Source: a virus. From it: a stretch of DNA of 58,385 nt. How positions within the stretch are numbered: the stretch's first letter is position 1; each line of letters opens with the position of its first letter. The DNA is taken from positions 1 to 58,385 of the IMG/VR virus record IMGVR_UViG_3300048839_001124; one strand, given 5' to 3'. The position numbers were made by a program, and so were the translations under genes. This document shows, in pieces, positions 1 through 58,385 of this stretch. The notes under the pieces are model-generated. The model did not search any database. It was not told the origin of the DNA and saw nothing but the letters and a program-made list of their open reading frames with translations.

Positions 1-137
1 AGTATCCTGATGGGGTTGAAGATGAAGTTATAGCTAAAGCTCTAATGATTACTAAAGAAGAGGTAAAAACACGATACGAAAAATATATTAAATTAACTCG
101 CGAAGCTTTAGGAGTATCTAGTGGCATCGAAGATTAA
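1..137 (+). CDS. Hypothetical protein, 3' end only (partial)
   Basis: An open frame enters from the left edge (codons in frame from base 3) and stops at TAA 135-137, giving about 44 C-terminal residues. The visible part is charged and helical and ends in LGVSSGIED. The AGGAG ribosome binding site of the next gene (110-114) and that gene's GTG start lie inside it, the tight overlap seen throughout this operon. Function cannot be inferred from the fragment. Real coding is inferred from the uninterrupted frame and the arrangement. Confidence 0.6.
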   Translation, partial: YPDGVEDEVIAKALMITKEEVKTRYEKYIKLTREALGVSSGIED

Positions 138-747
138 AAGAACACCCTTTGATATAGAAAGTGGAGGTTTAGAATTAGAACATAGCCTGCTCACTTTTTA
201 TATGTGTGTCCTTGATGATAATGGTACAATTATTGATGAGTTAGATATGAAGCTTAAACCAGATGATGGTAAATATAATCTTACAGCCGAAGCAATGAAA
301 GTTAATGGCATTAATATTAATGAACATGATGCTGATCCAGAAACAGTTACATATTCCGAAGGTAAAAAACTTCTATTAGAATTTACTGCTAAAAACTCTG
401 TTGGAAAAAGAACTCTTCGTCCAGCAGGACACAATATTGGAGATTTTGATATTCCAATGACTAGACATCATTTAGGAATTTCTAAAGAAGAGTGGAACAA
501 TATTTTTCATTACAGACTATTAGATACTTCTCCAGTCCTTACAATTATGCAAGATGCTGGTTGGTTGCCAGAAGAATTAGGTTCACAAGATTCATTAGTG
601 GCTTATTATGGAGTTACAAAAAGAAAATCTCACGTAGCTAAAAATGATACTCTAATGTGGGTAGACGTTTATTTAGCTATGCTTAAGTCTCTTTCTGATC
701 GAAAAAATGGTTCATCTAGTTCAGATGAGCTTCTCATGTTGGAGTAA
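121..747 (+). CDS. DEDDh 3'-5' exonuclease, DnaQ-like (proofreading candidate)
   Basis: 208 aa, GTG start at 121 with AGGAG at 110-114. The motifs of the DnaQ/RNase T exonuclease superfamily are in order: FDIES near residues 10-14 (ExoI, DxE), GHNIGDFD near 103-110 (ExoII Asp), and HVAKND near 170 (ExoIII, His then Asp five residues on), making it the DEDDh subtype. Such enzymes remove mismatched 3' nucleotides using two metal ions. It ends one base before the DnaE gene, whose ribosome binding site overlaps its last codons, so it is probably the epsilon-like proofreading partner of that polymerase (inference from gene order). Residues after about 180 are low-complexity and acidic/Ser-rich. 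A general phage exonuclease role is possible. Confidence 0.82.
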   Translation: MASKIKRTPFDIESGGLELEHSLLTFYMCVLDDNGTIIDELDMKLKPDDGKYNLTAEAMKVNGININEHDADPETVTYSEGKKLLLEFTAKNSVGKRTLRPAGHNIGDFDIPMTRHHLGISKEEWNNIFHYRLLDTSPVLTIMQDAGWLPEELGSQDSLVAYYGVTKRKSHVAKNDTLMWVDVYLAMLKSLSDRKNGSSSSDELLMLE

Positions 748-748
748 A

Positions 749-3700
749 ATGAGCCTTATTTCTACGCACACCCATATTGAAACTTCTATTACAGCCTCAA
801 TTATGAGTGATTTTATAGCCAAAGCTAAGAGTTTAAATAGAACTCATATAGCTTATACTGATACAGGCCTAATGACTGGTTTGTATAAGTTTTATAAAAT
901 GGCTGACAAAGCAGGGCTGAAAACCATTCCTGGAGTAGAGATTTATTTTAAAGACTTAACTGCTGAGCCATCTAGACTGTATCCTAAAGCAGGGTACATG
1001 ACTATTACTCTATATCCAACCACTCAAGACGCTTTTACTGAAATTTGCAAACTATCTTCTAAAACTAGAGAAAAGTATCTTGACAGATTAGAAAATGAAA
1101 TACCGTTATATACTTGGGAAGACTTTGAATCTCTAAAAGGAAAAAGCATTGAAGCTGTTTTGGCTGGGCCACACTCCATGCTGGTTAAACCTCTTTTAAG
1201 TGGAAAAAAATTAGTTGACTTAAAAAACACTATTAATCGTTTGAAAAGTATTTTTAATTTAAATGTGGCTTTAATTTCTGCTGATCAAGATGCTTATTAT
1301 AGAAACGTACTATCTGTAACTACTCAAAAAGGCACACTAGAGCTTTTTAATACAGATAAAGTAGACACTATTAAAATGGGTAAGGTTGTAAAAAACATAC
1401 CAGCTTTTGACATTGAGCGTGGTGGACACTCTAAAATTATAGCTCTTCACAGAAATGGTGTATTTAATAAAGCCAACTTGGATATTAAGTCTTTTAAAAT
1501 GGTTGAAAAGTTTTCTAAGCTAAAAATGGGCAACGTCATTTCTATGGCAAATAAAGCTCACTTAGCTATAGCAAATATGTATAACTTGCCTGTTCTCTCT
1601 AGCGACTACGCCTATATGGCTAGTAAAGAAGATAAAAAAGTTCAAGACATTCGTCTTCTTGGTGGAGCTTTGCGACCAGAGTTTTATATGCAGAGCGTTG
1701 AAGAATATTCCAGCGTATTGACTAATCAAGGTATACCTCAAGATAAAGTTAATTCTTCAGTAGAAGCTACTAAAGCGTGGGTTAAAAAGTTTGATCAATT
1801 TAAATTTAAATACTCTTGGAATTTGCCTGTAGTAACTGATAATCCAAACAAATATATGCTTGATCTAATTAAAAAGACTGGGCGTATGCAATGGAGCAAT
1901 CCTGAGTGGACTTCTAGAATTAAGCTAGAGCTAGATGTTATTTCTCGCAATGGTACTTATGATCTATTGCCTTATTTCTTTCCTATAGCTATGGTGTTTG
2001 ATTATTATAAAAGCAATGGCAGACTTACAGGCCCAGGCCGAGGGTCTGTAGGCGGCTCATTATTGGCCTATGTAATGGGCATTACCCATATCAACCCATT
2101 GGAGTATGATCTGCCTTTTGAGCGCTTCTTTTCTATGGATCGTATTAATAATAAAAAACTTCCAGACGTTGACGTAGATTTGCCTGATAGAGAATTATTG
2201 GTTGGCGCTGATGGGCATAGCGGTTACTTACATCAAATGTTTGGCGATAAAGCAGGCCAAGTATCTACTCGTGGTATGATACGTTTAAAGAGTGCCATTA
2301 AAGACGTAAATCGTATATTTAATAAAGGCGTAGTATTGCCTGAGATTGAAAAGTTTTCTGAAAGCTTACCTGCTCCTCCACAAGGCGTAAACGATAAAGA
2401 CTTTGTTTTTGGATTTAAAGATTCTGAAGGCAACCCAGTAGCTGGTTTCTTTGAAACTAGTAAAGAGCTTCAAAACTATGCTAAAAAGTATGCTGATGAA
2501 TGGGCCATTGTTAGTCGTACTCTAGGTATACCGCGCCAAAACAGCCGTCACGCTTCAGCGTTTGTTATTGCTGATAAGCCTCTACAAGAAATCATACCTA
2601 TGATGGAGGTTAATGGAGTTAAGAAAGTAACTCAATGGGAAGCCAAAGAGGTTGAAGGCGCTGGATTGATTAAATTTGACTTTCTATGTATTAGTCAGCT
2701 TATAGATATTGAAGGTTGTTTGAAGCTTTTGAATAAAAAGACTAACACTACTGATCTAGAGCCAGGAATGTTCATGCATGAAGGCAAACAAACCTTTGTA
2801 TGGGATTTACCTAAAAATGACATGAAAGTTGTTGGAATGATGGCTTCAGGAGACACAGAAACTACGTTTCAAACTAATACTAAAAGTATGTTACCTTTTG
2901 TGACTTCTATTAAGCCTGTTTCTATTATTGATTATGCTACTATTCTAGCTCTAGTTCGTCCAGGCCCATTAGACTTTATTGATGAAAAAACAGGCCTAAG
3001 CATGGCGGCTGAGTATGTTGAGCGCCGTCATGGTCGCGGTACAGTAGACTTGCCTGAGCTTAAAGAATTGTTGCCTGAGACTTATGGAATTATAGTATTC
3101 CAAGAACAACTAACTAAAGTGGCCAAGTCGTTGGCTAATTTTAGCGGAGAAAAAGCCGAAATTCTTCGAGAAAATATGTGTAAGAAGCGTAAGAAAGAGC
3201 TTATGCTTATGAAGCCTGACTTTATTGAAGGTGCTAAAGCTAAAGTTGGCGAGTCAGTAGCTAACCGTATTTGGGACATGATGGAAACCTTTGGTCAATA
3301 CGGCTTTTCTATTATTCACGCCGTAGAGTATGCTATGATTACCTATGCTACTGCTTATTTAAAAGCACACTATCCATTAGAGTGGTGGAGCAGCGTATTG
3401 TCAAACAGTAATCCAAAAGAGATCAATGAAAAGTATTGGAAGCACGTTAGAAACCTAATGGCTCCACCAGATATCAATCTGTCAACTACAGAAATGGTTA
3501 TTGACTACGATACAGGAAAAATTCGTAGCAAATTAACTATGGTTAAAGGTCTAGCTGACGCTGGAGTTAAATCTATTATGTCTGGTAGACCATATTCAGA
3601 CATAGCTGATTTAGTTAAAAAAGATACTGTTTCTCCTTCAATGGCTAGAAAGCTTATTGCTGTAGGAGTTATGGATAGTTTATTTCCAAAACATTTTTCT

Positions 3701-4333
3701 CTCTTAGATAAAATGCAAGCCTATGAAGATGAAATTGAAAAGCTAAAATATGAAGAAAAATTAGTAGCTTACAATGAAGAAAAAGTAACAAATCCTAAAA
3801 CTAAGAAAAAACAACCACAAATCAAACGTGGTAAAATTGACACTACTTATGTAGGCTTAGGGCCATTGGAAATGTTTTCTCTTAAAAAAAGAATTTTGCC
3901 TTCTATGCCTATTAGTTTAACAGAGTTAGTTTTAGATTTAGATTTAGTTGAAAAAACTGCCACTGGTAAAGGTATGGCAGAAAATCCAAACCCAAAATAT
4001 AACAGAAGCATAGCTGTGTTTGGTGGAGAAGAAATAGCTACGTTTGAAGCTGAAGAATATAATGAGTTTAGAACTAATGCTTGTGCCGCTTATGTAGTGG
4101 ATGCTAAAGAATTTACTTTCAAAAAAGATGCAACTAAAAAAGGTTTACGCATTGTATTAGATACTGATAATTATTTGCGAGAATTAGTTATGTGGCCTGA
4201 TTATGATACAGGCATACTAAATTATCCAGAAGGTTTGGCTGAAGGCGCTATTGGCTTGTTTTATTTGAATAAACGAGCAAATAAACCAGATGCTAGCGTA
4301 GCAGCAATTAAACTTTTCAAAAAAGGCAAATAA
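749..4333 (+). CDS. dnaE: DNA polymerase III alpha subunit-like (DnaE family C) with PHP domain
   Basis: 1194 aa. I start it at ATG 749 (GGAG at 741-744) because the PHP domain begins at once with H7-T-H9; an upstream in-frame ATG at 707 lies inside the previous gene. The catalytic aspartates of family C polymerases are visible in PDVDVD (D473, D475) and KFDFL (D644). GPGRGSVGG precedes the first pair, and the family blocks LVRPGPLDF, TYGIIVFQEQ and FGQYGFSIIHAVEYA follow. The C-terminal 200 residues are divergent and probably hold the OB-like part. It would be the phage replicative polymerase, coupled to the exonuclease just upstream. Most large phages use family A or B enzymes, so a full PHP-DnaE is uncommon. 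No clamp or clamp loader lies in this window. Confidence 0.93.
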   Translation: MSLISTHTHIETSITASIMSDFIAKAKSLNRTHIAYTDTGLMTGLYKFYKMADKAGLKTIPGVEIYFKDLTAEPSRLYPKAGYMTITLYPTTQDAFTEICKLSSKTREKYLDRLENEIPLYTWEDFESLKGKSIEAVLAGPHSMLVKPLLSGKKLVDLKNTINRLKSIFNLNVALISADQDAYYRNVLSVTTQKGTLELFNTDKVDTIKMGKVVKNIPAFDIERGGHSKIIALHRNGVFNKANLDIKSFKMVEKFSKLKMGNVISMANKAHLAIANMYNLPVLSSDYAYMASKEDKKVQDIRLLGGALRPEFYMQSVEEYSSVLTNQGIPQDKVNSSVEATKAWVKKFDQFKFKYSWNLPVVTDNPNKYMLDLIKKTGRMQWSNPEWTSRIKLELDVISRNGTYDLLPYFFPIAMVFDYYKSNGRLTGPGRGSVGGSLLAYVMGITHINPLEYDLPFERFFSMDRINNKKLPDVDVDLPDRELLVGADGHSGYLHQMFGDKAGQVSTRGMIRLKSAIKDVNRIFNKGVVLPEIEKFSESLPAPPQGVNDKDFVFGFKDSEGNPVAGFFETSKELQNYAKKYADEWAIVSRTLGIPRQNSRHASAFVIADKPLQEIIPMMEVNGVKKVTQWEAKEVEGAGLIKFDFLCISQLIDIEGCLKLLNKKTNTTDLEPGMFMHEGKQTFVWDLPKNDMKVVGMMASGDTETTFQTNTKSMLPFVTSIKPVSIIDYATILALVRPGPLDFIDEKTGLSMAAEYVERRHGRGTVDLPELKELLPETYGIIVFQEQLTKVAKSLANFSGEKAEILRENMCKKRKKELMLMKPDFIEGAKAKVGESVANRIWDMMETFGQYGFSIIHAVEYAMITYATAYLKAHYPLEWWSSVLSNSNPKEINEKYWKHVRNLMAPPDINLSTTEMVIDYDTGKIRSKLTMVKGLADAGVKSIMSGRPYSDIADLVKKDTVSPSMARKLIAVGVMDSLFPKHFSLLDKMQAYEDEIEKLKYEEKLVAYNEEKVTNPKTKKKQPQIKRGKIDTTYVGLGPLEMFSLKKRILPSMPISLTELVLDLDLVEKTATGKGMAENPNPKYNRSIAVFGGEEIATFEAEEYNEFRTNACAAYVVDAKEFTFKKDATKKGLRIVLDTDNYLRELVMWPDYDTGILNYPEGLAEGAIGLFYLNKRANKPDASVAAIKLFKKGK

Positions 4334-4360
4334 AATTATATATTTAAAATATATAAAAAT

Positions 4361-4391
4361 TTTTACAATTTTTGTAATTTTGTGGTATAAT
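4361..4391 (+). promoter_or_regulatory. Candidate plus-strand promoter with dyad (P1), upstream of subtilase
   Basis: TTTTTAC (C at 4366) is followed 20 bases on by a perfect TATAAT at 4386-4391. An inverted repeat TTACAA-TTT-TTGTAA lies between. The same arrangement recurs before 7827, 13566 and 33002. The ATG at 4399 starts only 7 bases after the hexamer, so a transcript from it would be essentially leaderless, and no ribosome binding site is present. An AT-rich near-palindrome at 4337-4356 could act as a weak terminator for dnaE. Confidence 0.5.
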
Positions 4392-4398
4392 TAATTTA

Positions 4399-5235
4399 AT
4401 GAAAAGGCTTTTGTTATTTTTACTACTATTTTCTTTAAATAGCTTTGGTGCAGAACCAATTAAAATTGTAGTGCTAGATACTGGCTTTAAAGCAAACGCT
4501 AAATACAAAATACCTTTGTGTAAAAACTATCACTATGATGCTACAAACAGCCAAGCTAAAGCCTCAAATATTCCACCTATGGACATTCATGGGCATGGAA
4601 CACATATTGTAGGAGTTATTAATCAGTTTGCTCAAAATTTGCCTCTTACAAAAGTTTTTCCTATGTCAATGAATGTAGAAAATTTAGAAAAAATTAAAAA
4701 TGTCAATCCTACAGGCTATTGTTTTGTTATTGTTAAATATTATAATAATTCTATACAAGGCGAAGAAGGATGGGCTAAAAGTTTAAACTATATAGAAACT
4801 ATACCAGGAAAATTAATTATAAATATTTCTGGTGGAGGCTCAGACCCTATTAATCGCGAAAAAGAATTTGTAAAAAGAACTTTAAAAAAAGGTAACAAAA
4901 TTATATCAGCTATAGGCAATGACAAGCAAAAAGGTTCTTATTATCCAGCGTCTGAGTACGGAGTTACAGCAGTTGGCGCAATGGAAGTTACTTTTTTTGA
5001 AAGAAAAAGTCAAGAAGAAATTTTAATTAGCAAAATTTATATTAATAAAATGCCTGTTTTTGTATATAAATCAAAATATTCTAATTATGGTCATTCAAAA
5101 ATTATTTGGCGTTTTGGCCACTTATATAGTGGTGGTCTAAATGACGATATAGTTCTAATGAGAGGTACTAGTCAAGCTACTGCTATGCAAACTGGTTTAG
5201 AAATAAATAAATTGTTACAAAACAAGGAGAAATGA
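4399..5235 (+). CDS. Secreted subtilisin-like serine protease (S8 family)
   Basis: 278 aa. Residues 1-18 form a signal peptide (KR, a Leu/Phe-rich core, then SFGA as likely cleavage region). The subtilase triad is complete: D27 in VLDTG, H66 in HGHGTH, S258 in RGTSQATA. SGGGSDP and AIGND match the substrate-cleft and oxyanion regions. The mature enzyme, about 260 aa, is a minimal catalytic domain without a long pro-region. It would be exported by the host and act in the periplasm or outside. It sits between polymerase and ssDNA-binding genes, has its own candidate promoter and no ribosome binding site, and looks like an inserted accessory gene. The target is unknown. Lysis, superinfection or host-surface roles are guesses. 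Confidence 0.85.
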   Translation: MKRLLLFLLLFSLNSFGAEPIKIVVLDTGFKANAKYKIPLCKNYHYDATNSQAKASNIPPMDIHGHGTHIVGVINQFAQNLPLTKVFPMSMNVENLEKIKNVNPTGYCFVIVKYYNNSIQGEEGWAKSLNYIETIPGKLIINISGGGSDPINREKEFVKRTLKKGNKIISAIGNDKQKGSYYPASEYGVTAVGAMEVTFFERKSQEEILISKIYINKMPVFVYKSKYSNYGHSKIIWRFGHLYSGGLNDDIVLMRGTSQATAMQTGLEINKLLQNKEK

Positions 5236-6002
5236 TGAGCTTTCAACAGATTTTAGAAAAAATTAAAGAGCACAAAGCTACTCTTAATTTAGAAGTGTTA
5301 CCAGGCGACCCCACAGCTCGAACTAAAGCAGGAATGATTAATCAAGCAAAAACTCAGATTGAAAATCTTAAACACGATTTTCGAGATGAAGCTTTGCGTC
5401 GATCTTTGTTTATTGTAGTTTTTGGTAAAAAAGCTCGTGAACTATCGGCTGTTTTGCAAAAAGAATTTTCAGTAAAATCAGCCAGTACTAAGCTGTTAAC
5501 ATCTAAGATTGTAGATCAAATTTCTCCTTCTTTATATGACAATAAGCAGCTTCATCCATCAGTTATTGACTCAGCCTCTTCTATTTTAGAAGATCTTTCT
5601 AAAGATATGGGTGTAGAGCATCTTCCTGCTGTATATTACGATGGTAACAAACATGCCGTTCAACTTAAAAATCGAGTTGATCTTGAAAAACTTCTAGAAA
5701 ATTTGTTGCTAGATAAAGTTGGTGGAGAAATTTTTGGAATTAATGCTGTAATGAATTCTTTAGATGATCTTATTGAAACAGAATACAGCGCTCCTGTATT
5801 GCCAATGGTTATTGAAGTTTCTGAAGAAAACGTTACTAAACTAGTTTCTGATTTAGGTCGATTGAGTAAAAATGTAGTAACCGTTTCTGCTGGAAGCGAA
5901 GTAAAAGCTAATCTCAAGCTTGGAGCAAAAGCTAAAATCGATACTGAAACTGTAGAAAAACTTTTAACTGAAATTAAAAATAACCTTAAGGTAGGAGTAT
6001 AA
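5232..6002 (+). CDS. Hypothetical protein, replication-module neighbour
   Basis: 256 aa starting at ATG 5232 (an MM doublet, AAGGAG at 5224-5229) and overlapping the protease stop. I do not recognise the family. The N-terminal 70 residues are helical and charged; the middle (about 75-130) has a Ser-rich helix-turn pattern; the last third alternates beta and helix and ends in NNLKVGV. No signal peptide, membrane segment, cysteine cluster or nucleotide-binding motif is visible, so it should be cytoplasmic. It lies 1 base before the ssDNA-binding gene, so a replication or recombination accessory role is an inference from position only. Confidence 0.7.
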   Translation: MMSFQQILEKIKEHKATLNLEVLPGDPTARTKAGMINQAKTQIENLKHDFRDEALRRSLFIVVFGKKARELSAVLQKEFSVKSASTKLLTSKIVDQISPSLYDNKQLHPSVIDSASSILEDLSKDMGVEHLPAVYYDGNKHAVQLKNRVDLEKLLENLLLDKVGGEIFGINAVMNSLDDLIETEYSAPVLPMVIEVSEENVTKLVSDLGRLSKNVVTVSAGSEVKANLKLGAKAKIDTETVEKLLTEIKNNLKVGV

Positions 6003-6003
6003 A

Positions 6004-7029
6004 ATGAAAGTCGGAAATCCTTCATCTGGTGGAGCACGTAAAAAGAAAAATTACTTTTTTATTGGGCAAGGCTCTAGCGTATTTCGCATTTTGCCTCCTA
6101 TGGGCAATTTAGCTGAGTCTGGAGTGTGGAGCAAATACTACGCTATCCATTTTGGATATGAAAACGTAGAAGGCTATATGCGCCCATTTCAATCTTCTGA
6201 AGTTAAAAATCGTACTAATAATATGATTGAAGTTGATGACCCAGCTAAAGACCGTATTGACCGTATTAAGTCGCAATTGGCTGCTGTTCAAGAACGTAAT
6301 AAAACTAATCCTTCAGAAGTACTAGAAGCTAAAATTCAAGAACTTAATGATTTGGTTGGCTTTAAAGGCAAATATAATCTTGAAAAGCGTCACTATGTAA
6401 ATGCTATGAATGAAAAAGGTGAAATTGGCCTTCTTGGACTAAAACACAAAGAAAAACTTGCTCTTGATGAAGCTCGTACCGCTATTAAAGCAAAGTATGG
6501 CATTGACCCTATTGGCGTAGAAGGTGCTTTTATTGAGTTTAATAAAAGTGGACGAAGCTTTGATACTCTTATTAGCGCTCGTGGCCACATGATTCTTCAA
6601 GCTGATCAGTCTGAGAAGCTTAACCGCCACACTGTTGACCAAGCCCTTATTGGTCGATTAGAAAGCGAAGCCTTTGAACTAGACAATCTTTATGTAGCTC
6701 TTACACGAGATGAAATTGAGACTATTGTTAAAGCTAGTGAAAAAAGCGAAGAAGAAGGCAAAAAAGCCGTTACTGCTGTATTTGCTAAATACCAAACTTC
6801 TCCTAGCAAGCCCAAATCTGTAGCTACTACAACAGCTGCTCCAAAAGTTGAAGTCAAATCAGTAACTAAAGTAACCAAACCAGCTCCAAAGGTTGAAGTC
6901 GAGCCAGACCTTACTATGGATGAAGAAGAAGTGGCTCCAGTAGAAGCTGCCAAAGCTTCAGCAGCTGTAGTGGCTAATCAAAGCCAAAGCGATGATGACT
7001 TTTTGGCTAGCATTGGAGTAGTTCGTTAA
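6004..7029 (+). CDS. Single-stranded DNA-binding protein, gp32-like
   Basis: 341 aa, ATG 6004 with TAAGGTAGGAG just upstream. The N-terminal third has the phage ssDNA-binding pattern FRILPPMG...WSKYYAIHFGY (about residues 20-60), as in the OB-fold proteins of T4-like replisomes. No obvious zinc-binding Cys cluster follows, unlike T4 gp32. Residues 265-320 are an Ala/Pro/Lys/Val linker with repeated PKVEV motifs. The tail is acidic (DLTMDEEE, then DDDF near the end), the usual handle for partner proteins in ssDNA-binding proteins. Its position before the UvsY-like and UvsX-like genes reproduces the T4 recombination trio. The family call rests on pattern, not alignment. Confidence 0.68.
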   Translation: MKVGNPSSGGARKKKNYFFIGQGSSVFRILPPMGNLAESGVWSKYYAIHFGYENVEGYMRPFQSSEVKNRTNNMIEVDDPAKDRIDRIKSQLAAVQERNKTNPSEVLEAKIQELNDLVGFKGKYNLEKRHYVNAMNEKGEIGLLGLKHKEKLALDEARTAIKAKYGIDPIGVEGAFIEFNKSGRSFDTLISARGHMILQADQSEKLNRHTVDQALIGRLESEAFELDNLYVALTRDEIETIVKASEKSEEEGKKAVTAVFAKYQTSPSKPKSVATTTAAPKVEVKSVTKVTKPAPKVEVEPDLTMDEEEVAPVEAAKASAAVVANQSQSDDDFLASIGVVR

Positions 7030-7277
7030 TGATAAAAGTTCTGTGGTCTAATAATATTAAATTGCCTACTAAAAGTGTGAAAGCAAAGGAATTGCGCTTT
7101 CACACTCCTTTTTTAGATAAAACATATATTAGTGCAGATACTTCTGTTGGCTATTCAAAGCACGATTTAGTAAATAACTATGATGGTTTGCACAGCCGAT
7201 TTTTTGTTTTTGTTATATTAGGTTTTGGTGTATCTTTGGCGATAAACTGGAACAGTGATGGCAAATATGCAAACTAA
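7029..7277 (+). CDS. Small hypothetical protein coupled to the ssDNA-binding gene
   Basis: 82 aa. Its ATG shares the final A of the preceding TAA (TAATG), so translation is probably coupled. The first 50 residues are polar and basic; residues 58-74 (FFVFVILGFGVSLAINW) are hydrophobic and could form one membrane-associated helix. The 3' end overlaps the next gene by about 20 bases. No family recognised. The overlap on both sides and lack of spare space support it as real, but small size leaves doubt. Confidence 0.5.
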   Translation: MIKVLWSNNIKLPTKSVKAKELRFHTPFLDKTYISADTSVGYSKHDLVNNYDGLHSRFFVFVILGFGVSLAINWNSDGKYAN

Positions 7278-7764
7278 AAGTTTGGCCATGAAAATACCCC
7301 AATTTGGAGCATTGCCTGAATTAGAACTTACTTTAGATAAAACAGCTGAAGCTGAATCGCGCTTGTTAGAAGCTAAAACTGTTAATCCAGCCACTTATGC
7401 TGATTTAGAATATACCTTTAATGAAAGTTATAGAGAATTAAAAAGAGCCTATGCTGGAGTTACTTATAGGCTAGCCAAAGCCGAAGAGGCTGTAGAAACA
7501 GCAAAAGCAACAGCCCTATTAGATAAATACCCAGAATTTGTTAAAGATAAACCACGAAATTACGACAATGCAGATATTCGAAAAAGTTTTATTCAAAAAG
7601 ATCCAGACTATCTTAAAGCTACAGACTACCGAGATCAAATCAAAGCCATTGAGTGCTTGATCGAAGGAAGGATTAAGATTATGGAGCGCACTACAGCCTA
7701 CATGAAAAAACAAATGGAACTAATTATTCGCAGCGGCGCAATTGGTTCTTTCGGAAAAAAATAA
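7258..7764 (+). CDS. UvsY-like recombination mediator candidate
   Basis: About 168 aa. The frame opens at GTG 7255; I choose ATG 7258, and ATG 7267 is also possible since no strong ribosome binding site decides. The protein is almost wholly helical. Its last 65 residues (DIRKSFIQKDPDYLK, later LIEGRIKIMERT and AYMKKQMEL) resemble from memory the C-terminal half of T4 UvsY, where a lysine after an aspartate-rich turn precedes a long helix. It lies between a gp32-like protein and a UvsX-like recombinase, where a mediator that loads recombinase on coated ssDNA would be expected. Known: UvsY does this in T4. Inferred: the same role here. Confidence 0.5.
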   Translation: MANMQTKSLAMKIPQFGALPELELTLDKTAEAESRLLEAKTVNPATYADLEYTFNESYRELKRAYAGVTYRLAKAEEAVETAKATALLDKYPEFVKDKPRNYDNADIRKSFIQKDPDYLKATDYRDQIKAIECLIEGRIKIMERTTAYMKKQMELIIRSGAIGSFGKK

Positions 7765-7768
7765 AAAA

Positions 7769-7801
7769 TTTTTACCCACTGTTCTAATTCTGGGTTATAA
7801 T
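7769..7801 (+). promoter_or_regulatory. Candidate plus-strand promoter with dyad (P2), upstream of recombinase
   Basis: TTTTTAC (C at 7775) precedes TATAAT at 7796-7801 by 21 bases. The arms ACCCA and TGGGT form an inverted repeat across the interval. Unlike P1, this site is followed by a normal leader with AAGGAG at 7812-7817 and ATG 7827. It resembles P1, P3 and P4 in layout. Confidence 0.5.
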
Positions 7802-7826
7802 TAAATAACCATAAGGAGAAACTTAA

Positions 7827-8882
7827 ATGAGCAAATGGACTAAAGCCTTACGAAGTTACGAAGATGCAGTAAAGTTTGATTACGATGCTATGGCACCAGA
7901 AAACTGTATTTATTCACCTAGCCCTTTTTTAAACTGGACTTTTGCAAATAAGAGCCATGGTTTGCCAAAAGGCTGTGGATTGCTTCTTTTTTCTGAACCT
8001 AAAGCAGGTAAGTCTCTTACCATTCAAGCTTTTGTTCAGGATATGCACCGACGAGACCCAAACCAAATTGCTATCATTTTTAATACTGAAATGCGAGGAT
8101 TTGTTCAAACAGGGTTTTTTGAAGGCATTAATAAGGATAATCTTATTATTTATGACTCAAGCCGACCTGAAGACGTATTTGACCGTTTTGCTGATGACAT
8201 TCTTCCAATGATTCAAGAGGGTATGCCAGTAGGATTGGTTGCTATTGATTCAATTACTAGTATTGGTGGAACAAAAGCTGAAGGTCGATCAGTCAATGAT
8301 CACTTGGTTGGCGACAAAGCTCTGACCAAGAGCAAGGGCTTTGACAGAATGATACCGATTCTTAAGAAGTACAAAATTCCTTATATTGGCGTAGAGCAAA
8401 TGCGTATGAACGTAGATACTAATAATCCACACGCTCCAAAAGAAAAGATGGCTGCTGATTTTAAAACTAAACACATTTTTGAATACTTCATGAGCATTAA
8501 ACGTGCTGGTGGAAAAGAAGATAAGGCAGATATTGAGGGCAAGGCTTTTGAAGATGAGTCTATGAAAGATGCTCGTGACAATAAGCTTAAGACTGGCCAC
8601 AAAATCTATTTCAAAATGGAAAATTCTTCTCTTGGCCCAGATGGACGCGCTGGAGTATTAACTATTGATTATAATAAAGGTATTATTAATACTCATGAAG
8701 AAGTATTCTTTTTGGGTTATAATACAGGCATTATTAAACGTGAAGGCAACTCTAACTACGTTTATAAAGATCTAAAAGTAAATGGTAAAGCAAATTTTGC
8801 AGCAAAAATTAAAGAAAGCCCAGAACTTTCTTCTCAAATTATGGCCGAAGTATTAGCTTTAGATGCAAAGGACAGAACATGA
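7827..8882 (+). CDS. uvsX: UvsX/RecA-type recombinase
   Basis: 351 aa, ATG 7827 with AAGGAG upstream. The RecA core is clear: a P-loop in SEPKAGKSLT with K62 (the first Gly/Ala of the classical motif is Ser here), Walker B in LVAIDSIT (about 138), and a following disordered region with polar residues as in DNA-binding loops (KAEGRSVNDH). It would form ATP-dependent filaments on ssDNA for recombination-dependent replication and repair. It stands directly after gp32-like and UvsY-like genes and overlaps the next gene by ATGA. A KaiC-like or DnaB-like ATPase is less likely given the N-terminal layout and neighbours. Confidence 0.78.
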   Translation: MSKWTKALRSYEDAVKFDYDAMAPENCIYSPSPFLNWTFANKSHGLPKGCGLLLFSEPKAGKSLTIQAFVQDMHRRDPNQIAIIFNTEMRGFVQTGFFEGINKDNLIIYDSSRPEDVFDRFADDILPMIQEGMPVGLVAIDSITSIGGTKAEGRSVNDHLVGDKALTKSKGFDRMIPILKKYKIPYIGVEQMRMNVDTNNPHAPKEKMAADFKTKHIFEYFMSIKRAGGKEDKADIEGKAFEDESMKDARDNKLKTGHKIYFKMENSSLGPDGRAGVLTIDYNKGIINTHEEVFFLGYNTGIIKREGNSNYVYKDLKVNGKANFAAKIKESPELSSQIMAEVLALDAKDRT

Positions 8883-9784
8883 AAAATATTCGAAAACTTA
8901 AAGGTGGATTAAATCCAAACGTATCTATTAACTATAAAGATAGTTTTGAACTTGTTCTTTTTAGATGGAGATATTTGCTAAAAAGTCCTAATCCTAAGCC
9001 AGCAGATTTTCAAAAACATTTTCCTATTATGAATATTGTTAGTAAAAAAATGTGGTATAAGTTTAAATATGCTTTTACTACTGTAGGCTATGACTATGAT
9101 GACGTACGCAATCTAGCTAATATTTATTTAGTAGGTTATCTAGGTGTGTTTAGTTTAAAGAAAAAAGAAAATTTGGCAAAATTTGTTAAATCTTTTAAAA
9201 AGAAAAATAAAAGGGCTCCAAATAAAGAAGAAATAGAGAAAAAAGATGCAAACAATTTTGTTAGCTTTCTTACTCAACGCTTAGAAGAGGCTGGAAAAAT
9301 TTGTTCACAAAAAAACCGTAATATTCGTGGTACTGATGGGGTATATGAAGCTTTTATTGGTGACTTCCCTATAGAAATACCTGATGAAGTATTGGTTTCT
9401 AATCCAGGGCTGTATGGATATAAAAAACTAAAGAAAAAAGATCTTGAAACTCACGCTAAAATTGCTGGAGTAGAACCTAAAGGCAAATTTAGAACAGCAG
9501 AAAATAAGATCATTGTAGTAGTAGAGATTGGCCCACGTCCTTTGTCAGTAGATGATATGTCAGACTTCTATTCTACAGAAAACGCTTTTACCATGAACCC
9601 TGTATCTTTTATGGAAGCTTTAGAAGAGGAACATTTAGATCTAGACTATCAAAATAAATTTAAATCTATGGATGTAAAAGAAAAAGTTAAAACACTGTTT
9701 TCTTTTATTGCTGCTAATAAAAACAATCCTAAATTTGCTGAAGAAGTAAGAACAGCAAAGAAATGGGTTAAAGAAATTGTCTGA
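8879..9784 (+). CDS. Hypothetical DNA-metabolism protein; weak sigma-70 region 2-like candidate
   Basis: 301 aa, ATGA overlap with the recombinase. Residues 65-90 (YDYDDVRNLANIYLVGYLGVF) and about 125-150 (NFVSFLTQRLEE, then KNRNIRG) follow the rhythm of sigma region 2, where an aspartate-rich turn and long helices bind the core polymerase clamp. Between them is a lysine-rich linker. I see no convincing region 4 helix-turn-helix, as is also true of the short T4 late sigma gp55. The rest is unassigned. The presence of a phage-specific promoter motif in the window makes a phage sigma plausible, but the call is tentative. It could equally be an unknown replication protein. Confidence 0.4.
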   Translation: MKNIRKLKGGLNPNVSINYKDSFELVLFRWRYLLKSPNPKPADFQKHFPIMNIVSKKMWYKFKYAFTTVGYDYDDVRNLANIYLVGYLGVFSLKKKENLAKFVKSFKKKNKRAPNKEEIEKKDANNFVSFLTQRLEEAGKICSQKNRNIRGTDGVYEAFIGDFPIEIPDEVLVSNPGLYGYKKLKKKDLETHAKIAGVEPKGKFRTAENKIIVVVEIGPRPLSVDDMSDFYSTENAFTMNPVSFMEALEEEHLDLDYQNKFKSMDVKEKVKTLFSFIAANKNNPKFAEEVRTAKKWVKEIV

Positions 9785-10247
9785 ACAAAAGAGCCTTAAT
9801 TTTATTATAGATCAATGGGCTATTCATGTATGGAAGCAGGAAAACCCACAAAACAAAGATGATAGGTTTGATGCCTATGATCGATTGTTTAGAACTATAA
9901 TAAGTCATGGCTACAAGTTTGATGACATTCATGAGTCAGTAAAGAAACAAATTAAAAAACACACTGTACCAACTAAAGGGCCAAAAGATAAACTAGAGTG
10001 GTGGAACAAAAGTGCAAATAAGCACATTGAACATGCTATGGCAAATGTGTTTGGCCCTCAAGTAGAAATAGCCTCTTCTAATGGTGTAAAATTGCCTGTA
10101 TTTGAAAATAAACCTTTAGAAGTAAAAGAAGAAATAAAAGAAGCGATAAAAAGTAAGAAGTACAAGGAATATATACCTGATGAAAAAAATCTCGAATTCA
10201 TCGATAAAAATTTCAAATTTGAAGGCAGCGATGAGGATTTAGGATGA
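9777..10247 (+). CDS. Hypothetical protein preceding the helicase (helicase-loader position)
   Basis: 156 aa from TTG 9777, overlapping the preceding stop by 8 bases; no strong ribosome binding site, so coupling is likely. Residues 1-95 are a compact, Trp- and His-containing helical region (IDQWAIHVWKQ, later KLEWWNKSANKHIEHAM). The C-terminal 50 residues are highly charged and probably disordered. It begins MSEQK, as does the helicase that follows, perhaps a chance similarity. The place immediately upstream of a DnaB-type helicase suits a loader or primase-helicase accessory protein, but there is no sequence signature for that. Confidence 0.6.
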   Translation: MSEQKSLNFIIDQWAIHVWKQENPQNKDDRFDAYDRLFRTIISHGYKFDDIHESVKKQIKKHTVPTKGPKDKLEWWNKSANKHIEHAMANVFGPQVEIASSNGVKLPVFENKPLEVKEEIKEAIKSKKYKEYIPDEKNLEFIDKNFKFEGSDEDLG

Positions 10248-11365
10248 GTGAACAAAAAATAAATCCAGCAATCGAAGATTTAATGAATCATGTAAATGAA
10301 GTGCATAGTCTTAGTCAAAAAAAGAGTGAATTAGAAAAGCTTAAGATTGATCGTCAATATGACCAATATAAAAAGAACCAAGTTGACTTAGAGCGCCTTT
10401 CTAAAGTAGATGTTACTTCTGTTAATCAAGACTTTATTGACAAAATGGACAGAGAACATGATTTAATGCGTCAAAGTTTAAAAAATCGCATGGTTTTTGT
10501 TAATCGTGAACTTAGCGATTTAGTACCTTTTTCTTATCCAAACTTACTTCTTGTTGGTGCAATGAGTGGTCATGGTAAATCAACTTTTTTAGCTAACATA
10601 GCTTATCCACTTATTATTGATAAAAAGCGCGTATTTGTTATTTCTAACGAAGAAATGTCAGTAAACGTATATAATCGAGTGGCTTGTTTACATAGAGGTT
10701 ACAATATAAATAGATTTCAGTCTTTTACAGATGAAATGCATGAAGATATAAAAGCAGTTAGAACTAAGCTTTACCAAGGCAATCGACTTAAAGTAGTTGA
10801 CTCAGACTTTCCAGATATGAAAGATGCTACTACAACTCTAGAAGGTTTAAAGTTTATTTTAGACAAGCTTCTTGAAGAGCAAGAAAAGAATAATGGTAAG
10901 GCTACTTATGATGTAGTGATGATTGATTACCTTCAAAAAATAGATTCTTCTAAAGAAAACCCTAGAACTGAAGGCTGGGCTGTAATGAAAAAAGTGTCTG
11001 ATATGTTAGACATTTTTTATAAAAAGTACCATGCTCCAGTAGTGGTTTTTACTCAATTAAAGCCAGAAGACTCAGAAGATCAAAATATTGAATACCGCAT
11101 TAAAGGTGGAAAAAGTATTTATGTATCTTCTACTTATTGCTTAGAGTTGCGCCCAATTAAAGAACAAAGAAAAACAGAATTTATTGTTCATAAGCATCGT
11201 TTTAATGACAAAGTAAATAGCGTATTAGAGCAAGCTCATGAAAATGGCAAATATAGCACATACACTGCTGAATTTAAATTGAAAGTGCATCAAGAAAATG
11301 CTGACAGAGAGCACGCTCAAATGCTAAGTAAGGTATTAAAAGATAAAAATGAAGGAAACAACTAA
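10244..11365 (+). CDS. dnaB: Replicative DNA helicase, DnaB-like (SF4)
   Basis: 373 aa, ATGA overlap with the previous gene. The RecA-like motor carries Walker A GAMSGHGKST (about 105-114), the motif 1a glutamate in SNEEM, Walker B MIDYLQ (about 226), a motif 3 glutamine in VFTQL and a basic motif 4 in VHKHRF near residue 310, which fits the arginine-finger strand of SF4 helicases. The N-terminal 90 residues are helical and shorter than bacterial DnaB (about 150), as in phage forms. It would be a hexameric 5'-3' helicase at the fork and is followed by the primase, which overlaps by 17 bases. Confidence 0.9.
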   Translation: MSEQKINPAIEDLMNHVNEVHSLSQKKSELEKLKIDRQYDQYKKNQVDLERLSKVDVTSVNQDFIDKMDREHDLMRQSLKNRMVFVNRELSDLVPFSYPNLLLVGAMSGHGKSTFLANIAYPLIIDKKRVFVISNEEMSVNVYNRVACLHRGYNINRFQSFTDEMHEDIKAVRTKLYQGNRLKVVDSDFPDMKDATTTLEGLKFILDKLLEEQEKNNGKATYDVVMIDYLQKIDSSKENPRTEGWAVMKKVSDMLDIFYKKYHAPVVVFTQLKPEDSEDQNIEYRIKGGKSIYVSSTYCLELRPIKEQRKTEFIVHKHRFNDKVNSVLEQAHENGKYSTYTAEFKLKVHQENADREHAQMLSKVLKDKNEGNN

Positions 11366-12212
11366 AGTATTTTTAGAGACTTTATTCAATCCAGGCGAGC
11401 ATATCTACGCTTCACCGTATGGCTATACATCTAAAAGAACAGAAGACGGCAAAGATTGGGAATTTTATTGGCCTAGTATTGAGCAAAAAGATATAGATGA
11501 AACAAATACTCTTTTAGTTTCAATTAATCCATTAAAGGGTGATGTACGTAATGATGATAATGTAACAGCTTATAGAACTTTTTTAGTAGAAATTGATGAT
11601 GGTAAATTATCTGACCAAAAGAAATACATTGATGACAGTGGCTTACCTTACTCATTATGTATATTTAGTGGTAATAAAAGTTTACATTTTGCAGTAACCT
11701 TAGATCATGATTTGCCTTCACATGAATTGTACACTATGCACGCAGAATGGATATTGAATACCTTACCTAAAGCAGACCCATTAACTAAAAATCCATCTAG
11801 GAGTATACGTTTTCCAGGAGTTATACGACCAAACGCTAAAATGCAAGCATTAGTAGAGAATCGTGGAAGAATAAGCTATGATAAGCTTATGGCCTATCTA
11901 AGCAAGTATCCAGAAGCTATGCCTAAACCAGAAGTAGATGAAGATTTTGAAGCTTTGCCTAATAATAAAACAGGCATGGCTAAGTGGGTAGTTCTTGGTT
12001 TAAAGAATGGGTTCGATATGTCTAAAGGTAGGAACGCTAGTTGGTTTGCTATTGCATACGAATTTGGCAAATGTGGCTATGATTTAGAAACTACTTTTGA
12101 AGCCCTTGAGCCAATGTATACCAGAGAAGTAGATTTTAATGAAAGAGAATGGCAAGCTACAATAAGAAATGGGCACACTAAAGCGCTAAAAAAGTATTGG
12201 AGAAAAAAGTGA
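11349..12212 (+). CDS. DNA primase, archaeo-eukaryotic primase (AEP) superfamily
   Basis: 287 aa, ATG 11349 inside the helicase gene. The AEP catalytic set is visible: acidic FLVEIDDG (E81, D83, D84), SGNKSLH at 107-113 matching the GxKSxH-type second motif, and SRSIRFPG at 150-157 for the nucleotide-binding arginine. A C-terminal helical region (about 200-287, with GRNASWFAIAYEFGKCG) resembles PriCT-like extensions found after phage and plasmid AEP domains. It would make primers for the DnaE-like polymerase. Pairing a DnaB helicase with an AEP rather than a DnaG-type primase is typical of some phages and plasmids. No zinc ribbon is seen. Confidence 0.78.
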   Translation: MKETTKVFLETLFNPGEHIYASPYGYTSKRTEDGKDWEFYWPSIEQKDIDETNTLLVSINPLKGDVRNDDNVTAYRTFLVEIDDGKLSDQKKYIDDSGLPYSLCIFSGNKSLHFAVTLDHDLPSHELYTMHAEWILNTLPKADPLTKNPSRSIRFPGVIRPNAKMQALVENRGRISYDKLMAYLSKYPEAMPKPEVDEDFEALPNNKTGMAKWVVLGLKNGFDMSKGRNASWFAIAYEFGKCGYDLETTFEALEPMYTREVDFNEREWQATIRNGHTKALKKYWRKK

Positions 12213-12826
12213 GTAGAATGAGGCGCGATGACATTATGTATTTTATGGACGAAGGTCTATATATACCTACGCGCACAGTTTATATTGGCTCAACTAGCAT
12301 TGAGGATGGAGAAGAATCAGGGGTAGACTATTTGATGGCTGAAAAAGCAATCAAAGCTCTTCACATTCTAGACTCTTCAGCAGCAGACCAGCCTATTACA
12401 ATTATACTAAATAATCCTGGAGGCGATACTGTTCACGGATTAGCTATTTATGATGCTATAAAGCATTGCAGAAACCACATTACTATCAAAGTGTATGGTC
12501 ACGCAATGAGTATGGGTTCTATAATTCTTCAAGCAGCCGATGAGCGATTTATGTCAGAAAATTCAGTTATGATGCTTCATTATGGTACAAATTCGGTTGA
12601 TGGACATACTAAAAATGTCGAACGTTGGGTTGAATGGAGCAAAAAGAGCAGTACGTGGGACGAAGAAATGTTTCTTAAAAGAATTAAAGAAGTAAAGCCA
12701 AGGTTTACTATGAAACAAGTAAAAGAGCTCCTTGAATTTGATAAAATTTTATCAGCAAAAGAAGCCCTAGAGCTTGGTTTAATAGATGGCATCATAGTTG
12801 AAAATGGCGAAATAATTAAGCGATAA
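12209..12826 (+). CDS. clpP: ClpP-like serine peptidase, first of a tandem pair (S14)
   Basis: 205 aa. I choose GTG 12209, which has GGAG at 12199-12202; the frame can be extended to TTG 12197, but that lies within the primase. The S14 triad is intact: Ser about 101 in GHAMSMGS, His about 124 in MMLHYGT and Asp about 178 in EFDKILS, followed by the family end motif ALELGLIDGI. A 20-residue N-terminal extension (SRMRRDD...YIPTRTVY) precedes the ClpP fold. In phages such proteins either process head proteins or act as ClpP homologues. No AAA+ unfoldase gene is in this window. Confidence 0.88.
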   Translation: MSRMRRDDIMYFMDEGLYIPTRTVYIGSTSIEDGEESGVDYLMAEKAIKALHILDSSAADQPITIILNNPGGDTVHGLAIYDAIKHCRNHITIKVYGHAMSMGSIILQAADERFMSENSVMMLHYGTNSVDGHTKNVERWVEWSKKSSTWDEEMFLKRIKEVKPRFTMKQVKELLEFDKILSAKEALELGLIDGIIVENGEIIKR

Positions 12827-12848
12827 TTAACTTCATAGGAGAAATCAA

Positions 12849-13490
12849 ATGGCCAAAAGTGCAGATGACATTCTTAAGAAAATTTGGGTTATTGAGTTTA
12901 ATAGTGATTCAGTAAAAGAATTTTATGAACAGTTTAATGAATGGGAAACAAGCCATTTGACAGATACTATTCCTGTGTATGTGAACAGTTACGGTGGACA
13001 AGTTCATGCTCTTATTGCAATGCGTGACCTGATTAAAACCAGCATCAAACCAGTGTCTACCATTTGTGTAGGTAAAGCTATGAGTTGTGGAGCTTCTTTA
13101 TTGGCTGCTGGAGAAAAAGGTATGCGCTTTGCCAGTCCAGATAGCCGTATTCTTATTCATCAAGTATCTTCTATGACTCTTGGTAAAGCTTCAGATATTA
13201 AAGCAGACGCAGCTCAAATCCATGATTTAAACGAAATGATGCTTAGAAATCTAGCAGAAGATACAGGCAACTCAGTTCAGAAGCTTAAAAAAGAAATTAA
13301 GAGTCGAGATAATGCTGACTGGACGCTTACCGCCGAAGAAGCTCTTAAATGGGGCATTATCGACGGCATTGGCATTCCACGCAACATCTGGCCTGAGTAC
13401 AAGACTTCCTTACAGGTTTTCGCAGATGAAAAATCTATGCAAAAAATGGGACTTGACTCAAAACGAGCCAAACCAAAACGTCGAAAATAA
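12849..13490 (+). CDS. clpP: ClpP-like serine peptidase, second of a tandem pair (S14)
   Basis: 213 aa, ATG 12849 with AGGAG at 12837-12841. Ser 79 in GKAMSCGASLL, His 104 in ILIHQVSS and an Asp about 154 in SRDNADW complete the triad, and TAEEALKWGIIDGI closes the domain. It is clearly related to but divergent from the gene 22 bases upstream, with a shorter N-terminus and an added basic tail (SKRAKPKRRK). Two adjacent active-looking ClpP genes could form a mixed ring, as for bacterial ClpP1P2 systems (inference). A candidate promoter follows, so this is probably the end of the helicase-primase-ClpP unit. Confidence 0.88.
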   Translation: MAKSADDILKKIWVIEFNSDSVKEFYEQFNEWETSHLTDTIPVYVNSYGGQVHALIAMRDLIKTSIKPVSTICVGKAMSCGASLLAAGEKGMRFASPDSRILIHQVSSMTLGKASDIKADAAQIHDLNEMMLRNLAEDTGNSVQKLKKEIKSRDNADWTLTAEEALKWGIIDGIGIPRNIWPEYKTSLQVFADEKSMQKMGLDSKRAKPKRRK

Positions 13491-13512
13491 TCAAAATATT
13501 GAATACTTCAAA

Positions 13513-13547
13513 ATTTTTTAGCCTATTTTTGGAAAAATAGGTTAAAT
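13513..13547 (+). promoter_or_regulatory. Candidate plus-strand promoter with dyad (P3), upstream of DNA ligase
   Basis: TTTTTTAGCC is followed about 21 bases on by TTAAAT (13542-13547). Between them is the strongest inverted repeat of the group, CCTATTTT-TGGA-AAAATAGG (13522-13541). It could alternatively be a terminator stem for the ClpP unit, but the run after it is TTAAATTTAG rather than a T tract. The leader then carries CGGAGG before ATG 13566. Confidence 0.42.
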
Positions 13548-13565
13548 TTAGATTTCGGAGGAATT

Positions 13566-14717
13566 ATGACTCAACTACCCACCCTTTACATTTTAACCAG
13601 CACAGGCGCTATTCAGCAATGGACAGTAGAAACTAGACCCTTGTTAACCGAAGAAAGTGCGCCTGAATTATTTGGTGAGATAATTACTACATACGGCCAA
13701 GTAAACGGCAAGCTTCAAACAACAGTTGACATCATTAAGTCAGGCAAAAACCTTGGTAAAGTAAACGAGACTACCCCTGTACAACAAGCAGCTTTAAAAG
13801 CCAAACAGCTTTGGGACAAAAAGGTTAAAGAAGGCTACGTAGAAAATATTGATCAAGCGGCCAAAGGGCAATCAGACCTTGAAGGTATTGAGCCTATGCT
13901 TGCTTTTCCTATTGAGAAAAAAGAAAAATATGTAACCTACCCAGCAATTATTCAACCGAAACTCGATGGGTTTCGCTGTATAGCTATAGTTACTAATGGT
14001 AAAGCGCGTTTATTTAGTCGAACGCGAAAAGAAATTACTACTCTGCCACACATTATTGAACAGCTTGAAAAAATGTATAATAGTGTAGTCCTTGATGGAG
14101 AATTATATAATCATGAACTAAAAGAAGATTTTCCACGTTTAGCTGGGCTCATTAAACGCGATGAAGTTCATCCAGATAGCAAACTTATCCAGTACCATGT
14201 ATACGACTCAGTACCTCAAGAATATAAAGAAGCAAATTTTTCTTGGAAAGAACGAGTAGGCTATATTATTGAAGCTCTTGAATTAGATAAAAATCCATAT
14301 ATTAAGCCAGTTGAATCTAGAATAGCCAACAGTGAAGATGAAATGAATTTTTTGTTTCAAAATTTTGTACAAGATGGGTATGAAGGGGCTATCTACAGAC
14401 ATCCAACTATGCCATACGAGAATAAGCGTTCTGCTGGATTGCTTAAAATTAAGACAATGCAAGATGCTGAATTTACTATTATTGGAGTAAAAGAAGGAAC
14501 AGGAAAGCTTATGGGCAAAGCAGGAGCTTTTATGTGCGTAACCAATGCTGGAAAAGAATTTGAAGTAAAAATGAAAGGTACATTAGAAAGCTTAGAAGAC
14601 TATTTAGTAAATTTCGATAATTATAAAGGTAAACAACTAACTGTGCAGTTTCAAAAATATACTCCTTATGGAGCACCTTTATTTCCAGTTGGTTTACGAA
14701 TTAGAGAGGAAGAATAA
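13566..14717 (+). CDS. ATP-dependent DNA ligase with WGR-like N-terminal domain
   Basis: 383 aa, GGAGG before ATG 13566. The nucleotidyltransferase motifs run in order: I QPKLDGFR with the adenylated K132, III FSRTRK, IIIa VLDGEL, IV GYEGAIYR, V LLKIKTM, then an OB-fold domain (about 300-383). Residues 1-95 match the WGR pattern: QQWTVET, a TYGQVNGK strand, GKNLGKVNETT and GY near the end. WGR domains bind DNA ends in PARPs and in some bacterial and phage ligases. The enzyme would seal nicks during phage replication and recombination. Confidence 0.9.
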   Translation: MTQLPTLYILTSTGAIQQWTVETRPLLTEESAPELFGEIITTYGQVNGKLQTTVDIIKSGKNLGKVNETTPVQQAALKAKQLWDKKVKEGYVENIDQAAKGQSDLEGIEPMLAFPIEKKEKYVTYPAIIQPKLDGFRCIAIVTNGKARLFSRTRKEITTLPHIIEQLEKMYNSVVLDGELYNHELKEDFPRLAGLIKRDEVHPDSKLIQYHVYDSVPQEYKEANFSWKERVGYIIEALELDKNPYIKPVESRIANSEDEMNFLFQNFVQDGYEGAIYRHPTMPYENKRSAGLLKIKTMQDAEFTIIGVKEGTGKLMGKAGAFMCVTNAGKEFEVKMKGTLESLEDYLVNFDNYKGKQLTVQFQKYTPYGAPLFPVGLRIREEE

Positions 14718-15191
14718 ATGAAAAACTATAGACTATGGCGAGAAGCAGCAAAAGCTTTCAAAGCTTTTTCAGAATACGATGATGTAATTTATCAAACAGT
14801 TGGCTCAACAGCTTGGCATTCAGACCCAATCAATGGATTATATGGACAAGTGCGTGATTCACACATGAATACTTTACTATCAATTATTAGTGAAGGCAAA
14901 GAAACAGAGTATTGGGCTTTGCATGAAAAGTTTGATAGTCCAGGCCATAGAACAGGTAAACCAGTTGCTTGGTATAAAACAGAATTTAATACTAAAGATC
15001 AAAAAAATATTACAACTAGAAAAGGTCAAACAGGCTTTATTCCAGAACAATTAGAGAAAGTTTTTAAACTACCTGAACGTAGAGGCTATATGTTAGCTCT
15101 TAGTATGTATAATGATTTAGTTAAAATTGAAAAACAATGGAGAAAAAAGAATGAAAAAGCAGCTGCTAGTTCAAAAAGACGTAAGCGCTAA
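14718..15191 (+). CDS. Hypothetical protein with basic C-terminal tail
   Basis: 157 aa, ATG directly after the ligase stop. No family recognised. It is mixed helix and loop, with aromatic- and His-rich patches (STAWHSDPINGLYGQ, TGKPVAWYKTEF), and ends in SSKRRKR, a positively charged tail like that of the second ClpP. No membrane segment. Its last 40 bases contain the ribosome binding site and start of the next gene. The basic tail could mean nucleic-acid contact, which is only a suggestion. Confidence 0.65.
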   Translation: MKNYRLWREAAKAFKAFSEYDDVIYQTVGSTAWHSDPINGLYGQVRDSHMNTLLSIISEGKETEYWALHEKFDSPGHRTGKPVAWYKTEFNTKDQKNITTRKGQTGFIPEQLEKVFKLPERRGYMLALSMYNDLVKIEKQWRKKNEKAAASSKRRKR

Positions 15192-15813
15192 AACTGGTTC
15201 AGTTAGCTCTACTTCTATTTATGATGTAGTTTATGATGAAAAAGGCAACGATGTACGTCTTAAATATAGTCCAGTAGATAGTAGTTGGACTTCTCCAGGC
15301 AAGAACGCCGCTACCCTTAAGAGCGACGGTAATGGCTACAAAGTAAAACTTAGTCAAGCTAAAGGTCAACCTATGAAAGAGTTATATTTAGACTATAGTC
15401 AAGCAGACTATTTATTTCATCTACTAGAAGTAAACCGCAAACTATACCGCCGTAGCCGAAAAGATCTTGAAATTAAAGAAGTCTATATGACTAAAAAACA
15501 GTTTGAAAAAGAAAATGATTTATTGCCTGAACCTGGACAAGCTGCAAAAATTTTAATTGAAACTACTAAACCAGTAGACGCTTATAAAACCCATACAGAA
15601 CGCCCTAAGCGACCAATTGACTATAAGTCTGATGGAGATGATAATAATGTATTAACAAAGTATATGGGGCCAGAAGTTACTATTGGTGATGCAATGAAGG
15701 TAATTCTTAAACAAATGACAGATATGGTTGAGCTTGATGGCTTACAGAAACATGAAGTACTAGGTCTTATTAAAGCCTCATTAGACGAACATATTGAAGA
15801 GGTAGAAGAATGA
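15151..15813 (+). CDS. Hypothetical cytoplasmic protein
   Basis: 220 aa. I start it at ATG 15151, preceded by GGAG at 15139-15142; a TTG at 15127 in frame is less likely. The N-terminal half is beta-rich (YDVVYDEKGNDVRLKYS), the middle has a helical basic stretch (KLYRRSRKDLE), then a Pro-rich linker, and the C-terminal 60 residues form acidic helices ending in EEVEE. No known motif. It shares ATGA with the next gene, placing it in the ligase operon. Confidence 0.65.
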   Translation: MKKQLLVQKDVSAKTGSVSSTSIYDVVYDEKGNDVRLKYSPVDSSWTSPGKNAATLKSDGNGYKVKLSQAKGQPMKELYLDYSQADYLFHLLEVNRKLYRRSRKDLEIKEVYMTKKQFEKENDLLPEPGQAAKILIETTKPVDAYKTHTERPKRPIDYKSDGDDNNVLTKYMGPEVTIGDAMKVILKQMTDMVELDGLQKHEVLGLIKASLDEHIEEVEE

Positions 15814-16265
15814 GTCAAGAAGCTTATATAGTAATGATGCTTTTTGTAAATGCTTTTTTGTTTTATATTTTGATGCGCGTTATTAAGCTTACTAAACAAG
15901 CTAAGGAGATGAGTGTATTTACTGATCAACCAGCTATTCCAGACTGTAAAAGACACGAATGGTCTAAAACCTATGTATATGAAAATAATACATCAGACAA
16001 AGTAATGTATTGTAAAGAATGTGGCTATATATCAGATGATAAAAACAGATATTTTAAGGCTCCGATGCTAGCCAAATTAAGAAAACAAAGTGATTTATCT
16101 GCTGCTTTTTATTTAATAGATAAAAGTATAAAAGAAGAATTCCTTCAAGGACTTAAAACTAGAACAGATATAGAAAATTCAGTTGCGTTAGAAAAGTTGA
16201 TATTAGACTTAGAGAATAGCAAACAACGTATGCTATCTGAGAAGTTTGAACTTATGAAAATGTAG
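15810..16265 (+). CDS. Membrane-anchored protein with zinc-ribbon-like motif
   Basis: 151 aa, ATGA overlap with the previous gene. Residues 5-25 (AYIVMMLFVNAFLFYILM) are one hydrophobic helix. The remainder is soluble and includes C46-x2-H, then CKEC about 25 residues later (YCKECGYIS), a plausible C/H-C-C metal site. A charged coiled-coil-like helix follows from residue 105. The anchor followed by basic residues predicts a cytoplasmic domain. Function unknown. Confidence 0.65.
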   Translation: MSQEAYIVMMLFVNAFLFYILMRVIKLTKQAKEMSVFTDQPAIPDCKRHEWSKTYVYENNTSDKVMYCKECGYISDDKNRYFKAPMLAKLRKQSDLSAAFYLIDKSIKEEFLQGLKTRTDIENSVALEKLILDLENSKQRMLSEKFELMKM

Positions 16266-16269
16266 GATT

Positions 16270-16878
16270 ATGGAAGAAGAGAAACTAAACGAATACACTG
16301 AATTTGAAAGCAAGTATCGCACAACTGCTGATATGGAAACTCGCTTTAAGCGATTGGCTATGACAGATTGTGGCATGAAAGAATTTATATATGTTGAAGG
16401 GCCAGATGTATATTTTGTTAAATCAGGCACAGATGACTTTAAGCGTTATCGAAAAGCATCTTGGGAACCAGTTTCTGGTAGAGCAGAAGTAACCACTAAA
16501 CGCAAACCAACTGGTGCTAAAAATAATGTAAACCGTATTGAAAAAAATCTTAGAGTAGATGGCAATGAACCAGCATTGGTTAGACAAACTATAGAAGACG
16601 ATGGGTTTGAGTATAATTTTGAAATTTGGAAGTCTTGTCATATATACTCTAATGAAGAAGCAACTCTAGTTTTTTATTGTGTAGTAGAAACAACTCCTGG
16701 GGTTAAATATAAAGAAGACTATTTTATTGAGATTGAGTTAGCTGAAAGTACTATACACAATCACACAGAAGAGGAAGCTTGGGCTATTTTAATGAAATAT
16801 GAAAAAATGCTTGAACCATTAGGCATTCACGCTCAAAAGCGACTTAGAAAAAGTCTGTTTGAAATGTATAGGCGCTAA
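16270..16878 (+). CDS. CYTH / triphosphate tunnel metalloenzyme-like protein
   Basis: 202 aa, AGGA before ATG 16270. Residues E11-F-E13-S-K15 form the ExExK motif that starts the CYTH barrel and binds metal. It is followed by basic strand motifs (DDFKRYRK, TTKRKP), an R-x-E-K strand (NRIEKNLRV), a KS strand (FEIWKSCHIY), an acidic EIEL strand and a final helix with KYEKMLEPLG, all in the family's order. CYTH enzymes bind triphosphate groups and include thiamine triphosphatases, class IV adenylate cyclases, polyphosphatases and mRNA-cap triphosphatases. Which activity it has cannot be read from sequence. The call is pattern-based but the strand order is consistent. Confidence 0.72.
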   Translation: MEEEKLNEYTEFESKYRTTADMETRFKRLAMTDCGMKEFIYVEGPDVYFVKSGTDDFKRYRKASWEPVSGRAEVTTKRKPTGAKNNVNRIEKNLRVDGNEPALVRQTIEDDGFEYNFEIWKSCHIYSNEEATLVFYCVVETTPGVKYKEDYFIEIELAESTIHNHTEEEAWAILMKYEKMLEPLGIHAQKRLRKSLFEMYRR

Positions 16879-16879
16879 T

Positions 16880-16987
16880 ATGTCAGCTAGTTTATATATT
16901 TTTATTCTAATGCTCTTTGTAAATTCTAAGACCGCTGGATTAGTATTTTTATTTTGGCTAATTAGTTTGTTTATTGACTTTACTTGA
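16880..16987 (+). CDS. Small single-pass membrane peptide
   Basis: 35 aa, starting 1 base after the CYTH stop and ending inside the leader of the aminotransferase. Residues 4-14 and 18-33 are strongly hydrophobic (SLYIFILMLFVNS, then GLVFLFWLISLFI). It fills what would otherwise be the only gap in this operon. The ribosome binding site is weak (AGGCG). Such short phage membrane peptides are often undetected. It could be a lysis or membrane-modulating peptide, or not expressed. Confidence 0.4.
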   Translation: MSASLYIFILMLFVNSKTAGLVFLFWLISLFIDFT

Positions 16988-16994
16988 AGGTAAC

Positions 16995-17960
16995 ATGTAC
17001 GATTTTGGCTTTGGCGACTCATTTGCTATTAGAGAATCTTTATCTAATTTTATTTCTACTCAATCTTTAATGGATTGCACACCGTATTTGGGTTATGCTT
17101 CTAAACATGATTATTCTAATTTAGAAAAGCGTATCCTTCAAATAGTTAAAAATAGTACAGGAACAGACTATAAATACTGTATATTAGTTTCAGGCGCTCA
17201 AATGGGCGTAGCCGCTGGACTTAAAGCATTAGAAAAAAACTTTGGAGAATGGGTTTTTCATGATGATTTATACTTCTTACGTTATCCACAATTAATCAAA
17301 ACATTGGGCTTGACTAGAATGAATAGACAGTGGTTTGATCACGATGGAGGTATACTTTTAACAGCTTCTCCATCAAACCCGACTGGAGAAATTGATAAAG
17401 AGTTTGTTTATAGAGCAGAAAGCACTATTTGGGACGCAGCGTACCACAATGAGATATATACTTCTCCAGTAACTTCGGCTTATTTGCCTAGACCTAATCA
17501 CAGTATGATGGTTGGCTCATTAGGTAAGCTTACTGGCATTAATGGCTTACGATTAGGTTGGGTAGCTACTAATGACGCATTATTGGCTGAAGAAGTAAAG
17601 CTGCAGCACTACAATCTGACTCTTGGAGTATCTACTACTAGTTTAGGCATACTAGAAAATTTGCTTAATAAAGTAAATCTAACAGACTTCTTTATTAACG
17701 CAAACCACGCTCTAAACGATAATCGGTCTGAACTATCTAAATTAGAATACTTGTTTGCTAGGCCAGTGCCTAAGTATGGAATGTTCTGGTTTACTGAAGC
17801 TGATAGTGCAGCAAAAAAGTTATTAGAAAAAGCTAAAGTTACTTACGTAGAAGGAAAAGAGTGCGGTGGAAACGCTGATACATTAAGAATAACTATGGGC
17901 CAAACTCGATCTTTGACTAAAGATATGGTTAAGACTGTTTTAAAAGAGGACAAAAAATGA
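16995..17960 (+). CDS. PLP-dependent aminotransferase, class I/II (fold type I), HisC-like
   Basis: 321 aa, ATG 16995 with GAAGG before it; a TTG 21 bases upstream is rejected because it lacks a ribosome binding site. Aminotransferase hallmarks occur in order: ASPSNPTGE, WDAAYHNEIY (Asp for the pyridine nitrogen, Tyr for PLP), GSLGKLTGINGLRLGW with the Schiff-base lysine at 178 and a phosphate-binding Arg, and LRITMG with the substrate carboxylate Arg near the end. It is shorter than typical enzymes (350-400 aa), mostly at the N-terminal arm. It would transfer an amino group between an amino acid and a keto acid. An uncommon phage gene; the substrate is unknown. DNA-base or cell-wall metabolism are possibilities. 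Confidence 0.82.
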   Translation: MYDFGFGDSFAIRESLSNFISTQSLMDCTPYLGYASKHDYSNLEKRILQIVKNSTGTDYKYCILVSGAQMGVAAGLKALEKNFGEWVFHDDLYFLRYPQLIKTLGLTRMNRQWFDHDGGILLTASPSNPTGEIDKEFVYRAESTIWDAAYHNEIYTSPVTSAYLPRPNHSMMVGSLGKLTGINGLRLGWVATNDALLAEEVKLQHYNLTLGVSTTSLGILENLLNKVNLTDFFINANHALNDNRSELSKLEYLFARPVPKYGMFWFTEADSAAKKLLEKAKVTYVEGKECGGNADTLRITMGQTRSLTKDMVKTVLKEDKK

Positions 17961-18265
17961 AAACTAAACTAAATAAAAAGAAAACTGAAATTAAAATCTC
18001 TGTAACTAAAGGCATGTTTAAAACTAAAAACAGAAAGCTAGATAAAGCAGCTAATGAAGTGATGAAAGAGATTGAAGCACACTTTAAAGCTGAAGGTAAA
18101 AAAGCTTGGCCATTGTCTGCTAGACACTATATTACTGACATTTTTTATAAAGCTTATGGTGAACAGTTAGAAAACTATCTATTCAAAGCTTTATTTAAAA
18201 CAGGCAAATATATGCTTAAGTCAGGTAAGAATGGTGGATTGGTCATTGATAGGGCTAAAAAATGA
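17957..18265 (+). CDS. Small basic hypothetical protein
   Basis: 102 aa, ATGA-coupled to the aminotransferase and to the next gene. Very lysine-rich at the start (KTKLNKKKTEIK) and helical later (HYITDIFYKAYGEQLENYLFKALFKTGKYML). No recognised motif. Charge suggests nucleic-acid or membrane-surface contact, without further support. Confidence 0.6.
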   Translation: MKTKLNKKKTEIKISVTKGMFKTKNRKLDKAANEVMKEIEAHFKAEGKKAWPLSARHYITDIFYKAYGEQLENYLFKALFKTGKYMLKSGKNGGLVIDRAKK

Positions 18266-18465
18266 AAATCATTCCTGAGTATGGTTTGTTAGCTATGTTA
18301 GGCGCACTACTAGGTACTTTTGGTTTATGCTTCATTATGGAAAAATTGTTGGGCCAGTATGGAGCTATACCAAGCCTGATTGGTGGATTAATCTTAGGTA
18401 TGGAAGCTAAAAAATTAGCTATAAAGTACAGCAATGATAAAGAAAACAGTAACAAAGATAATTGA
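18262..18465 (+). CDS. Small two-helix membrane protein (holin-like candidate)
   Basis: 67 aa, ATGA overlap. Two hydrophobic segments (about residues 8-25 and 33-48, with GLLAMLGALLGTFGLCF and IPSLIGGLILGM) are separated by a short polar loop; the tail is charged (SNDKENSNKDN). Size, helix pair and charged tail fit small phage holins, and the endolysin gene lies 600 bases away on the other strand. The holin role is an inference; no family match claimed. Confidence 0.5.
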   Translation: MKIIPEYGLLAMLGALLGTFGLCFIMEKLLGQYGAIPSLIGGLILGMEAKKLAIKYSNDKENSNKDN

Positions 18466-18613
18466 CACAGTTAAAGAAAATCCTATAAAGACTGCTATAA
18501 TAGTTTTTGTACCCTTTGGTATACCTTTAGTAAGCGCCTATATATTGTACGATAAAATAAAGAATGAACACAAAAAAGTATCTAAGAAAGTCGATGGCTC
18601 CAAAGAACCATAA
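18434..18613 (+). CDS. Small single-pass membrane protein
   Basis: 59 aa, starting inside the previous gene (32-base overlap). A basic amphipathic start (MIKKTVTKIIDTVKENP) is followed by one membrane helix (about 20-41, TAIIVFVPFGIPLVSAYILY) and a lysine-rich tail. No strong ribosome binding site, so coupling is likely. It may belong with the neighbouring holin-like gene as a lysis or membrane component. Confidence 0.45.
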   Translation: MIKKTVTKIIDTVKENPIKTAIIVFVPFGIPLVSAYILYDKIKNEHKKVSKKVDGSKEP

Positions 18614-18818
18614 ATTGGCCAAAGAAGCTTTTGAGTTAGGTAAATATACTGTTGACGAAAGAGGCGCTATCAATCTTGGCTCATGGTCTAACGTAGTTAA
18701 ACTAGCTAGGTCTACTGGACTCAAGTCTAGAAAAGCCAGAGTCATCCGAAAGCGAGCAAAGCAGTGCATCCATTATCTTATAACACTAGGAATGATCAAT
18801 GACCCAGAAAAGGTTTAG
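18594..18818 (+). CDS. Small basic hypothetical protein
   Basis: 74 aa from ATG 18594; ATG 18564 in the same frame would add 10 residues, and no ribosome binding site decides. Helical and basic (RSTGLKSRKARVIRKRAKQCIHYL), reminiscent of a small DNA-binding fold, but no helix-turn-helix can be assigned with confidence. Overlaps genes on both sides by about 20 bases. Confidence 0.45.
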   Translation: MAPKNHKLAKEAFELGKYTVDERGAINLGSWSNVVKLARSTGLKSRKARVIRKRAKQCIHYLITLGMINDPEKV

Positions 18819-19041
18819 ATATAATTTATTATTAGCTGTTAAGCTTTTGCTGTTGGTTCTTAGAAATCCGCATCTGCGTTTCGGTCAAATATTGGTTGTG
18901 TTCGAATATGTAAAGCACACTCGACCAGTAAGGCAAGAAACAGCCGACGCGCACAGGGTAGAGTGGAAAGACGAATTCTACCTTGAGCCGAAAGAACTCT
19001 CTGAGAGAGTATCGAAACGCTGGAATAATATTAAGGCTTAA
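18799..19041 (+). CDS. Small hypothetical protein, end of left plus-strand arm
   Basis: 80 aa, ATG 18799. Residues 8-21 are Leu/Val-rich (YNLLLAVKLLLLVL) and the remainder is charged. The 3' half is noticeably richer in GC than its neighbours. It converges on the endolysin gene with an 11-base overlap of the 3' ends and no visible terminator. Moderate confidence that it is translated. Confidence 0.45.
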   Translation: MTQKRFRYNLLLAVKLLLLVLRNPHLRFGQILVVFEYVKHTRPVRQETADAHRVEWKDEFYLEPKELSERVSKRWNNIKA

Positions 19042-19450
19042 ACCAACGCTTACCCGATGCTGGAGCTACGGTTTGAAAATGACACCAATTACTTGTAGCT
19101 GAAAAATCTTCCATCCACAAGCCAACTTCTTCTAACAAAGTTTCATTCTCAGTACACCATTTTTGTAAATCTTGTTTAGGGTCTGCTATATCTACAGCTT
19201 GGCCAAACAAATGTTTACTCTTTTTTGGAACTTTGGACTCATCAAAAGGTAGCCCTTTTCTTTCAGCTATTTGACGGTAAATTCTTAAATGATCTTCCAT
19301 AGTTCTTAGGCCACTAGTCACTGTCATAGGTTTGCCGTAAGCTTTTCTAATTTTATTTATACGTTCTAATAAAATATTAAGCTCAACTTGAATTTCTTCT
19401 GATTGATCTTCTAATTTTTTACCTTTAAGCAATTCAGACATAGATAGCAT
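19031..19450 (-). CDS. Peptidase M15 family endolysin (L,D- or D,D-carboxypeptidase type)
   Basis: 139 aa. I start it at ATG 19450 because AAGAGG precedes it by six bases and because the upstream extension of the frame lies inside another gene. Zinc-site motifs of M15 peptidases are present: TSGLRT, SKHLFGQAVDIAD (His and Asp ligands), and NWCHFQ with the last His. These enzymes cut peptide cross-links in peptidoglycan. There is no signal peptide, so release to the wall would need a holin; small membrane proteins at 18.3-18.6 kb are candidates. Compact single-domain form without a binding module. Confidence 0.85.
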   Translation of the reverse strand: MLSMSELLKGKKLEDQSEEIQVELNILLERINKIRKAYGKPMTVTSGLRTMEDHLRIYRQIAERKGLPFDESKVPKKSKHLFGQAVDIADPKQDLQKWCTENETLLEEVGLWMEDFSATSNWCHFQTVAPASGKRWFKP

Positions 19451-19481
19451 ATAAACCTCTTCTTTGGGTAAAGATTGAGAA

Positions 19482-19667
19482 TTACTTTGTTTTGGACTTT
19501 TTTGGAAAAATTGGAATAGGTTTTTCAAGATGCTTATTAAGTTCATTTTTACCGTCCTTATCGTGACAGTATCCACACGAAGGACACTTTTTATATCCAA
19601 GAATAGCCAATTTGGGCTCCAACATATCAAGCATATAAGCTATGCAAATCGGACAAATATTATTCAT
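19482..19667 (-). CDS. Small zinc-finger-like protein
   Basis: 61 aa, starting inside the stop region of the endonuclease VII-like gene (ATGAATAA overlap). CPIC near the start and CPSCGYCH about 20 residues later form a plausible CxxC...CxxC zinc ribbon. The tail is Lys/Pro-rich (EKPIPIFPKKSKTK). It ends 31 bases before the endolysin start, so it probably shares that transcript. Function unknown. Confidence 0.55.
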   Translation of the reverse strand: MNNICPICIAYMLDMLEPKLAILGYKKCPSCGYCHDKDGKNELNKHLEKPIPIFPKKSKTK

Positions 19668-20127
19668 TTTTACTCAAATATTCTAAGGCTGAAAGCACTA
19701 AATCCTTACTGTCTTTTAGGCAGCCTATACCTTTATTGCAATTATCGCAAAGGAGACCTCTAATCTTGCCAGTAGAGTGATTATGATCTATACAAAACCT
19801 TTTTTTGTGCTTATTTACTGGATTGTTTGTTTTACAAATAGCACATAAGCCACCTTGTTCCACAAGAAGTTTTTCATATATTTCTAATGAAGCACCGTAT
19901 CGCCATCTTAATTTATAATCTTTTCTTTTATCTGGATTTTTTCGTTGATATGATAAAGCCTTTATTTTCAGGACTTCTTTGTTGGATTTCTTATATAAGC
20001 TTTGAACCTTTTTGTCACAGCCTTTACATCGGCTTCTTTTTCTAAAGGGTTTACTTTTTGTTGGATTTGCATTAAAGCTTTCAATAGGAAGTTCTACTGC
20101 ACAACAAGTACAAATTTTTGTTTCCAT
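19660..20127 (-). CDS. Recombination endonuclease VII-type HNH nuclease
   Basis: 155 aa, GGAGGG before ATG. Residues 80-150 fit the T4 endonuclease VII family: QGGLCAIC, a CIDHNHSTGKIRGLLCDNCN core with the DHNH-type metal site, then GIGCLKDS. Two CxxC pairs around the core would bind zinc. A further zinc-like pair (CTCC, CKGC) lies at the N-terminus, followed by a lysine-rich helix. Known members resolve Holliday junctions or act as free-standing homing endonucleases. The N-terminal finger and fringe position favour homing, but a resolvase is possible. Confidence 0.8.
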   Translation of the reverse strand: METKICTCCAVELPIESFNANPTKSKPFRKRSRCKGCDKKVQSLYKKSNKEVLKIKALSYQRKNPDKRKDYKLRWRYGASLEIYEKLLVEQGGLCAICKTNNPVNKHKKRFCIDHNHSTGKIRGLLCDNCNKGIGCLKDSKDLVLSALEYLSKNE

Positions 20128-20157
20128 TATAAACCCTCCACTAAACAGATATTGACA

Positions 20158-20170
20158 CTTTAAAGACTAG
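20158..20170 (-). promoter_or_regulatory. Weak candidate minus-strand promoter (L6)
   Basis: Reading on the minus strand, CTAGTCTTTAAAG differs by one base from the core AATCTTT found before five other minus-strand genes. It lies about 30 bases upstream of the endonuclease VII-like start, in the short gap after the fibre cluster. Weakest of the set. Confidence 0.25.
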
Positions 20171-20171
20171 T

Positions 20172-20534
20172 TTAAGGCCTTCTTTTTCTTAAGCTCTTAA
20201 CTGTCTCAAAGACAGGCACTTCAATATAAGTTTGTAACTCAACTTGATTGCCAGAAGCGTCCATTATGGGATTTCCTTCTGAGTCGAAAGCTTGCTTCTT
20301 TATTGGTTGACCTTGATCACATAAACAAGGCTGCCTAACCGTGCCGACCTGGACTTGAACCATCTCTGGAACAAGGTCGTAAGCCAATTCGTCGGCCAGA
20401 TCGTTAGGCACCGGAATGTGCTCTACTTGGCCTGGGTTGCCCCATGGGCCTCCAAACTTAGAGATGTTTGGCTCGTTTGACTCATAGATATGAAGAGTGG
20501 CTCCGGTATTTTTGTCTACTATGGCTATCTTCAT
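20172..20534 (-). CDS. Hypothetical fibre-cluster protein
   Basis: 120 aa, start overlapping the upstream stop and preceded by AGGATT. Beta-rich N-terminus (MKIAIVDKNTGATLHIYES), Pro/Gly turns in the middle (PWGNPGQVEHIPVPNDL), a CLCDQG pair and a basic end (SLRKRRP). Last gene of the fibre operon. Accessory fibre or chaperone roles are usual for such positions, but nothing specific is visible. Confidence 0.6.
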   Translation of the reverse strand: MKIAIVDKNTGATLHIYESNEPNISKFGGPWGNPGQVEHIPVPNDLADELAYDLVPEMVQVQVGTVRQPCLCDQGQPIKKQAFDSEGNPIMDASGNQVELQTYIEVPVFETVKSLRKRRP

Positions 20535-20899
20535 TACTCATAATCCTGAGACAGTTCTAGTTCGGCAAAGGCGTCAAAATCTCTTATGCTTTCTACAGAC
20601 TCTAGTCCGTCAATCTCTGTCTGAGCCGCTTCGGGAAGGTCTCTTAATATATTTGCATCGGCCTTGATCGCCGTAGTAGAGGCACTGGTTTTCTGAGCTA
20701 TAAGGAAAGCAACGTCATTTTTCTGAAGCATGGCGTTTCTTCTGGCTCTAATCTCGGCCATCTTGTTTCTTCGAGCAAGGTTCAGTTCCTCGGCGGCAAC
20801 CTCTTCGGCGGCCACTTCGGTATACCCTGGAGGAATAGAGCCGTTAAGAGAGATCAATTCCATCACATTGTTTTCAGAATCCTTGATTAACTTTTTCAT
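20534..20899 (-). CDS. Tail fibre assembly chaperone-like protein
   Basis: 121 aa, GAGGAG before ATG. A short N-terminal region with a PPGYTEV turn precedes a long helix (about 30-75) with RARRNAMLQKND, then ILRDLPEAAQ. This R-x-x-RN-x-L ... LRDLP pattern resembles phage tail-assembly chaperones encoded after fibre genes. Position after the 732-aa fibre fits. The DNA is richer in GC than the genome average, like the fibre gene before it. Confidence 0.5.
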   Translation of the reverse strand: MKKLIKDSENNVMELISLNGSIPPGYTEVAAEEVAAEELNLARRNKMAEIRARRNAMLQKNDVAFLIAQKTSASTTAIKADANILRDLPEAAQTEIDGLESVESIRDFDAFAELELSQDYE

Positions 20900-23097
20900 T
20901 ATTCAGACTCCTCTTCATCGGCAAGCTCTCCATAAAACGCTAAGCAAAAAGATCCAGTCACCTGAGCACCAGATACGTTATATGTAATAATTTCGACCAT
21001 ATTTGATCTTTGTGTATCTATTCTAATGCCAGACACTCCAGCATTTCCACCAAATAAATTTATTGAAGAAACAGCTATATATTTATTAGTTTTAAATGGT
21101 TTTTCAAAAAATATATCTTTTACAGCAGCAGAGATTGATAAAACCGAACTTATATTATAAGAATCTTCTATTCTATTATTAAAAGCATCAAATAATACCC
21201 AAGCTTTGGCCTTGCTCAAGTCTATGCCGCTTTGGCTGGTTTCTTTTTGAAGCTTGATTGCTGGGCCAACCGACAGAGAGCCAGCCTTATCATTGGGAAA
21301 GTGAATTTTAGAATCTATGAAAGCGCCAGTGATCTCTAGTCCGCCAGTGCCAGCGGTTTTTGTAATCTTAATTGTGTGTTGGCCAAGGCCGAGGCCAGAA
21401 AACTCGATTCTTACTGGCTCATTGTTTGCTGTGCCAGCTGCGGTGTAGCTGCCTCCGCCTCCGTTGGTCACGTTGCCTCGCACTACGCCGGAGGCGTTCA
21501 GCGCTCCGTCGATCTCGACTGAAAATGTAACTGATGCAGTACTTTCCTGCAACACAGCGACTACGCTGTCTCCGAAAAAGGTTAATTCTGAAGACTGGGT
21601 TGCTGTAGTAGTAAAGAAAACAAAGCCAGCCAAGCTATTTACAGAAGAGGCGTCTAAGGACGTAGTCCAGCCTCCGCCGAGATACAGCCACTCTCTGGTA
21701 TTGGCCTTAAATAACGAGCCTCTAGGAGTCTGAAATGCGTCAGCGGCCAATTCTCCAGCGGCGGTGCTTGCGTCAAAGTCGGCCATCAAATAGTATTCGC
21801 ACACCTCAACGGCCCCATCGGGAATTGACGGCTTCTTAGGGCCGTAAACGATGAAGTCAGAAATTGCTATAGCAGCTGCACCAGATATATACAGTATTTG
21901 TACCGTATGAGTGCCATACGGAAGCCCAGAGACCAGCTTAACAAACCTTTGCGAACCTGCATTTAGAGGGCCATTACTTAGTATTACATTTCCGTCCACT
22001 AGTATGGTATAGTTGGAGCTATCTGACACAGTCCTAGAATTAAATATATCTAGCCCAGTTCCTACAAAAGTTAAAGTTATGGAATCATTTGCCAAAGCGT
22101 GTACGACTCCATTGTCAAGTACCAATACGTCATTTCCAACTAATGTGGTAGTTCCATCATTTAGAGTAAAAGCTCTATTTGACGACACTCCGGCCAGTGT
22201 GCCGAAGTCGTCCGCTCTGACTGCGCCGAACTCCCTGAAATTGTACTTTCTAATAACCTCTTCGTTGGCGTGGTTGGCCGACGATAGATTAAGTTGAGAG
22301 CCGTCGGTTTGCTGAATGACCTTGCCCATCTGGCCGTCTTTGGAGTATATCACTACCCTTCCGCCACGACCATTTAAAACCGGATTGTCGTCAAAGCCAG
22401 AGTTGTAGTCTAATATTTGTAATTCAGGATTAGTATATTTCAATCCACCAACAAAAGCTTCGCCTTGGGGGATTCTGATTTGGCTAGACTGATTCAGTAC
22501 CTCGAAGCCGCTGACTCTGAGTCCGGCCACCGCCGCGTTGCGAACCCTGACTGTGTGAGTGCCTAGAGTGAGACCAGCCGCAACCTTTAGTATTTGGTTC
22601 GGGCTGTAGTTTCTAGCTCTAAGAATGGTGGAGTAGGCCAAGGTCAGGTTTGCCCCTTCGGTGCCGTTGTCCACCACGGCCCTGACGTCCATGCTCGCCG
22701 CAGGAACGATGAGTAAATTTAAACCAGTGCCGTAGAAAGTCACTTCTAAGTAGTCGTTTACTAGAGTCGTTATGGAGTAGCTTCCGTTGGTGTCGGACAG
22801 CTGGTTCCACGTACCCACGAAGCGAAGCCTGTCGTCCGACGACTTGTAGACAAGCTCGCCGTTAGGGCCTTTCTCATCGCTGGATGGCTTAATAGTGGTT
22901 ACGTGAACCCTTTCGACGCCCATGACTGGCTTGAGGGTCTGCTCTGGGTCTGACAGGCGCCTGGGGTTGCCCTGAAGATCGACAATGTTGCTGAACGGCG
23001 CGGACATCTTCGGTGGATTCAGAAAGGTAAACTCACTAGCTTTTAACCCAAGAGACTGGCCTACGTTCGCTATGCTTGATTTAGTTTTTAGTGCCAT
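20899..23097 (-). CDS. Tail fibre / adhesin with repeated carbohydrate-binding-like modules
   Basis: 732 aa, AGGATAAATT before ATG. About residues 85-600 contain three beta-rich modules with recurrent signatures: a FYGTGL/FVGTGL strand, GLTLGTHTV or GLPYGTHTV, and VSGFEVLN/ISDFIVYG ends. The same series occurs in the C-terminal part of the 2005-aa protein. Residues 600-732 form a distinct C-terminal domain, likely the receptor-contact tip. Expected location: distal fibre. Much of the gene has unusually high GC (65 percent at 22501-22560 against 33 percent at 27001-27060), with AT-rich patches at about 20.95-21.2 kb and 21.85-22.15 kb, so it is a mosaic. Followed by chaperone-like genes. Confidence 0.75.
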   Translation of the reverse strand: MALKTKSSIANVGQSLGLKASEFTFLNPPKMSAPFSNIVDLQGNPRRLSDPEQTLKPVMGVERVHVTTIKPSSDEKGPNGELVYKSSDDRLRFVGTWNQLSDTNGSYSITTLVNDYLEVTFYGTGLNLLIVPAASMDVRAVVDNGTEGANLTLAYSTILRARNYSPNQILKVAAGLTLGTHTVRVRNAAVAGLRVSGFEVLNQSSQIRIPQGEAFVGGLKYTNPELQILDYNSGFDDNPVLNGRGGRVVIYSKDGQMGKVIQQTDGSQLNLSSANHANEEVIRKYNFREFGAVRADDFGTLAGVSSNRAFTLNDGTTTLVGNDVLVLDNGVVHALANDSITLTFVGTGLDIFNSRTVSDSSNYTILVDGNVILSNGPLNAGSQRFVKLVSGLPYGTHTVQILYISGAAAIAISDFIVYGPKKPSIPDGAVEVCEYYLMADFDASTAAGELAADAFQTPRGSLFKANTREWLYLGGGWTTSLDASSVNSLAGFVFFTTTATQSSELTFFGDSVVAVLQESTASVTFSVEIDGALNASGVVRGNVTNGGGGSYTAAGTANNEPVRIEFSGLGLGQHTIKITKTAGTGGLEITGAFIDSKIHFPNDKAGSLSVGPAIKLQKETSQSGIDLSKAKAWVLFDAFNNRIEDSYNISSVLSISAAVKDIFFEKPFKTNKYIAVSSINLFGGNAGVSGIRIDTQRSNMVEIITYNVSGAQVTGSFCLAFYGELADEEESE

Positions 23098-23119
23098 AAT
23101 TTATCCTATCGTCTCCATA

Positions 23120-24208
23120 TTAAAATCTAGCGTCCGATACCCATTGGCCTGAGTGTCCGTTAACTGCGTTAGTAATGGCCGTATTTGCTACGTTAAATCC
23201 ACTTACTCCGTTAGAGCCTGCGGAAATAGCAAAAGAAACAGGAGTTCCACCTCTATCAAAAGTTCCAACCGCTCCTGTTACTGTATTGTAAAAAGTTACC
23301 GTTGGTGTGGCCCTTTTTGAAGTCTTATAATGAACTTGAACCACAGCATTGCCTGATACAGTACTTATAGATATAACAAAAAGTGTTCCAGCCGTAGCGG
23401 CAGGCGTTCCTGGGGTTACGTCTAAATCGTAACTCTTCTCGTAGTATCTCTGACTCATAGCCAATTCATCTTGAAAATTCTTACCAGCTCTAACAAAGTT
23501 ATATCCAGCAGCAGTCAGAGCAGACCAGTCTCCAGGCAGAACCATTACTCCAGTAATATTAAAATCATGAGTAGTTCCAGTAAGCCAAGAAGTATCTTCA
23601 CCTATACCGCTAGAAAAGTTACCTGCTACCCATTGATTTAATGATGATGTTTGATAAGTAGTTCCAGTGACTATGTCCCAACCAATGACTGCGCCTGCTC
23701 CGTTGGTTCTTTCTACAGTGCCTGGGCAAGAGGATATAGCTGGAAAAGATAAAACTTTTAATTCCCAAGTGTTTGCTGAAGCTATATTATATTGCTGAAC
23801 GTATGAGTGACTAAAAGAAGCGTTTCTAACTGAGCAGCTTCTGTTAGAAGCTACAGAAGATTTAACCCAAAATATAAGTGACCATTCATTGTTGTATATT
23901 CTATTAAGGTCATAACCTTCTACGTGATAATGCATAATTTGTCTAGTGCCAGCAGCTAACGTACCAGCAGCAGTTTTAGATACTTGGTTTGAGTAAATCA
24001 AATTAGTGCCAGATGGAGTAGAAGATTGTCTAGAGTTAGTCATAGTTACTCCAGACGAGATGTTGTTATACTGGAATAACACTCCACCATAGGCTGAAGT
24101 ATTATTTGCTACGGAACGGGAAGTTCCTTCAGGCCAAAGTTCCATACCGCCATCAATTACAAGATTGGATTCAAGACGATTTATACGTGGACTAAGATTT
24201 TGCTTCAT
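23120..24208 (-). CDS. Tail fibre / receptor-binding protein
   Basis: 362 aa, AAGGAT ribosome binding site. Begins with a short basic/Asn-rich segment, then IDGGMELWPEGTSR, a motif common to phage virion proteins with a jelly-roll carbohydrate-binding-like domain (about 15-230). The C-terminal 110 residues contain QRYYEKSYDLDVTPGTP and a beta-sandwich ending, the layout of many myovirus and podovirus fibre tips. AT-rich, like the genome average. Host-surface sugar or protein is the probable ligand. Confidence 0.72.
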   Translation of the reverse strand: MKQNLSPRINRLESNLVIDGGMELWPEGTSRSVANNTSAYGGVLFQYNNISSGVTMTNSRQSSTPSGTNLIYSNQVSKTAAGTLAAGTRQIMHYHVEGYDLNRIYNNEWSLIFWVKSSVASNRSCSVRNASFSHSYVQQYNIASANTWELKVLSFPAISSCPGTVERTNGAGAVIGWDIVTGTTYQTSSLNQWVAGNFSSGIGEDTSWLTGTTHDFNITGVMVLPGDWSALTAAGYNFVRAGKNFQDELAMSQRYYEKSYDLDVTPGTPAATAGTLFVISISTVSGNAVVQVHYKTSKRATPTVTFYNTVTGAVGTFDRGGTPVSFAISAGSNGVSGFNVANTAITNAVNGHSGQWVSDARF

Positions 24209-24210
24209 AG

Positions 24211-24726
24211 TTAGTTAATCCTTATAAAAATATTTACAGCAATATTTTTAGGTCTAGTTTCTGTAGATGTTCTTGCTCCGACAGAATTGCTTGCATTAAA
24301 AGTAACATCTGATCCGGCATTGCCTCCAGATGCTATACCATTATTGCCAGCAGCAGACGCTGTTCTAGTGAGCGCTCCTGACGCTACATGAGTTCCAGCA
24401 GTAGAAATAGTGCCAACATTTGTTATTGATCCAATTATATTTTGAAGAGCATCGTTTTGAAAATGACCCAAAGCTCTTTCGCCAGCAGCATCCTCATTGC
24501 CATCTGCTCTACCATTGTTTTTACCACGCAGAAATTGTCCACGAGCATCGGGCACATTAGATATTCCAAATTGAGTAGCTAATTTGCTTCCTGCAACAGA
24601 TCTACCATCACATAGAACCCAATTAGATCCTCTGAGTGCTTGAAACTGCGCTTCGCTTAAAATAGAATGCACTATATCGCCTACCGTAGAAACATCGTTA
24701 TTACTTTGTCGTCTTGATTTTGCCAT
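24211..24726 (-). CDS. Short fibre / tail collar-type protein
   Basis: 171 aa, AGGATTATAAT before ATG. NVPDARGQFLRGKNNG near residue 60 followed by a His/Asn-rich loop region and a terminal ETRPKNIAVNIFIRIN is the phage tail-collar / T4 gp12-type fibre tip pattern, where histidines on repeated loops hold metal ions. Short for a complete fibre, so it probably trimerises as a tip or attaches to a neighbouring fibre. Confidence 0.75.
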   Translation of the reverse strand: MAKSRRQSNNDVSTVGDIVHSILSEAQFQALRGSNWVLCDGRSVAGSKLATQFGISNVPDARGQFLRGKNNGRADGNEDAAGERALGHFQNDALQNIIGSITNVGTISTAGTHVASGALTRTASAAGNNGIASGGNAGSDVTFNASNSVGARTSTETRPKNIAVNIFIRIN

Positions 24727-24727
24727 A

Positions 24728-26089
24728 TTATAATCCTAACCATTCGCGAATAGTTTTCTTTTCGATTTTGGTGATTTTTACTTGAGTAAAAATTTCATTA
24801 TCACCAAAAGTTACTGCTGCTCCGCCAATAGCTGCACCTGAAGCTCTCATTTGTATTTCAAATATAGTTGGGCCATTTGTAGAAAATGCGCCCATTATTA
24901 CGCTAGAGTCTCCATCAGTATTTCCAGCAGCTGCTACGTTTTGATCATTAACGGCGCGACCTATTAATACATCAGTTCCACTGGTTATATTTCTTAATTT
25001 AGCTTTGCCAGCAGAACCAGAAGTGTTTGTTACAAATGGACAATCTGCTTCTATAATATAATTTCCTTCTTGAAGAGTAAACTGATTAGAGCTTAAACTA
25101 CAAAAAGTTAAATCGCCTTCTTGAGTATTTAAAGTTCTAGCAGCATAAGATCCTACAGACAAAGCCCCTGCTGCCGTTCCAGAAGGCCTTACATCTTTTA
25201 AATAAGTAGTTTTTCTAATTTCTAATTCTTGATCTAAAATATTTTCTAAATCTAAAACTCTGTCACCAAATGCTTTCAAATCTACGTTGTTCGGAGCGGC
25301 TTGAAAGTCCGTCTCTTCTACGTCGGCCAAAGCAGCCACAGTGGGCACTAATGCGTCGATCTGGCCTTGCAATGCTTCAATCAAGGCAAGCTGAGAGCCA
25401 TTCGGTCTCTCAACCAAGGCCCCAACTGGAATGGCCGAAACTGCTCTGTCATTGATCAGGTCTACGTTGTTAAATCGGATTAAGGTGCCTAGTCCAGCTC
25501 CAGCGTGGACCTCGTAGTAGTCGCCTGTCACACCTGGGCCTGGAGGATTGTTGCCTGTGTTTCTGAACACAAGTTGTCCGTCAACAAGAATCATATATAC
25601 GCCATGCTGAGCAATAGCAGAAAATTTACCTACTTCAAAAGGTACACCGATGTTGAAGTCTGATTGAGTGGCAGCTAGTGTACCTGAGATAGGTTGACTA
25701 GAAGCATCTACTAAATTTACAGAAGTCCTAGCATTATGGTCAATGATAATTTCAAATACTTCATTTGCTTCTGCTTCAAAGAGTAGCTTAATCGTAGATG
25801 CTCCGTTAGCTATCCACGCTAGATTTTTTATAAGTGGTCCACGAAGAGAAGAAGCTAATCGAACGTTGTCTTGATAAAACTGAATATTAGTCGAAGTCAA
25901 TTCAGAAGGACTTGGAGCAGCATAGTTTACGGCTGTAGAAGGAGTGGTGAGTGAGCCAAGCTGAATAAGAGTGTCTCCTTCAGCGGCTTCGTGAAGAGCG
26001 CGAGCAACCTTGAAGCCGGTGTTGGTCAATAAGGACTGAGCTACCGGAAGTTTGCGAATTGATTTTGAGCCTTTGCCTGTTACTGACAT
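24728..26089 (-). CDS. Tail fibre protein
   Basis: 453 aa, AGAGGATTT before ATG. Residues 1-50 are a likely attachment region, 50-220 a beta sandwich (VEVGKF, VYMILVDGQLVFRN), 225-300 helical with heptad character (LIEALQGQIDALV, LENILDQELE), and 320-450 a C1q/TNF-like beta domain (FTLQEGNYIIEADCPF, IFEIQMRASG). The DNA of residues about 175-270 (25270-25560) has a higher GC than its flanks, another mosaic patch. Confidence 0.7.
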   Translation of the reverse strand: MSVTGKGSKSIRKLPVAQSLLTNTGFKVARALHEAAEGDTLIQLGSLTTPSTAVNYAAPSPSELTSTNIQFYQDNVRLASSLRGPLIKNLAWIANGASTIKLLFEAEANEVFEIIIDHNARTSVNLVDASSQPISGTLAATQSDFNIGVPFEVGKFSAIAQHGVYMILVDGQLVFRNTGNNPPGPGVTGDYYEVHAGAGLGTLIRFNNVDLINDRAVSAIPVGALVERPNGSQLALIEALQGQIDALVPTVAALADVEETDFQAAPNNVDLKAFGDRVLDLENILDQELEIRKTTYLKDVRPSGTAAGALSVGSYAARTLNTQEGDLTFCSLSSNQFTLQEGNYIIEADCPFVTNTSGSAGKAKLRNITSGTDVLIGRAVNDQNVAAAGNTDGDSSVIMGAFSTNGPTIFEIQMRASGAAIGGAAVTFGDNEIFTQVKITKIEKKTIREWLGL

Positions 26090-26090
26090 A

Positions 26091-26849
26091 CTATAAATCC
26101 TCTATCGGAGTGTTAGAAAATCCTTGAATCGGAACGCGAGCGTCCACCGACCATGGACAGTTTACTGGAATATTGCCGTTTACGCCTTGCAATTTTCCAC
26201 CGAAACTTGCCCCCGAAAAGCTGGGGAATAGTTCAGTCGCGCCAGCTATAGATATAAGCCCTCCGTCACTGGCCGATGCTGTAAGAAAGGCATGTTGCCC
26301 GAAGCAAACCCCTGTGGTGATTCTGCTAGCTACAACCAAGTTAGTTGGAAGCGAAATGCTGCACTGAGCCGCCGCTCCGCCTGTTTTGGTATATCTACCC
26401 AATACATGAATGAACTCGCCGTCTAAAGTGTAGCTAAAGTGATCGGTCACGCTGATAGTCATATTGGTGTATATTGGCGTATAGTTAATTACCGAGCCGC
26501 CCGAAAATCTTGGCTTTCCCTTAATTTCGATAAACGCACCAAAGCCAGAACCTGTAGCGTTGGCCATCAAAGATCCAACAAGCTTCCACCTTGAATAGCC
26601 AGTTGGGCCAGTAGAATTTTGATTTAAACTAATGACTAAAGAAACCACTCCGGCGGACTGAACGGCGAACACCTGATAACGAGTGTTAGCCGTCACAGCT
26701 GGAAGAGCTACTGATAATTGAGTGGTTACTTTAAACTGTTGTCCACCAATAGTCAAGTAAACTGGACTAGAGACAGAAGCAGCCATCAAGATGTTACCAG
26801 CAGAGTGAGACAGTGTTCCAATTTTATCGTCCCGTAGTTTTTGTCCCAT
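26091..26849 (-). CDS. Tail fibre tip-like protein
   Basis: 252 aa, its ATG shares a base with the preceding TAA. N-terminal beta domain (about 1-125) then a compact domain starting with NYTPIYTNMTISVTDHFSY and ending ...CPWSVDARVPIQGFS, a terminal pattern seen in many phage fibre proteins that present a receptor-binding head. Locally higher GC in the C-terminal half (26.1-26.5 kb). Confidence 0.65.
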   Translation of the reverse strand: MGQKLRDDKIGTLSHSAGNILMAASVSSPVYLTIGGQQFKVTTQLSVALPAVTANTRYQVFAVQSAGVVSLVISLNQNSTGPTGYSRWKLVGSLMANATGSGFGAFIEIKGKPRFSGGSVINYTPIYTNMTISVTDHFSYTLDGEFIHVLGRYTKTGGAAAQCSISLPTNLVVASRITTGVCFGQHAFLTASASDGGLISIAGATELFPSFSGASFGGKLQGVNGNIPVNCPWSVDARVPIQGFSNTPIEDL

Positions 26850-29800
26850 TAGTCAAGCTCCCTGACTGATAAAATTCTATTATTGGCAACAAGCCCTGTG
26901 GCTGCACTTACACGCCAATATACGTCTATTTTATGATATCCTGGACTAACTTGAAGTCTATATAAAATTGTAAAACTTGCTGAAGCTACAGCTGAACCAG
27001 TATAAGCACTAGCCACTGGAGTTACCATTTTGCCATCTACATATATGAAAAATTCATTACCATTTCCAGTTGTATTATTATTATGTTGACCTGATGTTGA
27101 TAATTCTATTATACTTTTAGTAGTTTTAATTGTCAAACTTAATTCTGATAATGGTACAGCTGTAGTTGAAGTAGTAGATGTATTTCCTGATATACCTACA
27201 GCATTGCCCAAAACATTAGGCTGATTTACATCTTTCTTACTGAACTTTCTAAAATCAGCTACACCTTGAGAGCCAACAGCTAAGGTGTTTTGTAATACAA
27301 ATGGGCCATTGTCTTGATGAGAGTGTATTGGAGTGATAATATCTAAACATTCATTTTCAATTTTTAAATTAGCTGTTCCATTGTTAAATCTGATTGTATG
27401 CTTTCCAAGAGCTAATCCAGTTACAACAAAGCCGCAACCAGGAGTAACAGATACAGTTGCCTGTTGATCTAAAATACCAGTTGCTGAAGTAAAAGTGATA
27501 CCGCCGCCATAAACAGTAGCTGCTGCTGCTTGAGATGGATAATTAGTTGTGTTAAAAGTTAATCCATCAACAGTAACAGTAATATTATTAGAAGAGTTAG
27601 TGTCACCCATAAATCTAAAATCAAAACCTGTTCCATAAAAAGTATATTCAATATAAGCATTAAGTCTATTGCTAGAAATTTCAAATCCACAAATATTGTT
27701 TGCAGGCGTTACTCCAGGAATGCTCCAATCTACTGTTCCACCAGTACCATTTACATAAGTAAATTCTCTGGTTGCAAACTTTCTCAGCGTTCCAGTTGAA
27801 ATAGTACTTATTCCAGCAGTAGAATTTGGTGCAAAGTTAGCCAAAATATTATATGCGCCAATCTCTACCGCTCCATTTGGAAGAGTAGGAGTCTTTGGCT
27901 GATAAACTATAAATTTAGTAAAATAAAAAGATCCACTAGTATATGCAGATAATGTTAACCTTAATGTATGTGTTCCATACGGAAGACCAGAAGCTATTTT
28001 AGTATTTGCAATACCAGTAGGTGTTAAGTTAGTTATTGTAGCAGGCGTTGAACCATCAATAGAATATTGCACAGTACCCACTAAAGCTGAACCACTAGTT
28101 TCTATATCTATGCCAGTTCCAACAAAAGTAAATGTTATAGTTTGTGGTACTACTCCAGCCCAACCTACTCCTTCTATTCCATTTAGTGAATTTATAATCG
28201 AGCTGGTGGCTATTAAAGTAGTACTTCCATCATCTAAGGTAAAAACTGGTGTTGTAGGGGTACTTCCAAATCTACTAAAATCATCTGCTCTACCAGCTCC
28301 AAATTCTCTTGGAAAATATATTCTAGCTATTTCTTCATTTGAGTGATTAGCAGAAGCTAAATTTAGTTGAGAAGCATCTGTCGGCGTAACAGCTTTAGCT
28401 ACTGAACCATCAGCTTTTTGATAAACTAAAACTCTTCCACCACGAGTGCCAAGAGTGCCTGTTTCAAAGCCAGAATTATAAGCAGTAGTTTCTAAAATAG
28501 TATGAGTGCGCTTTTTGCCTTTATAAAGCTGAGCGCCTGGAGGTAATTGAATAAGTCCTGAAGTATTTTCATTTAGAACTTCAAAACCATAGATATTTAT
28601 TCCACCAGTTACATTATCATTTCTAATTTTAATTGTATGAATACCTAAAGTTAAACCAGACGCTACAGGTATAATATTATTAGGATTGTAATTTCTAACA
28701 TTTAGAACAACACTAGCTGTTGCTCCAGGCAATAGATTTGCTGAATCTGCTCCTCCATCAACGTTAGCTATATTTGATCTAACATCATTACCTAAAGCAG
28801 TTATAAAATTCAAGCCAGTACCATAAAAAGTTATTTCTACGTAAGCACCTACAGTAGTTGACAGTGGCCTAACTCCTGTTGTATCACTACTATTAATCCA
28901 ATTACCAACAAATCTAATTTGATTAAATTTATCATTTACTGCGCCAAAAACCTGTTCACCATTTGGCCCAAATTCATCTTGAAGCTGGTAAATCTGCTGA
29001 GTCATAATTCGATCAACTGCAAAGCGAGGCTTTAAATCTTGGCTTAGATCAGGAATTTGTGCTCGATTTTGAATTGCAGTGTTTGGTACTACAATCTTAG
29101 GCAAAATCATTGAGTCAGAAATTGAAGCTAACTCATCACCAATGTCAATCAAGTTAGATTGAATTTCAGAAATGGCTGCTGCGTTAGAGTCTGAATTGTC
29201 AATGACAGAAGCTTTAGTTTGTCTAAAGATAAGAACTATGTCTTCACCTGGAAAGTCAAAAGTGTCAGGCTCAAACTTAACTGTCTGGCCTTCAATACGA
29301 GCAACACCCTCTTCAATCGCATACATTTGACCACGATAAGGGTCAAGAATATCAAGCAATTCAGGGTCTGGAGTAAACGTCAACAAAAAGTCTGTCTTAT
29401 TCTCGTCGCCTGTGAAGTAGAATTTTTGGAAACGCTTTTCACCTGTAACTGAAGTTACACCGTTAGTTAAGCCGTAGTATAATCCATAACCTTCAGCGTG
29501 AGCCAAAGCTACGCTAGAAGTTACTCGAATAATTAAGTCATGTGCGCGACCGGAAACTACAGCCGCTTTAGTTGAAGCTGCTCCAGTCCAAACTGAACCA
29601 TCAAAAGTAGCGCCATTAGTTCCTGCGCCGTTTCTCCAAGATAAGTCTAATGTGCCAGCTTTATATCCAGCATCAGTAACCAAAACTAAGTGGTATGTTC
29701 CAGCAGTCAGAACTACGTCTGGAAGATCAAAGGTAACTGTTATGTCGCCTGTTCCACCTAAAGAAGCGGCTGAAATAATTTTAGCATCAGACTCAGAAAG

Positions 29801-32800
29801 AATATCTGCTACTGCTGTGCTTGGTACGCCTGCGTTATTTTTAACTAAACGCAAAGTAACTAAGCCAGTACCTACTCCACCATAATTCAAATTCAAGTCA
29901 ACAGTCTTGACTACAGAAGTAGTTGACAATGCTAATTGAGAAGAAAGTTCTTGTTGAGTAGTAGCATTAAGGGCTTGTCCAGCGCCTGAAGCTGCAACAG
30001 TTTGAAGAGCTTGGTTAGATACTTCTTCAGAGAATACATGGTACCCTCTAAAAGCATTTAAACCAATTTGCTCCATAGTCATTGTTTGCCAGTTTGTTCC
30101 ACCGTCACGAGAAATCTCGTAAGTAGCAGCTGCGTCAACAAAGCCAGTTAAGTAGTTTAAATATAGTTCGGCTTCAGTAATGTCTACGCCTTCATCTAAG
30201 AAAGACTGATCTAAGACATCTTGAGAAACCATTGTTTGGCCAATAGCAGTCCAAGCGAAAGTTCGCTTAGCTGGGCTATAAGCTCCAGTAGAAACAACGT
30301 CAATTTTGGTGGCTTTGTCGCGTCTAAAAATATTTTGGTCCATTAACTCAAAAGAGTTAACTGCAAAACGGTCTCTCAAAAGAGTATCTAAAGAAGATGC
30401 GTCTCCTGAACCGCCGCCTGAACCTGAACCAACTCCGAGCCTACGAGTTTGAACAACAGTGATTGTTCCAGCAATGTTTTGTACTTGGATTGCTCCAAGC
30501 TTAATGTCTCCTGTAATAACTGGTAGTGGAGCAGAAGCTTGAACAGCGTTAGCTGAATCACCAAAATCGATTTGAACTTGTGCTTCTTGGCGATTGTCAG
30601 CCAGTACGTTTCCTGGAATGAGAGATACACCGTACCAGTAATAGTGACCAACAGGAATAGTAAAAGGAGTAAAGTTAATGCCTAAAGCTGTTACGTCATC
30701 TTCTTTTAAGATAGCTCCAGTAGAGAAGTTAATTACTGCGCCTGTAAAGCTAAGGATGAATTCACCAACAACTTGGCTAAGAATATCTTGATCTAGTTGA
30801 GTAAAGTCTGCGCCAAGAATAGTTGCTTTGCTTACGTTAGAAGCGTGTTTATGTAATTTAAGTTGAGTAAGTCTGCGATTAATTTCTGCTAAAGCTCCAT
30901 CAAGCTCAAGATATTCTCCAGGCTTAATTAAGAAGCTCTTCATACCTACAGTTACGCCTGTAGACACTCTGCGAGCAATAATAACTGTATTGTCTGTAGC
31001 TACTACTGCGTCAACGTCAGCAACGTTAACTGTTAAGTTTGTTGCTACGCCTGCTGTGCGAACTAGCTCTACGTATGCTACGCTAGAAGCGTTTGGAAGC
31101 ATGATAGTCTGAGCTAAAATAGTATTTCGAACGTTAGTTAAACCAGGAATTTGAACGTATGCGTTAGCGCTAAGAGTTAACTCATAAGTGCCAGCATTAT
31201 CAACTAAACTCCACGTTCCACCTTCAATAACTTTTGAAGATCGATCTTGTCTGTCAGCAGCAGCAAAAGCTCCAGCAGCTGCATCTAAATCAGAAATAGC
31301 TGTAGTTAGTGGGTCGCCATCAGTAACATAATTGTTTGAAGCAAATTGTGGACTATTATCGGCCTCAGAAGTCGAACCAATAAACTGTAAAAGCTCTAAA
31401 GAAGTATTGTCAGAAACTTGTTGGCTTTCACCTTGCTCTAACTCGCCTGATTTAAAGCGAGTATAGATTTTTGGTACTGAGCCGCCGTTATCATCTCGGA
31501 AATAAAACCAATACATGTCAGCAGTAATTGGTGTTTCTTCTCTTAAAGCAAAGCGTAAATGTCTATCAGTTGATGGAGCACCAACAACGTTATATACGCC
31601 AAAAGCGTATTTAGCATTAATACCAGAAGGGCCAGTAGAAGCTCCAGCGTATGGAGTAGTTAAAGTAACTTGAGAAGCAGAATCTACTGAAAGAATTTCG
31701 TAATAACCTTCGTCACCTATACCGTCAATTTTAATATAGTCACCAGCGACTAAATCAACTGTCCAAGCTATTGCTCCAACAGAGTTAACTATGGCTGAAC
31801 CATTAGTAAAAATAAGGGCTGGAATAACAACTTGATCACGAACTAAATTGATGTAAGCTACTTGACCATCAGCTAAAGTAACGTCTGTTCCAGCAGCATA
31901 AGCAGAAATAGTATAAGTTAAGCGACTTCCAATAACTCTATTTCTAAGAGGAAAGTCCCAATTAAGTTTACCAGGAACTAGATCATCGTGGACTATTGTT
32001 GCGCGACCAGTAACTACTGTATTAACGCCGTCAGAACGAATACCAGAGATTGAACCTCCAGTACCTAACGAATACCAATAAATTCCACCTGTAATCTCTT
32101 GAATGATGGACATAACAGCGTCCATCCATTCTTTTTGAGATTTAATCTGTTTGTCTCCACCATGAAAAGGGTTTTGACTAGAAGTTGATGTAGGTGGGTT
32201 TTCAGTTCGGCCTTCTGGCTGATTAGTCCAAGGATAAGCGTAGCTTGGATTTGGTGCTGAAAAACCAGCAGTACCAAGTCTGAATAACATTGGTCTGCGA
32301 TCAGTAATAGAAGTTACGTTGTTTGCTGCGTCCGTTTGAACAATAGCCAAAGGCAGAGTGTCAGCAGCAAAACCAGTAGTCGTGACTTTAAAAATATAAG
32401 TCATTAACTGAGCTACTGGAAGAACCTTAGACGTTTCGATCTTATTGGTTGGATCCCATATAGCTCTTGGAGCTTGAGTAGAAGCGTCTGCTGCTCGATT
32501 AAAATCAATGCTTACATAGTTAGTAGAAGATGGAGCAAAAGAACCAATAACTTTATTATTAATAGTTGAGCTAAGAATTTCTACTGGAGTACCAGCAGCT
32601 ACTTTAAAAATAGTACCAGAAACTAAACTCGTAGTATGTAAAATAGCAGAGTCAGAAACTATGACAGATAGACCATTGGCTGAGTTACCAACCGCGCCAA
32701 CCATATTGAGTTCAAAGCCACGAATTACGTAACCAAGGTTTTCACCTGTAACTAAGGCTTCGACTGCTTCATCAAAATCAGATCGAACTGCACTCTCAAT

Positions 32801-32866
32801 AGAGCGCATGTCGCTAACATCAACTCTTAGCTGACTAACCCAATGACCTGAACGTCTAATTGCCAT
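26849..32866 (-). CDS. Giant tail fibre / baseplate-attached adhesin
   Basis: 2005 aa, CAGGAGTAAGTA before ATG and candidate promoter L2 upstream. The N-terminus (MAIRRSGHWVSQLRVDVSDMRSIESAV) and the first 250 residues look like a baseplate-attachment domain with DRRPMLFRL. The centre has several beta domains with DG/TNG turns and a short helical stalk near residues 660-680. From about residue 1290 to 1820 there are carbohydrate-binding-like modules (FYGTGLNF, GLTLGIHTIKIRN, FVGTGIDIE, GLPYGTHTLR) paralogous to the 732-aa fibre. The C-terminal 120 residues form a separate domain. Probably the long proximal fibre on which smaller fibres sit. Confidence 0.78.
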   Translation of the reverse strand: MAIRRSGHWVSQLRVDVSDMRSIESAVRSDFDEAVEALVTGENLGYVIRGFELNMVGAVGNSANGLSVIVSDSAILHTTSLVSGTIFKVAAGTPVEILSSTINNKVIGSFAPSSTNYVSIDFNRAADASTQAPRAIWDPTNKIETSKVLPVAQLMTYIFKVTTTGFAADTLPLAIVQTDAANNVTSITDRRPMLFRLGTAGFSAPNPSYAYPWTNQPEGRTENPPTSTSSQNPFHGGDKQIKSQKEWMDAVMSIIQEITGGIYWYSLGTGGSISGIRSDGVNTVVTGRATIVHDDLVPGKLNWDFPLRNRVIGSRLTYTISAYAAGTDVTLADGQVAYINLVRDQVVIPALIFTNGSAIVNSVGAIAWTVDLVAGDYIKIDGIGDEGYYEILSVDSASQVTLTTPYAGASTGPSGINAKYAFGVYNVVGAPSTDRHLRFALREETPITADMYWFYFRDDNGGSVPKIYTRFKSGELEQGESQQVSDNTSLELLQFIGSTSEADNSPQFASNNYVTDGDPLTTAISDLDAAAGAFAAADRQDRSSKVIEGGTWSLVDNAGTYELTLSANAYVQIPGLTNVRNTILAQTIMLPNASSVAYVELVRTAGVATNLTVNVADVDAVVATDNTVIIARRVSTGVTVGMKSFLIKPGEYLELDGALAEINRRLTQLKLHKHASNVSKATILGADFTQLDQDILSQVVGEFILSFTGAVINFSTGAILKEDDVTALGINFTPFTIPVGHYYWYGVSLIPGNVLADNRQEAQVQIDFGDSANAVQASAPLPVITGDIKLGAIQVQNIAGTITVVQTRRLGVGSGSGGGSGDASSLDTLLRDRFAVNSFELMDQNIFRRDKATKIDVVSTGAYSPAKRTFAWTAIGQTMVSQDVLDQSFLDEGVDITEAELYLNYLTGFVDAAATYEISRDGGTNWQTMTMEQIGLNAFRGYHVFSEEVSNQALQTVAASGAGQALNATTQQELSSQLALSTTSVVKTVDLNLNYGGVGTGLVTLRLVKNNAGVPSTAVADILSESDAKIISAASLGGTGDITVTFDLPDVVLTAGTYHLVLVTDAGYKAGTLDLSWRNGAGTNGATFDGSVWTGAASTKAAVVSGRAHDLIIRVTSSVALAHAEGYGLYYGLTNGVTSVTGEKRFQKFYFTGDENKTDFLLTFTPDPELLDILDPYRGQMYAIEEGVARIEGQTVKFEPDTFDFPGEDIVLIFRQTKASVIDNSDSNAAAISEIQSNLIDIGDELASISDSMILPKIVVPNTAIQNRAQIPDLSQDLKPRFAVDRIMTQQIYQLQDEFGPNGEQVFGAVNDKFNQIRFVGNWINSSDTTGVRPLSTTVGAYVEITFYGTGLNFITALGNDVRSNIANVDGGADSANLLPGATASVVLNVRNYNPNNIIPVASGLTLGIHTIKIRNDNVTGGINIYGFEVLNENTSGLIQLPPGAQLYKGKKRTHTILETTAYNSGFETGTLGTRGGRVLVYQKADGSVAKAVTPTDASQLNLASANHSNEEIARIYFPREFGAGRADDFSRFGSTPTTPVFTLDDGSTTLIATSSIINSLNGIEGVGWAGVVPQTITFTFVGTGIDIETSGSALVGTVQYSIDGSTPATITNLTPTGIANTKIASGLPYGTHTLRLTLSAYTSGSFYFTKFIVYQPKTPTLPNGAVEIGAYNILANFAPNSTAGISTISTGTLRKFATREFTYVNGTGGTVDWSIPGVTPANNICGFEISSNRLNAYIEYTFYGTGFDFRFMGDTNSSNNITVTVDGLTFNTTNYPSQAAAATVYGGGITFTSATGILDQQATVSVTPGCGFVVTGLALGKHTIRFNNGTANLKIENECLDIITPIHSHQDNGPFVLQNTLAVGSQGVADFRKFSKKDVNQPNVLGNAVGISGNTSTTSTTAVPLSELSLTIKTTKSIIELSTSGQHNNNTTGNGNEFFIYVDGKMVTPVASAYTGSAVASASFTILYRLQVSPGYHKIDVYWRVSAATGLVANNRILSVRELD

Positions 32867-32883
32867 TACTTACTCCTGAATCC

Positions 32884-32898
32884 ATATTTAAAAGATTT
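32884..32898 (-). promoter_or_regulatory. Candidate late promoter (L2) for the fibre operon
   Basis: Minus-strand AAATCTTTTAAATAT lies 18 bases upstream of the 2005-aa fibre ATG. Upstream it shares the word CACGATAT (about 20 bases before AATCTTT) and GCCA-G-CC with L1, so the two largest operon heads have a matching stretch of about 45 bases. AATCTTT also heads L3, L4 and L5. A -10-like element of a phage-specific promoter is the best reading. Confidence 0.55.
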
Positions 32899-32950
32899 GG
32901 TCTTGGCAGATTTCTTTATATCGTGTTAATTCATATATTTATTTTTAAAA

Positions 32951-32985
32951 TTTTTTACCCTATTTTGGTAAAATCGATATATACT
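32951..32985 (+). promoter_or_regulatory. Candidate plus-strand promoter with dyad (P4)
   Basis: TTTTTTACC is followed after 20-22 bases by TATATACT. TTTTACC-CTATTTT-GGTAAAA forms a 7-bp-arm inverted repeat. It shares TTTTTAC-plus-dyad architecture with P1-P3, lies back to back with L2 in a 135-base divergent gap, and is followed by TAGGAGG and ATG 33002. Confidence 0.5.
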
Positions 32986-33001
32986 AAAAGTAGGAGGTTT
33001 T

Positions 33002-33262
33002 ATGAAAAAACTAGCAATTTTACTATTTCTTGTATCTTTTCAAGCATTTGGATATAATACGGATAAGGTTGACATTGATATTATTCAAGCTGAAAAAGGT
33101 AAGGTGTTTGGTAAACAAACTATGATAGTTTATTATGGAAAATGCCAAAGTGAAAGAACTTTTGAATGGGCTGAAATGCAAGCTTACAATGAAGGTAAGC
33201 CTAGTACTATTAAAGACTGGGTTTTTGAGTCTATTGATCAAATGAGCGAAAAATGCGACTAA
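33002..33262 (+). CDS. Small secreted protein
   Basis: 86 aa, strong ribosome binding site TAGGAGG. Residues 1-18 are a signal peptide (KKLAILLFLVSFQAFG). The mature 68 residues are acidic, with two cysteines (KCQSE and a terminal EKCD) that could form a disulfide, so a periplasmic location is likely. No family recognised. First gene after promoter P4. Confidence 0.65.
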   Translation: MKKLAILLFLVSFQAFGYNTDKVDIDIIQAEKGKVFGKQTMIVYYGKCQSERTFEWAEMQAYNEGKPSTIKDWVFESIDQMSEKCD

Positions 33263-33456
33263 AAGTAGGCGATTTAATAGAGCACGATGGCATAAGAGGC
33301 CATGTTCAGTCTATAGTTAATAAAGAAGCTATAGTTTGGACAAGAAATGGTCACTTACAAATCTTTAATATATACGGCAAGTACGTTAGGACGCATACAA
33401 AGCGAGGCATTTCTGGGAAAGTCAGGCAGAATAAACAAGGGCGACAAGGAATATGA
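33253..33456 (+). CDS. Small beta-barrel-like protein, paralogue of 33819-34067
   Basis: 67 aa, overlapping the secreted protein by 10 bases. MRLKVGDLIEHDG...IVWTRNGHLQIFNIYGKYV aligns by eye along about 45 residues with the protein starting at 33819 (MKLKQGD...VMLSEDGKLHSANMYTVQVV). The alternating pattern suggests a small SH3-like or KOW-like barrel. The tail is basic (SGKVRQNKQGRQGI). Function unknown. Confidence 0.55.
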   Translation: MRLKVGDLIEHDGIRGHVQSIVNKEAIVWTRNGHLQIFNIYGKYVRTHTKRGISGKVRQNKQGRQGI

Positions 33457-33829
33457 TGAATTACAAAGGGCTAGGCATGAAAACCAAAGGCTTAAGAAAG
33501 AAATCAGCGCTCTTAGAAAGCAATTAGCTAGAATAGATTTTACTCGTTTTCAGAATTTAAGAGAATTAGTAAATAAGCAGCAAAAAGAAGAAGTACAAGA
33601 GCGTAAAGAGCAAAGCCTTGAAAAGCTTAAGAAAAAATGGATGTGTCGAGAATGTGGAAAAGACTATTTACGATTAATGATATACGAGCATCCGATAAAA
33701 GGTATATGTTACTATAGAAAATGTGTCACTCCAATGTGTGGGCACAGAACTGCTATGAAACCCTATACTCCAGAAGTAACTGGTATTACTGAGTCTGGAG
33801 AAGTAAAGGATGGAAAAGATGAAACTTAA
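33347..33829 (+). CDS. Coiled-coil protein with Ogr/Delta-type Cys4 zinc finger (late-activator candidate)
   Basis: Up to 160 aa. Residues 35-100 form a long charged coiled coil (RHENQRLKKEISALRKQL). It is followed by CREC, 22 residues, then C-x4-C and GHRTAMKPYTPEV. The spacing C-x2-C-x22-C-x4-C and the Tyr/Arg next to the third Cys (YYRKC) equal those of phage P2 Ogr and P4 Delta as I recall them; those proteins activate late promoters by contacting the host RNA polymerase alpha subunit. The start is uncertain: the only canonical upstream codon, ATG 33347, lacks a ribosome binding site and overlaps the previous gene by 110 bases. The true start may be non-canonical near 33410-33450, or there may be frameshifting from 33253-33456. 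Confidence 0.55.
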   Translation: MVTYKSLIYTASTLGRIQSEAFLGKSGRINKGDKEYDELQRARHENQRLKKEISALRKQLARIDFTRFQNLRELVNKQQKEEVQERKEQSLEKLKKKWMCRECGKDYLRLMIYEHPIKGICYYRKCVTPMCGHRTAMKPYTPEVTGITESGEVKDGKDET

Positions 33830-34067
33830 GCAAGGTGACCCATTAGTAGTAGATAATAAGATGTATTACTTTCAGACTATTCTTCAGGATGGCTCAGTAG
33901 TCATGCTTTCTGAAGATGGGAAGCTCCATTCAGCCAATATGTATACTGTACAAGTAGTCAAAAGAGACCAAAAAGAAAATATCCTTAGAGAGTTTGTTGG
34001 CTACGCCGCCGAAAATCAGGTTGCTCCAACAGACTTAGTTAATTTAGCCTTGAAAGAGTTGCAGTGA
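33819..34067 (+). CDS. Small beta-barrel-like protein, paralogue of 33253-33456
   Basis: 82 aa. I choose ATG 33819 (AAGG nine bases before) because the protein then begins MKLKQGD, aligned with MRLKVGD of the paralogue; ATG 33810 is also in frame. Residues 1-50 match the paralogue's barrel; the rest is a helical extension (ENILREFVGYAAENQ...LVNLALKELQ). Its stop overlaps the next gene (GTGAAC start region). The pair flanks the zinc-finger gene. Function unknown. Confidence 0.6.
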   Translation: MKLKQGDPLVVDNKMYYFQTILQDGSVVMLSEDGKLHSANMYTVQVVKRDQKENILREFVGYAAENQVAPTDLVNLALKELQ

Positions 34068-35404
34068 ACAAAAAGTATATTTTTGTATACAAAACCACAA
34101 ATTTAAAATCTAATAGGTTTTATATTGGTGTTCACGAAACTAATAATTTAGAGGACGGTTATTTAGGTAGTGGCGTTATTCTTGAAAGGGCAATTAAAAA
34201 GCATGGAAAAGAAAACTTTAAAAGAGAAATTTTAAGCTTTTTTAATACAAAAGAAGAAGCTTATAAACATGAAGCTCTTTTAATTACTCCTGAACTTGTT
34301 AAAAGTGGCGACTGTTACAATATAGCCCTTGGTGGAGCAGGCGGATATACCATTGCAGGCTATTCTGAAGAAGAAAAAATAATTCATGAACGAAAAAGAA
34401 ATAAGGCCTTTAAAGATAGTGGGGCAAATCAAGGCACTAGAAATTTCATGTATGGAAAAAGCCCAAAAGAAGTTTATTCTCCAGAAGTTTATGAGCAATG
34501 GAGATTAAAAAATATAGAAAATAAAAAAGGTGAATTAAATGGTATGTATGGCATCGCACCTTGGCTTCATCCATCTGTTAATGAAAGAACCCAAAATATT
34601 TGGTCAAACGCTGATGTGCTTTATAATATTTGGAAAAATAATAAAGTTAAAGGACATAAATTAGCATCATTAAATAATGATGAATATAATTCTTGTTACA
34701 GTAGAATTGCAGCTAAATTTTTTGAAGATTGGATACCACAAAACGACAGTGAATGGATTAATTTTAAAAGAAAAATAGAAGGCAAAATTCCAATCTTTTT
34801 TACTTCCGATCTTCATTTATTTCACGAAAATGTAATTAAATATAGTAATCGGCCCTTTAAAAATTGTGAAGAAATGCATGAATCTCTCATAAAAAGATGG
34901 AACGCTACAGTTCCCAGTTACGGAATAGTTTATGTACTTGGAGATGTTGGGTTTGCTAAAGGTGATTTAATTAAATCAGTGCTTTCTAGAATGAATGGTA
35001 CTAAAATTTTAATTTTAGGAAATCACGATGGCTCAGTAGGAAAAATGTACGATTCTGGATTTACTTTAGTATTAAATGGAACAACATTATATTTAGGCAA
35101 TCATAGATTAGAACTAACACATTGTCCACCCAGAGGTGTGTGGAGAGAAAATACTGCTGGTATGCGCGGTAGTGATGGTACAGAAAATTGGCATGGCGAA
35201 AGACGACATCATAAATTTTCTAAGCAGTATGACCCCAATAGTTTTTGGCTGCATGGCCACACTCACAAAAAACCAACAGAAAGAACCTTAAACAGAATGT
35301 TTGATGTTGGTATAGATGCTAATCATTATACACCTGTTAGTATGGGCACTATAGAATCTTGGATAGCTTTGATGTCTAAATCTAACGGTCAGAAGCCTGA
35401 ATAG
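34064..35404 (+). CDS. GIY-YIG homing endonuclease fused in frame to calcineurin-like phosphoesterase
   Basis: 446 aa, GTG start at 34064. Residues 4-95 form a GIY-YIG nuclease: YIFVYKTTNL, FYIGVHET, DGYLGSG, AIKKHGKENF and the KHEALLI glutamate. Residues 120-175 carry NUMOD-type DNA-binding motifs (GTRNFMYGKS, GELNGMYGI). From about 243 a complete metallophosphoesterase follows: SDLHLFHENV, RPF, LGDVGF, LGNHD, THCP and HGHTH, ending VGIDANHYTPVS. The phosphoesterase half begins exactly where free-standing phage versions begin, and no in-frame ATG, GTG or TTG lies near the junction, so it can be made only as a fusion. The 3' end overlaps the converging structural gene by 23 bases. Confidence 0.8.
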   Translation: MNKKYIFVYKTTNLKSNRFYIGVHETNNLEDGYLGSGVILERAIKKHGKENFKREILSFFNTKEEAYKHEALLITPELVKSGDCYNIALGGAGGYTIAGYSEEEKIIHERKRNKAFKDSGANQGTRNFMYGKSPKEVYSPEVYEQWRLKNIENKKGELNGMYGIAPWLHPSVNERTQNIWSNADVLYNIWKNNKVKGHKLASLNNDEYNSCYSRIAAKFFEDWIPQNDSEWINFKRKIEGKIPIFFTSDLHLFHENVIKYSNRPFKNCEEMHESLIKRWNATVPSYGIVYVLGDVGFAKGDLIKSVLSRMNGTKILILGNHDGSVGKMYDSGFTLVLNGTTLYLGNHRLELTHCPPRGVWRENTAGMRGSDGTENWHGERRHHKFSKQYDPNSFWLHGHTHKKPTERTLNRMFDVGIDANHYTPVSMGTIESWIALMSKSNGQKPE

Positions 35405-35801
35405 CTACTATACCTTTAAAAGAGAAGCTTAATTTCCATGTCCCCTTTGTAGCGACTTGGTTCTGCTCATTAGTGATTTTTGCTTGCTGAATAAAGAGAA
35501 TATCTTCTCCAGTAGACCTATCTCTAATGCGTATAGATACATAAGTGCCTGATAAAGGACTGTCAGCCCTAGGTCTCAAACCAAGAGCCACTAAGCCGCC
35601 TGAGTTTCTCACTCTGAGGCCAGAAATTGAGCCGCTAACCGAGCCCCTGACAGGAGAAATCTCTTGAGGATAAAAAGCATCTACGCCGTAAATCTCGGCG
35701 TCTTGGCTGTCAATAGTGTATGACACAGACTGGGCTGGGCCATACAATTTGTTGTTTAGGTAAATAAAGATGTCTGCGCCTCTTAAAACAGAATTAGCCA
35801 T
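35382..35801 (-). CDS. Tail structural protein (tail tube-like candidate)
   Basis: 139 aa. Beta-rich: GADIFIYLNNKLYGPAQSV, a DAEIYGVDAFYPQEISPVRGSVSG hairpin and a terminal KLSFSFKGI strand. The opening, the mid-protein fold-back and the length resemble myovirus tail-tube and baseplate-tube proteins. Last gene of the baseplate operon. I cannot distinguish a tube from a baseplate component. Confidence 0.55.
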   Translation of the reverse strand: MANSVLRGADIFIYLNNKLYGPAQSVSYTIDSQDAEIYGVDAFYPQEISPVRGSVSGSISGLRVRNSGGLVALGLRPRADSPLSGTYVSIRIRDRSTGEDILFIQQAKITNEQNQVATKGTWKLSFSFKGIVAIQASDR

Positions 35802-37415
35802 TTACACGCCCCAAACTTGTGTTTTTTCAGAACCAGCTGTTCCAAAAGAACCAAGGCCTTCATCGTTAGGATACAAAATATAAATGATTACGTTTATTCC
35901 TGTAGCTGCTACTTCATTAATTAAGCTTTCAGCATATAACCGACCACTAACTGTGTCAGTTATATACATAGGATAATCTAAACCAATTTTGCTTGGTTGA
36001 AAAGGAAAATTATTGCCTACTAGAGCAATATCTGTTCCAACATCGTGAGAATTTTTAAATCTGTAGCTTGGACTAATTTGAATGGTATTTGTTGAAGGAA
36101 CCGCTATGTAAGGTACTGGGCCTTCTTCTTTAGCTGTTCCAAAACCTACAACTAAAAACCCTTGGCTATCTGGAAAAGGCGTGCTATTATCAACAAAAAT
36201 TAAACTTTCTGTTGAGCCATCTATAGGCTGAGTGTTTAAACAACTATCTTTAGTTATAGTATACCCTTTAGTTATGTCCCACACATAAAAGCCGCCGTCT
36301 TCTGCTGGATTTCCTAAAGGCAAAGCGTCTTCTTTTAAATGCGCTGCGCCTTCAGCATTTCTTCGAACAACCCTAGTCACTGCTGGCATGTATACTTCTA
36401 ATGTACCGCTTTTTGTTTGATAAGCAGCAGCATAATTTAAATTGCTGTTAAGAGTAAATCTAGTTGGTTCAAAAAACAATACGTTATCTGTAGCGCCTTG
36501 AAGAACCACTTCAGATACACCTAAAGGGTTTAAAAACTCTACATAAGCAGCGCCAACTAATCCACCAACAGCTTTAGTAATAGTAAATGTTCCACGATTG
36601 TTTGTATTAAAACCTGAACCAGTAATTACTGCATAGTCCCCTGTTTTAATTTTACCAGTTGATGGGTTGCTTCCAGCGGTCCACGTTGCTCGAATAACTC
36701 CACCATTGCCTAACGAGAGAGTCCATTGAGTAGAAGCGTCACCAGTGGTCGGTCGAATAGAAGGAAATTTTAAATAGCGCTGAGCGCGTCCACCTTTAAC
36801 TCTTACTGTAGAAGATGGGCCAGTGGTTGGAGAAAAAATAACTACGTAATTTCCTGCTCCATCGTTTCTTGGGTTAGCTGAACCAGCTATACCTTTCTTT
36901 TTTAATTCTCGAACTATAGCATCAGAAACTTCTTGAGCTGTAGCTGCTGAAATATTTACAAACTGTGAAGAATCAAAGTTTATAGATATAGTAGTTCCAT
37001 CATCCAGCTGCATTATTAAATCATCACCATTATTTAAAGCATAAGGTTCTAACTCAGTAGAAGCTACGCTTCCACGAGTATACTCTACTCCGTAAATAAC
37101 TTCTAATATACCGTTAATTAAATCTCTAACTTGTTTTCTATTTGTAACTGCTATACCTAATTCTCTAAAAACTTCATCATCTAGACCAACCAATCCTGGT
37201 CGAATAAAATCTCTGTCTGCCAATCTCTGATCAAGATAGCGACCTTCAGCAGTAACAATATACATAGAATCATTGACTGCTTGAACATTTTTAATAAGAT
37301 GAGCGCCTGGTTGAGCTAACCCTTCAAGAACAGCATCGACATTTTTACCAGTAATTTCTTTATTAAGAAATTTTCTAAGTAATTTTTTTGCTTCATCTTT
37401 TGGATCTTGGCTCAT
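35802..37415 (-). CDS. Virion structural protein, baseplate operon
   Basis: 537 aa, GGGAGC before ATG. N-terminal 110 residues are helical (KKLLRKFLNKEITGK, LGIAVTNRKQVRDLINGIL). The rest is beta-rich with GSGFNTNNRGTFTITKA, a unit also recurring in the 2180-aa baseplate protein upstream (GNNGDFLVTGKS, GSNNGTFKVLGA), so the two may share domains that stack or bind one another. The junction with the 2180-aa gene is only 3 bases. Baseplate or tail-tip role inferred from context. Confidence 0.6.
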   Translation of the reverse strand: MSQDPKDEAKKLLRKFLNKEITGKNVDAVLEGLAQPGAHLIKNVQAVNDSMYIVTAEGRYLDQRLADRDFIRPGLVGLDDEVFRELGIAVTNRKQVRDLINGILEVIYGVEYTRGSVASTELEPYALNNGDDLIMQLDDGTTISINFDSSQFVNISAATAQEVSDAIVRELKKKGIAGSANPRNDGAGNYVVIFSPTTGPSSTVRVKGGRAQRYLKFPSIRPTTGDASTQWTLSLGNGGVIRATWTAGSNPSTGKIKTGDYAVITGSGFNTNNRGTFTITKAVGGLVGAAYVEFLNPLGVSEVVLQGATDNVLFFEPTRFTLNSNLNYAAAYQTKSGTLEVYMPAVTRVVRRNAEGAAHLKEDALPLGNPAEDGGFYVWDITKGYTITKDSCLNTQPIDGSTESLIFVDNSTPFPDSQGFLVVGFGTAKEEGPVPYIAVPSTNTIQISPSYRFKNSHDVGTDIALVGNNFPFQPSKIGLDYPMYITDTVSGRLYAESLINEVAATGINVIIYILYPNDEGLGSFGTAGSEKTQVWGV

Positions 37416-37418
37416 TTA

Positions 37419-40400
37419 TTAGCTCCCAATTTGGCTTACGCTAATATCTGTTGCTGGGTCAATAACCAAGCTCTTTTCGCTAGGCTGAATAACTATAACG
37501 TCATTGGCTGAGTTGTACAATGGGCTACTAATAGCTACGGCTCTAACGCCTGGAATAGCATCAACAGTAGCTACTATTTCGCTTATAGCTATAGATTGGC
37601 CAATAGGGTTAGAATTAATTAAAGCAGCTACAGCTGAACGTACTTGTTCAGTAATTTGAACAAAAGGTACACCTGTATTTACTCGTACATCAATACCAAT
37701 AAGAACTCTACGCACTAAAGGTGGATCAATAAAAATTTCTGCTCCAGCAGCAGCTACACCTGGATAAGTTACTGAATCTCGTGGATCACCATAAGTGATT
37801 CTGTTTGTTTCAGCAAGCATACCAATATCATAGCGGTAACTATCTAAACCACTCTTAGCTATTACTGGATAAGAAAGTTTATTTAGAGTAGATACTGTGA
37901 CTGCTCCGCTATTGTTAATTTTGTCTGCTTGTTCAGCAGTATCAAAAATCAAAACTAATTGTTCATCATTAGATGGCTCAACGGCTACTTGACGAATTAC
38001 TTTATAGCCATAATACTTTTGGCCTTCTTCTAAGAACATAGCATTTTCATTTGCTCCTAGAAGAGCAAAATCAAACAAGTTTAAAGAAGTATCTATAACA
38101 ACAGTTTCTCTGTCTAAAACTTCAGAAATTAAATGTGTGCCTTGATTATTTGTTCCAAGGAAATTACCATTTATTCTTACTTTATCTCCAGCAGTAGCGC
38201 TATCATAGTCATAAAATAAAATAGTTGGCCTGTCAACTGTAACTGTTACAGGAGTAACGTTTGAAGCTGTTACTGAATTAGCATTAGCATATTCAACAAA
38301 AGTATTTTGACCTGATTGATAAACTGATATAGAGAATCCTATACCCATGTTTCCATTGGCTGCTGAAGCTACAGGACCAAAAGAAGCGTCTGTAATTCTT
38401 ACTTTAGTTCCATTTACAGTAGCAACAAAGTCACCTAAAGCATCAATAGCTAATTGAGTAGCCAGAACGTTTTGAGCCGCCGTATCTGTAGCACCAACAG
38501 CTACAGGTATAGCTGTGCGTCCAACAATCAGTGGGTCTCCACCGCCGCCTGCTTTATTATACCACACGTAGTACAGTGAACCATCAGCAGCGTCAAGCAA
38601 CCAATAATCTCCAGTAGTGATATCTTGGCTTCTAATTATAGTAACATCTGTAATTTGTTTACGTTTCTCTTGAGCGCCTAAAACTTTAAATGTACCATTA
38701 TTTGAACCAGCTCCAGCAATAGTTAAATCATCACCTTGCTTAATTAAATTTAAACTAGGCTCAGTGCCAACTTGGTTCCAATACATTCTGGTATATTCTG
38801 ATTTAACAAAATTATATTCAGTAGTTCCATCTCCAAGAGTAGCTATATTGTTTGCTGGTAAAGCAATTTCTTCATCAACAGCCCTATCATTTTCAATATA
38901 AAAACTGTCATTAAAAGTTCTGATTAGTTTAAAAGTGCCTTGGTTTAATACATTAAATGGAGATTTTACAATAACAGAGTCGCCTTCTTTTAAACTTAAA
39001 GCTGAAGACATTGTGCCTCCACCAATAGTTTCACCAACAAAGTCAGTTATTGTAGCTCCAGATGTTCCACCGTCAGTATAAGTTAAAGTATAAATACTTC
39101 CATCTGATTCTCTAGTAATAGTTACTAAAGTTCCAACTGCTGAAGCGCTATAACCAGCTACAGCTGAAATAGCTGCTGCTAAATTAGTAGCTGTAATGGC
39201 TTCTGAGCCGCCAACAACAAACTCTACACCTTCAGTAAGAATTGTACTAGTTATTCCATTAGACAGTGTAAAAGAGTCACCAGCTAAGTTAGCATTGCTA
39301 GTTATATTAATTGTAGCTGTAAAATCATTAGACTTACCTAAAGAGTTCAACACTCGAATAGTTTTTGAATCAACGCTTTTTCCAGTAACTAAAAAGTCAC
39401 CGTTATTGCCATAATAAGCAAAGCCAGCAAAAGTAATTCTGTCTCCAATATTTACTTCTTGAAAGTTTGCTGCTCCACCAACAATTTTATAATCTGTATT
39501 ATCTGAGCCAAAAACTCTGATTATAGACATAGAGGTACTAGCTATAGAACCAAAAGAGGCATTTTTATATAGCAATGGGCTAGAACCAACTCCAGTCCAA
39601 GATACACAAACTAGTTTTCCTTGTTTTTCAACTTTCCATGTTCTAGAGTTGATTAAAGAAACTAGTCTAGGGCTACCGAAAAGTCTTTGATCAATTTGTC
39701 TATTGCTAATTTGTATAACGCTTTTTCCAGCGCTTGGATAATTTGGAATTACTCTAGCTGTAGTTAAAGCACTTATACCTGTATTCTTTTCTTGGAAATT
39801 TTCAGCAGCCAGTCTGAGCAATTGTCCACTAATAAATGGTGTACCTTGACTAGCTGAAATATTTGTATGAGTATAAAAATCGTTTACAACATAAGAACTA
39901 GAAATTACGTCTGCTTCTAACGAAGAGGCTGATCCACCAGCCACTTGCACAGAACCATCTGAGCCTAAAACTGAAGTCGAAACTTGTAAGTGTCTTTCTC
40001 TACGAGAAGCATTTACTGTACCTAGAGTTGAGATACCACTAACAGCCAATACATTTACCAATTCAGCAATATGTTTAGCTGTAGTTGGAATTAAACGAAT
40101 TTCTTCTCCACTGTTGATAGCGTAACCAGTACCTGTTGGATAAGTTAAAGTTCGTTTCCAAACAAACTGTGGTGAAGCACCTAAAGAAGTAGTAGCTATC
40201 CAATTTAAACCGTCTCTTAAATATTCACCAACAGAAATTTGGTTTGTAGCATCTGCTGTAGAAAGAGAAATAATACCTGAGCCTGTTAGGCCTCCATCAT
40301 TTACTATAGTAGAAGTAATCCAACTAGTTAAGTTAGCATTTACATAAGTATTTATTTCAGCAGCTGTAGTGTCATCTTTATCAAAGAAAATAACTGTATT

Positions 40401-43400
40401 AGGTATTAAGCTTGCTACATCATTTTGAGCAAAAGCTGAACCGTTTTTACGTGCTACAGTGAAGCTTGTAGCTGTGGGCAAAAATCCACCTAAAGTACTA
40501 ACTCTATAAGTGCCTGTATTACGTAAATCAAACTCAGAATCTTTTCCAATAGTAACATATTCTCCACCAGAAAGAGCGCCTAAAGCAGGAGCAGTACCAG
40601 TGCCAGACCATGTATAAGTAACTTGATCAACTCCAGCTACAGGAGTGTTAGCGGTAATAGTTACGTTCCATTCAGTAGTTCCATCTGCTGAAGTTACTAT
40701 TGCTGAACCGCTTTTTAAGCTAATTCTAATATTAGCGTCTTTGTCTACTACTACTGTATGACTAATGCCTTGATTTGGTTGTGTAGGATAAATATAACCT
40801 ACATTATAACGTTCTCCGCTTTTACCCCAAACGGCTGCTCTAAAAAGCAAAGCGTCTTGAGCTGCTGCTGGGTCTAAAACAAATTTAGCTTTCATTAAAG
40901 CTTTATAATTGTCAAATTTAAAGCCTGAACCAAAAGCTGAAGAAAAAGCGGCTGTTGGACCACTGTCAGAATCATAAGCATTAAAGCTAGTAGAGTTAGC
41001 AGCTATAGTAGAATTTGTTGTTGCTTTTCTATACATAGGTACAGTAAAAGTTCTTTCGCTTGGATTTTGATCTAATACAACAACCATATTATCTTGATAA
41101 CCAAAATCGAAGGGGTAAGCCAAGAAATAGCGATCATCATTACGTATTCTTTTAAAGAAAACGCTATTTTCTAAAGTAACCGCTGTGCCAACCATATCAG
41201 ACAATTGAACAACTTGTTCTTTTGCTGCTTGAGCATCATCTATATTTCCGTATGGGTGTAAAGGTCTAACAATAAGGTTAGGGTCATATCCAAGAGCTTC
41301 TAAATCATCTGTGCTAGTCAAAGTAGGCAAGAAAGAATCGGAAGGATTTGCTGTTGCTTCAGAAGCAAAAGAAGAATGAGCAAAAGCAGGATATTCACCT
41401 AATGAAGCTGAACTCTCATAACTAGCTGTATGATTTACTTTAGTATAATCTGATTGACCAGCATTGAAAGAAATCGCTGTTGCCTCTTCTTCAAGAGTAA
41501 CAATAAGCAAAGCGCCTTTATTTTCTTCAAGAGATTTTGTAGTTAAAACAAAACGCAAATCCTCTTCTATAGAAAGCTCAGCGCCAACTATTTGTTCATT
41601 TAAAAGAGTAGCCAAAGTGTTTATGTTATAATTTCCTGCTGTAATTTTAATTCTTTGAGGAACTTCGGTTGTTCTAACAACAATAAATCCATCTAATATA
41701 GGAATGTTTACTTCAACAGAAGCAGCAGCATATTCAGCGGCGGTAACGGCAATGTCAAGAGTAGTAGCTGTTTTGGCGTGTACTCGGCCTTCTATTCTAT
41801 TATTTGTAAGTAACTCTTTGCACCAATTAATTACATAATCGCCTACTTGAACATCATCAAAGGCTGTAACTATATTAGAAGTATAGCGCACTATATTAGC
41901 TACTGGTTTAGAAACAGAAAGTTCTGTACCAGACACTGCGCCTGTAGGAATAAGAGAAGCAGCAATATCATCAACTAAAATCCAAAAATTTCCATCGGTA
42001 GCAAAACTAACTGTGGCTCCAACAATGTCATCTGAAAAAAGTCGAGCAGCTGAAAAATTACTTCCAGCAGTTAATGAGTCGCCTGGGTCAAGAGGCTTAG
42101 TTAATTTAATTTGTCCAGTGTTTCTGCTAAATTCAAAATCAGATTCTAAACCAGTAGCATTTAAACCTAAAGCAGCCGTAAACATTCCTTTAGAAACTAA
42201 AGTAGAGGCTAATGAAATTGAAATCATTGCTCGATTGCTTACGCCAATATTTGACGTAAGTCGAATAGATTGGCCTTCAACAGAAGCTGTTAAACCAGTA
42301 AGCTTAGCATTCATTACTGCAACCCAAGAAGCTAAATCATTATTAGGGCTCACAGTTGGAAAGGCAGTATTATCAATAAAATCTTGATTAGTAAAAGTAA
42401 AAGTTATTGGAGCAGTATTGTCAATTTCAATTATAAGAGTGTCTCCTGAAGCAATTGAAGGAGACCAATCAGATTGTTGAGCGCTAATTACAAAAGCTTC
42501 TCGACCATTTTTAGATAAAGGTAAACTATTTCTATATAAACGAAGAGTTTGAACTTCATTTGCTGGGAAGCCTAAATTTTCAGAAGCGTTTGTTCCAATA
42601 GTCGGTTCTACGGCTTGTATATCTTCATTAATTTCTTCTTTAGCAGAAATTGTTACTCGCGTACCATTATCTGCTGTAGCTGCTGAAAAATTTAAAGCAT
42701 AATTACTATTAATTGAAGCAACAATCTCATAAGCGCTAGCTGCGCCTGGAGCTTGAAAGTCTGAAGCATCAAAAGTATGTTCAGATAAATCACCGCCAAC
42801 TTTAACAGCTAGCTTTTCTCCACCATAGATAACAAAAGGTTGAATATTTGCAGTTTCTAAATAAGCTTTTGCTACGCCTGTTTGTCTTCCACCAGTAGCT
42901 AATTGAAAACTGTTTTCTCCACCAAGGGCTGAGTCAACAATAAACTCTAAGCCTACGCCTTCAGTTTTTCTTTCATAACCTGTGCCATCGTTTACATATA
43001 AACGAGTGAGTCCACCAGTAGTTATAATTTCGTTAGAAGTAACAGAAGAAGCTTCATCAAAAGCTGTTGCGCCTAATACTGCGTTTTTAACTGCTAATGC
43101 GCTACCTAGTCCACGAGTAAGTTTTGCTCTTTTAATACGAGCGCGTAGTTCATCATCGGTTTCTTCATCTTGACCATTTTTGAATGGGCCAGGATTGGTT
43201 ACTGAAGCGCCTGGAAAGGGTTCAACAGTGAATTCTTTAATAGCTAATCTAGGTACATTTCCTGATGTACCAACTTGTTGAGCAGTAACTCGTACTCCTT
43301 CAACTACATTTTCTCCATCAAGCAGAATGGCTGTTTCACTGGTAGCAAAAGAAATATCTTCTGCTCCACCAGCTGAAGGGGCTTTAACTAGAGTGCTTCC

Positions 43401-43961
43401 TGGAATGGTTCTATTTCCACCTTGAGCTAAAATAACCGATTCACTCACATTATGAAACTTAACTGTAGGAGCAACAAGGGTAATTTCAAAATATCCACCG
43501 ACTGGATTAATAGCACTATAAGCTATAGGGCCTTCGATGTTTGGCGTATTTCTACCTACATAGATAGAGCCAGTACCAGGCCAACCAGTAGTGTTGCTAA
43601 CTTTTAATATTGTTGAGCCAATATTTGGTGCTGGAGCTCCAGCATAGATTTTAGTAGCTAATTTTTCAAAACTAGTATCAGTAACAGTAACTACATCAGA
43701 AGCTGGAGTGGCTGATCTAAGCTTTACACCCTCTTCGATAGCTAGATTTTTAAGCAAGTCGCCTGAAGCTCTATCAATAGAAAGGTCTTTAAGAATCTGA
43801 AGGACAGAAGCTGTAGCCCTATAAGTCATTTGAGCATTAGCAGAAAATAAACTTACAGTAGTAGAGTTAGGATTTAAATCATTTACGCCAATTTTGGCCA
43901 TAAAAGCCGCTAATGCTTCACCTAACAGCTGATCATAACTTTTAACTTCCGGTTTCGCCAA
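37419..43961 (-). CDS. Giant baseplate J-like (gp6-type) wedge protein
   Basis: 2180 aa from TTG 43961, with AGGAG six bases before it. Residues 1-330 match the Baseplate_J family start: a helical opening with LLKNLAIEEGVKL and the signature EETDDELRARIKRAKLTRG (about 262-280). The last 120 residues return to the J pattern (FIDPPLVRRVLIGIDVRVNTG, VDAIPGVRAVAI). Between them are about 1700 residues of beta-rich repeats with recurrent TNNQGTHLI / NNGTFKV turns. J-like proteins are usually 350-650 aa, so the interior is a very large insertion, perhaps a peripheral skirt. Heads an operon under candidate promoter L1. Confidence 0.82.
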   Translation of the reverse strand: MAKPEVKSYDQLLGEALAAFMAKIGVNDLNPNSTTVSLFSANAQMTYRATASVLQILKDLSIDRASGDLLKNLAIEEGVKLRSATPASDVVTVTDTSFEKLATKIYAGAPAPNIGSTILKVSNTTGWPGTGSIYVGRNTPNIEGPIAYSAINPVGGYFEITLVAPTVKFHNVSESVILAQGGNRTIPGSTLVKAPSAGGAEDISFATSETAILLDGENVVEGVRVTAQQVGTSGNVPRLAIKEFTVEPFPGASVTNPGPFKNGQDEETDDELRARIKRAKLTRGLGSALAVKNAVLGATAFDEASSVTSNEIITTGGLTRLYVNDGTGYERKTEGVGLEFIVDSALGGENSFQLATGGRQTGVAKAYLETANIQPFVIYGGEKLAVKVGGDLSEHTFDASDFQAPGAASAYEIVASINSNYALNFSAATADNGTRVTISAKEEINEDIQAVEPTIGTNASENLGFPANEVQTLRLYRNSLPLSKNGREAFVISAQQSDWSPSIASGDTLIIEIDNTAPITFTFTNQDFIDNTAFPTVSPNNDLASWVAVMNAKLTGLTASVEGQSIRLTSNIGVSNRAMISISLASTLVSKGMFTAALGLNATGLESDFEFSRNTGQIKLTKPLDPGDSLTAGSNFSAARLFSDDIVGATVSFATDGNFWILVDDIAASLIPTGAVSGTELSVSKPVANIVRYTSNIVTAFDDVQVGDYVINWCKELLTNNRIEGRVHAKTATTLDIAVTAAEYAAASVEVNIPILDGFIVVRTTEVPQRIKITAGNYNINTLATLLNEQIVGAELSIEEDLRFVLTTKSLEENKGALLIVTLEEEATAISFNAGQSDYTKVNHTASYESSASLGEYPAFAHSSFASEATANPSDSFLPTLTSTDDLEALGYDPNLIVRPLHPYGNIDDAQAAKEQVVQLSDMVGTAVTLENSVFFKRIRNDDRYFLAYPFDFGYQDNMVVVLDQNPSERTFTVPMYRKATTNSTIAANSTSFNAYDSDSGPTAAFSSAFGSGFKFDNYKALMKAKFVLDPAAAQDALLFRAAVWGKSGERYNVGYIYPTQPNQGISHTVVVDKDANIRISLKSGSAIVTSADGTTEWNVTITANTPVAGVDQVTYTWSGTGTAPALGALSGGEYVTIGKDSEFDLRNTGTYRVSTLGGFLPTATSFTVARKNGSAFAQNDVASLIPNTVIFFDKDDTTAAEINTYVNANLTSWITSTIVNDGGLTGSGIISLSTADATNQISVGEYLRDGLNWIATTSLGASPQFVWKRTLTYPTGTGYAINSGEEIRLIPTTAKHIAELVNVLAVSGISTLGTVNASRRERHLQVSTSVLGSDGSVQVAGGSASSLEADVISSSYVVNDFYTHTNISASQGTPFISGQLLRLAAENFQEKNTGISALTTARVIPNYPSAGKSVIQISNRQIDQRLFGSPRLVSLINSRTWKVEKQGKLVCVSWTGVGSSPLLYKNASFGSIASTSMSIIRVFGSDNTDYKIVGGAANFQEVNIGDRITFAGFAYYGNNGDFLVTGKSVDSKTIRVLNSLGKSNDFTATINITSNANLAGDSFTLSNGITSTILTEGVEFVVGGSEAITATNLAAAISAVAGYSASAVGTLVTITRESDGSIYTLTYTDGGTSGATITDFVGETIGGGTMSSALSLKEGDSVIVKSPFNVLNQGTFKLIRTFNDSFYIENDRAVDEEIALPANNIATLGDGTTEYNFVKSEYTRMYWNQVGTEPSLNLIKQGDDLTIAGAGSNNGTFKVLGAQEKRKQITDVTIIRSQDITTGDYWLLDAADGSLYYVWYNKAGGGGDPLIVGRTAIPVAVGATDTAAQNVLATQLAIDALGDFVATVNGTKVRITDASFGPVASAANGNMGIGFSISVYQSGQNTFVEYANANSVTASNVTPVTVTVDRPTILFYDYDSATAGDKVRINGNFLGTNNQGTHLISEVLDRETVVIDTSLNLFDFALLGANENAMFLEEGQKYYGYKVIRQVAVEPSNDEQLVLIFDTAEQADKINNSGAVTVSTLNKLSYPVIAKSGLDSYRYDIGMLAETNRITYGDPRDSVTYPGVAAAGAEIFIDPPLVRRVLIGIDVRVNTGVPFVQITEQVRSAVAALINSNPIGQSIAISEIVATVDAIPGVRAVAISSPLYNSANDVIVIQPSEKSLVIDPATDISVSQIGS

Positions 43962-43975
43962 TCAATACTCCTGCT

Positions 43976-43990
43976 ATATTATAAAGATTT
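43976..43990 (-). promoter_or_regulatory. Candidate late promoter (L1) for the giant baseplate gene
   Basis: Minus-strand AAATCTTTATAATAT contains a perfect TATAAT and lies 14 bases upstream of the TTG start, with a normal AGGAG leader. CACGATAT stands about 19 bases before AATCTTT, as in L2. The 66-base gap between the HNH gene and the baseplate gene is otherwise empty. Confidence 0.58.
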
Positions 43991-44027
43991 AGGCGTGGCG
44001 AAGACGTAATATCGTGTAAGTTATTGA

Positions 44028-44684
44028 TTACCTATTATGTTTCTTTATATTTAAACTTCTAGGTAATATCTGTAAATTCCATGGTACATGGAGACCGCAT
44101 GAGTTTTTGCCTTGCAGAGGCATAATATGGTCAACCTGTAATGGATCATTAGGGTCAGATAGCCATTGCAACTCTTTACATAATGTATAAAATTCTTCAA
44201 TTTCTAATAATTGTTCTTTAGTTAACCAATTTGGGGTTGCTTTAAGTTTTGAAGCTCTTCTTTTAGCTTCATGAGCGTTTCTTTTGTCTTGATTGCTTTT
44301 GCTCCACAAAGCCTTGTCTTTTTTGTCTTTTTCAAGGTTTTTTAAACGCCACAAACGTCTAGTTTCTTTTTCTTTTTCAATATTTTCTTGATACCTATAT
44401 TTTCGACCTTTATTCCACAGTTCTTTATTAAGGATATGATTTCTTTTGTTATTTTCTAATCTTTGTTCTCTATTTTTCCAATATCTTTGTATAGATGCTT
44501 CTCTTTCTTTTTCAATATTAGCCAATCTATAAGATCTTATTTGAGCAAGTCTAAATACTTTATTAGTATTATATTTTGCTTTTATACATTCTTTACAAGA
44601 ACCTTGTAAATTGTCTGGATTTTTAGCGTTTTTAGAAAAATAAATAAAATCTTTTGATTTTAAACATTTTTTACACAATTTCAT
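44028..44684 (-). CDS. HNH homing endonuclease
   Basis: 218 aa. N-terminal zinc finger CKKC...CKEC (residues 4-33), a long Arg/Lys/Glu-rich coiled region (45-150, repeated RRLWRLKN-like units) and a C-terminal HNH domain: LQVDHIMPLQGK, GLHVPWNLQILPRSLNIKKHN. Free-standing homing endonuclease of the type that inserts between phage structural genes, here between the LysM/gp25 fusion and the J-like gene. No ribosome binding site; CGATAATATAAT lies 2 bases before the ATG, so a leaderless message is possible. Ends shortly before promoter L1. Confidence 0.85.
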   Translation of the reverse strand: MKLCKKCLKSKDFIYFSKNAKNPDNLQGSCKECIKAKYNTNKVFRLAQIRSYRLANIEKEREASIQRYWKNREQRLENNKRNHILNKELWNKGRKYRYQENIEKEKETRRLWRLKNLEKDKKDKALWSKSNQDKRNAHEAKRRASKLKATPNWLTKEQLLEIEEFYTLCKELQWLSDPNDPLQVDHIMPLQGKNSCGLHVPWNLQILPRSLNIKKHNR

Positions 44685-44686
44685 AC

Positions 44687-44698
44687 ATTATATTATCG
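44687..44698 (-). promoter_or_regulatory. Candidate -10 element, CGATAATATAAT, before HNH gene
   Basis: The 12-base word CGATAATATAAT on the minus strand ends 2 bases before the HNH start codon. The identical word occurs on the plus strand at 56983-56994 before another gene without a ribosome binding site. It overlaps the final part of the LysM/gp25 gap. Moderate to weak evidence, mainly the exact recurrence in equal positions. Confidence 0.35.
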
Positions 44699-44706
44699 AA
44701 TAAAAG

Positions 44707-47307
44707 TTATTGGGACAAAAATGTGATTGGTATAACTCCGAGGCGATTAGCCAAAACCACTTTAATGGAAATCTCTAAAACTGAGCCATTTAGGTTAATT
44801 TCAAGTTTATCAATAGTTTCAAAGCGTGGGTCTTTAAGAATTAAGCCGCCTATATCTTTTAATAGATTGTTTACATCTATATCTGCTATATTGCGACCTG
44901 GAGTGATACCTATGCCAAAAGTAGGGTCTGTAAGGACACTGCCTCTTTCTGTAAAAAGCTTAATTTTTAATGCTTGAATAAGGTTAGTTAATCCAGCAGC
45001 AAGACGCATATCTCCTTGATTATTAATAGCAATATCAAAATCTTCAGTTAAAAGAATATCGATTTTTGATAAACCTACAATAGTAGAAACTTCTATTCCT
45101 GGTACTTGTCTGGCATAGTCATCAGGCTCAGCAGGTAAATCGGTAGGTATATAAATCTGATCTTGGCTATTAACTGTACCTGGAGTGTAGCCTCTTAAAG
45201 AAGCAGAATCAGACAAAAGCAATACATCTAAATCTGGTAAGCCATCGACAGTTATCAAATAATTGGTGCTTGACCCAATTTGTTCAATAGCCGTAATTTT
45301 ACGACTAAATGCTGGAACGGTTAAGCTAGAAAATTGAATTCTTTGACCAGCAAATAGACCTTCATTAGTGTTTACAATTACTTGGCGACCGTCTCCATTG
45401 GATAATAGTGGATAGCTAAAGCCTTCTTCATCTATATATGGGTCTCTTAAAGCATTTAAAGTGGCTATTTCTATCCACCTATTAACGTCTCCTAGATATC
45501 TTAAAGAAATTTCTTCTAATGATTTGCCGAAAGGTACAGGCACTAATATTTTAGCAGAACTATTGGCTTCAAAAGGTATACCAGCTTCAGCAGCATAATC
45601 TCCAACATACTGTAGAGGATTTACTCTTCTATTTTCATCTACAGCACGAGTGGCTGTAAGAATATCCATTTGAGTAACAGCTTCTATCATAGCAGCCAAT
45701 ACTTCGTTTTCTTCTACTGTCATTTCTGTTAATCTAACTTTTGGAGCGGCGCGGCCTAAAATGGAATTTAAAGTAGCATCATTAGCGCCAAATTCGTTAG
45801 AAATATCTAGTGCTAAATTATAAATAGTAGAACGTATATCTCTTAAATCATCAATATTATAGTTTCGTACTCTATCTATTTCATTTTCAAAACTTAGTCT
45901 TTGTTCATCCGTTAAAGGCACTTCATCCATATCTAATTTTTCAAATAAAGTAAAAGCACTTTCTGGATTATTGAACATATTGTAGGCTGGGTCTGATTCT
46001 ATATTATTACTTAAAGCCTTACTATTAGCCTGAACGCTAGACAATGATCTAGACTCAAACTTTCCAGAAGTCTTTACTAAGCCAAGAGTTAAGGTCTTAA
46101 TTAAACCATCACCCAAATTAGCTAAACCTTCAGAAGTGTTCTGAATAGCCTCAGAAATGCCAGACTGGTAGTCTTTAACAATTTGTCTAGGCAACTCAGA
46201 CGCCGCTTGAGCTACTCCGCCAAGGTCTTTAACAAAAAGAGAAGCTTCTCTAAGAGCATTAAGTGGTTTTTGAAAGTCAGAACGAACCGCTTTAATCAAA
46301 TTAAGAGAATTTTGAGCAGCAATGCGAGCCTGTCTAATACCTTCAAGAATATTTTTGTAAGTATTAGTGTCTAAGCCTGGTATTTGCGGAGGTATCCCAG
46401 ACTCTGTTTTTTCTAAATTTATGCGCTTCCAAGCTCTAAGTTGAAGATTATACATTTCTTCGGTCGGCTTGTTAGCGTTTTTATATATATTAAGAGATAC
46501 TGGAGTAACTACAAAGCTTTGATTATCTTTTGGAACATCAAAAACTAATCTCCAACCACTATTTCTTGGGTCTTTTTTAGCTATGGCGTATTGTTCAAGA
46601 AATTGATCTAAAAGCTTTGCGTTATAATAGCCAGTTTCGGTTAAAAATTCTGGTTCAGCAGGCTTTGGAGTGTTATAGGGTGATTGGCCTGTAAAAGCTT
46701 TTACTGTTTTTCTGACAGAATCTGCTAATCTTCCAAGGGCGGCTGTAGTACCACTTATTAACGACTGAATGCTTGTTTCTGTAGCTGGTCGATCAAATTG
46801 AGGTCTGGTTGGCCAAATGCCAAAAGTACCTTGCATACTAATAGTTTTAAATCTCAATCCACCATGCTCTTCGATTATGCCTCTAAGAGTAGGAGTTGTT
46901 GTTATAGCATAGTCAGATACAAAGCTAATCTGCTGTGGAGTTATAGGCAATCGGAATTCCCATTTAGATTGATACTGAACTATAATATTGCCACTATCTA
47001 CTTGAGACCTATACTCTATAGCATTTGCGCCTGAATCGGCTCCTGGCCCAACTATTTTGTTATTGTTTTTAACATCAATAACTAAAAGCCTATATGGATA
47101 AATTCTATTCCATCTGCGACCATCAATCTCCGCTGGAGCAAAAAAAGCATCTTTTTGGTTTTTCCAAGGCAGCTCTCCACCAAAAGCGATAGTTTTTGAT
47201 GATGGGTCAGCACCTACGCCTATGGCTTTCTTAATAGCAGAAGAAGCTTCTTTGCCTGCTTGATTTAACTTTTTACCTAAACTATCTAAAAGACTTTCTT
47301 TACCCAT
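44707..47307 (-). CDS. Baseplate protein: N-terminal baseplate domain, LysM-like and gp25-like fusion
   Basis: 866 aa. Residues about 75-170 hold a contractile-tail baseplate pattern (FRLPITPQQISF, TTTPTLRGIIEEHGG, ISMQGTFG). The middle is helical. Residues about 575-640 look LysM/gp53-like (VPFGKSLEEISLRYLGDVNRWIEIA). Residues 740-866 match the gp25/W lysozyme-like wedge family: DFDIAINNQGDM, LTNLIQALKIKL, TERGSVLTDPTFG. Three functions that are separate genes in T4 or Mu seem combined. It would sit at the inner baseplate near the tail tube. It has no ribosome binding site and begins at the end of motif L3. Confidence 0.75.
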   Translation of the reverse strand: MGKESLLDSLGKKLNQAGKEASSAIKKAIGVGADPSSKTIAFGGELPWKNQKDAFFAPAEIDGRRWNRIYPYRLLVIDVKNNNKIVGPGADSGANAIEYRSQVDSGNIIVQYQSKWEFRLPITPQQISFVSDYAITTTPTLRGIIEEHGGLRFKTISMQGTFGIWPTRPQFDRPATETSIQSLISGTTAALGRLADSVRKTVKAFTGQSPYNTPKPAEPEFLTETGYYNAKLLDQFLEQYAIAKKDPRNSGWRLVFDVPKDNQSFVVTPVSLNIYKNANKPTEEMYNLQLRAWKRINLEKTESGIPPQIPGLDTNTYKNILEGIRQARIAAQNSLNLIKAVRSDFQKPLNALREASLFVKDLGGVAQAASELPRQIVKDYQSGISEAIQNTSEGLANLGDGLIKTLTLGLVKTSGKFESRSLSSVQANSKALSNNIESDPAYNMFNNPESAFTLFEKLDMDEVPLTDEQRLSFENEIDRVRNYNIDDLRDIRSTIYNLALDISNEFGANDATLNSILGRAAPKVRLTEMTVEENEVLAAMIEAVTQMDILTATRAVDENRRVNPLQYVGDYAAEAGIPFEANSSAKILVPVPFGKSLEEISLRYLGDVNRWIEIATLNALRDPYIDEEGFSYPLLSNGDGRQVIVNTNEGLFAGQRIQFSSLTVPAFSRKITAIEQIGSSTNYLITVDGLPDLDVLLLSDSASLRGYTPGTVNSQDQIYIPTDLPAEPDDYARQVPGIEVSTIVGLSKIDILLTEDFDIAINNQGDMRLAAGLTNLIQALKIKLFTERGSVLTDPTFGIGITPGRNIADIDVNNLLKDIGGLILKDPRFETIDKLEINLNGSVLEISIKVVLANRLGVIPITFLSQ

Positions 47308-47320
47308 ATATAAAAGATTA
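47308..47320 (-). promoter_or_regulatory. Candidate minus-strand promoter (L3), abutting the start codon
   Basis: TAATCTTTTATAT on the minus strand directly touches the ATG of the 866-aa baseplate gene, with CTG before it as in L4. No Shine-Dalgarno lies between. It occupies a 49-base divergent gap shared with the plus-strand peptidase gene. Confidence 0.45.
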
Positions 47321-47356
47321 CAGTTTACCTAAAAGCCTTGATATTAATTCTTTTCT

Positions 47357-47962
47357 ATGAAAAGGTTGATAATTTTTATATTCATATCGTTATTAATAAG
47401 TTTAAAACCATCAAAGGTAAATTTAGATAAAACAAATAATGATCTTTTTCCATATATTATAGAATTTTCTAAAAACACTAATAATTATATATCTTTAGAA
47501 GAAATAAATAAATATTTAGATTTTGAATATGACACTCTTGGCTACACTAGTAATGTTTTAGAGGAAAAGGGCACCATAGGCCAATGTATGATACCCTTTT
47601 TTGAAACTAAAGGCAAAATAACTATAGACCCTAACTATTGGGAAAAAGCTTCTGAATATAGTAAAAAAGGCCTTATTTTGCATGAAATGGCTCATTGTGC
47701 TTGCAGCGTTGGGCATACAGTAGAAATTTATGAATTAGAAACTCATTGGCTTATAAAATTTTTGCATAAATTTGGAATAAAAACAGCTAGAGACCGAGTT
47801 CATTATAGAGATGATGGTTGCGCTAAAAGCATTATGTTTCCTTATATACCTAGCAATTATTGTATAGAAAAGCATTGGAATGAATACGTAGAAGAAGTAA
47901 ATAAAAAATGCCGACCTTGGTCTTTAACTTCAGATAATATTTTTAATAGGCCTAAAAAATAA
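47357..47962 (+). CDS. Secreted zincin-like metallopeptidase
   Basis: 201 aa. Residues 1-17 are a signal peptide or anchor (KRLIIFIFISLLISL). The zinc motif HEMAH (H109, E110, H113) is followed by GH with a third His at 120, and SIMFPYIP at about 157-164 resembles the Met-turn of metzincins, though the spacing to the third His is one residue longer than the classical HExxHxxGxxH. Six cysteines in the mature part could be disulfides. It is the only plus-strand gene inside a 21-kb minus-strand tail operon, flanked by a 1-base gap to the gene on its right, so it is an inserted cargo gene. No ribosome binding site seen. Substrate unknown. Confidence 0.68.
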   Translation: MKRLIIFIFISLLISLKPSKVNLDKTNNDLFPYIIEFSKNTNNYISLEEINKYLDFEYDTLGYTSNVLEEKGTIGQCMIPFFETKGKITIDPNYWEKASEYSKKGLILHEMAHCACSVGHTVEIYELETHWLIKFLHKFGIKTARDRVHYRDDGCAKSIMFPYIPSNYCIEKHWNEYVEEVNKKCRPWSLTSDNIFNRPKK

Positions 47963-47963
47963 A

Positions 47964-49280
47964 TTAAAGAAGCTTATATACTCTACCAAGCTCAGATTCT
48001 CTGTATGACTGAGAAATTTGTTTATCAACAGTTATCATAGTGCCGTTTATAGCTTGAATAGTTAAAGGTATTTCAGGCTGAGTTTCAGTTATTAAATAAA
48101 CTTGATTGCCAACAGCCAACCCTGTTACATCTTTTAAATGAAGAGTGTTGGTTCCATTAGCTGGAGCTTTCATTAAAGAAACTGTCATTACACCTTGATA
48201 AACAATGATGGCATCTTCTTTATTTTTTTTAAATTGATTTAATGCTTCTATACTTTTATCTGCACTAATAAGGGCTGATAAACTTCCACCCATTGCATGA
48301 AGACGAAGATTTATAGCATAAGCCCTATCTAAATAAAAGCCTGAACCGCCTGTGATGTCGCCTGTAATTGAGCTTTGAGTTACAGTGCCCAAATAACCAG
48401 ACACTTCTGCTATTCTGGTTGTAACTTGAGAAGTTCTATTAGTTATAATTGTTTTAAATGCGTTAAGTTGAGTAGTATAACCCTTAGTAGGAGCTAATAG
48501 AGCTGCATTGTATCCATTAAAGCCAGCACATGTTGTTTGACCATGGCTTGTATTAAAGTTTGGATACGCAAGCCAAACAGCTATGCCAGACAAAGCGGTA
48601 TTTATGCTAGTTTGTTCTGTATTTTTTGCTGTTATACGGCCTGCATTCGTGTCTACAGCCACTATGTCGGCTAAAGCAGTTAAAGAACTATTTAAATTAG
48701 TTTGCCATTGAGTAGCTTTTGTTACCAAAGTTGTCATAGCGGTCTGAACGGTAGCATAAGCAGCAACTACATCTGGAGTGCCTGCTGTACAAGATTGGCC
48801 AGTAGTTCTTTGAATTAAAGTTGCTGCTTCAAGAATAGCTATTTGAGCATTCATATCTGTTATGAGTTGTTGTTCATTAGGACTTACTAAACCATAAACT
48901 TCTAATTTTTGCTTTCCTATGCCGTAGCTACCAAAGAAAGGACCAAAAAATTTCCATGCTCCATCTGGGACTGAAGGCAATGGAACATTTGATTCATTTG
49001 GAAATAAAAAGTTTCCAATCTTTCTTTTAGCTGCGTCTTGTTGAACGGTTTCTGTTAACAAGCTATGAAGATTTCCATTTTTTAAACCAAGTTCTACTTG
49101 ATATGGATCAATAAGAACAGTAACTCTATCTACTAAACCTTTGTTGGCTAAATCTTTTTTTTCTAATTCAGTACGCGCTATCAAAATTTGAGCTCTATTA
49201 GCCTCAATTTGAGCTATCTCTGCTGGAGCAGCAGCAAAAGCCTTAGATATTGCTATGCGATCATCTTGAGATAGTGCCAT
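47964..49280 (-). CDS. Virion structural protein, tail operon
   Basis: 438 aa. N-terminal 60 residues are helical (AAAPAEIAQIEANRAQILIARTELEKK). The centre (about 130-340) is a long Ala/Thr/Gln-rich helical bundle, and the last 60 residues form a beta domain (LHLKDVTGLAVGNQVYLITE, ITVDKQISQ), reminiscent of the TNF-like or wedge termini of baseplate proteins. Two Cys in TGQSCTAG and TTCAGF. Unrecognised family; baseplate or tail-fibre-hinge role by position. The ribosome binding site is weak. Confidence 0.6.
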   Translation of the reverse strand: MALSQDDRIAISKAFAAAPAEIAQIEANRAQILIARTELEKKDLANKGLVDRVTVLIDPYQVELGLKNGNLHSLLTETVQQDAAKRKIGNFLFPNESNVPLPSVPDGAWKFFGPFFGSYGIGKQKLEVYGLVSPNEQQLITDMNAQIAILEAATLIQRTTGQSCTAGTPDVVAAYATVQTAMTTLVTKATQWQTNLNSSLTALADIVAVDTNAGRITAKNTEQTSINTALSGIAVWLAYPNFNTSHGQTTCAGFNGYNAALLAPTKGYTTQLNAFKTIITNRTSQVTTRIAEVSGYLGTVTQSSITGDITGGSGFYLDRAYAINLRLHAMGGSLSALISADKSIEALNQFKKNKEDAIIVYQGVMTVSLMKAPANGTNTLHLKDVTGLAVGNQVYLITETQPEIPLTIQAINGTMITVDKQISQSYRESELGRVYKLL

Positions 49281-49281
49281 A

Positions 49282-49518
49282 CTAATTTAAACTAATTTCC
49301 TTTACTTCTAAAGTGGCTAATTTCCACTCTATTACTGCTATTTCTTTATCTTCTGACTTTGGTAAGCCTTCTAATTTAGCTTTTAATTTTTTTTCTATAT
49401 TAGATCTAACCATTTCAGCTTCTTCTATAGTAAATCTATGAATATCGTTAATGCTGATATGGCTTTTACCACACAGCACAACGTAATTTCTAAATTCATC
49501 CATAGCGTCATCGGACAT
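49282..49518 (-). CDS. Small helical hypothetical protein
   Basis: 78 aa. I start it at ATG 49518, sharing the last A of the CPBP gene's TAA (TAATG), rather than the 30-base longer frame. Acidic/basic helical pattern (FTIEEAEMVRSNIEKKLKAKL) ending in beta (EWKLATLEVKEISLN). It leaves a 1-base gap to the next gene. Coupled translation likely; no known family. Confidence 0.6.
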   Translation of the reverse strand: MSDDAMDEFRNYVVLCGKSHISINDIHRFTIEEAEMVRSNIEKKLKAKLEGLPKSEDKEIAVIEWKLATLEVKEISLN

Positions 49519-50066
49519 TATATACCCATTAATTGAAAAGCTAGCCAAAAAGCCATATACATAGTAAAATCAAATAAAACATGGAGCATCATCATAGAGC
49601 CTAAGCCATGCTTCTTACCTACATTATAAGAAATAATAGGATAAACAAATACGGTTAATCCAACCCAACCTTGATATAAATGACCTAATGTAAAGTGAGC
49701 TATAAATAAAGAAAATACTGTATAGAAAGTGGCTTTGGCTATTTTCTTTCGTTTACTTTCATTCATTTTTTCTAAATACAAAGATATAATCATAAATGGT
49801 AAAACGTAAAAACAATCTTCCCACCACGCCGCCAATAAATGATTGGCTGGTATCATGTCAAATACTTGAATAGTTTTTGCCCAAGCGTCTGGGAAATATT
49901 TTGGCAAAGCCCACGCAGCAACGGCTGTTTTAGCAAAATTGATTGCAGTAATTATTGCACCAAAAAGAATAACAAACTTTCTATCGACTTTTACTAAGTC
50001 AGGATACTTTATGTAAGCCAAAACAAACATTAAAAAAGCTATTATAATTTGTAAATCGTGAATCAT
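49518..50066 (-). CDS. CPBP-type intramembrane metalloprotease-like protein
   Basis: 182 aa, AGGAG before ATG and ATGA overlap with the HNH gene. About five to six hydrophobic helices cover nearly the whole length. Motifs of the CPBP (Abi, M79) family: WWED near residue 80 for the acidic motif 1 (the usual EExxxR arginine is missing), FTLGH (motif 2 FxxxH) and HVLFD (motif 3 HxxxD/N). Members cleave prenylated or membrane substrates, and some are immunity or bacteriocin-related. Its place within tail structural genes is unusual for a membrane enzyme. The lost arginine means catalysis is uncertain. Confidence 0.6.
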   Translation of the reverse strand: MIHDLQIIIAFLMFVLAYIKYPDLVKVDRKFVILFGAIITAINFAKTAVAAWALPKYFPDAWAKTIQVFDMIPANHLLAAWWEDCFYVLPFMIISLYLEKMNESKRKKIAKATFYTVFSLFIAHFTLGHLYQGWVGLTVFVYPIISYNVGKKHGLGSMMMLHVLFDFTMYMAFWLAFQLMGI

Positions 50067-50782
50067 AGTTTCTCCTGAACATATAAGAGTATTTTCTTTA
50101 TATGCTCTATAAAATTTTCTTTAGTGTAACTGCTTTTCATTTCATTACACCTTCCACAACAAGGAGTTGAGTTTTCAATAGTATAGCTTTTAGTACTATC
50201 TATTCTATCTATTCCTTTGCTGCTTTCTATACCACAATAAGTACAGGGCTTATTTATAAGATTGCTAAATTCTTGAAAAGAAAGCAACATTTTTATACCC
50301 CTGCCTAGGCGACCTCTTCTATTACAGTCATGCTTGTATCTAGAATATATACCCTTATCAGAGGATTTATATTTTTTTCTAATACTTACATTAGTTAAGT
50401 ATTTGGTATCTTTTTTGCATTCTTTGCAGATCTTTCCTTGAAAATTCAATTGATTCCAAGTAGTTTGGGTAATATGATTATTTTCACATTTTAAATTTAT
50501 CTTTTCAAAAGTTCCTTTATAGGGCGTTAATAGAGTGTAGCCCTTTTCGCTAATAAGAGTTTCTATTTCTTCATTTGTTTTCTTTCTAGTAGGGTTACAA
50601 ATATTACATCTAACCCCTTTCCCTTTTCTGGAAAAATATTTAAAAGCAATGAAGCAATTATGGTTTTTGGGACAAATCATAGAAAGCTTTTCAAGCTGGC
50701 TATGATAGGTTGTAGACAAAAGCTTATAGTTTTCTTTTTCTATATATGTTTTTACCGATTCGTAATCGTGTTTTTTAGGCAT
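50063..50782 (-). CDS. HNH-type homing endonuclease with zinc fingers
   Basis: 239 aa. Two N-terminal repeats of a treble-clef-like unit (MICPKNHNCFIAF...CNICNP; LKCENNHITQ...CKECKK) for DNA binding precede a C-terminal nuclease core: PCTYCG, GIDRIDSTKSYTIEN, PCCGRCNEMKSS. This is the GIDR-type HNH core common in phage homing enzymes. It lies between the spike gene and the CPBP gene, overlapping the latter. No ribosome binding site; its ATG directly follows L5. Confidence 0.8.
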   Translation of the reverse strand: MPKKHDYESVKTYIEKENYKLLSTTYHSQLEKLSMICPKNHNCFIAFKYFSRKGKGVRCNICNPTRKKTNEEIETLISEKGYTLLTPYKGTFEKINLKCENNHITQTTWNQLNFQGKICKECKKDTKYLTNVSIRKKYKSSDKGIYSRYKHDCNRRGRLGRGIKMLLSFQEFSNLINKPCTYCGIESSKGIDRIDSTKSYTIENSTPCCGRCNEMKSSYTKENFIEHIKKILLYVQEKL

Positions 50783-50794
50783 AATTAAAGATTA
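50783..50794 (-). promoter_or_regulatory. Candidate minus-strand promoter (L5), abutting the start codon
   Basis: TAATCTTTAATT on the minus strand touches the HNH gene's ATG, like L3. The preceding bases hold CGATACC. It gives the mobile nuclease its own expression within the tail operon if active. Confidence 0.42.
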
Positions 50795-50810
50795 GGTATC
50801 GGGAATTTGG

Positions 50811-51872
50811 CTAAGAAGAAATAAATACTTTAGAAGAGAAAGGCCCGATAGCTTGGCTAATTACAGGTTGGCCAAACGCACCAATACCAAGAAACATAGT
50901 TTGTAAAGTTAAAGCTGGTGTTCCACCTGCTCCACCAACAAAAGTTGGCCCATCTAAAGTAATAGAGGCCGCCTTAATACTTGCTACGCCAGAAATTTTA
51001 GCCATTAATGAAGCTGCTTTAATATCTGCTGGACCTTGGCTATCTACTTTTAAATCTTTTACTTTAATTGTAGCCGAACCTTGAGCTTCTATTAGAAGAT
51101 TTTTAGCTATTTTAACGTTCATTGCTGCGCCAACTACTACATCTAATTGAGTGCCAACATTTATGCCTGTTTCTTTACCAGACTGAATAACAGTCGTTTC
51201 TTTAGTTTTGTCAAAAGCTATGCGTTCTTTTTTACCATCAGAAACTTCTACTGAACCATCTTTTTTAATTTTAATAAATGAGCCGCTTACTTTAGAATTT
51301 TTTGCTTTTCCAGTATGATCTGTTGCACCTTTGAAAGAAATAGTAAGAGCTCCATCCTTATCTACTTCTAAGCCTAATCCATTAAACTCAGCTATCATTG
51401 CGTGACCAGCATCTTTAGTAAGTTTGCTTTTACGCTTAGGATGCTTCATTCCACCAATGATGATAGCATTTTCATTATTACCATTTAAGCAAAGTAAAAG
51501 AACTACTGAACCATCTTGATAGCGAGCAATCTTATCTCCATCTTTTTCACGTTTTTCAACTTTATCTTGTTTGCGAACTCTAAACTCCATAAAATCTGCT
51601 AATCCACCAAACATATCTAAATGCGTACAATTTTTATATGTAATAGGAGTTTGAGCAGATTGTTCTCGTTGTTCATAAACTAATACATCATATTCTGTTG
51701 TTTCTTTGGTTATATTATTTGCAGAATCAATGTCGTAAGCTTCTTTAACTATACCAACTTTTAAAGAAAAATTATTAAAAGTAGAATTAAATGCAACCAT
51801 TTTATCATCGTCGCCAATAGCATCTAAAAGTCCACTAGGTAAAAAAGAACCACTAGGCAATCTGTGTTTCAT
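50811..51872 (-). CDS. Central baseplate spike protein (gp5/gpV-like)
   Basis: 353 aa, AAGGAAA before ATG, sharing a base with the hub gene's stop. Residues 30-150 contain an OB-like barrel with RYQDGSVVLLLCLNGN and AIIIGGMKHP, the hallmark of gpV/gp5 spikes. Residues 160-310 form a repetitive beta-helix stalk (SFIKIKKDGSVEVSDG, NVKIAKNLLIEAQGSATIKV, ADIKAASLMAKISGVASIKAASI). The C-terminus (TFVGGAGGTPAL...) may bind a tip. No lysozyme domain is present, unlike T4 gp5. It would trimerise and pierce the host envelope. Confidence 0.82.
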   Translation of the reverse strand: MKHRLPSGSFLPSGLLDAIGDDDKMVAFNSTFNNFSLKVGIVKEAYDIDSANNITKETTEYDVLVYEQREQSAQTPITYKNCTHLDMFGGLADFMEFRVRKQDKVEKREKDGDKIARYQDGSVVLLLCLNGNNENAIIIGGMKHPKRKSKLTKDAGHAMIAEFNGLGLEVDKDGALTISFKGATDHTGKAKNSKVSGSFIKIKKDGSVEVSDGKKERIAFDKTKETTVIQSGKETGINVGTQLDVVVGAAMNVKIAKNLLIEAQGSATIKVKDLKVDSQGPADIKAASLMAKISGVASIKAASITLDGPTFVGGAGGTPALTLQTMFLGIGAFGQPVISQAIGPFSSKVFISS

Positions 51873-53728
51873 TATGGTTTCCTTTTATTAGTTAATTTTG
51901 TACCAGATGCTTTAGGTTTGTCTTTTGGCGGTAAAGTTGCATCAAAGGGTATTTCTGCATTTGGAGCGGTTTTTTCAGCATTAGACCTGTTAGAAGCTAA
52001 AGGTAAATCTTGGCTATCTGAAACGCCTGGGTCATTAATTTCTGTATCTTTATTTTTTAATTTAAATATTCTTTGTAAATCTGCGTCTGTATGAATCATT
52101 TCAGCAAATTCAGTTAAGCCAGAATTTTCTTCTATAGACACTCCACTGCTTAATTGCAAAATAGTTCTATATATTCTTTCGCCTTTACCGCCAATTTTGC
52201 AAGTGTGTTGTACGCCTTCTATATGATAAATAATACCATCAAACTCACAATTATCACCTACTGCTATTGGTCTAGATTGGCCTATCATAGTTATAGAGCC
52301 ACTCATTTTCATGTGGCCTCCTATAACCCAATCGCCTAAAAGTTGAGCCCATAGTGGCGCTTGAGATAAACGAGAGTTTGTATCTGAACCAGCATAATCA
52401 AAATTTGAATTTGTAATTAATGGGCGTAAACCATTTCGTTTAATATCTTCTCTGTCAATAGCATAATTGCCCATAGCTATTTGCTGATCAATGTCTGCGT
52501 TTGATCCACCCATAAGGCTTTGGCTGCGACCAAACACTTGAACAAAGTTTATTCTGGCTGCATCATCTCTTCCAGTATGAAAATCAGTAACTTGAGCTGG
52601 ATCAATAATCCATCTTGGCAAACTTCTAAAAGGAGTAGCTAACACGTTTGGATTTTTCTTTACGTATCTATCAGTAGTAAAAGGTTTTTGACGAATAGTC
52701 AAGGTAGGCATTATAAAACCTGTTTGATAATCAAACTTAAAAGATGTATACATTTCATTAACTACATTATTAAGATAACTATTTAAAATATCCCATACTC
52801 TTATTTGGTTCCAATATTCTGGCTTAGCATAACTTACTCCACGAACTTTGGCATTGGTAGTATATATTCTTCCATTAGCTTTTAAATTAGAAGGATTAAT
52901 CAAGTCGCCTGGAGCATCTTTTTTCTGAGTAGATTTGTAGCTTTGAATGCCACACATTAAATTAACAATGTCAGCTGCATGTTTGGCGTTTTTGTGACCA
53001 AGAAGTCTTCCTAAGCCTTTAGGTAAAAGATATAAATTATTTTCAGTTCTTTTTAATCCACCTTTTAGTGTTCTGCCTTTTTCATCAAAGCCACGACCTA
53101 AAAATACTTGAAATAAAAGAATCATTAGATCTTGTACACTATTGTTGTTGTTTTTTAAACCAATAATTTTATTCCATTGAGTAGATAGTTGGGTCAAAAA
53201 TAATACATCATTAGATTTTTCAGCAGCAGTAACTAAGTATGGATTAAAATAAATTACATCATTTAACTCAACAAAAGAATAACCAGTTATTTGGGTAGCT
53301 GCTATTTTTTGACCATTTGGCCCAACAACTAAAGTTTTATGAACAGATTGTACTCTAAATACACCTTTAAAACCATCTTCAGCATTATTAATATTTTCTG
53401 GCCCAGCGCCTTTATCTCCTAAAATTCTTTTATATATTTCTAAAGACTTTTCTTCACTATAGTTTATATTAACTGTAAAATAGTCTCCTGGGCTTATGGC
53501 TGTTAAATAATTTATGTCACCTAATTTAAACACCATTTGCACAGAACCGTTTGGGCTACTTTTGGAATCATTAACGCTCAATTCAATACAATCATTAATT
53601 ACAACTAAAGGCTTTCTTACATCTGAAGCTGACCCAAAAGAATTACCCAAAACGTTAGGTGCCCTATTCTGAAACCTCAGAAAAGTAACGACCCACGATG
53701 GATTGATTGTAAATTCTTGATCAGTCAT
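51872..53728 (-). CDS. Baseplate hub protein (gp27/gpD-like)
   Basis: 618 aa, starting inside the tape-measure stop. Beta-rich N-terminal tube domains (VINDCIELSVNDSK, SVQMVFKLGDI, ISPGDYFTVNINY) and a second half with PTLTIRQKPF, VFGRSQSL and ITMIGQSRPIAVGDNCEF, the pattern of late-control gpD/hub proteins that carry the spike. The last 60 residues are disordered and Pro/Lys-rich. Order tape measure, hub, spike is conserved in contractile phages. The long C-terminus could contact the spike or tape measure. Confidence 0.75.
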   Translation of the reverse strand: MTDQEFTINPSWVVTFLRFQNRAPNVLGNSFGSASDVRKPLVVINDCIELSVNDSKSSPNGSVQMVFKLGDINYLTAISPGDYFTVNINYSEEKSLEIYKRILGDKGAGPENINNAEDGFKGVFRVQSVHKTLVVGPNGQKIAATQITGYSFVELNDVIYFNPYLVTAAEKSNDVLFLTQLSTQWNKIIGLKNNNNSVQDLMILLFQVFLGRGFDEKGRTLKGGLKRTENNLYLLPKGLGRLLGHKNAKHAADIVNLMCGIQSYKSTQKKDAPGDLINPSNLKANGRIYTTNAKVRGVSYAKPEYWNQIRVWDILNSYLNNVVNEMYTSFKFDYQTGFIMPTLTIRQKPFTTDRYVKKNPNVLATPFRSLPRWIIDPAQVTDFHTGRDDAARINFVQVFGRSQSLMGGSNADIDQQIAMGNYAIDREDIKRNGLRPLITNSNFDYAGSDTNSRLSQAPLWAQLLGDWVIGGHMKMSGSITMIGQSRPIAVGDNCEFDGIIYHIEGVQHTCKIGGKGERIYRTILQLSSGVSIEENSGLTEFAEMIHTDADLQRIFKLKNKDTEINDPGVSDSQDLPLASNRSNAEKTAPNAEIPFDATLPPKDKPKASGTKLTNKRKP

Positions 53729-56139
53729 TATTTAGTTTTTCCTGCTCTTGGAGCTTCAGGAGTAAACATTTGTTTTATTTGCTCAGGAGTAAGTGTTTCA
53801 CCTTTTGTCAAAGCTTCAGCGAGTTTTATATGCATATTTAATGCTTGTTCAGTCATTTGGCCAGCGGCTGTGGCTGCATTTTCCATAGCTGTTTTCATTT
53901 CGCCAAACTTATCATTAACAATTTGTTGTTGAGTGGCTACGGCTTCTAATGATTTATCTTCTATACGGCCTGTTCCACCAGTGCTAGCAAGTTTATCTTG
54001 AATTTCTTTAGAAAAATCTCCACCAATTTCACCTTTAACCAATTTAGCAGCCATAGAGCGTTGTTCTTGATTAGAGAGTTGATTAAAAGCAGTGTCTTCT
54101 GTGCCAAGACCTACAATCATTTTGTTCATTTCTGGGTCTTTCATGAGTTCAGAATTAATATCTTGCTCACTCATGCCAGTAGCTTTCATATCTTGATATT
54201 TTTGCTTTAAACTTTGGCGAGTTTTTTCGCCTCCGCCACGAATGATTAGGCTGTCGCTTTTAATTCCTTTAAGTTTTTTAACCACTTCTTCAGCAGACAT
54301 GCCGCTTTCAGCAGCAGCTTGTTGTACTGCTGGACTATCTACGGTAAGTTTACTATCTGGCATTTCAGAAAGAACTTTTTGAGTATCAAAACTCAATCCT
54401 GCTAAATCTTTATCACCCATTATTTTGGCTGCAAAAATTGCGCCGCGTGGGTTTCCTGTTTGGCTAGTAGCTGAATCGTAAAAAGCTTTAGCTCCACCCA
54501 TAGCATTAATATCAGCCATAGTAGTGCCAGCTCCAAAAGCCGAATATGAAGCTGCTGCTTGAGCAGCACCAGCCGCTGTTGATGCGCCTGAAGCCTGAAT
54601 AGCAGATACAGTCATTTCAGCAAATTTTCTTTGCTCAGCAGCAAATTCAGATTTATCTAAACCAAGTTTCATAGCTTCAGACATAACTTTAATTGTAGCA
54701 TTTTCTGTTTCTACATTTCCACCTAAATTGCGAGATATTCCACCCACAATAGAAGATGCATTTGTCATATCCATACGTTTAGACATTTGATTAGCTAATA
54801 CGTTATTATAACGAGCACTAACAGTAGAGCCGCCTGCCCCAAGAATGCCTTGAGAAGCTCCAATAGTTTCTTCTTCTGTAAATCCACCTCTAAAACCGCG
54901 ACTTAATAAGCCGCCGCCGCCGTAAAACTCTGGATTAGATATACCCATAGAGCGTTGAACATTTAAATTTCTTTCTCTAGTTTGTTGATAACGCTCTTCA
55001 GCCATTTGTTTTACTGGATCTTTATTTTTTTCTGCTTCAATTAATGAATTAAAGTCACCAGCAAACTCGGAATATTGCATTGCTTCTAATTTCTTTTTAG
55101 CATCCTTAGAGCCAAGATTGGACATGAATGAAAGTCTAGTTCTTTGATCAGACGCTATATCATATATGCCTTTTCCTAATCCTGCTGCTCCGCCTACGGC
55201 TGCTCCGCCTAAAGCAGTAACACCAGCTAATGGGCCGCCAATTAATCCTGCTGCTCCGCCTACGGCTGCTCCACTAGCAGCACCAGCAGCTACTTTGCCA
55301 AAAAGTCCACCTACGCCCATAGTGTATTTGTCAGCGAATTGAGTGCCTCTTAATTTTCCTAAAGCGGTGTCTATGGCTCTTTGGCGTTCAGGAGCAAAAA
55401 ACATAGTTGAAGCCATCTTGTTGCCGTATACGTCTCCTGCTCCTGTAGCGCCACTAATAGCTGAACCTTGAGCAAAAGTATAATTACGATTTTCAGCAGC
55501 TAAACTTCTAATAAGTGGATCAGCCATTTGTATACCAGTGCCTAGCATACCTAATGCGCCTAAACCTACGCCTAAGCCTCCACCCATCATTCTATAACCA
55601 GCACGACCAGCGCCCATTATGCCGCCTCCAGCATAAGCGCGAGCCAAACGCTCTACACCTTGAGGAGTTGACATACCACTAGCTAAACTGCCTCTTTGGC
55701 TAAGGGCTTGCTGAATAGCTCCAACCTGCTGAGCATGTTGGCGCTCTAATGTCATTTTTTGTCCATTAAGAGCGTTGATTTGTCTAGTTACTTCAAGCTT
55801 TTTCTTTTCATCATCTAAAGAAGCTTGTTCTAATTTTCTTAATTCATTGATTTTTTTAGATCGATCATCAATAGCTTTATTTAAGGCTTGGGTTTGTTGA
55901 AACTGGCTTTTAATAAATCGGTCTAAATCTCTAAGTGATTGTTTTTGTTGAGCTTCTGCTTGTTGTGGAGGCACACCTGTTTGAAGACCAGCCTTACTCA
56001 TACGTTGCATAACTTCTGAAGTCATAACGTTTTTAGAAAAGTCTGTTTGGCTAGATTTAAGCTTATTTTGAAGCTTAGAAATTTGAGCGTCAAATTCTTG
56101 GGTGTTCAGGCGAGCTGCAAACTCGATAGTTTTTTTCAT
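53728..56139 (-). CDS. Tail tape measure protein
   Basis: 803 aa, AGGAT before ATG. Residues 1-130 are coiled coil (LNTQEFDAQISKLQNKLKSSQ, RQINALNGQKMTLERQH). Residues 165-325 contain Gly/Ala-rich hydrophobic segments (GGGIMGAGRAGYRMMGG, AAGLIGGPLAGVTALGGA) typical of tape measures that form membrane channels. The remainder is Met/Ser/Gln-rich helix. At about 1.5 angstrom per residue it predicts a tail of roughly 120 nm, modest for a large phage. Contains the duplicated VGGAAG-coding unit at 55177-55272. Confidence 0.85.
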   Translation of the reverse strand: MKKTIEFAARLNTQEFDAQISKLQNKLKSSQTDFSKNVMTSEVMQRMSKAGLQTGVPPQQAEAQQKQSLRDLDRFIKSQFQQTQALNKAIDDRSKKINELRKLEQASLDDEKKKLEVTRQINALNGQKMTLERQHAQQVGAIQQALSQRGSLASGMSTPQGVERLARAYAGGGIMGAGRAGYRMMGGGLGVGLGALGMLGTGIQMADPLIRSLAAENRNYTFAQGSAISGATGAGDVYGNKMASTMFFAPERQRAIDTALGKLRGTQFADKYTMGVGGLFGKVAAGAASGAAVGGAAGLIGGPLAGVTALGGAAVGGAAGLGKGIYDIASDQRTRLSFMSNLGSKDAKKKLEAMQYSEFAGDFNSLIEAEKNKDPVKQMAEERYQQTRERNLNVQRSMGISNPEFYGGGGLLSRGFRGGFTEEETIGASQGILGAGGSTVSARYNNVLANQMSKRMDMTNASSIVGGISRNLGGNVETENATIKVMSEAMKLGLDKSEFAAEQRKFAEMTVSAIQASGASTAAGAAQAAASYSAFGAGTTMADINAMGGAKAFYDSATSQTGNPRGAIFAAKIMGDKDLAGLSFDTQKVLSEMPDSKLTVDSPAVQQAAAESGMSAEEVVKKLKGIKSDSLIIRGGGEKTRQSLKQKYQDMKATGMSEQDINSELMKDPEMNKMIVGLGTEDTAFNQLSNQEQRSMAAKLVKGEIGGDFSKEIQDKLASTGGTGRIEDKSLEAVATQQQIVNDKFGEMKTAMENAATAAGQMTEQALNMHIKLAEALTKGETLTPEQIKQMFTPEAPRAGKTK
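55177..55272 (-). repeat. 30-bp direct repeat in the tape measure gene
   Basis: The same 30 bases occur at about 55177-55206 and 55243-55272, 66 bases (22 codons) apart and in frame. They encode the repeated GGAAVGGAAG segment of the hydrophobic region of the tape measure. An internal duplication that could change tail length by unequal recombination. Coordinates may be off by one base. Confidence 0.7.
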
Positions 56140-56141
56140 AA

Positions 56142-56909
56142 CTAGTTTAATCCTATCAAATATTTACCAAAACGTTTTAAGCCAATTTTTGGTATTCTAC
56201 CACATAAAGTGCCAAAAGGTATCTCAGTAAATAAGGAAACTTGTCTTAGACCTAAAATAATATGTATTTTGTTATTTTCTTTAATTATATATTTTTTTGT
56301 TTTGGCTAATATCATTTTTTGTATAGCACTTGAATCTGCTTGTTTGCCTTTATTCCATGGCGCTTTGCCTAGTTTGGATTGGCTAATTTTAATTCGAGCC
56401 TCTTCTGAATGTGTTTTCCCATACATTGGATGCTTTGAACCAGCTAATAGTCCTTTGTGAGATTTACTCATATTTTCAAGATGTTCTTTTGAAAACTTTT
56501 TACCATAATTAGGGTTGCCTTTGCCAGAAAATCTAATAGACCTAGCTTTTAGCTCTTTTTTAGTATATTTTCTAGGATTTCTTTTCTGCGCTTCACTCAT
56601 TCGTTTTCTTGCGTCTTCAGAATAGGTAGGTCTGCTTCCACCGCTTTTTAAGTTATATCCGTTTGGCGCAATAGTATTAAGTTCATTTATATATTTAATT
56701 TCCATAGTGTTTAATTCGGATATATTTTCAACTTTAGCTAATTCTTGTATCTCAAAATTTTCTATACCATACTTACTGATAGCAGATTTTATAGCTTTGC
56801 ATCCTGAAGAGGGTGACAGATGATGGCGCAATCGATCTTCTAAGGACTGAATAGTCTGTCCTACATAAGCTTTGCCATTAATTTTGTTACGAATCATATA
56901 AATTGTCAC
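56142..56909 (-). CDS. GIY-YIG homing endonuclease
   Basis: 255 aa. I start it at GTG 56909, which has AGAGG seven bases before it; the longer frame to 57017 would swallow promoter L4 and the divergent gene's start. VTIYMIRNKINGKAYVGQT is the GIY-YIG signature at residues 1-19, followed by RLRHHLSPSS, AISKYGIENFEIQE and a glutamate in MEIKYINEL. Residues 95-200 carry NUMOD-type motifs (GKGNPNYGKKFS, GSKHPMYGKTHS) and a C-terminal helix-turn-helix-like part. Lies immediately upstream of the tape measure, 2 bases away. Confidence 0.86.
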   Translation of the reverse strand: MTIYMIRNKINGKAYVGQTIQSLEDRLRHHLSPSSGCKAIKSAISKYGIENFEIQELAKVENISELNTMEIKYINELNTIAPNGYNLKSGGSRPTYSEDARKRMSEAQKRNPRKYTKKELKARSIRFSGKGNPNYGKKFSKEHLENMSKSHKGLLAGSKHPMYGKTHSEEARIKISQSKLGKAPWNKGKQADSSAIQKMILAKTKKYIIKENNKIHIILGLRQVSLFTEIPFGTLCGRIPKIGLKRFGKYLIGLN

Positions 56910-56920
56910 TGTCTGTCCTC

Positions 56921-56934
56921 TAATATAAAGATTA
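56921..56934 (-). promoter_or_regulatory. Candidate late promoter (L4) for GIY-YIG and tail genes
   Basis: TAATCTTTATATTA on the minus strand, preceded by CTG as in L3, lies 12 bases before the GTG start with a ribosome binding site (AGAGG) between. It heads the transcript that would run through the tape measure, hub and spike. Confidence 0.5.
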
Positions 56935-56982
56935 CAGAACGGCATAATCCCATATATTCGTATAAGATATCGAAAAAATATG

Positions 56983-56994
56983 CGATAATATAAT
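56983..56994 (+). promoter_or_regulatory. Candidate -10 element, CGATAATATAAT, before 57000 gene
   Basis: Contains TATAAT at 56989-56994, five bases before ATG 57000, with no ribosome binding site. The 12-base word is identical to that before the HNH gene at 44684 on the other strand. A matching -35 is not obvious (GATATC or TCGAAA lie at a suitable distance). Confidence 0.4.
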
Positions 56995-56999
56995 AAATT

Positions 57000-57251
57000 A
57001 TGGCAAAACCAAGTCAAAAAATGAAAGATATGATTGTTTCAAATAACTTATATCTATCTGAAAACATTGAACAAATGGCAAATGACTTTGAACAAGCATA
57101 TACCTTCAATCAAGAGCCTCCTCAAAATATAGTAGATATTATGTTTGAGGTTTTTGTGTCTGGCATATTGGTAGGTAGAGGAGAAAGATACTCTTTTACT
57201 GGATGCGCCACTAGTAGATGTTCAAGCTGTACTGGTTCATGTGGAAAATAA
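57000..57251 (+). CDS. Small protein with Cys-rich C-terminus
   Basis: 83 aa. Mostly helical and acidic (NIEQMANDFEQAYTF) with a Cys-rich end GCATSRCSSCTGSCGK that could bind metal or an iron-sulfur centre. Its TAA shares a base with the ATG of the phosphoesterase (TAATG), suggesting coupled translation and perhaps a partner relation. No family recognised. Confidence 0.6.
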   Translation: MAKPSQKMKDMIVSNNLYLSENIEQMANDFEQAYTFNQEPPQNIVDIMFEVFVSGILVGRGERYSFTGCATSRCSSCTGSCGK

Positions 57252-57982
57252 TGAAATCGCTAAAAATAGTCGCAATTTCGGACACCCATAATAGGCATAA
57301 GCAAATCAAAGCTTTTCAAGACTATAATAGCCATTTAGATGAAGAAGTTGAACCTCTTGGTGGAGACATCATTATTCATGCAGGTGACGCTACAGGCCAA
57401 GGCAGAGAATCAGAAATAAAAGACTTTATTGAATGGTTTGGCCAACTAGACTTCAGATACAGAATATTTGTTCCAGGCAATCATGATTGTGGGTTTGAAA
57501 CAAACTTTTCTTTATACAAGAAAATGTGTGAAGACAATGGTGTTATTTTGCTTAATCATGAAGCTATAGATATTGAAGGTGTAAAGATATTTGGTTCACC
57601 TTGGACTCCGTTTTTCTATGACTGGGCGTTCAATGCTGGTAGAACTATTACCGAAGCGGCTTTTCACAGAAAACCTTTTATAGGTGACTTGTGGGCCACT
57701 ATACCTTTAGATACAAACATTCTAGTTACTCATGGGCCTGTTTACGGTATATTAGATGAGCTTTTATATCCTAATGGAGACCCTAAAGGCCAGTTTGTTG
57801 GCGATGTTGAATTAGAAAAGAAAATTAAAGAAATTAAGCCTGACATACATATATGTGGCCATGTGCATTGTGGGTATGGGCAAAAACATATCGATGGCAC
57901 TAGTTACTACAATGCCAGCATTTGCAATGAGATGTATTATCCAGAAAACCACCCTCATATTATAGAATATACTAAGGAGTAA
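57251..57982 (+). CDS. Calcineurin-like metallophosphoesterase
   Basis: 243 aa. ATG 57251 is chosen by the TAATG overlap and by the domain starting at once: KIVAISDTHN (D/H metal ligands), IIIHAGDATG, VPGNHDCG, LVTHGPVYG and HICGHVHCG, all five blocks of the family. Resembles metallophosphoesterases acting on cyclic nucleotides, phosphodiesters or DNA ends; the substrate cannot be deduced. A second phosphoesterase is fused to a GIY-YIG at 34064-35404. Confidence 0.86.
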   Translation: MKSLKIVAISDTHNRHKQIKAFQDYNSHLDEEVEPLGGDIIIHAGDATGQGRESEIKDFIEWFGQLDFRYRIFVPGNHDCGFETNFSLYKKMCEDNGVILLNHEAIDIEGVKIFGSPWTPFFYDWAFNAGRTITEAAFHRKPFIGDLWATIPLDTNILVTHGPVYGILDELLYPNGDPKGQFVGDVELEKKIKEIKPDIHICGHVHCGYGQKHIDGTSYYNASICNEMYYPENHPHIIEYTKE

Positions 57983-57984
57983 AT

Positions 57985-58385
57985 TTGAAGAGCAAAAAAG
58001 GAATGAATAAAAAATATTCGTTTAATGAAAATTTCTTTTCTACTATTAATGAAAACAATGCTTATTGGGCTGGGTTTATAGCTGCTGATGGTTTTGTAAC
58101 AAAAGCTATTGGCAATAGAGGTCAACATATTTTAGGAATAAGATTAAATCAAAAAGATCTAATTATTTTAGAAAAATTTAAAGAAGCTATACAATACACA
58201 GGGCCAATCTATAAGTATAAAACTGGCATAGTTGAGCTAAGAATTATTTCAGATAAATTAGCTCAAGATTTAAAAATTAATTTTAATATAACTATTAAAA
58301 AATCTTTAACATTGCAACCGCCGATTAAGATTGTTGAAAGTGATATTTTTAAAAAATTTTTGGTAGGCTATATAGATGGAGATGG
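57985..58385 (+). CDS. LAGLIDADG homing endonuclease (partial, runs off the right end)
   Basis: At least 133 residues from TTG 57985, with AGGAG five bases before it. AYWAGFIAADGFV near residue 28 and FLVGYIDGDG at the window end are the two LAGLIDADG helices whose acidic ends form the active site; DNA-binding beta strands lie between (HILGIRLNQKD). The second motif is the last thing visible. Free-standing, directly after the phosphoesterase. Confidence 0.82.
   Translation, partial: MKSKKGMNKKYSFNENFFSTINENNAYWAGFIAADGFVTKAIGNRGQHILGIRLNQKDLIILEKFKEAIQYTGPIYKYKTGIVELRIISDKLAQDLKINFNITIKKSLTLQPPIKIVESDIFKKFLVGYIDGD

Follow-up and report, generated by a model that had tools for sequence, protein, structure and literature searches.

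How does a single gene persist backward among the virion genes of a phage, and what might its product, a predicted exported protease, bring to that phage? The question is raised by a virus record of 58,385 bases (the window, i.e., the whole stretch of DNA analysed), in which an ATG-started open reading frame of 201 aa, P0001, occupies positions 47357-47962 of the plus strand. It is flanked on both sides by minus-strand genes: the gene of an 866-aa baseplate protein (44707-47307), with 49 nt between the two divergent start codons, and the gene of a 438-aa tail-region protein without a Pfam match (47964-49280), with 1 nt between the two convergent stops. The minus-strand block extends from 35382 to 56139 (20.8 kb) and holds mostly tail and baseplate genes, in agreement with the initial annotation, which had placed the gene on the strand opposite to about 21 kb of structural genes. 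The N-terminal residues of P0001 are MKRLIIFIFISLLISL..., followed by LILHEMAHCACSVGHT and later by DGCAKSIMFPY; its layout comprises a hydrophobic N-terminal helix, a region around G75-x-C77, the stretch KITIDPNYW, LILHEMAHCACSVGH, an insert, DGCAKSIMFPY and C-terminal helices.

Membership of a phage zincin family

A degenerate pattern composed from P0001 itself, HE-[LMIF]-[GA]-HC followed by DGC x4 M, has one match in the window and none in any of 100 shuffles. Viral contigs were scanned with the degenerate pattern HE-[LMIF]-[GA]-HC-x5-H plus a Met-turn-like triplet, which gave 61 loci with 54 motif-bearing ORFs. Of these, 44 were kept for a profile, the ORFs dropped being a fragment (L016), two identical copies and seven that appeared unrelated (L015, L055, L058, L018, L040, L047 and L060); 38 of the 44 proteins together with P0001 make up the 39 rows of alignment A1. 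Run against the 377 ORFs of the window, the 44-protein phage profile scores P0001 at 90.8 bits (E 1.7e-27), with the runner-up ORF at E 0.3. Because the search pattern had itself selected the motif, a masking control was run, and with the HExxH stretch and SIM masked P0001 keeps 44.6 bits (E 2.4e-13), with the strongest match over residues 1-107. The homology of P0001 to the phage zincin family is far above chance, and the ORF with HEMAH, a third His and SIMFP that had been read at 47357-47962 is confirmed as a member of this family by the profile and its masked control.

Existing family models capture P0001 less well. Pfam PF18894 (PhageMetallopep) is matched by 29 of the 39 A1 members at E <= 0.01; P0001 is similar to it around the HExxH helix (residues 88-115 only), yet its 19.2 bits fall under the cut-off of 23.7. 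PF10263 (SprT-like) reaches 14.6 bits, under its cut-off of 25.6. Nine of the 39 A1 members match PHROGs 'transposase' and eight match PHROGs 'metallo-protease', and a PHROGs search with P0001 alone gave weak matches only. With P0001 as the query, phmmer against the PDB returned chance-level matches only, tblastn in phages returned nothing under E 0.05, single-protein scans of viral and genome contigs found no relative, and PADLOC and NCBIfam gave no match at E <= 0.01; the phage proteins of this family likewise have no suitable NCBIfam model. A literature search, reaching few subscription journals, found no published account of this zincin family or of its antisense arrangement.

A conserved slot beside the baseplate gene

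A pattern with Cys-x-Cys and DGC at the spacing of P0001 had zero matches in viral contigs, and a looser, larger-gap pattern gave 16 loci, 8 of which hold relatives with a P0001-like insert (from the third His to DGC; in P0001 residues 121-152, 47717-47812, with predicted helices at 124-138 and 144-149). All eight records (G003 and G004 appear to represent one phage) contain a homologue of the 866-aa baseplate protein, 42-46% identical, with the zincin upstream within about 1.8 kb on the opposite strand. The 438-aa homologue lies beyond the zincin in five of the eight; two contigs end earlier, and G007, in whose zincin HExxH and Met-turn are 34 residues apart, gives no match. Pieced together, the gene order is 803-618-353-438-zincin (reversed)-866-2180-537-139. 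The same arrangement, with long-insert zincins, stands on one contig each of a Saprospiraceae assembly (G013) and a Bdellovibrionales assembly (G019).

The baseplate protein, which serves as the synteny anchor, has an 86% identical homologue in the record of L002 and a 30% identical one in Myxococcus phage Mx1. A search with the baseplate gene, meant to make the selection of loci less dependent on the zincin, used an 8-row alignment whose rows all come from zincin-bearing phages; it found 96 relatives, mostly on contigs of uncultivated viruses, of which the best 80 loci were kept, and the zincin shares given below may be overestimated. Within these best 80 of 96, 49 loci have an opposite-strand zincin no more than 3 kb upstream, as do 47 of the 64 loci with more than 1500 nt upstream and 38 of the 51 eligible clusters (90% baseplate identity). 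When the seven contigs known from the zincin search are left out, a slot zincin is present in 42 of the 73 remaining loci and in 32 of the 45 clusters. Nearly all zincin-family ORFs in these loci (49/50) sit in the slot. In 48 of these 49, HExxH and the Met-turn are 38-57 residues apart, and the last one (L209) is interrupted by the locus end. Pairwise distances between zincins correlate with those between baseplate proteins (Spearman 0.65), a value reached by 0 of 2000 permutations (best permuted 0.27), and the zincin is co-inherited with the baseplate gene. The backward zincin is not a chance insertion, and its arrangement is conserved across much of the phage clade; the word 'lone' in the initial annotation does not survive the finding of the same antisense gene in 49 loci. 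In the same set, 13 of the 51 clusters have no slot zincin, and the zincin is therefore not essential to this baseplate.

In some zincin-less phages the slot is taken by other antisense ORFs, among those listed at 7318-9840 of L189, 2470-2835 of L214 and 9414-9761 of L243, and it may serve more generally to accommodate cargo on the opposite strand. A search for the baseplate gene located it in one of 368 genomes from the phylum of a Bacteriovoracaceae assembly and also in one Saprospiraceae assembly; it was in 0 of 395 genomes sampled from the phylum of Runella, an uninformative sample. The nearest isolated relative is Mx1, which has a contractile tail and 169,621 bp (PMC10720576), and in which no zincin match was found.

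When bacterial and archaeal genomes were searched with the long-insert alignment, 156 relatives emerged. The best 80 carry titles of Bacteroidota (e.g., Saprospiraceae, Spirosoma, Runella) or Bdellovibrionota (Bacteriovoracaceae, Bdellovibrionales), with two exceptions titled 'bacterium' and 'Deltaproteobacteria'. These best 80 of 156 loci hold 81 ORFs, and in 67 of them the distance from the start of HExxH to the Met-turn is 22-24 residues, i.e., that of the short forms (L077-L155); six others lack a matched Met-turn, and the rest have distances of 14, 26, 27, 44 (L076) and 111. L084 and L146 show 22-23 residues, and L102 and L149 have no matched Met-turn at the normal distance. The short forms, mostly with lipoprotein-like N-termini, have HExxHC, the third His and the Met-turn in common with P0001, whereas the long insert is missing from them; among the best 80 of 156 genome loci it was seen in L076 only. 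P0001 is one of a zincin family that is also present as lipoproteins in Bacteroidota and Bdellovibrionota.

Predicted fold and active site

AlphaFold2 models of P0001 built from 39 sequences (pLDDT 80.9, pTM 0.74) and from 59 sequences (pLDDT 81.9, pTM 0.76) both place HExxH on a helix (residues 100-116), as expected for the proposed zincin active site. In the PDB, Foldseek found no match to the P0001 model at E <= 0.001, selecase coming closest (E 0.0099); the alignment profile also matches snake-venom metzincins and selecase weakly in sequence (best E 0.0022). The sole viral match to the first model in BFVD at E <= 0.001 is A0A6J7X1G0 (E 1.1e-4, query TM-score 0.45), an uncharacterised phage protein of similar predicted structure with 19% identity to P0001. 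Structural realignment (VIA) of the PDB candidates puts matrix metalloproteinases (MMPs) and snapalysin in the lead for the first model (Z <= 9.3; snapalysin 8.5) and gives MMP-11 a Z of 9.7 over 124 residues at 3.3 Å for the second. Across the top realigned solved structures, MMPs and snapalysin, Z is 8-9.7 over 112-126 residues, a middling range that, as the tool itself warns, may reflect merely a common arrangement. Since a middling Z alone is insufficient, the assignment takes fold, HExxH, third His and Met-turn together, and these support P0001 as a metzincin-like zinc peptidase on the predicted models. The modelled protein would share all four of these features with the MMPs and snapalysin, and it differs from them in an extra Cys before the third His, a long insert before the Met-turn and an identity of only 9-14%.

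The segment HEMAHCACSVGH (47681-47716) carries the putative zinc ligands H109, H113 and H120 and the putative catalytic E110, all four of which are invariant in 39 of 39 representatives (38 cluster representatives plus P0001), as are C155 and C169. The Met-turn SIMFP, S158-P162 (47828-47842), can be read from the sequence of P0001, and M160 and P162 are each present in 38 of the 39. The metzincin-like peptidase of the initial annotation is thus upheld by the profile, the predicted fold and the conserved active site. The third-ligand spacing of P0001 is HExxHx6H, one residue over HExxHxxGxxH and with no Gly at that position; in the profile alignment, the extra residue between HExxH and the third His is C114. 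This spacing recurs in 37 of the 38 cluster representatives found by the profile, that of L197 being one residue longer still, so the 'unusual spacing' noted at the outset holds relative to HExxHxxGxxH and not within the family, in which HExxHx6H is normal. The long distance from HExxH to the Met-turn results from the insert that defines the subfamily. H148, just before DGC..SIM, was considered as the third zinc ligand and rejected, H120 being invariant in the long-insert alignments and H148 not. In the sole informative pair, dN is 0.21 and dS 2.19 (dN/dS about 0.09), indicating purifying selection with dS near saturation.

N-terminus, cysteines and export

The hydrophobic N-terminal helix of P0001, residues 1-16 (47357-47404), shows neither a lipobox nor a visible cleavage site. 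Many phage relatives have a lipobox-like Cys after a hydrophobic N-terminus; the lipobox column holds Cys in 34 of the 39 representatives, whereas P0001, with Leu16 at that column, is among the five without, a count made by alignment column and including L180, which by eye has LSC one step off the column. Judged by its sequence, the N-terminus is likely a signal peptide, as had been annotated, and the helix could instead be an uncleaved membrane anchor.

P0001 has exactly six cysteines, C77, C114, C116, C155, C169 and C185. C77 (47585-47587) and C114 (47696-47698) are together present in 36 and together absent in 3 of the 39 representatives (Fisher 1e-4, relatedness ignored), and the three without them are mutually just 39-47% identical in the baseplate protein. 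C116 (47702-47704) and C185 (47909-47911) are together present in 28 and together absent in 11 (Fisher 6e-10, relatedness ignored). C155 (47819-47821) and C169 (47861-47863) are both invariant in the 39 representatives; among the 39 rows of A1, 11 have both, 26 have neither and two have the second alone. Mixed pairings that were tested, e.g., C77 with C116, showed no association. Because two pairs co-vary perfectly and the third is invariant, the six cysteines probably form three disulfides, C77/C114, C116/C185 and C155/C169, and from these we infer that P0001 folds outside the cytoplasm.

Promoter-like elements around the slot

The motifs described here were found post hoc by k-mer search and then checked on zincin-less loci and other genes, and the case for promoters and a unit boundary rests on this comparison across loci, the window by itself giving no statistical support. 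AAGATT is present in all 26 intergenic regions of 20-400 nt (shuffles 1.5) and TGATAT in 20 of them (shuffles 1.6); these shuffles, like those for TGnTAT below, preserve base composition alone.

Read toward the baseplate gene, AAGATT is (C)AATCTT, which in the window lies at 47314-47319 on the minus strand, 6 nt before the baseplate gene start. It is found within 75 nt of the baseplate start in 35 of 38 zincin clusters and in all 14 zincin-less ones (for one of these, L175, the upstream sequence is too short to tell), 49 of 52 in total, a count that leaves out, from 56 rows, four window sites chosen for holding the motif. In the window, AATCTT precedes 5 of 23 minus-strand starts and, within 45 nt, 0 of 32 plus-strand starts. 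AATCTT(TATA) sites stand on the minus strand of the window at 47314, 43961, 32866, 50782 and in the 56894 region, before likely late units; the start at 56894 was revised after the motif was seen. Counted within 130 nt 5' of each homologue match in relatives, AATCTT is frequent before the 2180-aa gene (38/59; other strand 4), the baseplate gene (32/51; other strand 8), the 803-aa gene (13/27; other strand 2) and the 438-aa gene (12/27; other strand 4), and is rare before the 537-aa (2/55), 353-aa (1/37), 618-aa (3/33), 139-aa (4/48) and 182-aa (1/21) genes. Seen at likely first genes more than at inner genes, AATCTT is a candidate late-type promoter that would mark the starts of transcription units and be recognised by an unknown factor.

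On the zincin side, the extended -10-like element TGATATTAA (47339-47347, plus strand) ends 9 nt before the ATG and matches TATAAT at 4 of 6 positions only. TGnTAT lies within 45 nt before the zincin start in 23 of the 39 representatives, in 20 of them 5-9 nt before it; the shuffle expectation is a mean of 3.0 with a maximum of 9 in 1000 shuffles, and the count in the baseplate direction is 2 of 38. For relatives, the start was taken by rule as the first Met lying 60 or more residues ahead of HExxH, and some of these distances may err. TGnTAT is missing before the chosen start in 16 of the 39; in 14 of these 16 the distance to the baseplate start exceeds 130 nt, and there a different antisense ORF may precede the zincin; it also occurs near the baseplate start, on the same strand, in 5 of the 14 clusters where no zincin was found. 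TGnTAT resembles an extended -10 element, from which a near-leaderless mRNA would result. A plain sigma-70 scan of the window region gave 2 sites against 6.8 in shuffles, and no terminator was found there. Conserved promoter-like elements on both sides suggest that the zincin slot is a transcription-unit boundary, and the zincin may form a separate unit between phage genes, as a moron-like cargo gene would. The zincin is probably not truly inside a tail operon, where the initial annotation had put it.

Proposed role and alternatives

We tentatively propose, as a reading that may well be right while falling short of probable, that the zincin is a resident, separately expressed envelope protease of a fixed slot whose likeliest benefit is superinfection exclusion. 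It would be a cargo gene long resident in a clade of large phages, with Mx1 as their nearest isolated relative, and its product a Sec-exported metzincin-like zinc peptidase with three disulfides formed in the periplasm, a lipoprotein in most relatives and, in the window phage, secreted or held by its N-terminal helix. At the slot, presumably the border of two tail transcription units, the baseplate gene would start from its own late-type promoter and the zincin would be transcribed oppositely and almost leaderless; since its apparent extended -10 promoter is its own and points the other way, host polymerase would probably make it early or independently of the virion genes. Action on the envelope of the infected cell is expected because the protein appears to be exported, long kept, encoded opposite to the virion genes and served by an apparent promoter of its own. 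In the envelope, the zincin would cleave one or more surface proteins, and with the receptor removed or blocked, sister phages and released virions would not rebind.

The closest parallel in layout is phage T5, in whose annotation oad (-) and lpp (+) diverge across 79 nt and both strands carry promoters. Llp is an exclusion lipoprotein that blocks the receptor FhuA from the periplasm, according to PMC9586334. Both lpp and the zincin gene encode exported proteins (predicted, for the zincin) and diverge from a tail gene across a short intergenic region at the edge of a structural block. However, Llp is not an enzyme and its gene adjoins that of the receptor-binding protein, and the likeness proposed is one of layout rather than homology. 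Against exclusion, the zincin's neighbour encodes a baseplate protein, unlike T5's receptor-binding protein, and P0001, unlike Llp, has no lipobox.

The main rival is an aid to lysis and release, in which the protease would degrade envelope proteins so that the endolysin (M15, 19031-19630) and the virions pass, like Listeria Mtz; we regard it as possible but less than likely. The literature searched yielded one clear functional case of a phage-derived secreted metzincin, from Listeria, and the sole published function found for such an enzyme is lysis sensitisation: Mtz, acting with its partner Tim, promotes phage lysis and the release of virions, according to PMC8235301. Mtz and P0001 are alike in being secreted phage-derived metzincins with a Met-turn (for P0001, by prediction), and Mtz differs in its HExxHxxGxxH/D motif (HExxHx6H in P0001), its cI/cro-like locus, its lipoprotein partner and its Gram-positive host. 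A lysis role would also sit well with the subtilase of the window phage, which has a signal-like N-terminus and matches in 12 of 20 related records. It fits poorly with a zincin that runs opposite to the virion genes without their AATCTT (0/32 plus-strand starts), and no TIMP-like lipoprotein partner stood out among the adjoining genes. The opposite orientation and the type of promoter lead us to place exclusion slightly ahead of the lysis aid.

The gene could also be moron-like cargo, a bacterial envelope protease gene kept to feed or protect the infected cell. The short-form relatives in Bacteroidota and Bdellovibrionota genomes, most with lipoprotein-like starts, and the other antisense ORFs in the slot of some zincin-less phages (L189, L214, L243) speak for this; we nevertheless consider it unlikely, as the long insert is confined to L076 among the best 80 of 156 genome loci, both L076 and the G019 zincin adjoin the same baseplate gene, baseplate co-inheritance speaks against repeated recent pick-up and long residence against recent insertion. 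A virion-associated protease, borne on the baseplate and opening the envelope at entry, would account for the tight genetic linkage to the baseplate gene. Virions assemble in the cytoplasm, whereas the signal sequence or lipobox and the co-varying cysteines suggest export; together with the opposite strand, the missing late-type element and the 13 of 51 clusters without a zincin, this makes such a protease very improbable. Only its odd orientation would mark the ORF as spurious or non-coding, a reading refuted by sequence conservation (full-length homology, catalytic residues in 39/39 and a low dN/dS in one informative pair) to the point of being practically excluded.

A bolder version of the exclusion reading, which we hold to be doubtful, is an undescribed clade-wide system, in which a disulfide-stapled, long-insert metzincin of a dedicated antisense slot in the tail region, expressed from a host-type near-leaderless promoter, would achieve catalytic superinfection exclusion in the envelope and be paired with a co-conserved secreted subtilase. 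If true, these phages would make a periplasmic protease pair, metzincin plus subtilase. With a family, a conserved active site, a slot, candidate promoters and a predicted location in hand, the benefit that an envelope protease brings to a phage can now be tested directly. The locus also suggests how a backward gene may persist among virion genes, namely where two transcription units meet and their promoters diverge, as in the T5 annotation.

Other genes of the window

Three putative extracytoplasmic peptidases had been assigned to this phage, the zincin, a subtilase and an M15 enzyme. The first two are retained as such; the M15 enzyme, which matches PF08291, is endolysin-like and by eye has no export signal. 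The subtilase (4399-5235, plus strand) matches PF00082 at E 5.5e-10, and a perfect TGGTATAAT stands 7 nt before its ATG. It had no match in the phages collection; several of the related phage records in which it was matched have, by eye, TTGACA-like and -10-like boxes near the start.

A 182-aa tail-region membrane protein (49518-50066, minus strand), with homologues in relatives, shows ED, GH and HxxxD motifs by eye and is possibly a further phage protease, judging from these motifs. Its homologue in L210 reaches 21.8 bits against the Rce1/CPBP family of intramembrane proteases, slightly short of the 22.4 required, that in L216 matches at E 6.9, and the window protein has no match. Two adjacent ClpP-like genes lie on the plus strand at 12197-12826 and 12849-13490, the first matching PF00574 at E 1.3e-29 and the second recognised by eye. 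At 34064-35404 (plus strand), a GIY-YIG endonuclease domain (residues 3-75) and a calcineurin-like phosphoesterase (242-402) share a single frame. Genes resembling HNH or GIY-YIG homing endonucleases are, by eye, dispersed among the tail genes, at 44028-44684, 50063-50782 (minus strand) and 56142-57017 (minus strand).
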